Positions 1 through 32,903 of a stretch of 32,903 nt of DNA are shown one piece after another (position 1 is the stretch's first letter; each line of letters begins with the position of its first letter). This stretch comes from Beijerinckiaceae bacterium (lineage in GTDB: Bacteria; Pseudomonadota; Alphaproteobacteria; Rhizobiales; Beijerinckiaceae), in assembly GCA_009773635.1 (NCBI GenBank), contig WSYC01000012.1:178030-210932 (forward strand). Reading direction: 5' to 3'. Below the pieces are notes generated by a model. The model was not told the DNA's origin. It searched no databases and saw only the letters and a program-made list of their open reading frames with translations. The position numbers and the translations under genes are program-made.

Positions 1-674
1 CCGGCACGGATGCCCCGGCCAAACCGGTTGACCCCACGACGCCGCCAAAGGCATCGGGCACGGTGCAAACCCCGGCCACCAAGGAAGACGGCAAGGCTGC
101 CCAAGGCTCGCCTCCCGGCGGCCCGGCGGCTGGCGGATCGACAGTCGCTGCGGTGACGCCGACCAACCGTGCTTTCATGGTGCTGGAAGTTGCCGGTGGT
201 GCCCCCAACCAGTTTGAAGGCAAGGTGATCTGGACCTTCGGCCCGGATCCCGCCCTGAAGGGGCAGAAGTCACTCCGCGCCGGCATCGAGTTTCCGTCAG
301 GCGGGCTGTCGATCGATTTCTCGATCGCCCGCAACGTGGATGCCGGCATCAACGCCTCGCACACCGTCATGGTGATTTTCGACCCGAAAGTGATCGATCC
401 CATCCGGGAGATGAGCGCTGTCGAATGGCGCGAGCGCGAGAGCCAGGCCGGCACGGTGCTTTCCGGCATTGTGGTACCCGTGCAGGACAACGTCTTCATG
501 ATCGGGCTCGACAAGACCGACACGGCCATCGCCCGTAACCTCGATCTGCTGCGCACGCAGAAATGGATGGTTTTCGAGGTTCGCCTCGTGAACGGCCGGC
601 GCGGCGCCATCCTCGTCGAGAAGGGTGCCATTGGCGAAAAGGCTATCGCGGACGCGCTGGCCGACTGGAAATAG
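1..674 (+). CDS. Uncharacterised protein, C-terminal part (5' end outside window)
   Basis: The frame is open from base 3 with no stop, so the gene very likely begins before the window; a GTG at 63 is the first possible start inside it. The visible product begins with about 60 residues rich in Pro, Ala, Gly, Thr and Lys (a linker), followed by a compact beta-rich domain of about 160 residues ending in GEKAIADALADWK. From memory the domain resembles an uncharacterised protein family common in Rhizobiales, often with an N-terminal membrane segment, but I assign no function. No catalytic motif is visible. It ends shortly before a strong terminator at 740-765 and converges on rpoH. Confidence 0.75.
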   Translation, partial: GTDAPAKPVDPTTPPKASGTVQTPATKEDGKAAQGSPPGGPAAGGSTVAAVTPTNRAFMVLEVAGGAPNQFEGKVIWTFGPDPALKGQKSLRAGIEFPSGGLSIDFSIARNVDAGINASHTVMVIFDPKVIDPIREMSAVEWRERESQAGTVLSGIVVPVQDNVFMIGLDKTDTAIARNLDLLRTQKWMVFEVRLVNGRRGAILVEKGAIGEKAIADALADWK

Positions 675-739
675 CCGCCTGCCATGGAAGCGCCTTCCGG
701 CCAGACGTCTTTCTGAAGATTGATCACATCCTGCCAAAG

Positions 740-765
740 AAAAGGGCACCGTCGGGTGCCCTTTT
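740..765. terminator. Bidirectional rho-independent terminator between convergent genes
   Basis: A perfect 11-bp stem (740-750 with 755-765, core AAAGGGCACC / GGTGCCCTTT) closes a GTCG tetraloop. It ends in a T run on plus and an A run (T on minus) on the other side, so it can serve both the partial gene and rpoH. Confidence 0.85.
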
Positions 766-788
766 CCGTTTGACTGGTCAGCGGGCGA

Positions 789-1667
789 TCAGACCCGCGC
801 CTCGATGGCGGCGAGGTTGCGCTTCACTGCACCCTGCACCTTCTCGAAAGCGCGTGCCTCGATCTGACGGACACGCTCGCGGCTGACGCCGAACTCGTCG
901 GAGAGCTGCTCCAGCGTCAGCGGATCATCCATCAGGCGGCGGGCCTCGAAGATGCGCCGCTCGCGCTCGTTGAGCACCGCGAGCGCCTGCCCGAGTGCGG
1001 CATGGCGGTTGCTGCTCTCTTCCGAGCGGACAAGGATCGCTTCCTGATTGTCGGTGTCGTCGACGAGCAGATCCTGCCACTCGGCGATGCCATCGTCGCG
1101 CATGGTAACGTTCAGCGAGGAATCACCGCCAAGACGGCGGTTCATCTCGATGACTTCCCGCTCCTCGACACCGAGCTTGGTGGCGATGACCTTGACCTGA
1201 TCGGGGCGAAGATCGCCATCCTCAAGCGCGGAAATCTTGCTCTTTGCCTTGCGCAGATTGAAGAACAGCTTCTTCTGGTTGGCGGTGGTCCCCATTTTCA
1301 CGAGGCTCCACGAGCGCAGGATATATTCCTGGATCGAAGCCTTGATCCACCAGATCGCGTAGGTCGCGAGCCGGAAACCCTTGTCGGGGTCAAAGCGTTT
1401 GACAGCCTGCATCAGGCCGATGTTGCCTTCGGAGACGACGTCCCCGATCGGCAGCCCATAGCCGCGATAGCCCATCGCGATCTTCGCGACGAGGCGCAGA
1501 TGCGAGGTCACCATCCGGTGGGCAGCGGCAGGATCGGCGTATTCCTGATAGCGCTTCGAAAGCATGAACTCCTCATCGGGAGCCAGCATCGGGAAGCGGC
1601 GAATCTCGGCAAGGTAGCGGGAAAGCCCACCCTCACCCGAAATCATGGGCATAGCGGCAGTAGACAT
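789..1667 (-). CDS. rpoH: RNA polymerase heat-shock sigma factor RpoH (sigma-32)
   Basis: A 292-residue sigma-70-family factor that directs RNA polymerase to heat-shock promoters. Region 2 is clear (SEGNIGLMQAVKRFDP followed by FRLATYAIWWIKASIQEY). It is followed by the RpoH signature QKKLFFNLRKAKSKI around residues 130-145, which separates RpoH from the housekeeping factor. Region 4.2 is LTLEQLSDEFGVSRERVRQIEARAF near the C-terminus. The ATG at 1667 is preceded on the minus strand by a perfect GAAGGAGG ribosome site 5-6 bases upstream. Length matches alphaproteobacterial RpoH (about 290-300). The gene lies downstream of the rluD-like gene on the same strand with a 133-bp gap, so it probably has its own promoter. 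Alphaproteobacteria often carry two rpoH paralogues; which one this is cannot be told here. Confidence 0.96.
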   Translation of the reverse strand: MSTAAMPMISGEGGLSRYLAEIRRFPMLAPDEEFMLSKRYQEYADPAAAHRMVTSHLRLVAKIAMGYRGYGLPIGDVVSEGNIGLMQAVKRFDPDKGFRLATYAIWWIKASIQEYILRSWSLVKMGTTANQKKLFFNLRKAKSKISALEDGDLRPDQVKVIATKLGVEEREVIEMNRRLGGDSSLNVTMRDDGIAEWQDLLVDDTDNQEAILVRSEESSNRHAALGQALAVLNERERRIFEARRLMDDPLTLEQLSDEFGVSRERVRQIEARAFEKVQGAVKRNLAAIEARV

Positions 1668-1800
1668 TCATCCTCCTTCGGGCCCCCATCAGCGGCAGAC
1701 CCATCGACGCGGTGCAAGACCCTTCGTCGTTGATGACGCTTATACCACATCCAATCCATGGCGAAATAGGGGCAGACTTCACGCCTTCGCGATTGCGAGG

Positions 1801-2802
1801 TCAACCCGCCGCAAGCGCCGCGTGCAGCGCCGCGAAATCCGCGGGCGGCTCTGCGCTGAATTCCAGCACGTCCTGGCTCACCGGATGCTCGAAGGTGAGG
1901 GTTTGGGCGTGCAGCGCCTGCCGGTCGAGCCGCTGGAGCGCCGCGCGTGCCGCATCCCCGAGAAAGCGCTCCTTGGTCTTGAAGCCGCTGCCATAGAGCC
2001 CATCCCCCAGCAGCGGATGGCCAATATGCGTGAGATGGACCCGGATCTGGTGCGTGCGCCCGGTCTCCAGCTGACAGGCGATCAGGCTGGCGATAATCAC
2101 CCCGCCGGCGTGAAACTCCTCCAGCACCTCGTAATGCGTGATGGCGAAGCGGGCCCGCTCGGCCTTTGATACCATCATGCGCTCGCGGTTGGCGCTTGAG
2201 CGGGCGATGCCGGCCTCGATGGTGCCGTGTTTGCGCGGCATCTCACCCCAGACAATCGCGAGATAGCGCCGTTCCAGCGGTCCGGTGCGCCCGTGATCGG
2301 CAAACTGATCCGCCAATTTTCGGTGCGCGCGGTCGTTCTTGGCGACGACCAGCAGCCCGGAGGTATCCTTGTCGAGCCGGTGCACGATGCCCGGCCTCAG
2401 AACGCCGTTGATGCCCGAGAGGCTTGCCCCGCAATGCGCGATCAGCGCATGGACGAGCGTGCCCTTCTCGTGCCCGCTCGACGGGTGAACGACCATGCCC
2501 GCCGGCTTGTTGAGCACGACAAGGTCCTTGTCCTCGAACACGATATCGAGCGGAATGGCCTCGCCTTCCGGCCCGGCAGCGACAGGCGGCGGCAGATCGA
2601 CGACAGCCCGCTCGCCGCCGCGGAGCTTGCGGGAGGCATTGGTTTCCGGGGCGTCATCGATCCGCACCTGCCCTTCCGCTATCAGCGCCTGCAACCGGAC
2701 GCGCGAGAACGCCGGCAGATGCTCCACCAGCGCCTTGTCGAGCCGCTTTCCGGCATCGGGCGCGCCAAAGACGATGACGGGAAGGTGAGCAGTCTCGGCC
2801 AT
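1801..2802 (-). CDS. rluD: RluA/RluD-family 23S rRNA pseudouridine synthase
   Basis: The 333-residue product isomerises uridine to pseudouridine in rRNA, probably the RluD sites of helix 69 in 23S rRNA. An S4-like RNA-binding region (RLDKALVEHLPAFSRVRLQALI) covers residues about 20-65. The catalytic domain carries the family motif HRLDKDTSGLLVVAKN with the nucleophilic Asp at residue 144, and later LETGRTHQIRVHLTHIGHPLLGD. Length and domain order match RluD rather than the single-domain RluA. It is followed by rpoH on the same strand, an order I recall from other Rhizobiales. Which uridines are modified cannot be read from the sequence. Confidence 0.93.
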   Translation of the reverse strand: MAETAHLPVIVFGAPDAGKRLDKALVEHLPAFSRVRLQALIAEGQVRIDDAPETNASRKLRGGERAVVDLPPPVAAGPEGEAIPLDIVFEDKDLVVLNKPAGMVVHPSSGHEKGTLVHALIAHCGASLSGINGVLRPGIVHRLDKDTSGLLVVAKNDRAHRKLADQFADHGRTGPLERRYLAIVWGEMPRKHGTIEAGIARSSANRERMMVSKAERARFAITHYEVLEEFHAGGVIIASLIACQLETGRTHQIRVHLTHIGHPLLGDGLYGSGFKTKERFLGDAARAALQRLDRQALHAQTLTFEHPVSQDVLEFSAEPPADFAALHAALAAG

Positions 2803-2871
2803 TCAGAAACTTTCGCGGCATGAAGCGGAAAAGGCACGGCAGATAACCATCCGGTCACCAGCAGTTTCACC

Positions 2872-2900
2872 TTGCGATACGCTTCGGGAATGCCTATAGC
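2872..2900 (+). promoter_or_regulatory. Candidate promoter for tRNA-Glu
   Basis: TTGCGA at 2872-2877, a 17-bp spacer and TATAGC at 2895-2900 form a reasonable sigma-70-type promoter about 48 bp before the tRNA. Both hexamers match consensus at four of six positions. Confidence 0.45.
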
Positions 2901-2947
2901 AACCGGCTTCCGGCCCGCACGTCCCGCAAGGACGCGCGATAACAGAC

Positions 2948-3023
2948 GCTCCCATCGTCTAGAGGCCCAGGACACCCGCCTCTCACGTGGGTAACAGGGG
3001 TTCGAATCCCCTTGGGAGCGCCA
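2948..3023 (+). tRNA. tRNA-Glu (anticodon CUC)
   Basis: A full cloverleaf is visible. The acceptor stem is GCTCCCA paired with TGGGAGC, followed by discriminator G and an encoded CCA. The anticodon stem CCCGC/GTGGG holds the loop CTCTCAC, giving anticodon CUC, and a T arm with TTCGAAT follows. It stands alone between rluD and a minus-strand gene. Confidence 0.96.
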
Positions 3024-3116
3024 GTTTCTGGTTACCTGTCGTGCGCCGCACCGAAATCTTCATTTGTTGACATTCGCACTGGCCGACCTTGGTCGCACTC
3101 CGGCATGCGAACTGGA

Positions 3117-3848
3117 TCAACCAGCCTGCCGTGACTGGCTACCTGCGGCTGCGGATTGATACGTCTCTTCACCGCCGCGTATCCGGGTGAGGATGGCGCT
3201 GTTCTCGAGCCCCGCCAACCGCCGTTCGACCTCGCGAAGCTCGCCCTGACGTGCCTGAAGCTCCTGCCGCAGTTGCGCACCCCGCCGCGCTTCCTCGTCA
3301 TGGGCTTCGCGTGCCCTGTCGGCCAGAACCCGCGCCTCATCCAGCGCCAGCCGCCGGTTTTCCGCGAGATCGATCGTCGTGTTGAGCCTGCCGGCCAGGG
3401 CATCACGCTGCGTTTCGAGCCCGCGAATCTCGGTTTGCGCGGCATCCAGCGATTGTACAAGCTCGGTAATGCGCATGTCGCGCGTCTGAAGTTCGACCTT
3501 CAGCGCCCCCATCTCGGCGTCCAGCGCGGCAATGCGGCGGCGTTCGGTCGCGATAGTCTCGTGCAGGACCGCTTCGGCCTTGAGACGTTCGCCTGTCTCG
3601 ACCTTGGCAGCAACGACACCCGCCTGGGCTCGCTCGATGTCCTGGCGGAGACGCGCCATCTCGACACCGTGCTCTGCCCGGAGCCGGTCCTGCTCGGCCC
3701 GGATTTCGTTGGCGGACATCGGCAGGCTCTTCTCGATCCGCTCGGAGGTCAAACGAACCGCCCGGCGCCAGAAGGCCGGCAGCAGCATAAGCCAGACAAG
3801 GCCTGCGACCAGCATTCCCAGCAGAAAAACCAGCGTGAGTTCAATCAT
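3117..3848 (-). CDS. Membrane-anchored coiled-coil protein of unknown function
   Basis: A 243-residue product with one N-terminal hydrophobic segment (residues about 4-26, LTLVFLLGMLVAGLVWLML). A long Ala/Glu/Arg/Leu-rich heptad region follows from about residue 35 to 220, with a short polar tail. The layout predicts a cytoplasmic coiled coil tethered to the inner membrane. I recall similar hypothetical proteins in Rhizobiales but recognise no named family. It is separated from eipA by 79 bp on the same strand and could be cotranscribed. The ATG at 3848 is just upstream of the hydrophobic segment, which supports the start. Confidence 0.75.
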   Translation of the reverse strand: MIELTLVFLLGMLVAGLVWLMLLPAFWRRAVRLTSERIEKSLPMSANEIRAEQDRLRAEHGVEMARLRQDIERAQAGVVAAKVETGERLKAEAVLHETIATERRRIAALDAEMGALKVELQTRDMRITELVQSLDAAQTEIRGLETQRDALAGRLNTTIDLAENRRLALDEARVLADRAREAHDEEARRGAQLRQELQARQGELREVERRLAGLENSAILTRIRGGEETYQSAAAGSQSRQAG

Positions 3849-3927
3849 CGCGTGAAAACCCTTCCGGGCGCAGCTTCAGCACGAAATCGCATCGTCGTCA
3901 AAAATTAGCGTCGATGCATGCTTGAGC

Positions 3928-4560
3928 CTAGAAAGGGTTCCACGTCGATTGGTTCGTGAATTTGAGATAGCCGATGTTGATGCCAAGGCGTGCGCCCACA
4001 CCGGAGCGGATCGGGACGATGATGATGTCGTTGGCGGTCAGTGCCGTCATCCCGAACCCGCCGACGAAATAGGCCGAGCCATCGATGCCGACAAACCGCT
4101 GGTACATGTCGCCAACACGGGGGAGCTTGTAGACCAGCATCATCGTCCGGTCGCCGTCTCCGCCAAAATCGAAGCCAACGGATGGGCCTTGCCAATAGAC
4201 TTTCCGATCCCCGGCGTTGCGGGTGTAGAGCACCCCCTCGCCGTAACGAAGCCCCCCGACGAAGGCACCGGAGGCTTCCTGCCCGAGAATATAGCCGTTC
4301 GGCTCGCCCCAGCGGCGTGTTGCCTCTTCAATCGTCAGGGCAAGGCCACGCGAAACCGAGCCAAAGAAGCGATGGCCGGAGCCGACCAGCTCCCGCGAGG
4401 AAAATGTGGCACCGGAGCCGGGCCTGGTTGCCTGCTGCGCAACAGCTCCGAAAGGAAATGCTGCCATGATGGCAATGATCAGGGTGGCAAGAATGCCGGC
4501 AAGGCGGAAGGGCGCACGGGAGGCAGTGCGCGGTTCGAAAGACTGGCAAGTCGCCAACAT
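3928..4560 (-). CDS. eipA: EipA-family (DUF1134) envelope integrity protein
   Basis: The product matches the DUF1134 family, whose Brucella/Caulobacter member EipA is a periplasmic protein needed for envelope integrity. From ATG 4560 it is 210 residues, with a basic start and a hydrophobic stretch LAGILATLIIAIMAAFPFGAVA ending in an AVAQQ-type signal-peptidase site. The mature domain contains GYILGQEASGAFVGGLRYGEG and ends in GINIGYLKFTNQSTWNPF, typical of the family. The frame extends to a GTG at 4635, but ATG 4560 has GAGG at a good distance and places the signal peptide properly. It is divergent from the YHS-domain gene. Confidence 0.88.
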   Translation of the reverse strand: MLATCQSFEPRTASRAPFRLAGILATLIIAIMAAFPFGAVAQQATRPGSGATFSSRELVGSGHRFFGSVSRGLALTIEEATRRWGEPNGYILGQEASGAFVGGLRYGEGVLYTRNAGDRKVYWQGPSVGFDFGGDGDRTMMLVYKLPRVGDMYQRFVGIDGSAYFVGGFGMTALTANDIIIVPIRSGVGARLGINIGYLKFTNQSTWNPF

Positions 4561-4690
4561 GGGCACCTCGATCAAGATTGGGGCAGAAGAGCTGGACGGC
4601 ACGACTTCAAAAACAGGAACACACGAGACCGACACCCGATTCGCAATGCTAGCAAGAATTCAACGACAAAGCGGCGTTCTCAAGGCCGAA

Positions 4691-5200
4691 ATGCCGGCTC
4701 GCAACAATCGGGCCTGCTTTGCCGTGCGCACATGCGCCACCTTTCTGGCGATTCTTTGCGCGGCTCTCACCACCTTGGTCTCGACAGCACACCCTCAGGG
4801 CATCTCACTAAACGACGAAATCATTGCCGATCCGATAACCGGCGCGGCCTTGCTGGGGTTTGATCCTGTCGCATACTTCATCGATCATCGCGCCGTGCCC
4901 GGTGACCGCGGGCGGCAGGTCGTCTTCGGCGGCAAGGTCTGGTATTTCAAATCGACCGCCAACCGGATCGCCTTCGAGAGCAGCCCGCAGACGTATCTTC
5001 CCGCTTTCGGTGGCCACGATCCCGTTGCCATCGCAGCAGGATTTGTGGTGGCGGGAAGCCCGGAATTCTTCCTGATCGACAAGGATCGGGTGTTCCTGTT
5101 CCGCCACGCGGAATCACGTGACGCCTTCGCGCAGGATCCGTCGATCGGACTGACGGCCGAGCAAAACTGGCCGCAAGTGAAGCGGGATCTGGTGCCCTGA
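4691..5200 (+). CDS. Secreted YHS-domain protein
   Basis: From ATG 4691 the product is 169 residues. A signal-peptide-like start (CFAVRTCATFLAILCAALTTLVSTAHPQ) is followed by a YHS-type domain: GFDPVAYFIDHRAVPGD, then VWYFKSTANRIAFESSP and YLPAFGGHDPVAIAAG. YHS domains of this form are thought to bind metal or sit in metal-handling and redox proteins; the specific role is unknown. The frame is open much further upstream (to 4406), but that part overlaps eipA and its promoter. ATG 4646 is a second candidate, and neither start has a strong ribosome site. It converges with cysQ, with only 9 bp between stop codons. Confidence 0.8.
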   Translation: MPARNNRACFAVRTCATFLAILCAALTTLVSTAHPQGISLNDEIIADPITGAALLGFDPVAYFIDHRAVPGDRGRQVVFGGKVWYFKSTANRIAFESSPQTYLPAFGGHDPVAIAAGFVVAGSPEFFLIDKDRVFLFRHAESRDAFAQDPSIGLTAEQNWPQVKRDLVP

Positions 5201-5209
5201 AGCCCGCCG

Positions 5210-6058
5210 TCAGCCGGCGCTGTGCAGGCCCGACTGAACGCGGATGGCAATGAAATCAGGATTAGCCCACCCCGAAGCGGCCAGGCCATACCGCAATGGC
5301 CGCCCTTCGAGATCGAATACCCCGCCGCCCAGCGCGCGCAACAGCGCATCCCCCGCCGCGATATCCCATTGCATCGTCCGGCCGACCCGCGGGTAGATAT
5401 CCGCTTCGCCTTCGGCAAGACGCGTAAACTTCAGCGCCGAATTCTCACACCGGATCTCCCCGACATCGAGGCTCCGGCACAGCGCCCGGCTTGCCTCGCC
5501 GGCGTGCAGGCTGCTGACAACCGCGATCTGCGGTCCGGTCCGGGGCGGATGCGGCGCCAGCACCCGGGCATCCTCGAAGTCGCGCGTTGCACAGGTATAG
5601 GCAGAGCGCCCCGCCCACCAGCTCTGACCTGTCGCCGGCGCATGAATCGCAGCAGCAACGGGCACATGATCCTGGATAAGTGCGATCAGTACGCAATAAT
5701 CCGGGGCGCCGGCGAGATAGGCACGCGTGCCGTCGAGCGGATCGACAAGGAAGAAACTCCCGCCGCAATTGACCGCGTGACTGGCGGCGTTTTCCTCGCT
5801 GACGACAGAAACATCGGGAAACAGGCGCGAAAGCTGCGCTGAGATGATGGCCTCCGCCGCAAGATCCGCCTCGCTGACCGGCGAGCCATCGGCCTTGTAC
5901 TGGCTGGAACAGCCGTTCCTTTGCAGGGCATCGAGTGTCAGCCCCGCCTCGGCGGCAATTTCCGCGAGGCGACGCGCCACATCATCAAGAGCCCCGGAAG
6001 ACCACTTCTCCGGCGTCAGAATGGCAGTCCGATCGGATGTGGTTCCCCTAGCAGACAT
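5210..6058 (-). CDS. cysQ: 3'(2'),5'-bisphosphate nucleotidase CysQ
   Basis: An inositol-monophosphatase-superfamily enzyme of about 282 residues that removes the 3'-phosphate from PAP/PAPS during sulfate assimilation. Metal-binding motifs of the superfamily are present in order: SEADLAAEAII, VVSEEN, FLVDPLDGTRAY, and near the C-terminus the WDIAAGDALLRALGGGVFDL block. The PLDGT loop followed by AYLAGAPDYCVLIALI favours CysQ over generic inositol monophosphatase. ATG 6058 is used; a GTG at 6067 sits closer to a GGAG and could be the true start (285 residues). The gene is divergent from chpT. Confidence 0.9.
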   Translation of the reverse strand: MSARGTTSDRTAILTPEKWSSGALDDVARRLAEIAAEAGLTLDALQRNGCSSQYKADGSPVSEADLAAEAIISAQLSRLFPDVSVVSEENAASHAVNCGGSFFLVDPLDGTRAYLAGAPDYCVLIALIQDHVPVAAAIHAPATGQSWWAGRSAYTCATRDFEDARVLAPHPPRTGPQIAVVSSLHAGEASRALCRSLDVGEIRCENSALKFTRLAEGEADIYPRVGRTMQWDIAAGDALLRALGGGVFDLEGRPLRYGLAASGWANPDFIAIRVQSGLHSAG

Positions 6059-6250
6059 CACAGACACGGGCTCCAGTCGACGATGACGCGACGCATCCGA
6101 CCATAAGGCTGTTTTTCAAGGATGAAAACCGAAGGTCGGGGTTGGCGAGCGCGCTTGCCACATGTATCACGCTTTCATTCGATGGATGGTCCTGGCCGCT
6201 CTGGAGCGCACAGGCCGACATTCCATCGACGATGGACCGAGGAGACCTTC

Positions 6251-6919
6251 ATGGCAGACGAGCTCAAGACAATCGATCTTTCGGCCCTCGATCTCGCCGC
6301 GCTGCTGTGTTCGCGCGTGTGCCATGACGCCGTTGGCCCCGTCGGGGCCATCGTCAACGGGCTCGAGCTCCTCGATGAGGACGACAGCCCGGAAACGCAG
6401 GCGCTCTCGCTGGATCTGATCCGTAAAAGCTCGCGGCAGGCCTCGGCCCGGCTCCAGTTCGCGCGCATTGCGTTTGGCGCCGCCGGTTCCGCCGGCAGTG
6501 CGGTCGATCTCGGCTATGCGCAGCAGCTCACCACCCAGTTCATGCAGGACGAGAAGGTCTCGCTCAACTGGAACACGCCCCGGCTGTTTGTCGAAAAGAA
6601 CCGCGTCAAGCTGCTGATGAACCTCGTCGTGATCGCGCTGGCCTCGATTCCGATCGGCGGCACCATCGATGTCACGATGGAGGGCGACGCCGAAAACCCG
6701 GAGTTCTCGATCATCGCCCGCGGACCAAAGCCGCGCCTGAGCCAGCACGTGCTCGATCTTCTGGCCGGAAAAAGCGAAACCGGCACCGTGGATGCCCATG
6801 GCTTTCAGGTCTTCTATACCGGCGAGATCGCCAGAACATGCGGCATGGACATCGGCGTGAGCGTGGATGAGGCCCAAGTTGCGATCATTGCGAAGCCAGT
6901 CGCCACCTCCGCAACCTAG
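6251..6919 (+). CDS. chpT: ChpT histidine phosphotransferase
   Basis: The 222-residue product relays phosphate from the hybrid kinase CckA to CtrA and CpdR. The phospho-accepting His is H25 in LLCSRVCHDAVGPVGAIVNGLE, on the first helix of a DHp-like hairpin. The second half (about 120-220) is an ATPase-like fold without nucleotide-binding boxes, as in known ChpT. ATG 6251 has GAGGAGA 5-11 bases upstream. The frame opens earlier, at 6122, but that stretch shows no conservation I recognise. The gene lies 122 bp before cheA and shares the window with its target CtrA, which is uncommon for phosphorelay parts. Confidence 0.92.
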   Translation: MADELKTIDLSALDLAALLCSRVCHDAVGPVGAIVNGLELLDEDDSPETQALSLDLIRKSSRQASARLQFARIAFGAAGSAGSAVDLGYAQQLTTQFMQDEKVSLNWNTPRLFVEKNRVKLLMNLVVIALASIPIGGTIDVTMEGDAENPEFSIIARGPKPRLSQHVLDLLAGKSETGTVDAHGFQVFYTGEIARTCGMDIGVSVDEAQVAIIAKPVATSAT

Positions 6920-7041
6920 GGTTATTCTTTTTAGGGTTTGTTTCCGGGAAAGCCCAAAAAAAAACCAATCATAAACCCTTCTAGGGCAACGTTTAGCTGA
7001 ATTGGTCACGCAGCACGCGTAACAAGTCAGGTCAAAACGGT
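6920..7041. other. AT-rich chpT-cheA spacer with TAGGG repeats and a weak dyad
   Basis: This 122-bp spacer is much more AT-rich than its flanks. TAGGG occurs three times (6917, 6932 and 6982), AGGGTTT (6933-6939) is the inverted complement of AAACCCT (6973-6979), and there is a run of nine A residues around 6956-6964. It may hold a cheA promoter, but I could not fix -35/-10 hexamers. Confidence 0.3.
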
Positions 7042-9756
7042 ATGGACGATCTCCTGAAAGATTTCGTGGTCGAAACCTCGGAGCACCTCGACATCGTCGA
7101 TGCCGAGCTGGTCAAATTCGAGCGCGACCCCAACGACAGCGCGACGCTCGCCCTGATTTTCCGCCTCGTGCACACGATCAAGGGCACCTGCGGCTTTCTT
7201 GGCCTGCCGCGCCTCGAACATCTCGCGCATGCCGGCGAGGATGTCATCAGCGGCTTCCGCGATGGCAAGCCGGTGACGGCCCCGGCCGTGACGATGATCC
7301 TGAAGACGATCGACCGGATCAAGAGCATCGTTGCCGAGCTGGACCGCAGCGGCCTGGAGCCGGAAGGGGACGACGAGGATCTCGTCGAAGCCTTGCGCGC
7401 GCTCGCCAACGGCGAAGTGCCGGCAGCAGCGATGACCGTTCCGCCCGAGCCCGAAGCGCAGGGCTCGATCGCCTTCCAGGTTCTGGAGCGCAACCTGCGC
7501 GAGGATGAAGTCACGCTCGACGATCTTGAACGGGCGTTCCGCGATGCCCCCGGGCCGGACCCGGTGGTCCTGCTCGATCCCGGGCCGGTTGCAGCGCCCC
7601 CGCCGCAGGTCGAGAAAAAGGCCGAGAAGAAGCCGGCTCACCCCAAGCCCGAAGCAAAATCGGAAGCGTCGGGCGAAACCGCCGAATCGGACCATGGCAA
7701 CGCCAATGCCGCCGCCAAGCAGACCGTTCGCGTTGCCGTTGGCACGCTTGACCGGTTGATGACCATGGTCTCGGAACTGGTGCTGACCCGTAACCAGCTC
7801 CTCGAAATCGCCCGTCAGCGCGACGACGGCGACTTCAAGACACCGCTCCAGCGCCTCTCGCACATCACGGCAGAGTTGCAGGACGGCGTGATGCAGACCC
7901 GGATGCAACCGATCGGCAGCGCCTGGACCAAGCTCAACCGGGTTATCCGGGATCTCACCGAGGAACTCGGCAAGAAGATCGAACTCGTCACGAGCGGTGC
8001 CGAGACCGAAATCGATCGTCAGCTCCTTGAAATGATCAAGGACCCGCTGCTGCACATGGTCCGCAACGCGGCCGACCACGGCCTCGAAATGCCGGATGAG
8101 CGCATCGCCGCCGGCAAGCCGGCGCAAGGTACCATCAACCTGCGCGCGGCGCAGGAAAGCGGCTACATCATCGTCGAAGTCTCGGATGATGGCCGCGGGA
8201 TCGATATCGAACGCGTCAAGGCCAAGGCCATCCGCAACGGGATGACGACCGAAGCCGATATCGTTCGCATGAGCGACGAACAGATCCTGCGTTTCGTCAT
8301 GGAACCGGGGTTCTCCACTGCAGCAGCCATTACCAATATCTCGGGTCGCGGCGTTGGGCTGGACGTCGTCCGTTCCCACGTCGAGCAGGTCGGCGGCATC
8401 GTCGATCTCCGCTCCCGCGCCGGACGCGGCCTCACGGTCACCATCAAGCTGCCGCTGACGCTGGCAATTGCCTCCGCCCTCATCGTCGAGGCGGCGGGGC
8501 AGCGCTTTGCGATCCCGCAGATCTCGGTTGCCGAACTCGTGCGCACGCAAGAGTCCGGGGAGGTCCGTATCGAAAAGCTCAACGGACAGGCGACCTTGCG
8601 CCTGCGCCAGAAGCTCCTGCCGGTGGTCGATGTCGCGGATGTCCTCAACCTCGACCGTCCTGAAATCGCTGCGGATGAACAGAAAAACGACGATCTCGTT
8701 GTGGTCTGCCACGTCGGCGGCCAGCGTTTCGGCATCATCGTGGATTCGATCCTTCACACCGAGGAAATCGTCGTCAAGCCGATCTCGTCCAAGCTGCGCC
8801 ACATGTCGGTCTATTCCGGCGCGACGATCCTGGGCGATGGCTCGGTGATCCTGATTCTGGAACCGGCAGGTGTCGCCCGTGCGGTCATGGAGAATTCGGG
8901 TCGCGAGATCACCGGGCAGACCGATGTCGATCTGGCCGAGCTGCACGCCGGTGCCGAACGCTCGCTGCTGTTGCTGTTCCGCGCAGGCGGCACCAACCTC
9001 AAGGCCATCCCGCTCTCGTTCATCGGCCGCCTCGAGGAATTCGAGCGCTCGAAGATCGAGGACACCGGTGGTCGGTCCATCGTGCAGTATCAGGGCCGCC
9101 TGATGCCGATCCTCGGTTACATCCCGCAGGATGGTTTCGAGATCGACTCGCGCCAGCCGGTGCTGGTCTTCCACCAGCAGGATCGCGAAATCGGCATGGC
9201 CGTGGACGAGATCGTCGATGTCGTCGAGGTCGCGATCCAGATCGACACCAGCCATGCAACACCGGGCACGATCGGCGCCACGATCATCGATGGCAAGGCC
9301 GTCGAGATTGTCGATGTCTCCGAGCTTGTTGCTCCCGAGGGCAGCGAGAAGGCGGTCACGGCCGACGATCATGTCGATGTCATGGTGATCGAAGGATCGG
9401 AATTTTTCCGGGCACTCTTCGCACCCTTGCTTCAGAATGCTGGCTACCGCATTGCCGTCCTGCCCTCGATGCAGGCTGCCCGCCAGGCCATGGCCAACCA
9501 GCGCCCGTCGGTCATCGTGCTCGATCTCGACCAATCCGGCGAGGAAGCGTTCAGTTTCGTTCGGGAACTCGGGGAAGCCAGCGGCGCGCCGCCTGTCATC
9601 GGCCTCCTGAGCCGGGGCGGCCCGCGCCTGATCGAAAAAGGCAAGGCGGCCGGGCTTTATGATCTCGTCGGCAAGTTCGATCGCCAGGGGCTGCTCAGCT
9701 CGATCGGCGATACGCTTGGCGGCTATCAGGCATCAGAATGGGGAGCTGCGGCATGA
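7042..9756 (+). CDS. cheA: Hybrid chemotaxis histidine kinase CheA with double CheW domain and degenerate receiver
   Basis: The 904-residue kinase links chemoreceptors to CheY and CheB. An HPt domain (1-105) has the phospho-His H44 in LVHTIKGTCGF. A long acidic and then Pro/Lys-rich linker (106-225) shows no clear P2 domain. Dimerisation (228-290) and HATPase (290-470) follow, with N box HMVRNAADHGLE near 337, DDGRGID, and GRGVGLDVV. CheW-like domain 1 spans about 471-625 and a second, more divergent one about 630-770. The C-terminal domain (777-895) has a receiver fold with Asp828 and Lys878, but the Mg-binding acidic pair is replaced by E784-G785 and the Thr is lost. ATG 7042 has only a weak ribosome site. 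The stop overlaps the cheW start. Confidence 0.96.
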   Translation: MDDLLKDFVVETSEHLDIVDAELVKFERDPNDSATLALIFRLVHTIKGTCGFLGLPRLEHLAHAGEDVISGFRDGKPVTAPAVTMILKTIDRIKSIVAELDRSGLEPEGDDEDLVEALRALANGEVPAAAMTVPPEPEAQGSIAFQVLERNLREDEVTLDDLERAFRDAPGPDPVVLLDPGPVAAPPPQVEKKAEKKPAHPKPEAKSEASGETAESDHGNANAAAKQTVRVAVGTLDRLMTMVSELVLTRNQLLEIARQRDDGDFKTPLQRLSHITAELQDGVMQTRMQPIGSAWTKLNRVIRDLTEELGKKIELVTSGAETEIDRQLLEMIKDPLLHMVRNAADHGLEMPDERIAAGKPAQGTINLRAAQESGYIIVEVSDDGRGIDIERVKAKAIRNGMTTEADIVRMSDEQILRFVMEPGFSTAAAITNISGRGVGLDVVRSHVEQVGGIVDLRSRAGRGLTVTIKLPLTLAIASALIVEAAGQRFAIPQISVAELVRTQESGEVRIEKLNGQATLRLRQKLLPVVDVADVLNLDRPEIAADEQKNDDLVVVCHVGGQRFGIIVDSILHTEEIVVKPISSKLRHMSVYSGATILGDGSVILILEPAGVARAVMENSGREITGQTDVDLAELHAGAERSLLLLFRAGGTNLKAIPLSFIGRLEEFERSKIEDTGGRSIVQYQGRLMPILGYIPQDGFEIDSRQPVLVFHQQDREIGMAVDEIVDVVEVAIQIDTSHATPGTIGATIIDGKAVEIVDVSELVAPEGSEKAVTADDHVDVMVIEGSEFFRALFAPLLQNAGYRIAVLPSMQAARQAMANQRPSVIVLDLDQSGEEAFSFVRELGEASGAPPVIGLLSRGGPRLIEKGKAAGLYDLVGKFDRQGLLSSIGDTLGGYQASEWGAAA

Positions 9757-10238
9757 GTGCCGAACATCGCATGCGCCGGGATGTCGCCATCGCCGACGAA
9801 ATCCAGCTCGTCACCGTCCGGATTGAAGGCCAGCTGATCGGCTTGCCGATCACCTCCGTGCGCGACGTGTTCTCGATCCACGCGATGACACCGGTTCCGA
9901 AGGCGGACCGGGCCGTCGCGGGCCTCGTCAACCTGCGCGGCCATATCGTGACAATCCTCGATCTCGGTTCGCTCCTCAACGCGCGCCGCAGCGAGCAGAA
10001 GAGCGATCAGGAACCGATGGCGGTCGGCGTCGAATGGCAGGGCGAGGTTTTCGGCCTCGTCGTTGACGAGATCGGCGACGTCCTCTCCCTGACTGTTGAT
10101 TCCAGCGAGGCCATGCCCGCCAACATGAGCCCGACCTGGGCGCGATTCACCCGCCGTGTGCACAAGCTCGATCGCGAACTGATGATCGAGATCGAGTTGC
10201 ACACCTTGCTCGAAACAATGTCCCTGCAGGCGGCCTGA
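9753..10238 (+). CDS. cheW: Chemotaxis coupling protein CheW
   Basis: A 161-residue single-domain CheW that docks CheA to chemoreceptors at the membrane. Family features are IQLVTVRIEGQLIGLPITSVRDV near the N-terminus, the central VAGLVNLRGHIVTILDLGSLL, and VEWQGEVFGLVVDEIGDVLSL. The ATG at 9753 overlaps the cheA stop as ATGA, with GGGAG upstream, which indicates translational coupling. An upstream in-frame ATG at 9738 lies inside cheA and is less likely. cheY follows after 14 bp. Confidence 0.95.
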   Translation: MSAEHRMRRDVAIADEIQLVTVRIEGQLIGLPITSVRDVFSIHAMTPVPKADRAVAGLVNLRGHIVTILDLGSLLNARRSEQKSDQEPMAVGVEWQGEVFGLVVDEIGDVLSLTVDSSEAMPANMSPTWARFTRRVHKLDRELMIEIELHTLLETMSLQAA

Positions 10239-10252
10239 GAAGGATTGGTTCC

Positions 10253-10618
10253 ATGAAGTATTGCCTCGTCGTTGACGATTCCAGTGTCATCCGCAAGGTC
10301 GCCCGCCGCATTCTCGAAGGCCTCGATTTCGAGATCGGCGAGGCGGAGGACGGTCGCCAGGCGATGGACAGCTGCTCCTCGCGCATGCCGGATGCGATCC
10401 TGCTCGACTGGAACATGCCGAACATGGACGGCTACGAATTTCTGATGAACCTGCGCAAGATGAGCGGCGGCGACCGGCCGAAGGTTGTCTTCTGCACGAC
10501 GGAGAATGACGTCAGCCATATCGCCAAGGCCATGGATTCGGGTGCCGACGAATACGTCATGAAGCCCTTCGACAAGGAAATTCTCAGCTCGAAATTCGGA
10601 GAGGTCGGCCTCGTCTGA
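10253..10618 (+). CDS. cheY: Chemotaxis response regulator CheY
   Basis: A single receiver domain of 121 residues that, when phosphorylated by CheA, binds the flagellar switch. All active-site residues are present: D8-D9 (VVDDSSVIRK), phospho-acceptor D52 in LLDWNMPNMDGYEF, T82/T83 (FCTTEND) and K104 in DEYVMKPFD. No output domain follows. GAAGGA precedes the ATG at good spacing. It lies in the cheAWYBR run. Small hairpins after the stop (10616-10628 and 10633-10646) lack a T run and probably do not terminate transcription. Confidence 0.95.
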   Translation: MKYCLVVDDSSVIRKVARRILEGLDFEIGEAEDGRQAMDSCSSRMPDAILLDWNMPNMDGYEFLMNLRKMSGGDRPKVVFCTTENDVSHIAKAMDSGADEYVMKPFDKEILSSKFGEVGLV

Positions 10619-10689
10619 GACGATCTCAACACTGCCCAGAAGGGCAGGCCACACCCTGTATGTCGGGCCTCGCGCCCTGGAGTTCCTGA

Positions 10690-11916
10690 ATGGTGGCCGT
10701 GCCTCATCGAGACATGTCGAGACCGGGTCCGGCAGCAGTGCGCGTCGCTGTTGTCGATGATTCGGTCGTCGTGCGTGGCCTCCTGTCCCGATGGCTGGGC
10801 GAAACGGCGGGGGTCGAGGTCGTCGGCACCTATCGCAGCGGCCGGGAAATCATCGATGCCCTGCCCGGCGCAGCGCCGCGGATTATCCTGCTCGATCTCG
10901 ATATGCCGGATATGGACGGGCTGACGGCGCTGCCGCTTATCCTCGCAAAATCACCGGATTCGCGCGTGATCGTGGTCTCATCGCTGTCCGTTCACGGTGC
11001 CGAGCTGACGATGCGCTCGCTGATGAAGGGCGCTACCGACTACCTTCCAAAGCCCTCCAATCACCGCGAAGTCTCGACCTCGGCAGACTTCCGTCAGGCG
11101 TTGATCGCGAAGGTTCTCGCCGTCGGCGGCGTTCGCGCCTTGCCGCGCCAGAGCCCGGTGCCCACCGCCCGTCCGGTCGTGCCAACGGCCCGCTCTCCTT
11201 TTTCGACCCACAGCCCGGTCGCCCGTCCGACGCCGGCCTCACCGGTCGCCAGTTTTCGCCCGGCACCCCCGACCGCCTTGGCAGCGGACCGCTCCGGCGG
11301 CCCTCGCCTTCGCCCCTTCGAACGGACACGCCCGAAACTCGTCGTTATCGGGGCTTCCACCGGCGGCCCGCAGGCGCTGGTGCTCGTTCTCGCCAAAATG
11401 CGTCCGGCACTCGCCCGTGTACCGATCGTGATCGCGCAGCACATGCCGCCGATTTTCGGCGCGATTTTCGCCTCGCACCTCAAGCAGCACGCCGGCTTGC
11501 CGGCCGCAGAGGCCGTTGATGGCAAACCGCTGATGCCGGGCACGATCTACCTGGCGCCCGGCGGCTGCCATACCGTCGTCCGCAAGAAGCCGGACGGGCA
11601 ATACGTCATGGCGATGCTGCCGTCAGAGGCGCGCGGTCCGTGGCGCCCATCAATCGATCTGCTGTTTTCCAGCGCGGCGGAGAGTTACGGCAATGAAGCG
11701 CTGGCGATTGCCCTCACAGGAATGGGGAGAGACGGCACAGAAGGCGCAACCCATCTTGCGCGACGCGGTGCCAATGTCGTGGTTCAGGATGAGGCTTCGA
11801 GCGTTGTCTGGGGCATCCCCGGATCGATTGCCGAAGCAGGCCTCGCAAATGCCCTGTTACCTCCGGAAAAACTTGGTGAGCTTGCGGTTGCGCTGCTCGA
11901 AGGAAACGTCCCATGA
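10690..11916 (+). CDS. cheB: Chemoreceptor glutamate methylesterase/deamidase CheB
   Basis: The 408-residue product demethylates chemoreceptors during adaptation. The receiver domain (about 17-140) has VVDDS, phospho-acceptor D69 in ILLDLDMPDMDGL, VVSSLS and K121 in DYLPKPS. The methylesterase domain (about 215-405) has the catalytic triad S223 (VVIGASTGGPQAL), H251 (IAQHMPP) and D348 (GMGRDGTEG). Between them lies an unusually long linker of about 70 residues, rich in Pro, Ala, Arg and Thr. ATG 10690 has GGAG upstream; ATG 10714 is an alternative. The stop overlaps cheR as ATGA. Confidence 0.95.
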   Translation: MVAVPHRDMSRPGPAAVRVAVVDDSVVVRGLLSRWLGETAGVEVVGTYRSGREIIDALPGAAPRIILLDLDMPDMDGLTALPLILAKSPDSRVIVVSSLSVHGAELTMRSLMKGATDYLPKPSNHREVSTSADFRQALIAKVLAVGGVRALPRQSPVPTARPVVPTARSPFSTHSPVARPTPASPVASFRPAPPTALAADRSGGPRLRPFERTRPKLVVIGASTGGPQALVLVLAKMRPALARVPIVIAQHMPPIFGAIFASHLKQHAGLPAAEAVDGKPLMPGTIYLAPGGCHTVVRKKPDGQYVMAMLPSEARGPWRPSIDLLFSSAAESYGNEALAIALTGMGRDGTEGATHLARRGANVVVQDEASSVVWGIPGSIAEAGLANALLPPEKLGELAVALLEGNVP

Positions 11917-12755
11917 GTGCTCCCGTTGTTTTGCGCGTGATCGAGTTCATCAACAAGGCCGCCGGCATCGTGCTGACGACCGAGAAGGCCTATTTCATCG
12001 AGGCCCGGCTTTCGCCGGTGCTGCGCGAGGAAAGCCTGCCTTCGATCGACGAGCTGTTGACGCGGGCAGAGCGCGGCGATCGTCGCCTGGCCCAGCGTAT
12101 CGTTGATGCGCTGACGACCAACGAGACCTTCTTCTTTCGCGACAAGGCCCCGTTCGATCACTTCCGCAACATCATCATTCCGGAATTGATTTCGCGGCGC
12201 CCGCCCGGCAAGGCGATCCGCATCTGGTGCGCAGCCTGCTCCAGCGGGCAGGAACCGTTCAGCCTGGTGATGATCCTCGATGAGCTCAAGGCACAGCTTG
12301 GCGGCAGGAACGTCGAGATCCACGCCTCCGATATCTCGGAAGCCATCCTGAACAAGGCCAAATCCGGCACCTTCAACCAGTTCGAGGTCCAGCGCGGTCT
12401 GCCGACGAAGATGCTGCTGCAGTATTTCCAGAAGGACGGCGACAACTGGAAAATCAGCCAGGACGTGGTTCGCCGCGTGAACTTCTTCAAGTTCAACCTG
12501 CTGGACGATCCGCGCTCGCTCGGCACCTTCGATGTCGTGTTTTGCCGCAACGTGCTGATCTATTTCGATCGCCCGACCCGCGCGAAAATCTTCGACAAGA
12601 TCGCCGATCGCCTCGCGCCCGATGGCTTCATGCTGCTCGGCGGTGCGGAATCGACCTTCGGCGTAACCGACCGCTTCGCAAGCCACCCGAAAGAGCGGAT
12701 GCTGCATCTGCCGCTGGCCCGGAAGGCGGCGGCGATTCCCGCGCGCACGGCCTGA
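11913..12755 (+). CDS. cheR: Chemoreceptor glutamate methyltransferase CheR
   Basis: A 280-residue S-adenosylmethionine-dependent methyltransferase that methylates chemoreceptor glutamates, opposing CheB. The N-terminal helical domain includes TNETFFFRDKAPFDHF. The SAM-binding motif is IWCAACSSGQEPFSL, followed by EIHASDISEAILNKA and the late motif DVVFCRNVLIYFDRPTRAKI. Length is typical. The ATG overlaps the cheB stop, so expression is coupled. It is the last gene of the plus-strand che run and converges on ctrA. Confidence 0.95.
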   Translation: MSAPVVLRVIEFINKAAGIVLTTEKAYFIEARLSPVLREESLPSIDELLTRAERGDRRLAQRIVDALTTNETFFFRDKAPFDHFRNIIIPELISRRPPGKAIRIWCAACSSGQEPFSLVMILDELKAQLGGRNVEIHASDISEAILNKAKSGTFNQFEVQRGLPTKMLLQYFQKDGDNWKISQDVVRRVNFFKFNLLDDPRSLGTFDVVFCRNVLIYFDRPTRAKIFDKIADRLAPDGFMLLGGAESTFGVTDRFASHPKERMLHLPLARKAAAIPARTA

Positions 12756-12861
12756 GGCTTTTCTTTCGACACCCCGGAGATACGCGCCCTTCTCGGCGCC
12801 GGGCGGATCTGTACCCGGACCTGCCGTGCATCTGCCCCGCTTCAATGACCCCCGGGACACG

Positions 12862-12887
12862 AAAAAACCCGCGGTGCACCGCGGGTT
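12862..12887. terminator. Terminator between cheR and ctrA
   Basis: A perfect 22-bp palindrome (12866-12887) preceded on plus by an A run (12862-12867) forms a GC-rich hairpin followed by a T run on the minus strand. It therefore terminates ctrA, and perhaps cheR weakly. Confidence 0.8.
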
Positions 12888-12918
12888 ATTCAATTTCAGC
12901 AGGAGACAGAAAACCTGA

Positions 12919-13620
12919 TCAGGCCGGAATGCGCTGATCGATTTCCGACGGCTCGCGCAGCACATAGCCGCGACCCCAGACCGTTTCGATATAATTGCGG
13001 CCATCCGAGGCATTCGCGAGCTTCTTGCGGAGCTTGCAGATGAACACGTCGATGATCTTGAGTTCCGGCTCGTCCATCCCGCCGTAGAGGTGGTTGAGGA
13101 ACATTTCCTTCGTCAGCGTCGTGCCCCGGCGCAGCGAGAGGAGCTCGAGCATCTGGTATTCCTTGCCCGTGAGGTGCACGCGATGCCCCGCGACTTCCAC
13201 CGTCTTCTGGTCGAGATTGACGATGAGATCGCCCGTCTGGATGACCGACTGGGCATGGCCCTTCGAGCGGCGCACGATGGCGTGGATGCGGGCAACCAGC
13301 TCGTCCTTGTGGAACGGCTTGGTGAGATAATCATCGGCGCCGAAGCCGAGGCCCTTCACCTTGTCGTCGATCCCGGCCATGCCGGAGAGGATGAGGATCG
13401 GTGTCTTGACCTTCGCCACGCGAAGCGAGCGCAGAACCTCGTAACCGGACATGTCCGGCAGGTTCAGATCAAGCAGGATGATGTCGTAGTCGTAGAGCTT
13501 GCCGAGATCGATACCTTCCTCACCGAGATCGGTGAGGTAGATGTTGAAGTTTTCGCTCTTCAGCATCAGCTCGATACTTTTGGCGGTAGCGTTGTCGTCT
13601 TCGATCAGGAGAACGCGCAT
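12919..13620 (-). CDS. ctrA: Cell-cycle response regulator CtrA
   Basis: A 233-residue OmpR-type regulator that controls flagellar, chemotaxis, division and replication genes in alphaproteobacteria. The receiver has [20 protein letters not shown] at its start, phospho-acceptor D51 in [17 protein letters not shown], and K in [20 protein letters not shown]. The winged-helix domain (about 125-225) contains [14 protein letters not shown] and the recognition segment [11 protein letters not shown], ending in [14 protein letters not shown] 13620 gives the canonical CtrA N-terminus; the longer frame to 13728 runs into the regulatory region and is rejected. Its upstream region holds a dense GANTC cluster, matching known CcrM control of ctrA in Caulobacter. 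Confidence 0.97.
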
Positions 13621-14051
13621 CTTCTGGTCCCCAGCCCCAATTAACCGTTGCCTCTGGATCCGCGCACTGAATCGAAAAATCGTCGAAGACGATCCGGCTC
13701 GCGGTCGATGTCTTAAAACTTCTGTCACAAATTACGCCCAAAGAGTTAACAAAGTGTAATTCGTTAAGGCAAGCTTGAAGCTGTTTGTTCATTGTTTTTG
13801 CAAAAATTGAATTGAATCAAAACAATTCAACTCCGATCACACCCTTGAATCAGATTCAGAACTACGCACGATAACCGATTCTATTGACTCATTATTTTAA
13901 AACCACGCCATCACCGGCGCCCCGGAACGGCTACGCTGCAACGCAGCATCGCCGTGCGGATCTCGCGCGGATCCCCAAAGATGGAGTAAGGTTTTCTTCG
14001 TGATTCGGGTGCGAATCAGTGCCGCACTCCGGCACTTCCTCCCGATTCGGA
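13621..14051. promoter_or_regulatory. Shared ctrA/fliI divergent control region with nine GANTC sites
   Basis: This 431-bp stretch holds no gene and is far more AT-rich than its surroundings. GANTC (CcrM methylation) sites start at 13669, 13814, 13847, 13853, 13877, 13886, 14002, 14013 and 14044. TTAA half-sites of CtrA type occur at 13641, 13713, 13746, 13764 and 13897. The best pair, at 13746 (TTAA-N7-TAAT), has two mismatches. Two dyads are also present: TTTTTGCAAAAA (13795-13806) and TTGAATTG / CAATTCAA (13807-13814 with 13823-13830). I could not place -35/-10 hexamers confidently. Confidence 0.65.
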
Positions 14052-15407
14052 ATGGAGGCTGGTTTGGCAATCGAAGCCTTGCGCAGCGTGATCGATGAAA
14101 TCGCCGAACAGGAAGTGTTCGGCCGCGTCGCTGCCGTGCGCGGGCTGATGATCGAGATCGTCGGCCCTCTCAGCCATATGGAACTCGGCGGTCTCATCGC
14201 CATCGAAACCCAGACGGAAGAGCGCATCCTGTGCGAAATCGTCGGTTTTGATGCCGGCCGCGCGTTGGCGATGCCGTTCGGCAATATCGATGGCCTCCGG
14301 CGTGGCTGCCCCGCGCATGTCGTCTCACGGCGGGCCTCGATCCGGCCCGGCCGCGCCTGGCTCGGGCGCGTCGTTGATTCCTTCGGCCGGCCGATCGACG
14401 GCAAAGGGCCGATCCAGCAGGGCCCCCGGCCCTACCCGTTTCGCGGTGAACCGCCCGCCGCTCATAAACGTCAACGTGTCGGTGAGCCGCTCGATCTGGG
14501 TGTGCGGGCGCTCAACACCTTTCTCACGACCTGCCGTGGCCAGCGCATGGGTATTTTTGCCGGCTCCGGCGTGGGTAAATCCGTGCTGCTCTCGATGCTG
14601 GCGCGCAATGCCGCATCCGATGTCGCGGTGGTCGGCCTTGTCGGCGAGCGCGGTCGCGAGGTGCAGGAATTCCTGCAGGATGATCTTGGCGAGGAGGGGC
14701 TTGCCCGTTCGGTCGTCGTCGTCGCAACCTCGGACGAACCGGCGTTGATGCGCCGGCAGGCGGCCTATCTCACGCTGTCGATCGCGGAATTCTTCCGGGA
14801 CGAGGGGCTCGACGTGCTCTGCATGATCGATTCGGTCACGCGATTCGCGATGGCGCAGCGCGATATCGGCCTCAATGTCGGCGAACCCCCGACCACCAAG
14901 GGCTATACGCCGTCCGTTTTTGCGGAACTGCCGAAGCTTCTCGAACGTGCCGGCCCCGGCGAGATCGGTTCAGGCTCGATCACCGGCATTTTCTCGGTGC
15001 TGGTCGATGGGGATGACCATAACGAGCCGGTGGCGGACGCGACGCGTGGCATTCTCGACGGGCATATCGTCATGGAACGCAAGATCGCGGAACGTGGACG
15101 CTACCCCGCGATCAACGTTCTCAAGTCGATTTCGCGCACGATGCCGCGCTCCTGCGACCCACTGTATTACGATACGGTCGTCGCCGCCCGGAACCTCATG
15201 GCGACCTACGCCGACATGGAAGAACTGATCCGGCTCGGGGCCTATCGGCGCGGATCGTCCCCGGAAGTCGACAAGGCAATCGAGGCTTACCCGGATCTTG
15301 AAGCTTTTCTTTCACAAGGTAAGGAAGAATCAACCTCCCTGAGCGAAAGCTATATCCGTCTCGCGGATATTGTTAACCGCCTCGGTGCCGTTTCCCCGGA
15401 AACGTGA
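14052..15407 (+). CDS. fliI: Flagellar export ATPase FliI
   Basis: The 451-residue ATPase energises export of flagellar subunits with FliH and FliJ. The Walker A motif AGSGVGKS is at about residues 170-177. It is followed by [11 protein letters not shown] and the Walker B region [18 protein letters not shown], and by the family block [25 protein letters not shown]. Overall it resembles the F1 beta subunit and type III secretion ATPases; the flagellar neighbours decide for FliI. The start is uncertain: GTG 14019, ATG 14052 and TTG 14064 are in frame. The TTG has the best ribosome site (GGAGG at 14054-14058). fliJ follows 49 bp later. Confidence 0.95.
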
Positions 15408-15456
15408 CCAGGCCCCCCAGGCGTAATTCTGGGTTCGGTCAAGGAGTAGAAAGACC

Positions 15457-15876
15457 ATGAAGTCGCGCGATACGCTGATCCGCCTGAAGCGGTTCCACGT
15501 AGACGAGAAGCGCCGCCGCGTCTCACAGATCGAGACGATGATCGCCGAATTCCAGCGCATGGCTGGCGACCTTGATCGCGAGATCGAGAACGAGGAACGG
15601 CGTGCGGGTATTTCGGATACCGCCCATTACGCTTACCCGACTTATGCAAAGGCCGCGCGGACACGCCGGGACAACCTTCTGCATTCGGCCGGCGAACTCA
15701 ACGATCAGCTCGAGGAAGCCAAAGCCGCGCTGAACGAGGCGTTCGAGGAGCTTAAGAAGGTCGAAATTCTCGAAGATCGGGAAAAGGCCGCCGAACGCGC
15801 CGAGATGGTGCTTCGCGATCAGATGGAAACCGATCGCATCGCAGCCCGCATGCGCTATGCGGCAGGGCGTATCTGA
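15457..15876 (+). CDS. fliJ: Flagellar export chaperone FliJ
   Basis: The 139-residue product is almost entirely alpha-helical coiled coil, as FliJ is. It begins MKSRDTLIRLKRFHVDEKRRRVSQIETM and ends AARMRYAAGRI, with heptads rich in Glu, Lys and Leu. FliJ forms the central stalk of the FliI hexamer and escorts export chaperones. It has AAGGAG before the ATG and directly follows fliI. Assignment rests on coiled-coil character, length and position, because FliJ sequences diverge strongly. Confidence 0.88.
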   Translation: MKSRDTLIRLKRFHVDEKRRRVSQIETMIAEFQRMAGDLDREIENEERRAGISDTAHYAYPTYAKAARTRRDNLLHSAGELNDQLEEAKAALNEAFEELKKVEILEDREKAAERAEMVLRDQMETDRIAARMRYAAGRI

Positions 15877-15912
15877 GTTTTCAGATCTACGCCCGGCTCC
15901 ACTTATTGAAAT

Positions 15913-15938
15913 GGCCCGCTTCGGCGGGCCTTTCTTTT
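15913..15938 (+). terminator. fliIJ terminator
   Basis: A perfect 7-bp stem GGCCCGC/GCGGGCC with loop TTCG (15913-15930) is followed by TTTCTTTT. It sits 36 bp after the fliJ stop. The same stem appears at 26108-26125. Confidence 0.88.
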
Positions 15939-16094
15939 GGTGTTCGTGAGCCAGCTTCGCCTTTCAGGTCACAGCAATGCGCCCTTGCAAGCCCCCGCAA
16001 GGTCGGGCAGTGACAAGATGGGGAAGACAGCACGAAGCCGATCTGGGATCACACCAGCAATCCGGTTTCCCGGCTGCAATGTTCGGGGAGAACC

Positions 16095-17126
16095 ATGAAG
16101 CGTCTCAAGGATTTGTTCTGGCCGCTCGTTGGCCTGCTCGCGGTCGGCTGGTCGCTCAACGTTCTCTACTCGAAATTGCGGATGGAGGCAGCGGCGGATG
16201 CGGCAACCGGCGCGCTTCTCGACAATGCAGGCTTTGTCGAAAGCCTGAAAATCATCGCCCTCCAGATCGGCGGCAAGCTCAGCGCAATCCCGCATTCGGG
16301 CTACCTGATGGCCGTGCTCTCGACGCTCGCCGCCTATCTGGCGCTGGCGTGGTATGACCGGATCGCCCTGATTCATCTCAAGCGCGAGAAGGGCATTTCC
16401 TGGCTTTTCATCACGGTCTGCTCGTTCGTGACCTATGCCATCTCGCACAACATCGGCGGCTCTGTGTTCTCCGGCGGCATGGTGCGTTATCGGGCCTATA
16501 CCTCGAAGGGGCTCAGCGCCGGGGAGGTTGCGGTGCTCGTGGCGCTCTGTTCCTTTACTTTCGCGTTCGGCACGATCTTGCTGGGCGGTTTTGTGCTGCT
16601 GTTCGAGCCACACCTTGTGCAGCCACTTGCCAAGCTCGGCAAGATTCCGATCTCCGATACGCTGGTCATGGTGATCGGCGGCGCGATGATCGGGTTCTGT
16701 GTGCTCTACACTGTCGGGGCCTGGCTTAAATTCAAGCCGCTGGTGATCCGCAATTTCACACTCGAATACCCCGGCATGAATGTCGTCTGGCGGCAGTGGA
16801 TCGCGGCGCCGCTGGAGCTGCTGGGGGCTGCCGGCATCATCTATTTCGCGCTGCCGGAAGCCGGAAACCCCGGGTTCTTTGTCGTGCTCGGTGCCTTCCT
16901 GCTGTCATTTTCGGCAGGGTTGCTGTTTCAGGTTCCGGGCGGCATCGGCGTGATGGAAACCGTGTTCATCACGGTGATGCCAGGCGTGCCGGCCACGGCC
17001 GTGTTCGCCGCGCTGCTGGTATGGCGTCTGTGCTACCTCCTGATCCCGCTGGCACTGTCGATCCCCATGGTCCTGCTGTTCGAGCGCGACCAGATCAGAA
17101 AGAAAAAGGCGGCTGACGCCGCCTGA
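16095..17126 (+). CDS. YbhN / lysylphosphatidylglycerol synthase-like membrane protein
   Basis: A 343-residue polytopic inner-membrane protein with about eight hydrophobic helices. It belongs to the family of the membrane half of lysylphosphatidylglycerol synthases (LPG_synthase_TM, UPF0104). Diagnostic segments are SHNIGGSVFSGGMVRYRAYTS in the middle and LLFQVPGGIGVMETVFI near the C-terminus. It lacks the cytosolic aminoacyl-transfer domain, so aminoacyl-lipid synthesis by this protein alone is not supported; lipid translocation is a guess. It sits between fliIJ and flhA, convergent with flhA, and has no obvious flagellar role. Confidence 0.85.
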   Translation: MKRLKDLFWPLVGLLAVGWSLNVLYSKLRMEAAADAATGALLDNAGFVESLKIIALQIGGKLSAIPHSGYLMAVLSTLAAYLALAWYDRIALIHLKREKGISWLFITVCSFVTYAISHNIGGSVFSGGMVRYRAYTSKGLSAGEVAVLVALCSFTFAFGTILLGGFVLLFEPHLVQPLAKLGKIPISDTLVMVIGGAMIGFCVLYTVGAWLKFKPLVIRNFTLEYPGMNVVWRQWIAAPLELLGAAGIIYFALPEAGNPGFFVVLGAFLLSFSAGLLFQVPGGIGVMETVFITVMPGVPATAVFAALLVWRLCYLLIPLALSIPMVLLFERDQIRKKKAADAA

Positions 17127-17138
17127 TTTTCCGTTTTC
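17107..17138 (+). terminator. Terminator overlapping the 3' end of the YbhN-like gene
   Basis: Stem AGGCGGC/GCCGCCT with loop TGAC (17107-17124) lies within the last codons and touches the stop codon. It is followed by GATTTTCCGTTTT. Confidence 0.7.
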
Positions 17139-17159
17139 GCTGGCGCCCGGACGCCTGCC

Positions 17160-19298
17160 TCAGATCGATCCCACCGTCCTGAGCCGGGCGGAGGGATGGA
17201 TCTCGCCTTGCGCGATGACCGCCGTCTGCGGCCGGAAGCGTTCGACGATCATCCTGACATAGGGCCGGATGGCGTTCGAGGTCACGAGCGTCGGCAACTC
17301 GCCGAGCCGGGCTGCCTCCTCGAAGCGATCGCGCAGCGCGATGACAAAATCATGCAGGCGCGAGGGCTGCATCGCGAGATGCTTCACCTCGCCATCGCCA
17401 ATCAGCGAGGAGGAGAAGGCGTCTTCCCACGCCGGCGTCAGCGTGATGAGCGCGAGCTGCCCGGTCGGCCCGGTGTGCTGGGCACAGATCTGCCGGCCGA
17501 GGCGCGAACGGATATGCTCAACGATCATTCTGGGATCGCGCAGCGCGCCGGCGACTTCCGCGATGGCTTCGAGGATGGTGCCGAGATCGCGGATCGAGAC
17601 GCGTTCGGCGAGCAGCAGCTGAAGGATGCGCTGGATGCCGGTGGTGGCGATCTGGGCCGGCACGATCTCTTTCAGCAGGTCCTGATGCGCCTTGGGGAGA
17701 TCCTTCAGGAGCTTCTGCACCTCGACGAAGGAGAGCAGCTCGGACATGTTGTTCTTGATGATCTCGGTGAGGTGCGTCGCGATAACGGTCGCAGGGTCGA
17801 CAACGGTGTAGCCCCGCAGCTGCGCCTCATCACGCAAGGCCTCGTCGATCCAGGTCGCCGGCAGGCCGAAGGTCGGCTCCAGAAGATGCGCGCCGGGAAG
17901 CTGCACCTGCCCGCCGGCCGGGTCCATCGCCATGTACTGGTTCGGGAAGACGATGCCGTTGCCGGCGTCGATTTCCTTCATCTTGATGACGTAGTGGTTC
18001 GATTCGAGCTGGACATTGTCCACCAGCCGGACCGAGGGCAGGATGAAGCCCATTTCGCTCGCCAGCGTGCGCCGGAGCGCCTTGATCTGGTCGGTGATCT
18101 TGTCCTCACCGTTCTGCCCCTGCACCAGCGGGAGGAGAGCGTAACCGATCTCGATGCGGAGTTCGTCGAGACGCAGGGCTTCCTGCACCGGAGCATCCTC
18201 CGGCTTGGCTTCCGCTGCAGCCATGTCCATCATGGTCTGGGCGGCGTTCTCGATATCCGTCTGCTTCTGGCGACGGTCGAGCTGCATCGCGAGATAGCCG
18301 GCGACGCCCGCGAGCCCGAGGAACGGAATGGCCGGCATGCCCGGCAGAAGTGCAATGACGGCCATGACGAAGGACGACATGCCAAGCGCCTTCGAGGAAC
18401 CAATGAGCTGCTTCGCCAGCGCCTTGTCCGCCGCGCCGGTAACGCCGGCCTTGGAGACGAGCAGGCCCGCTGCGGTGGAGACGATCAGCGCCGGGATCTG
18501 GGTGACGAGGCCGTCACCCACGGTCAGCAGCGTGTAGGCGCGCGCCGCATCGCCGAAACTCATCGAATTCTGCGCAACACCGATGATGATGCCGCCGACG
18601 ATGTTGATGAAGGTGATGAGAATGCCGGCGATCGCATCGCCGCGCACGAACTTCGAGGCGCCGTCCATGGCGCCGAAGAAGGCGCTTTCGTCTTCCAGCG
18701 CCTTGCGGCGACCTTTTGCCTCGTCCTGATCGATAAGGCCGGCGGAGAGATCGGCGTCGATCGCCATCTGCTTGCCGGGCATGGCATCGAGGCTGAAGCG
18801 CGCCGCGACTTCCGCGATGCGGCTTGAGCCCTTGGTGATGACGACGAAGTTCACGATCACCAGGATGATGAAGACAATCAGGCCGATGACGAAATTGCCG
18901 GCCATCACGAAGTTGCCGAAGGCCTCGATCACCTGCCCCGCCGCCCCATGGCCCGTGTGCCCGTTCGACAGGATGAGGCGTGTGGATGCGAGGTTGAGCG
19001 ACAATCGCAGCATTGTCGCGATCAGCAGCACGGTCGGGAAGGATGAGAATTCCAGCGGCGCGCCGATGAACAGCGCGGTCATCAGGATCAGCACCGAAAT
19101 GATGATCGAAAACGCCAGCAGGAGGTCGAGCACCATCGGCGGCAACGGCACGATGAGCACGACGAGAATGGTCAGGATGCCCATGGCCAGCGCGATATCG
19201 CCGCGCTTGAGGAAGGCCCCCAGTTCCTTGGCCGTCATATAGCCGCCGGGCTGCAGTTTCAGACCGCCGCCACTGCCGCCAACGCTTGCGTCGCTCAT
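17160..19298 (-). CDS. flhA: Flagellar export gate protein FlhA
   Basis: A 712-residue inner-membrane component of the flagellar type III export gate. The N-terminal half (about 28-340) has eight hydrophobic helices. The FHIPEP-family signature RIAEVAARFSLDAMPGKQ is near residue 160. The cytosolic half (about 370-712) binds export chaperones and substrates. ATG 19298 is preceded by GGGCGAG. It follows flbD after 234 bp, a gap containing its own promoter block (19414-19455), so it is likely transcribed separately from the fliF run. The length is normal and nothing is missing. Confidence 0.97.
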   Translation of the reverse strand: MSDASVGGSGGGLKLQPGGYMTAKELGAFLKRGDIALAMGILTILVVLIVPLPPMVLDLLLAFSIIISVLILMTALFIGAPLEFSSFPTVLLIATMLRLSLNLASTRLILSNGHTGHGAAGQVIEAFGNFVMAGNFVIGLIVFIILVIVNFVVITKGSSRIAEVAARFSLDAMPGKQMAIDADLSAGLIDQDEAKGRRKALEDESAFFGAMDGASKFVRGDAIAGILITFINIVGGIIIGVAQNSMSFGDAARAYTLLTVGDGLVTQIPALIVSTAAGLLVSKAGVTGAADKALAKQLIGSSKALGMSSFVMAVIALLPGMPAIPFLGLAGVAGYLAMQLDRRQKQTDIENAAQTMMDMAAAEAKPEDAPVQEALRLDELRIEIGYALLPLVQGQNGEDKITDQIKALRRTLASEMGFILPSVRLVDNVQLESNHYVIKMKEIDAGNGIVFPNQYMAMDPAGGQVQLPGAHLLEPTFGLPATWIDEALRDEAQLRGYTVVDPATVIATHLTEIIKNNMSELLSFVEVQKLLKDLPKAHQDLLKEIVPAQIATTGIQRILQLLLAERVSIRDLGTILEAIAEVAGALRDPRMIVEHIRSRLGRQICAQHTGPTGQLALITLTPAWEDAFSSSLIGDGEVKHLAMQPSRLHDFVIALRDRFEEAARLGELPTLVTSNAIRPYVRMIVERFRPQTAVIAQGEIHPSARLRTVGSI

Positions 19299-19314
19299 TC
19301 TCGCCCTGCCCCTG

Positions 19315-19330
19315 CGTGATCGCGATCACG
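19315..19330. promoter_or_regulatory. 16-bp perfect palindrome in the flhA leader
   Basis: CGTGATCGCGATCACG is a perfect inverted repeat whose end lies 16 bases upstream of the flhA start codon, downstream of the predicted promoter. This is a suitable place for an operator, but no known regulator consensus is assigned. Confidence 0.4.
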
Positions 19331-19413
19331 CCAAACCGGCAACTGGTCGCCGGCATCCCCCGAAGATCGTTCTGGCGCGAACCATCAAAACCGATGCTGC
19401 ACCTGACAATTCC

Positions 19414-19455
19414 CTAGGCAATTTTTGCCGGGTTTGTGGTTAACGTCCGGTTACC
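19414..19455 (-). promoter_or_regulatory. flhA promoter block: CtrA box plus GGCAA-N3-TTGCC dyad
   Basis: TTAA-N7-TTAC (19440-19454) matches the CtrA consensus TTAA-N7-TTAA with one mismatch. The dyad GGCAA-N3-TTGCC (19417-19429) lies 10 bp away on the flhA side. The fliF promoter has the same two elements at the same spacing (24954-24995). Confidence 0.65.
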
Positions 19456-19532
19456 AAGGCGGGAAGATTCGTCAGGCCGAAGCAATTCAGGCTGGCGAAC
19501 CTCGTGCCGGGCAGACGTTGCCGAGCGGGCTG

Positions 19533-20900
19533 TCAGGCCATCGCAACGCGCGATGCGCCGGGCTCGGCGACATCGATGCCAACCGCAACATATTCATTGA
19601 GCTTGTTGCGCAGCGTGCGGATCGAAATCCCGAGGATTTTCGCCGCATGCGTGCGGTTGCCGAGGCAATGATCGAGCGTATCAAGAATAAGCTCGCGCTC
19701 GACGTCGGCGACGGTGCGGCCCACCAGCGCGCGGGTCGCGGCCTCCGCTGCTTCGGCGGCACGACGCGCGGTCGCGTCAGAGGCGGTCCGACTGATCGAA
19801 TCACCATCCGGCGTCAGGATCGCATCCGGTGTGATTTCGAGCCCCTGCGCCAGGAGGACGGCGCGGTGGAGGGTGTTTTCAAGCTCGCGCACGTTGCCGC
19901 GCCACGGGTTCGCCAGCAGCACGCGCTTGGCGTCATGGCTGATCACGCGCGCAGGCAACCCGTTGAGCTGGGCGTAGCGCTTGGCGAAGTGGTTCGCGAG
20001 TTCGATGATGTCGTTCGGTCGCTCGCGCAGTGCCGGGATTTTCAGGTTCACGACGTTGAGGCGGTAGAGCAGGTCCTCGCGGAAAGAGCCTTCCTTCACG
20101 CTCTCGGCGAGATTGCGGTTCGAGGTCGCGATGATCCGGATATCCACCGGCACCGGACGTGTCCCGCCAACGCGGTCGATGACCCGCTCCTGGATCGCGC
20201 GCAGCAGCTTGGCCTGAAGGCGCACATCCATTTCCGAGATTTCGTCGAGCAGCAAGGTGCCACCGTCGGCCTCCTCGAACTTGCCAACGCGCCGGGCGAT
20301 GGCGCCCGTGAAGGCGCCCTTCTCATGGCCAAAAAGCTCGCTCTCGAGCAGATTATCCGGGATCGCCGCGCAGTTGACCGAGACGAAAGGCTTCGCCGCG
20401 CGCTTCGATTTCTCGTGGAGAAACCGCGCCATGACTTCCTTGCCGACGCCGCTTTCGCCGGTGATCAGCACGGAGGCATCGGAGCCGGCAACCTGCTGCG
20501 CGAGCTTGATGACGCGCATCATCGATTCATCGCGGTAGATGATCGAGGTTTCCGTACGGCTGACCGCTTCGAGAATCGCCGCGATCAACTCGGGATCGGG
20601 CGGCAGCGGCACGTATTCCTTCGCGCCGGCCTCGATCGCGGCCACAGCGGCGCGCTTGTCGTTGGCGACACCGCAGGCCACGATGGGCAGCGTGATGTGC
20701 TCAGCCTTTAGGCCGTTGTAGAGGGCTGCGATGTCGAGATTGGCATCGACCATCGCGAGATCAGCGCCCTTGCCCTGCCGCAGATGCGACAGCGCCGCCT
20801 CGACCCCATCGACCTGCGCGACGGAAGCGCCCCGCTCCCGCGCGATTTTCGCCGCGGTGATCAGTTCACCGCGCAAGGTTCCGACAATGAGAAGCCGCAT
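19533..20900 (-). CDS. flbD: Sigma-54-dependent flagellar transcription regulator FlbD
   Basis: A 455-residue NtrC-type activator for late flagellar genes. The N-terminal receiver-like domain (1-115) is degenerate: the acidic pair is replaced (LLIVGTLRG) and the conserved Lys is absent (GAKEYVPLPPDPE), although D52 remains. The AAA+ domain has Walker A GESGVGKE (148-155), the sigma-54 contact loop GAFTGA (195-200) and Walker B GGTLLLDE (213-220). A Fis-type helix-turn-helix (NRTHAAKILGISIRTLRNKL) lies near the C-terminus. Caulobacter FlbD also lacks a working receiver and is controlled by FliX; no fliX is visible here. It follows fliN, with a repeat element in the gap. Confidence 0.93.
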   Translation of the reverse strand: MRLLIVGTLRGELITAAKIARERGASVAQVDGVEAALSHLRQGKGADLAMVDANLDIAALYNGLKAEHITLPIVACGVANDKRAAVAAIEAGAKEYVPLPPDPELIAAILEAVSRTETSIIYRDESMMRVIKLAQQVAGSDASVLITGESGVGKEVMARFLHEKSKRAAKPFVSVNCAAIPDNLLESELFGHEKGAFTGAIARRVGKFEEADGGTLLLDEISEMDVRLQAKLLRAIQERVIDRVGGTRPVPVDIRIIATSNRNLAESVKEGSFREDLLYRLNVVNLKIPALRERPNDIIELANHFAKRYAQLNGLPARVISHDAKRVLLANPWRGNVRELENTLHRAVLLAQGLEITPDAILTPDGDSISRTASDATARRAAEAAEAATRALVGRTVADVERELILDTLDHCLGNRTHAAKILGISIRTLRNKLNEYVAVGIDVAEPGASRVAMA

Positions 20901-20925
20901 GCTGTCTCTCCCAAGTCCTTCGTCG

Positions 20926-21032
20926 CTAGAGCGTCTTTGGTGAATTCACATTCACCTCACCCGCTCCATCCAATTGTTTTGACGCATTTTCTTCACGCGA
21001 ACAGGAATCCACTTCGCTCGAAAATGCTCTAG
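20926..21032. repeat. Intergenic palindromic repeat element (RIME/REP-like)
   Basis: A 107-bp element bounded by terminal inverted repeats CTAGAGC (20926-20932) and GCTCTAG (21026-21032). Its interior (GTGAATTCACATTCACC..., TGTTTTGACGCATTTTCTTCACGCG..., CACTTCGCTCGAAAATG) is of a kind I recall as a dispersed intergenic repeat in rhizobial genomes. It sits between fliN and flbD inside the fliF run, so read-through mRNA would carry its structure. No second copy occurs in this window. Confidence 0.6.
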
Positions 21033-21063
21033 TCCACGTCAAGAGTCCGGTCTGGCCGCCCGA

Positions 21064-21411
21064 TCAGCGGTCAGACTTGATGATTTCCGTCATGGTCACG
21101 CCAAGCTTGTCATCGACGAGCACGACTTCGCCGCGCGCGACCAGCCGGTCGTTCACGAAGATGTCGATCGCCTCACCGACCCGGCGGTCGAGTTCGAGAA
21201 TATGCCCCGGGCTCATCCTGAGGAGTTCGCCGACGCCCATCTTCGAGCGCCCGAGCACGGCAGACACCTGCACGGGCACATCGAAAACGTGTTCGAGGTC
21301 GGCCGCGCTTTTGGCGGAAGGCGAGCCTTCAACGTCATTGCCATAGGCGGCGGCCACGAGATCAGCCGTGGATTCGAGATCCTGGAGCTGGAAATTGCCT
21401 TCGGTCGACAT
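21064..21411 (-). CDS. fliN: Flagellar motor switch protein FliN
   Basis: A 115-residue C-ring protein with a SpoA-type domain in its second half: VPVQVSAVLGRSKMGVGELL, then LELDRRVGEAIDIFVNDRLVARGEVVLVDDKLGVTMTEI. The short variable N-terminus is acidic. FliN forms the base of the C ring and helps bind FliH at the export gate. It starts 34 bp after fliH in the fliF run. Confidence 0.95.
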   Translation of the reverse strand: MSTEGNFQLQDLESTADLVAAAYGNDVEGSPSAKSAADLEHVFDVPVQVSAVLGRSKMGVGELLRMSPGHILELDRRVGEAIDIFVNDRLVARGEVVLVDDKLGVTMTEIIKSDR

Positions 21412-21445
21412 GGTCTTTCCTGCCTCTTTCTAGTGAGGAAATGCG

Positions 21446-22090
21446 TTATTCACGATCCGGGAACAGAAGGGTCACGGAGCGGTCAATCAGAGCTTCAAGT
21501 TTGGCCTGTTCGCGGACAACGCCGCCATCGGCCCATTCGATCCGGCAATCGCCGGTAGCGATATCCGGGTCGGGAAAGACGAAAAGCTTCGCCTCGATCC
21601 CGTTCTCGCGCATCAGCAGGCTGATCCGGGTCTTGCAGCTGTCAACCAGCGACGGCGCTACGCGCACCGCGACATGAGGCGTTCCGCGCAAATCCGTGAA
21701 GATCGCGCGAGCTGTTGCCTCGATCGCCTGCAACGGCGCATTCTCGATCATGCGGCCGGCGATCTTGCGGGCAAAAATCTGCGCGAAGGCCAGCGCCTCC
21801 TTGCGGGCATTATCCTCAAGGCGCCGCATTTCGATCGTCGCGATCTCGAGCCGGGCCCCCAGCGCTTCAAGGCAGGCGGACAGGCGGATGGACTCGTCAT
21901 CCCGCTGAAGCCGACGGCCTTCCTCCACGCCGGCGTTGAAGGAATCGGCCTTCGCTTCGGCAAGAAGGCGGGCGTGCTCGACGAAGGGCACGGGAACCCG
22001 CGCGCCGGGCTCGATGAAGGGCGAGCTGTGGCCGGACTTGGTGAAGTCCCTGCCGAAATTGAATGCATTGCGTTCGCCTGCCATTGCCAT
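21446..22090 (-). CDS. fliH: Flagellar export regulator FliH (FlbE-like)
   Basis: The 214-residue product sits between fliG and fliN, the position of fliH (flbE in Caulobacter). The N-terminal part (residues about 1-50) is poorly structured. A helical region rich in Ala, Glu and Arg follows, then a C-terminal alpha/beta part ending GDCRIEWADGGVVREQAKLEALIDRSVTLLF, which matches the FliH/HrpE family end. FliH holds FliI as a dimer and docks it to FliN. The start at 22090 has AGGA close by; a second ATG at 22084 is possible. Confidence 0.85.
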   Translation of the reverse strand: MAMAGERNAFNFGRDFTKSGHSSPFIEPGARVPVPFVEHARLLAEAKADSFNAGVEEGRRLQRDDESIRLSACLEALGARLEIATIEMRRLEDNARKEALAFAQIFARKIAGRMIENAPLQAIEATARAIFTDLRGTPHVAVRVAPSLVDSCKTRISLLMRENGIEAKLFVFPDPDIATGDCRIEWADGGVVREQAKLEALIDRSVTLLFPDRE

Positions 22091-22109
22091 GTTCCTGATC
22101 GCCCCGGTC

Positions 22110-23171
22110 TCAGTAGATCAGTTCGTCTTCGGCGCGGTTCTTGCCGATGGTGATTTCGCCCTTGGCTGCCAGTTCCTTCGCCAGCAGCACGATCTTGGTC
22201 TGGGCCTCGTCGACCTCCTTGAGTCGCACGGGACCGCGCCCGGCCATCAGATCTTCCATGTTCTTCGAGGCGCGCGTTGACATCTGCGAGAGGAAGAACT
22301 TCTTCATCGAGGGCGCCGAACCCTTGAGTGCGATGGCGAGCTGGTCGCGATCCGAGAAGCGGATCAGCGTCTGGGTCGAGCCCGGATCGAGCTTGGCAAG
22401 ATCCTCGAAGGTGAACATCAGCGCGCGGATTTTCTGCGCGGAATCGCGGTTGCGCTCGTCGAGCGCCGACATGAACCAGCTCTCCGTCTGCCGGTCGAAG
22501 GAATTGAAGATTTCCGCGATCATCTCGTGGCTGTCGCGCCGCGAGGTCTGCGACAGGTTGGAGATGAATTCGGTGCGCAGCGTATCTTCGATGTGGTCGA
22601 GCACTTCCTTTTGCACCGGCTCCATGTGCAACATGCGGCTGACCACTTCGAGCGCGAATTCGTGCGGGAGCAGCGAGAGCACGCGTGCCGCGTTTTCGGA
22701 GTGGATCTTCGACAGGATCACGGCCACCGTCTGCGGGTATTCACCCTTGAGGTAGTTGGCGAGAACCTGATCCTGCACATTGCCGAGTTTTTGCCACATG
22801 TTACGGCCCGCAGGCCCCCGCAGCTCCTCCATGAGGGAGTAGACTTTTTCCTTCGGCAGGATCTTGTTGAGCAGGGCCTCGGTCCGGTCGAAGTCACCGG
22901 TCACAGCACCGCCGTGGGCCATCATCGAGAGGAACTCCGCGACCAGCGCCTCGACTGCCTCGGCCGTCACGGCACCCAGGCGTGCCATGGCGCGCGAGAC
23001 CGTGCGGATTTCATCCTCGTCAAGTTCCTTCCAGATTTCGGCGCCGTAGCGTTCGCCGAGCACGAGCAGGATGATCGCAGCCTTTTCCGGCCCCGAGAGA
23101 AAACGGGTCAACTCGCGGTTCGGCCCGGTTGCTTCCGGAGCCTTTTCGACCGCTGTTCCTGCCTTGGCCAT
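22110..23171 (-). CDS. fliG: Flagellar motor switch protein FliG
   Basis: A 353-residue rotor protein joining the FliF ring to the C ring and interacting with the stator. The N-terminal domain includes [26 protein letters not shown]. The middle domain has the EHPQ-type motif as [13 protein letters not shown]. The C-terminal domain (about 240-345) holds [20 protein letters not shown] with the charged residues that contact the stator. It follows fliF after 55 bp and precedes fliH by 19 bp. AGAGGG lies before ATG 23171. Confidence 0.97.
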
Positions 23172-23226
23172 GTTCTTTACCCTCTTGGTCCGAATTCTTG
23201 CTCAGTCTGATTTTCCAGCTCGACCG

Positions 23227-24915
23227 TCAGCGCGTTTGCGCAACCCACTGCCGGACGATGGCAACGGATTCGCTCGGATTGTCCTGCACGATCTTGCCGA
23301 GGTGATCGATGGCACCCTGCTGCAAGGCGCTCTGGATCGCGTTGGCACTACCCTGCTGATTGGAGTTGGCGGGAACCATCGCACCATCCGGGGCCGGCAG
23401 CGCGAGCGGCTGGCCCGGGGCATTGCCCCCCGCCATGCCGGAAGCCGCGATCACGCCCTGAAGGCCGGTCAGCGGCGGCGGAGCCGCAGGATCACCCTTC
23501 TTGTCCTTGCCGCCGATGCCCATCTGACGCAGCAGCGGCCGGACGATCAGCAACATGACCAGCAGCGTGAGGATGCCGAATACCGCCAGCTCGATCAGCC
23601 GCAACGCATCTTCCTTGGTCAGCGCCAGCATCTGCTCGATGAAGGTCGGCGTCTTGCCCTCGACCGGGGTTACGCCCTCGGCGAAGCGCAGGTTGATGAC
23701 CTCGACCTGATCGCCGCGGTTCCGATCAAACCCGATCGAGGAGCGCACCAGCGTGGCAATCCGCTCCAGCTCCTCGGCAGTGCGGGGCTGGTAGGCCATC
23801 TGACCATTGGCGCCAGCGGCATAGATGCCATCCACAAGCACCGCGACAGACAGGCGCTTGATGCGGCCAGCTTCGATGATCTCGGTGCGCGTGGTCTTGG
23901 AAATCTCGTAGTTGACGATTTCCTCGTTGCGCTGCGTGGCATCCTTCTGCTGCGCGTTCTGCTGGTTCTGGTTCTGCTGCGGCAGCTCGCTGGCGACGGA
24001 AACCTGATTGTCCTTGGCTTCCTGGCTCTGCTGGTTCTCCGTCCGGGTCTGCGTGGAGCGGACCACGCGGCTCTCCGGGTCAAAATTGTCCGTCACCTGC
24101 TGGACGCGGTTGAAATCGATGTCGGCGGAAACCTGCACACGCGCCCGACCTCGACCGACGACGCTGGCGACGATATCCTCGACCTGACCACGCAGGCGGC
24201 GCTCATGGCCCGATTGCTTGTCCTGCGCCAGGGCTGCGGCATCGGTTTCATTGCCGGCACCATCGGCGAGAAGGCGACCGGTTTCATCGACAATCGAGAC
24301 GTGCTCGGGCTTCAGCCCCTGAACCGCCGTCGCAACGAGGTGGCGGATGGCACGGATCTGCCCCGCATCAAGCTCGCCGCGCACCTTCAGCACGATGGAG
24401 GCCCGCGGGTTCTGCTTTTCGCGGTCAAAGAGCTTCTTTTCGGGAATCGCGAGGTGAACGCGCGCCTGCTGGACGCGGTCGAGCCCCTTGATCGTGCGGG
24501 AGAGCTCACCCTCGAGCGCGCGAAGCTGGTTGACCCCCTGCACGAAGCTGGTGGCGGAGAAGGTGTCGCTCTTGTCGAAGATCTCGTAGCCGACATTGCC
24601 GCCGGCCGGCAGGCCCTTGCCCGCGAACTCCATCCTGAGCCGCGTCGACATGTCCCGCGGCACGAGGATCGTCGCGCCATCCTGCTTCAGTTCGTATTTC
24701 ACGCCGCGGCTGTCGAGATCGCGGATGATCGTGTTGGAATCCGCCATCGGCAGATCGGAGAAGAGAACCCCCATGCCCGGCGCGGACATCTTCGTCATGA
24801 CGAAGGCGAAGAAGCCGATGAGCGCGAGAGTCACCGCGCCCATGGCAACAAGGCGCTGCGGACCAAGCCTGTTCACGATTTCAAGGATGCCGTTCACTGC
24901 CCCACCATTCCACAT
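23227..24915 (-). CDS. fliF: Flagellar MS-ring protein FliF
   Basis: About 562 residues; it forms the MS ring in the inner membrane, the first flagellar structure built. Transmembrane helix 1 lies in LVAMGAVTLALIGFFAFVM near the start and helix 2 in FGILTLLVMLLIVRPLLRQM near the C-terminus. The periplasmic YscJ/FliF region includes FSDLPMADSNTIIRDLDSRGV and the ring-building segment. A Gln/Asn-rich stretch (QQNQNQQNAQQ) sits in the periplasmic part. The start is ambiguous: GTG 24927, ATG 24915 and GTG 24897 are in frame. GTG 24897 has a GGTGGGG upstream and gives the usual short N-terminus. It heads the fliF-fliG-fliH-fliN-flbD run. Confidence 0.95.
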   Translation of the reverse strand: MWNGGAVNGILEIVNRLGPQRLVAMGAVTLALIGFFAFVMTKMSAPGMGVLFSDLPMADSNTIIRDLDSRGVKYELKQDGATILVPRDMSTRLRMEFAGKGLPAGGNVGYEIFDKSDTFSATSFVQGVNQLRALEGELSRTIKGLDRVQQARVHLAIPEKKLFDREKQNPRASIVLKVRGELDAGQIRAIRHLVATAVQGLKPEHVSIVDETGRLLADGAGNETDAAALAQDKQSGHERRLRGQVEDIVASVVGRGRARVQVSADIDFNRVQQVTDNFDPESRVVRSTQTRTENQQSQEAKDNQVSVASELPQQNQNQQNAQQKDATQRNEEIVNYEISKTTRTEIIEAGRIKRLSVAVLVDGIYAAGANGQMAYQPRTAEELERIATLVRSSIGFDRNRGDQVEVINLRFAEGVTPVEGKTPTFIEQMLALTKEDALRLIELAVFGILTLLVMLLIVRPLLRQMGIGGKDKKGDPAAPPPLTGLQGVIAASGMAGGNAPGQPLALPAPDGAMVPANSNQQGSANAIQSALQQGAIDHLGKIVQDNPSESVAIVRQWVAQTR

Positions 24916-24953
24916 GTTGCGCGCCACGATTTGCGTGGCTTGCGATTTCTGCG

Positions 24954-24995
24954 CTAGGCAAGAATTGCCCGGTGGATGGTTACCGCGACGTTAAC
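24954..24995 (-). promoter_or_regulatory. fliF promoter block: CtrA box plus GGCAA-N3-TTGCC dyad
   Basis: TTAC-N7-TTAAC (24980-24995) is a one-mismatch CtrA box. The dyad GGCAA-N3-TTGCC (24957-24969) lies 10 bp towards fliF. The block is identical to the flhA block (19414-19455) at 29 of 42 positions. In Caulobacter fliF, CtrA activates and FlbD represses from an ftr site near the start of transcription; the dyad could be that operator. Confidence 0.65.
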
Positions 24996-25082
24996 TTGGC
25001 GTCCTTTTTTGAACCATTGTGCAAATCTTTGTTCATTTCGGCTCTCCGACTGATGTCAAGGCGGGGGCAACGAGGAGGTCCA

Positions 25083-26096
25083 ATGACCCTGCCAATCGCG
25101 ATCACGATGGGAGACGCCGCCGGAATTGGCCCTGAAATCATTGCCAAATACGTCGAGGCCGAAGGCTCATCCGGCCTGTTCGTCATCGGCGACCCCCGGG
25201 TGATGCAGCGTGCGCTTCTCGCGATCGGTTCCAGGCGAGGCATCGTGCCATGGAGGGGCGACGAAGCTCTGAAGCCGGGGGCTAAAATTCTACCCAATGC
25301 CCATTCTGATTCGAGCCTTGCGGTTCTCGATGTCGGCCCGCTCGCCGATGATGTCGCTCCGGGCCGCGTCGACGGTCGCGCCGGCAAGCTGGCGCATGCG
25401 GCGATCATCGGCGCCATCGATCTTGCCATGGCCGGCACAATCGCTGCGCTGGTGACCGCGCCGATCCACAAGGAGGCGCTCAAGGCCGCCGGCATTCCCT
25501 TTCCTGGCCATACCGAAATCCTCGCCGACCGGACCGGCACGCGCGATTTCGGGATGATGCTGATCGAAGGGCCGCTGCGTGTGATTCTCGTCTCGATCCA
25601 TGTCTCGCTGCGCGAGGCCCTCGACAAGGTGACTGCGGAGAGCCTTGCCCGCACGTTCAAGCTTGCCGAGGAAGGTTGCCGGGCGCTTGGCATCGCCAAC
25701 CCGCGCATTGCCGTCGCCGGCCTCAACCCCCACGCCGGGGAAGGCGGATTGTTCGGCCGGGAGGAGATCGAGATCATCGGCCCGGCCATCGCCCGCGCGC
25801 AGGCTCTCGGCATGGCGGTTTCAGGCCCCTACCCGCCCGATACGATCTTCATGCGCGCCCGCCGGGGCGAGTTCGACATCGTTGTCGCGCAATATCACGA
25901 TCAGGGGCTGATCCCGATCAAGCTCAATGGCATCGAGAAGGGCGTCAACATCACAGTGGGATTGCCGATCATCCGCACATCGGTCGACCACGGCACGGCT
26001 TTCGATATCGCCGGCAAGGGGATCGCCGATCCCTCAAGCCTCGCCGAGGCCGTGCTCGTGGCCCGCCAGATGGCGACGGCCCGAAAAGAGGGCTAA
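25083..26096 (+). CDS. PdxA-family dehydrogenase (PdxA2-like)
   Basis: A 337-residue NAD-dependent dehydrogenase of the PdxA family, which oxidises 4-phosphohydroxy-L-threonine in vitamin B6 synthesis. Family motifs are ITMGDAAGIGPEI, TAPIHKEALKAAGIPFPGHTE, AGLNPHAGEGG, YHDQGLIPIK and GLPIIRTSVDHGTAFDIAGKG. Segments such as MMLIEGPLRVILVSIHVSLREALD and SGPYPPDTIFMRARRGEFDIVVAQYHDQG resemble, from memory, the PdxA2 branch. That branch handles 4-phospho-D-threonate or -erythronate, so the substrate is open. GAGGAGG precedes ATG 25083. It is divergent from fliF and convergent with sciP. Confidence 0.85.
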   Translation: MTLPIAITMGDAAGIGPEIIAKYVEAEGSSGLFVIGDPRVMQRALLAIGSRRGIVPWRGDEALKPGAKILPNAHSDSSLAVLDVGPLADDVAPGRVDGRAGKLAHAAIIGAIDLAMAGTIAALVTAPIHKEALKAAGIPFPGHTEILADRTGTRDFGMMLIEGPLRVILVSIHVSLREALDKVTAESLARTFKLAEEGCRALGIANPRIAVAGLNPHAGEGGLFGREEIEIIGPAIARAQALGMAVSGPYPPDTIFMRARRGEFDIVVAQYHDQGLIPIKLNGIEKGVNITVGLPIIRTSVDHGTAFDIAGKGIADPSSLAEAVLVARQMATARKEG

Positions 26097-26099
26097 AAA

Positions 26100-26125
26100 C
26101 GCCAAAAGGCCCGCCGAAGCGGGCC
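26100..26125 (-). terminator. sciP terminator
   Basis: Stem GGCCCGC/GCGGGCC (26108-26125) has, on the minus strand, loop TTCG and a following TTTTGGCGTTTTT. It lies just after sciP and converges on pdxA; on plus the following GAATT is poor. The stem matches the fliIJ terminator at 15913. Confidence 0.75.
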
Positions 26126-26148
26126 GAATTGATGCCGGGCGTGCCCGA

Positions 26149-26424
26149 TTATTGGCGGTAGTGCTGGATACGCGTCGTGCGCAGGCCCGCGAGACCATGT
26201 TCGTCGATCGAATGCTGCCAGGAGAGGAATTCCTCGACCGTCAGCGTATACCGCGAACAGGCCTCCTCAAGCGAGAGCAACCCGCCGCGAACAGCAGCGA
26301 CCACTTCGGCCTTGCGCCGGATGACCCAACGACGGGTCTGGGGCGGGGGAAGATCCGCGATCGTCAGGGGGCTGCCATCGGGGCCGATGACATACTTCAC
26401 GCGCGGGCGAAGTGGTTCACTCAT
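26149..26424 (-). CDS. sciP: SciP (DUF1153) CtrA-inhibitory protein
   Basis: A 91-residue helix-turn-helix protein of the DUF1153 family. In Caulobacter, SciP binds CtrA and blocks transcription from CtrA-dependent promoters. The product contains RPRVKYVIGPDGSPLTIADL, the helix-rich RRWVIRRKAEVVAAVRGGLLSLEEACSRY and TLTVEEFLSWQHSI, all typical of the family. ATG 26424 gives the family N-terminus MSEPLRPRVKYV; the frame also opens to a TTG at 26445. It lies downstream of flgD with an 80-bp gap that contains its own CtrA-type box. Confidence 0.92.
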   Translation of the reverse strand: MSEPLRPRVKYVIGPDGSPLTIADLPPPQTRRWVIRRKAEVVAAVRGGLLSLEEACSRYTLTVEEFLSWQHSIDEHGLAGLRTTRIQHYRQ

Positions 26425-26477
26425 GGGTACGCTCACAAAACACAACGACTATGAGCATGAGTGTAAGGGCCCGCATC

Positions 26478-26492
26478 TTAAAAAACGCCTAA
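26478..26492 (-). promoter_or_regulatory. Candidate CtrA box upstream of sciP
   Basis: TTAA-N7-CTAA, one mismatch to TTAA-N7-TTAA, lies 54-68 bp upstream of the sciP ATG in a short AT-rich gap. In Caulobacter sciP is itself activated by CtrA, so a box here fits. Confidence 0.5.
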
Positions 26493-26504
26493 GTCTTGCC
26501 CTAC

Positions 26505-27218
26505 TTATCGACGAATCGATTTCACAAGGGTCACGGGAAGCGAAATATCGCCGATCTGGAGGATCGGAACGTCGCCGGTGACATCCACACCATCGACAAC
26601 ACCGGAGATTTCGGACTTCACGGCCATCGCCTGCCCGTTCGCATCCTTGGCGGCGACGACGATCTTGTACTGACCCTCCGGTGCGGTTTGACCGTTGGCC
26701 ATCTTGCCATCCCACCCGAAGGTCTGGTCGCCTGCGGTCAGCGTCACCTGCTTCGAGGCAACCTCGTTACCGTTCGCATCGAGAATGGTGATGGTCGAAG
26801 TGCCCACGCGCGGCGCGTTGAGCTGCCAGGATGCCGAACCATTCTTGAGGGAACTCGTGGTGCCGTCAGCCGTGACCCGCGCACCGACAAAGCTGAGCGC
26901 GTTGTTGAGATTCGCGGTCTTGTTGGTGATGAGGAGCGACGACAGGTTGTCGTTGGTCTTGATCTGCTGCTCGACGCTCGCGAACTGCACGAGCTGCTGC
27001 GTGAACTGGTTGGTATCCAGCGGATCGAGCGGGCTCTGATTTTTCAGCTGCGTTGTCAGAAGTTGCAGGAACTGATCGAAGTTATCCGCGATACGTGCCG
27101 ACGAGGAGCTGCTCTTGCTGGCGCTTGACGACGTGTTGGCACCAGCCGCAGCGGCCGCGGCTGAAGCGCGCGGGGCGGAGGAAGCGAGGGCGAACCCTGA
27201 ATTTGCAATCGAAGCCAT
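26505..27218 (-). CDS. flgD: Flagellar hook-assembly cap protein FlgD
   Basis: The 237-residue product forms the scaffold on which the hook polymerises. A Ser/Ala-rich N-terminal export region (about 1-42) is followed by the FlgD signature DNFDQFLQLLTTQLKNQSPLDPLDTNQFTQQLVQFASVEQQ. A C-terminal Tudor/Ig-like part (FGWDGKMANGQTAPEGQYKIVVAAKDANG) then follows. It comes 20 bp after fliK, so the two form an operon. All family landmarks are intact. Confidence 0.96.
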   Translation of the reverse strand: MASIANSGFALASSAPRASAAAAAAGANTSSSASKSSSSSARIADNFDQFLQLLTTQLKNQSPLDPLDTNQFTQQLVQFASVEQQIKTNDNLSSLLITNKTANLNNALSFVGARVTADGTTSSLKNGSASWQLNAPRVGTSTITILDANGNEVASKQVTLTAGDQTFGWDGKMANGQTAPEGQYKIVVAAKDANGQAMAVKSEISGVVDGVDVTGDVPILQIGDISLPVTLVKSIRR

Positions 27219-27238
27219 CTGTCTGTTCCTTGTTGCGC

Positions 27239-28792
27239 TCAGACCATGCGGTCGATGCTGGAATTGGGGATATGAACGCGGCGCATTACGGCGTCGCCGA
27301 TCTGGGCCTGAAGCGCGACCTCGTCGAGCGCATCCACGGCGGAACCGCCCTGCGCGCGCTGGTCCTGCTGCTGGCCCTCGCGGCCTTCGCCGCGCAGTGA
27401 GAAGGAAAGCCCGTCCGGCGATTGCTTCAATCCAGCCTGTTCAAAGGCATTCTGAAGCGTCGAGGCATCACGGCGGAGCATCTGCAAGGTTTCGACCCGG
27501 TCCACGACGAGGCTCGCATTGACCTCGCCGTTCTCACGGATCTGGAGCTTGACATCGACACGGCCCAGCTCGGCAGGGTCAAGGCGGATCTGGAAATTGG
27601 TCACACCGCGCACCGCCTGCATGCCGATCTCGATCGGGAGCATCTGGAGCGGGGTCGGGCGCAGGGTTTCCGGAGCACGATTGAGTGCGCTGGCCATCAC
27701 CGGGCGATCCAGCCCTGCAAGAATGTCCGCGGGGCGGTGAATGGCGTTCGAACCGCCGAACCCTTCGAGGAAATCGGCGAAGTGCGCGGCGCGGGTCGGG
27801 TGAAGGTTCGGCGCTGTGGTCTTGGCGGCGGAGCTTTCGACCGAAGTGCCCTTGCCGCTCTTCTGCGTCTCGCCCGAACCGGCTTCGCCCGCCGTTTTCC
27901 CGGCATTGGCTTCCATATTGGCGGCCGCTTTCGCATCCGGCTTGAGCAGCGCAGGATCGATGGGTTCGCTGGATGCCGTCTTTCCGGCTTCAGCAGCACC
28001 CTCGGCCGGATTGGTCAGGCCGGGGACGCTGACCGCTGGCCCGGACTTGTCTGTCGGCGTGGCTGAGAGCACGCCGGTGACACCGCCCACGGGGCCGGTG
28101 CCTTCAGGGGTCTCGCCAGTCGCCACCGTGTCGGGATCGGTCGTCACGACGCCCCCGACGAGTGCGGGGGTCGGCTGTGCGGCAACATTGGTCGCCTGCG
28201 CGGCATCAGCAGTTTGCGTTCCATCGGCGACACCGGGGTCAATCATGCGTTCGAGAAGGCTGATCATATCCGTGGCGGCATCGGTGGCCGCAGGGGTTGT
28301 ATCGGCAACCTGCTCGGCATTCGCGCCCTCCGGCGTGGCCTCGGCGGTCGTGGTGACCTCATCCTCGGCAACCGGCTTCATACCATTCTGCTCGTCGGTC
28401 CGCTCGGTCGCGCGGACCTCCTTCGCCTCTGGCCGCTCGGCCTCGTTGCGATCTTCGGCAGGGCGGGCGCGGCGTTCGGAAGCCTCACCCTTGTCGTCAG
28501 CAGCACGACGATCGTGCTCTGCCGCGTCCGGGCCCTCGCGGCGACCCGTCTTATTGAGCGGGTCACGGCTCGGCCGATCAGGGCGGGGATCAACCGAACG
28601 CGAGCGCGCCTCGGCGGCAGGGCGAGGCTTTGCCTGATCTTCGCGCATCAGATGGCCAAAGCTGGCTTTCTGGACCTGATGATCTTCTCCGGTCGGCTTT
28701 ACCCCTCCCTCGACACCCTTCGCATCCACGCGGCGCGCGGCGGCGAAATCGGAGAGGGCATTGGCGAGGGAGAAGGTCACGTCGCTTGGCAT
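27239..28792 (-). CDS. fliK: Flagellar hook-length control protein FliK
   Basis: About 517 residues. The N-terminal two-thirds are low-complexity, rich in Ala, Glu, Thr, Pro and charged repeats (for example DRNEAERPEAKEVRATERTD). The C-terminal domain (about 400-500) carries the FliK signature FQIRLDPAELGRVDVKLQIRENGEVNASLVVDR with LRRDASTLQNAFEQAGL. FliK is exported as a molecular ruler and switches export specificity through FlhB. The frame opens to 28945, but the first part is AT-rich promoter. ATG 28822 lies upstream of the start of transcription expected from the sigma-54-like element, so ATG 28792 (MPSDVTFSLANAL) is preferred. Confidence 0.9.
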   Translation of the reverse strand: MPSDVTFSLANALSDFAAARRVDAKGVEGGVKPTGEDHQVQKASFGHLMREDQAKPRPAAEARSRSVDPRPDRPSRDPLNKTGRREGPDAAEHDRRAADDKGEASERRARPAEDRNEAERPEAKEVRATERTDEQNGMKPVAEDEVTTTAEATPEGANAEQVADTTPAATDAATDMISLLERMIDPGVADGTQTADAAQATNVAAQPTPALVGGVVTTDPDTVATGETPEGTGPVGGVTGVLSATPTDKSGPAVSVPGLTNPAEGAAEAGKTASSEPIDPALLKPDAKAAANMEANAGKTAGEAGSGETQKSGKGTSVESSAAKTTAPNLHPTRAAHFADFLEGFGGSNAIHRPADILAGLDRPVMASALNRAPETLRPTPLQMLPIEIGMQAVRGVTNFQIRLDPAELGRVDVKLQIRENGEVNASLVVDRVETLQMLRRDASTLQNAFEQAGLKQSPDGLSFSLRGEGREGQQQDQRAQGGSAVDALDEVALQAQIGDAVMRRVHIPNSSIDRMV

Positions 28793-28827
28793 TGGCACTG
28801 ATCCAGGTTGCGGGTTGAGCATGACCA

Positions 28828-28843
28828 AGCAAGCCGGAGGCCA
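28828..28843 (-). promoter_or_regulatory. Sigma-54-like -24/-12 promoter for fliK-flgD
   Basis: On the minus strand TGGCCTCCGGCTTGCT fits the sigma-54 pattern TGGC-N7-TTGCT, with the GG and GC pairs at the required spacing. Transcription would begin near 28817, between the two candidate fliK start codons. FlbD (19533-20900) is the expected activator. Confidence 0.5.
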
Positions 28844-28857
28844 GTTTTGAAAATCAT

Positions 28858-28872
28858 TTAACCAATTGTTTT
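28858..28872. promoter_or_regulatory. Weak CtrA-like box between fliK and mnmA
   Basis: TTAACCAATTG followed by TTTT resembles TTAA-N7-TTAA with two mismatches, in an AT-rich divergent spacer (28793-29038). It is kept as a low-confidence candidate because the local AT content makes chance matches likely. Confidence 0.25.
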
Positions 28873-29038
28873 TTATCAATTTTTCAATATTTCTTCCGTC
28901 CGGTTCAAGGCAGAAAAAACCGCTTCTCCCGCCGCTGCCCGGCAAAAACTGCCGCCCTTCCGGCCAGAGACTGGAAAGCCGGTGGAAGAAGCGCTAAGGA
29001 TGGGGCCGAAGGCGCAGAGGGTGCGCCGGTTGGATGTC

Positions 29039-30217
29039 ATGGCGCTGAACGATCTCGATCTTGCCAAGCCCCCGGGGCAAACCCGCGTCGTTGTGGCGAT
29101 GTCGGGCGGCATTGATTCGTCGGTTGTCGCGGCGCTGATGAAGAGCCGCGGCTATGAGACGATCGGCATCACGCTCCAGCTTTACGATCACGGCGCAGCC
29201 GCGCATCGCCCCGGTGCCTGCTGCGCAGGACGGGATATTCAGGACGCCCGCAACGTCGCCGCGCATCTCGGCATTCCGCATTACGTGCTCGATTACGAAA
29301 CCCGCTTCCGCGAGGAGGTCATCGACCGCTTCGTCGAGAGCTATGCCGCCGGCGAAACGCCGATTCCCTGCGTCGAATGCAACCGGACGGTCAAGTTCCG
29401 TGACCTTCTGGCTTTTGCCGAGGAACTGGGTGCCGATTGCCTCGCAACCGGCCATTATGTCGAAAGCCGCCTCATGCCGGACGGGCATCGCGCGCTCTAT
29501 CGACCGATCGACCTCGACCGCGACCAGAGCTATTTTCTCTACGCAACCACACCGCGCCAGATCGACCTCCTGCGGTTCCCGCTGGCGGCGCTGACGAAGG
29601 CCGAAACGCGGCAGATCGCGCGCGATCTCGGGCTCACGATCGCAGAAAAGGCCGACAGTCAGGACATCTGCTTCGTTCCCTCCGGCAACTACGCCGCGCT
29701 GGTCGAGAAGCTGAAACCGGAGGCGATGCGCGCGGGCGTGATCCGCCATCTCGATGGCCGCGAGCTTGGCCGGCATGATGGCATCATCCGCTACACGGTG
29801 GGGCAGCGGAAGGGCCTCGGGATTTCGGCGCGCGAACCGCTCTATGTCGTCCGGATCGACGCCGCGGCGGCGGAAGTCATCGTCGGCCCGCGCGAGGCGC
29901 TCGCAACCCGCGACATCCTGCTCAGGGATTTCAACTGGCTGGGGGACGCGCCCCTCGCCGATGGGCAGGGGCTTGAAGTTTTTGCCCGCGTCCGCTCGAC
30001 GCGCGCGCCAAAGCCGGCGCAGCTGTTCATGCGCCCGGATGGGGCCGTGGTCGAGCTGCTGGACGGCGAGGAAGGCGTTGCACCGGGGCAGGCCTGCGTT
30101 CTCTACGCGGATGGTTCGCCGCAGGCGCGGGTTCTGGGCGGCGGCACCATCGCGCGGCGGATACCGCCGCTCCAGCCGAAAAACCAGACCGACAATTCAA
30201 TCAAGGGCGCGGCCTGA
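29039..30217 (+). CDS. mnmA: tRNA-specific 2-thiouridylase MnmA
   Basis: A 392-residue ATP-dependent enzyme that installs 2-thiouridine at the wobble base (U34) of tRNA-Lys, -Glu and -Gln. The PP-loop motif is [18 protein letters not shown] near residues 17-34. The catalytic Cys lies in [16 protein letters not shown] and the second in [16 protein letters not shown]. The C-terminal part has [14 protein letters not shown] and a beta-barrel segment. ATG 29039 ([13 protein letters not shown]) matches the usual N-terminus; the frame opens earlier, at 28982, in promoter sequence. It is divergent from fliK and 58 bp before the methyltransferase gene. Confidence 0.96.
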
Positions 30218-30222
30218 CATCT

Positions 30223-30237
30223 CACTGTCAGACAGTG
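30223..30237. promoter_or_regulatory. Operator-like dyad upstream of the PmtA-like gene
   Basis: CACTGTCAGACAGTG is a perfect 7+1+7 inverted repeat ending 38 bp before the ATG at 30276. A one-base centre argues for a protein-binding site rather than an RNA hairpin. A CTGACA overlapping its left side might be a -35 element. Confidence 0.4.
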
Positions 30238-30275
30238 TGCAAACAGTAGCCGGACATTGGCACCGGGGGGATCAG

Positions 30276-30941
30276 ATGGCCAAGGATATCGACCTTTCAA
30301 CGATTACAAAAGCCTACGCAAAATGGGCGCCGTTCTATGACGCTGTCTATTCCCGCATCCTGATGCAGGGCCGGACGGAGGCTGTCCGCGCGGCGATGGC
30401 CTGTGGCTCGGATATCCTTGAAGTGGGGGTCGGCACCGGCCTTTCGCTCGAGGATTACCCGACCGGCTATGCCGTCACCGGCATCGATCTCTCCAAGCCG
30501 ATGCTGGATCGCGCCGCCGAGAAGATCCGGGCCAAGAACCTCACGAATGTCACCGGCCTCTGCGTGATGGATGCCTGCCGCCTCGGCTTTCGTGACGGAA
30601 GCTTCGATGCCGTCGTCGGGCAATACATGATCACGCTGGTGCCGGATGCCGAAGCCGCGCTCGACGAGTTCGCCCGTGTCGTCAAGCCGGGCGGCGAGAT
30701 CGTTCTCGTCAATCACATCGGCGCCGAAAAGGGGCTGCTCGCCATGGTCGAGCGCGCGGTGGCGCCGCTGGCGAAGCGCGTCGGCTGGCGTTCCGAGTTC
30801 CAGCTTGGCCGCATCCGTGCATGGGCCGAGGGCGCGGGTTTCGCGGTTGTTGCCGCCAAACGGGTCGGTTTTGCCGGTTTCTTCACGGTTGTCCGGCTGA
30901 AGGATCGCCGCGCGGCCGATGCGCGCGCCGAAGCCGCATGA
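30276..30941 (+). CDS. pmtA: PmtA-like phosphatidylethanolamine N-methyltransferase
   Basis: A 221-residue class I SAM-dependent methyltransferase. Motif I is ILEVGVGTGLSLEDYP, followed by VTGIDLSKPMLDRAAEKI, then the stretch SFDAVVGQYMITLVPDAEAALDEFARVVKPGGEIVLVNHIGAEKG. This wording is, from memory, characteristic of the Rhodobacter/Sinorhizobium PmtA type, which methylates phosphatidylethanolamine towards phosphatidylcholine. ATG 30276 has a GGGGGG run at suitable distance. It follows mnmA with a dyad in the gap and precedes a tRNA. A ubiquinone/menaquinone-type methyltransferase is the main alternative. Confidence 0.83.
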   Translation: MAKDIDLSTITKAYAKWAPFYDAVYSRILMQGRTEAVRAAMACGSDILEVGVGTGLSLEDYPTGYAVTGIDLSKPMLDRAAEKIRAKNLTNVTGLCVMDACRLGFRDGSFDAVVGQYMITLVPDAEAALDEFARVVKPGGEIVLVNHIGAEKGLLAMVERAVAPLAKRVGWRSEFQLGRIRAWAEGAGFAVVAAKRVGFAGFFTVVRLKDRRAADARAEAA

Positions 30942-30955
30942 AGGCCGCGCGAAAG

Positions 30956-30984
30956 GCTTGACAGCAGCGCGCAACCGGCCTTTA
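30956..30984 (+). promoter_or_regulatory. Candidate promoter for the CAU tRNA
   Basis: TTGACA (30956-30961), a 17-bp spacer and TTTAAG (30979-30984) form a good sigma-70-type promoter about 75 bp upstream of the tRNA. Confidence 0.55.
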
Positions 30985-31058
30985 AGGCAACTCGCCGATG
31001 CAGGCTGGTTCGCCGGTCAGCATCCTTTGCTTCGGCGCGTTTGCCCCGGAGCCGGTAC

Positions 31059-31135
31059 GGCAGTGTAGCTCAGCTGGTTAGAGCGTGGCACTCATAATGC
31101 CAAGGTCGGTGGTTCGAGCCCACTCACTGCTACCA
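31059..31135 (+). tRNA. tRNA-Met (anticodon CAU, elongator type)
   Basis: A cloverleaf with acceptor GGCAGTG / CACTGCT (G1-U72 wobble), discriminator A and encoded CCA. The anticodon stem TGGCA/TGCCA holds the loop CTCATAA, giving anticodon CAU at 31093-31095, and the T loop is TTCGAGC. It lacks initiator features. A CAU anticodon could also be an Ile2 tRNA modified by TilS; the sequence alone does not settle this. Its 3' end faces an integrase gene and is the likely attachment site. Confidence 0.9.
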
Positions 31136-31143
31136 TCTCCCCA

Positions 31144-31200
31144 TTGGACAGAACCCAGTCCAACTCATTGGAAACAATGAGGCTACCCGAGATGTGGTAG
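31144..31200 (+). other. Three consecutive small hairpins between tRNA and integrase
   Basis: TTGGAC/GTCCAA (31144-31163) abuts CTCATTG-GAAA-CAATGAG (31164-31181), followed by CTACC/GGTAG (31183-31200). The first two are contiguous without a gap. They may end the tRNA transcript or belong to the attachment/recombination region of the element. Confidence 0.45.
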
Positions 31201-31222
31201 AAAAGCGGTATCGGGTGATCCT

Positions 31223-32806
31223 GTGAAGGTTCACCCCCACCTCACCCTCATCGGCACCACCCATTATTTCCGGCGAGCGGTTCCGCGTTCCCTCCGAGTT
31301 ACGGTCGGCAAAACGATCCTGATCCGCTCGCTGCGAACCACCGACGAAGAGACGGCCATCCTGCGGGGCAGGACATGGAGTTTGCTCTCGGATAGGCTAT
31401 TTTCGTCGCTGATGACGATGATTCGATATGATTTTCCCAGTTCGATAATGCGCGCACTCCATAAGGAGATCGACGGCATCATTGCGGATTGGCCATATTT
31501 CAACCTGATGAGCGCAAACCCTGACCGCTACGACGAGGACTTCGCGCAGGATGTTTTCATCGCGATGCAGGAAGGTCGCCAAGCCAACCTCCGCAGGCTG
31601 AATGATCGGGATAGCTGCTTGCAAGAGGGAGAAGCCTTCCTCAAGAAGCATGGGCTTCCGCAGAACCTGAGCGTCGAGAGAAAGACACAGATCGGGAAAT
31701 TCGCCATCAGGATCGCCGCTGAGCGCAACAGCTATGCGGCCCAACGCATATCCTCCGACGTGCTTCCACCACCAGAGGATTGCCGGCCGGATATTTCACC
31801 GAATGAGCCGGTTAAAATCGTCGATCCTGAGTTGATCGCTCTGAGACAGCAGGAAATGGCAACCGCCGTTCCTACCCCGGCAATATTGAGACAATCGGCA
31901 CCCGCCTCTAACAGCCCCCCGCTGCAAGCGGTGATTGATGAGTTCAAGGGAGACAATCCCGCCCTGTTTGCCACCAAACGCCGCTACGATTTCCTGAGCG
32001 CCTTTGACCTGCTCGCCGATCTTGTCGGGGTGGAAGCCTCGATATCTGCCATCGACAAGCCTGTGATGCGGATGATCAAGGACGTTCTGCTGAACCTGCC
32101 GGTTCACGCGCGCAAATACGATGCCTTCAAAGGGATGAGCTACCCGGAGATCGCCAAGGCGTGTGCTGGCCGCGACGATATAACCCGGATGACAAATCGG
32201 CGGCGGAACACCCTGATCGAGTGCATCCGGCAATTGCTCGATCACGCCCGCAAGCAGGGATATATTGAAGAAAATCCCGCCAATGAGATGTCTTTTGCCG
32301 AAAAGGGCGAGAGCGAAAAGCGGGTTCCCTTTACCGACGAGCAGTTGCAGCGGATTTTCAACGCGCCGGTTTATCGGGGCTGCAAATCGGATCACAAATG
32401 GCTTGAACCGGGTGATCTCATCATCAAGGACAGCGCCTATTGGATGCCTCTGCTGGCTCTTTACACAGGAGCGCGGGCCGAGGAACTTCTACAACTGACC
32501 GGAAAACAGGTGCGGAGGGTGGGCGAAATTCCCGTCATCAGCATCGAGGGACGGTTGAAAACCGACAATGCCAAGCGGCTCGTTCCCCTCCACCCCGATC
32601 TAGTGAAAATCGGCTTCGTGGATTGGGCAGGAACCGTGAAAGCAGACGAGCGCCTGTTTCCAGATATCCAACTCACGCCTGCCGATCAGAAATTCAGCAC
32701 ACAGTTTTCAAAGCGCTTTCGGCGGTTCCTCGACTCCCTCGGCTTTGAGCGCGGAGGGCCGGTGTTCCACTCTTTCCGCCACACCTTCATCGACAAGATG
32801 CGGGCG
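31223..32806 (+). CDS. Tyrosine recombinase/integrase with DUF6538-like N-terminus, 3' end broken
   Basis: Translation from GTG 31223 (the first start after a stop at 31178) is open for over 525 codons. The N-terminus HLTLIGTTHYFRRAVPRSLR is of DUF6538 type. A core-binding helical region follows (about 240-390). The catalytic domain has Arg418 (LYTGARAEELLQL), Lys446 (GRLKTDNAKR) and H516-R519 (HSFRHTFIDKM). The later His/Trp and the nucleophilic Tyr are missing: after about 32806 the sequence becomes transposase in another frame, and the integrase frame only reads on without a stop into unrelated residues. The gene is therefore probably inactive unless the junction is an assembly error. Base composition appears less GC-rich than the chromosomal genes. 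Confidence 0.85.
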
Positions 32807-32903
32807 GTTGCCGCCGTGCGAAATCCTGCATGCGGACAAGGGGTACGATTCAAACGCGATCCGCCGGCAGGTCGAGGAGCGCGGCACCATGCCGAACATC
32901 CCG
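32805..32903 (+). mobile_element. IS5-family transposase fragment (internal part)
   Basis: In the frame of 32823 the sequence reads RLPPCEILHADKGYDSNAIR followed by RQVEERGTMPNIP, up to the window edge. This is the internal block of IS5-family (IS427/DDE_Tnp_1-type) transposases around the second catalytic Asp. There is no inverted repeat or transposase N-terminus between it and the integrase, so it is a fragment joined mid-gene rather than a complete inserted element. Confidence 0.75.

Follow-up and report, generated by a model that had tools for sequence, protein, structure and literature searches.

The fliF and flhA genes of the window are each preceded by a short block that we predict from sequence to be a composite promoter, activated by CtrA and repressed by FlbD, with the same FlbD operator serving to activate genes that have sigma-54 promoters; we put the probability of this reading at roughly 0.8. 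The window is the whole stretch of 32,903 nucleotides that was analysed (G000:C21:178030-210932), and its host genome comprises 3.24 Mb in 35 contigs. An early flagellar module switched on by CtrA and off by FlbD had been proposed in the initial annotation of this DNA, and the proposal gains support from the conservation of the putative operator, from the way it tracks FlbD, and from its apparent enhancer placement at sigma-54 promoters.

Gene layout and composite blocks

In the order of transcription along the minus strand, the window encodes fliK, fliF, fliG, a fliH-like gene, fliN, flbD, and flhA (Table 1). As had been claimed, FlbD is encoded in the same cluster as the blocks: flbD lies downstream of fliF within one gene run, between fliF and flhA. 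The gene order around fliF and flbD is the same in Caulobacter. The pdxA gene diverges from fliF, and the intergenic region containing the fliF block is common to both. The listed start codon of fliK (TTG at 28945) falls within a dyad and is probably not where translation begins; in-frame ATG codons occur at 28822 and 28792. The genome also encodes FliX (PF10768 above cut-off, C19:56994-57398) and RpoN (TIGR02395 above cut-off, C2:78235-79716), and a ctrA gene is expected in Hyphomicrobiales.

Table 1. Genes and predicted regulatory features of the window, in window positions.
Feature	Position	Strand	Basis
fliK, open frame	27239..28945	-	PF02120 Flg_hook
pdxA	25083..26096	+	TIGR00557; start codon is a choice made in the analysis
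fliF	23227..24927	-	TIGR00206 above cut-off (NCBIfam equivalog)
fliG	22110..23171	-	TIGR00207 above cut-off
fliH-like	21446..22090	-	Top NCBIfam match, below cut-off (137 of 179 bits)
fliN	21064..21411	-	TIGR02480 above cut-off
flbD, sigma-54-type activator, GAFTGA loop intact	19533..20900	-	NF050807 above cut-off
flhA	17160..19298	-	TIGR01398 above cut-off
fliF composite promoter block (predicted)	24954..24995	-	Dyad 24957-24969 and CtrA-type box 24980-24994; conserved in relatives
flhA composite promoter block (predicted), in the flbD-flhA gap	19414..19455	-	Dyad 19417-19429 and CtrA-type box 19440-19454
One-mismatch dyad GGCAGTTTTTGCC upstream of fliK, enhancer position	28941..28953	-	Weight-matrix match, 18.1 bits
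Sigma-54-like promoter TGGCCTCCGGCTTGCT of fliK	28828..28843	-	9/12 consensus positions; 97 bp downstream of the dyad

Each block consists of a perfect FlbD-type dyad, GGCAA-N3-TTGCC, and a CtrA-type box, which is made up of two TTAA-like half-sites 7 bp apart. The fixed spacing reported initially was confirmed, with exactly 10 bp between dyad and box in both blocks, and a recount of the two 42-bp blocks returned the reported identity of 29/42. The fliF dyad ends 29 bp ahead of the fliF start at 24927. The motif had been given on the plus strand; since fliF and flhA both lie on the minus strand, the CtrA box precedes the dyad in the direction of the genes (CtrA box, 10 bp, dyad). A third exact composite is located outside the window at flgB (C19:46488-46525), which is followed on contig C19 by flgC- and fliE-like frames, and the predicted module, with flgB included, is broader than first annotated. 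The box matches TTAA-N7-TTAA exactly at flgB and has a single half-site substitution at fliF and at flhA, the altered half-site at flhA being GTAA.

The description of the blocks as duplicated did not hold up. Had one promoter block been duplicated recently, the 29/42 identity inside one gene cluster would be explained, but we find this origin scarcely credible: likeness ends at the block edges, with neighboring 10-bp windows matching at only 1–5 of 10 positions, and relatives keep each block at its own gene. In two close relatives (L005 and L007) the blocks are kept while the flanks have diverged. Over the stretch running from TTAAC to GCAG, the fliF block is identical to their fliF blocks at 44 of 46 positions. 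The flhA block resembles their flhA blocks, and other members of the order also have composites at fliF, flhA, and flgB.

The genome-wide motif search that the initial annotation had recommended returned three exact copies of the composite (GGCAA-N3-TTGCC, 10 bp, CtrA box), all at flagellar genes, namely fliF, flhA, and flgB. The expectation from base composition over both strands is 7e-5 copies per genome, and a chance origin of the composite was rejected on this basis. Allowing up to 3 mismatches added one further copy, as compared with 5 in the reversed control. The dyad alone is weak evidence. It occurs exactly at 6 places in the genome, where 3.7 would be expected and the reversed control has 2, and with one mismatch at 182 places as against 100 in the control, which is too common for use as a genome-wide marker.

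Conservation in relatives

We examined the blocks in a set of relatives consisting of the best 80 of 582 loci of FlbD relatives. The region upstream of fliF was readable in 74 of the 80, three of the others having no FliF match and three no usable fliF upstream region. Conservation in orthologous fliF promoters, a check that had been called for at the outset, was evident, in that 70 of these 74 loci from the best 80 of 582 had the dyad with no more than one mismatch (49 exact, 21 with one mismatch; the remaining 4 had two). Among those 70 promoters (best 80 of 582), the best CtrA box lay 10 bp from the dyad in 62 (60 uniquely, 2 as ties); five had it at 9 bp and three at other distances. Taken as a 17-letter composite, the element had at most 3 mismatches in 65, 4 in 6, and 5 in 3 of the 74 fliF loci of the best 80 of 582.

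Conservation at flhA was more varied. The upstream region was readable in 34 of 36 flhA loci, with 2 set aside, and in these relatives (best 80 of 582) the dyad was exact in 12, had one mismatch in 5, two in 3, and at least three in 14. Roseibium, Stappia, and Devosia, in which flbD closely precedes flhA, are among those with three or more mismatches.

Specificity for flagellar genes across Hyphomicrobiales

A looser pattern, HACC-N8-dyad, in which the first CtrA half-site is not required, was run over 150 Hyphomicrobiales genomes. It matched in 81 of the 150, and matches to the reversed-pattern control totaled 19. Fetching 138 regions provided 143 distinct sites (144 records, from which the duplicate S2 was dropped), a set that contains the flgB site of the host genome and leaves out its fliF and flhA sites. 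Flagellar status was assigned to a site when tblastn matched a flagellar reference protein no more than 420 bp downstream of it, with filtering by strand; three sites ahead of a GGDEF-like protein were scored as non-flagellar. The labels fliO-like and GGDEF-like rest on residues and position, and the fliO-like protein of the host genome has no Pfam match.

Because the search pattern omitted the first CtrA half-site, this half-site constitutes an independent test. Sites with a full TTAA were flagellar in 57 of 59 cases (fliF 24, flhA 18, flgB 13, and fliO-like 2), those with three of the four letters in 12 of 15, and those with fewer letters in 6 of 69 (p = 1e-26 by Fisher's test for 57/59 vs 6/69, relatedness being ignored). 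The two non-flagellar sites with a full TTAA are located ahead of a LysE-type gene beside flbD and ahead of a PAS-domain protein. An exact-pattern search across the class matched in 5 of 289 genomes, three in the window's own family and two in one further family; this figure understates the reach of the element, since the host's own flhA site, with its GTAA half-site, escapes the pattern.

Several sites lie ahead of genes outside the flagellar set. In genome G054, flbD and flhA are separated by two genes, one for a LysE-type translocator and a small one with no Pfam match (L160:147-1545). One composite lies ahead of the LysE gene and another ahead of flhA, which looks like the outcome of copying the promoter upon insertion of the cassette. 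In G164 (L158, minus strand, 924), a composite occurs ahead of a similar LysE-like frame beside a partial flbD. G135 (L263:1538), a genome with no FlbD above cut-off, has a CtrA box and exact dyad ahead of a PAS-domain protein that may be a cell-cycle kinase; this site is perhaps due to chance.

Co-occurrence with FlbD

A strict composite at a flagellar gene was found in 46 of the 79 genomes that have FlbD above its curated cut-off, as compared with 1 of the 64 that do not; seven genomes with partial or sub-cut-off FlbD were set apart and contained it in 2 cases. The sole composite-bearing genome among the 64 (G150) is 56% complete, and its congener G079 has both the composite and FlbD. By the exact pattern, a strict composite is lacking from the flagellar genes in 33 of the 79 FlbD-bearing genomes. 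Inspection of 13 fliF promoters missed by this pattern (11 from genomes above the FlbD cut-off, and those of G067 and G107, just below it) showed a composite with 2–4 mismatches out of 17 in 11 of them (at most 3 in 8) and with 6–7 in the other 2.

Conversely, 23 genomes have FliF above cut-off and FlbD neither above nor near cut-off. Upstream of fliF in 22 of these 23, there is no composite with up to 4 mismatches out of 17 (the best has 5) and no dyad with up to one mismatch. The composite is also absent from the second fliF in all four dual-flagellum genomes that have FlbD. The one exception among the 23 (G155) has a fliF composite with 2 mismatches out of 17. Its FlbD is likely to reside on a missing contig, since the assembly is 88% complete, its FliF score of 291 bits is similar to those of FlbD-bearing genomes, and its congeners G038, G086, and G123 have FlbD above cut-off.

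Lineage confounds the loss of the dyad, because the FlbD-less genomes have a different FliF lineage and also have no CtrA box at fliF. FliF scores range from 183 to 234 bits in 22 FlbD-less Hyphomicrobiales (including G028, G049, and G050) and from 264 to 326 bits in FlbD-bearing ones, and the second fliF genes of dual-flagellum genomes likewise score lower, which suggests that low-scoring FliF marks a separate flagellar lineage. Mismatch counts overlap as well, with 9 of the 74 fliF loci (best 80 of 582) at 4–5 and the best FlbD-less region at 5.

Proteins related to FlbD are plentiful, with matches at E<=0.001 in 150 of 150 genomes and six in the host genome. With several relatives per genome, the dyad could in principle be bound by another regulator of similar fold, such as a second enhancer-binding protein. 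We regard this as very improbable, because the composite follows FlbD above its cut-off (46/79 vs 1/64), whereas the relatives occur in every genome. Furthermore, in Caulobacter both fliF and fliK have been established as targets of FlbD (PMC3096577).

The dyad upstream of sigma-54 promoters

The strongest sequence evidence for FlbD as the predicted ligand of the dyad comes from a second context in which the dyad occurs. Sigma-54 promoters were scored by 12 consensus positions and called at 10/12 or above. Away from fliF and flhA, the best 80 of 582 loci contain 28 exact dyads, and 25 of these 28 have a sigma-54 promoter on the same strand 87–111 bp downstream, measured start to start. In controls, an equal-score site was present within 200 bp for 3 of 62 fliF/flhA dyads and for 17 of 400 random places. 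Many of the 28 come from close Bradyrhizobium relatives, with Roseibium, Stappia, Afipia, and Pseudolabrys also represented; in the one case in which the downstream gene was checked (L019, Bradyrhizobium), it was fliK, followed by flgD. Such an enhancer position at sigma-54 promoters would tie the dyad to a sigma-54 activator.

This second context also bears on whether the dyad might be a core promoter element, an extended −10 or a spacer, of CtrA-dependent flagellar promoters to which no regulator binds. Such an element would fit the conserved place of the dyad, on the side of the CtrA box where the −10 region is expected. However, the same palindrome some 100 bp upstream of sigma-54 promoters (25/28, best 80 of 582) is no core element there, by reason of its position; the dyad is moreover an inverted repeat, the form used by dimeric binders, and it is missing at fliF in 22 of 23 flagellates without detected FlbD. 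We accordingly give a core element very little credence and retain the dyad as a putative FlbD operator. The dyad was also considered as a sigma-54 promoter in its own right and was rejected because of its spacing, GG-N8-GC where GG-N10-GC is required.

The host genome has similar arrangements. An AT-rich stretch separates the fliK dyad from its sigma-54-like site (Table 1). At flgF, there is a 99-bp gap between an exact dyad and a sigma-54-like site (11/12), and at flgI a 95-bp gap between a two-mismatch dyad and such a site (11/12). As a class, sigma-54-like sites show little if any enrichment in contig C19, where they numbered 10 at 10/12, as compared with 5.8 in shuffles, and 1 at 11/12, as compared with 1.0. 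A strict sigma-54 pattern gave 6 matches in the host genome and 14 in the control, with none in C19 or C21. A search anchored on the dyad brought out sigma-54-like sites at later flagellar genes that strict scans had passed over, and these sites are imperfect (TTGT, TCGC).

The flgI region (L298:4840-4900, C19 about 56850) has in addition a CtrA-like box, which lies at about the composite spacing from the imperfect dyad. The sigma-54-like promoter follows after about another 95 bp, in the gap that separates flgI from the divergent fliX.

Proposed switch

The predicted circuit begins with CtrA, which, bound to the TTAA-N7-TTAA-type box across the −35 region, would recruit RNA polymerase early in the cell cycle. 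A box near −35 is described for CtrA-activated promoters (PMC6180460). With the second half-site overlapping −35, the dyad would span roughly −23 to −9, between the −35 region and the start site, so that FlbD bound to GGCAA-N3-TTGCC would be expected to block polymerase. In this way fliF (together with the downstream flbD), flhA, and flgB would be made early under CtrA and later shut by FlbD, which would keep polymerase out once the MS ring and export apparatus had assembled. At fliK, flgF, and flgI, where the same operator lies some 100 bp ahead of a putative sigma-54 promoter, FlbD would activate the genes that come next in the hierarchy. Such use of a single operator in two arrangements would suit the dual role of FlbD known from Caulobacter, namely to repress early genes driven by CtrA and to activate those with sigma-54 promoters. 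There FlbD activates middle genes besides repressing fliF (PMC3930126), and a fliX mutant has higher fliF-lacZ and lower fliK-lacZ activity (PMC3096577). Binding by FlbD and CtrA, the start sites, repression and its timing, and control by FliX are the parts of this circuit that we infer.

FlbD could instead bind the dyad and aid CtrA, as a co-activator or tuning factor. The sequence evidence for FlbD binding says nothing about the sign of its effect, and the mostly kept spacing (62/70, best 80 of 582) could mean that CtrA and FlbD are in contact. Opposed to this are the probable position of the dyad at the polymerase site and the behavior of Caulobacter, in which FlbD at ftr4 represses fliF (PMC3930126) and fliF-lacZ goes up when fliX is lost (PMC3096577). 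We judge an activating role at fliF to be quite unlikely, and repression by FlbD the better account.

A broader conjecture, which we consider doubtful, is that the 10-bp register reflects contact between CtrA and FlbD. The joint operator might then be a single assembly checkpoint across FlbD-bearing Hyphomicrobiales, at which FlbD would act on the CtrA-polymerase complex instead of simply covering the start site. Such an operator could also capture cargo genes, as the LysE-type gene between flbD and flhA in G054 might suggest.

Comparison with known systems

The circuit itself is the known one of Caulobacter. What is added here is a predicted operator consensus and geometry for FlbD in Hyphomicrobiales, along with the set of operons under its putative control. 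The literature searched, which covered few subscription journals and some papers in part, contained no description of an FlbD operator in Hyphomicrobiales; FlbD binding sites are credited to Fumeaux et al. in PMC12421884. The proposed code is readable from sequence, in that a dyad in composite with a CtrA box would denote an early gene that is later shut off, and a dyad placed some 100 bp ahead of a sigma-54 promoter a gene turned on later.

The fliF promoter of the window resembles that of Caulobacter crescentus in having a CtrA-type box and a putative operator on the promoter side, with FlbD and FliX both present; the likeness to ftr4 is one of position and geometry. Of 25 genomes in the family of Asticcacaulis, which we take to be Caulobacteraceae, 24 have a FliF match; the same geometry occurs at 22 of the 24 fliF loci, the exceptions (L106 and L120) having their best dyad elsewhere. 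The fliF operator in this family (L104-L127) is less symmetric, commonly GG(T/A)AA-N3-CTGCC and mostly then TA(G/C), whereas that of Hyphomicrobiales is more often a perfect GGCAA-N3-TTGCC. As for the Caulobacter class III sigma-54 promoters, exemplified by fliK, the sequences at fliK of L019 and of the window likewise show a dyad some 100 bp ahead of a sigma-54-type promoter; unlike the Caulobacter case, the sigma-54 site of the window's fliK is imperfect (9/12).

A further parallel comes from the methanotroph Methylosinus sporium 5, for which PMC12403871 describes an unassigned Motif 3 at most 40 nt upstream of the mapped starts of flgB, motA, flgF, fliF, and flgE. Two of these genes, fliF and flgB, have composite sites here. 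It is a guess that Motif 3 is the dyad, and the dyad offers a testable identity for this motif.
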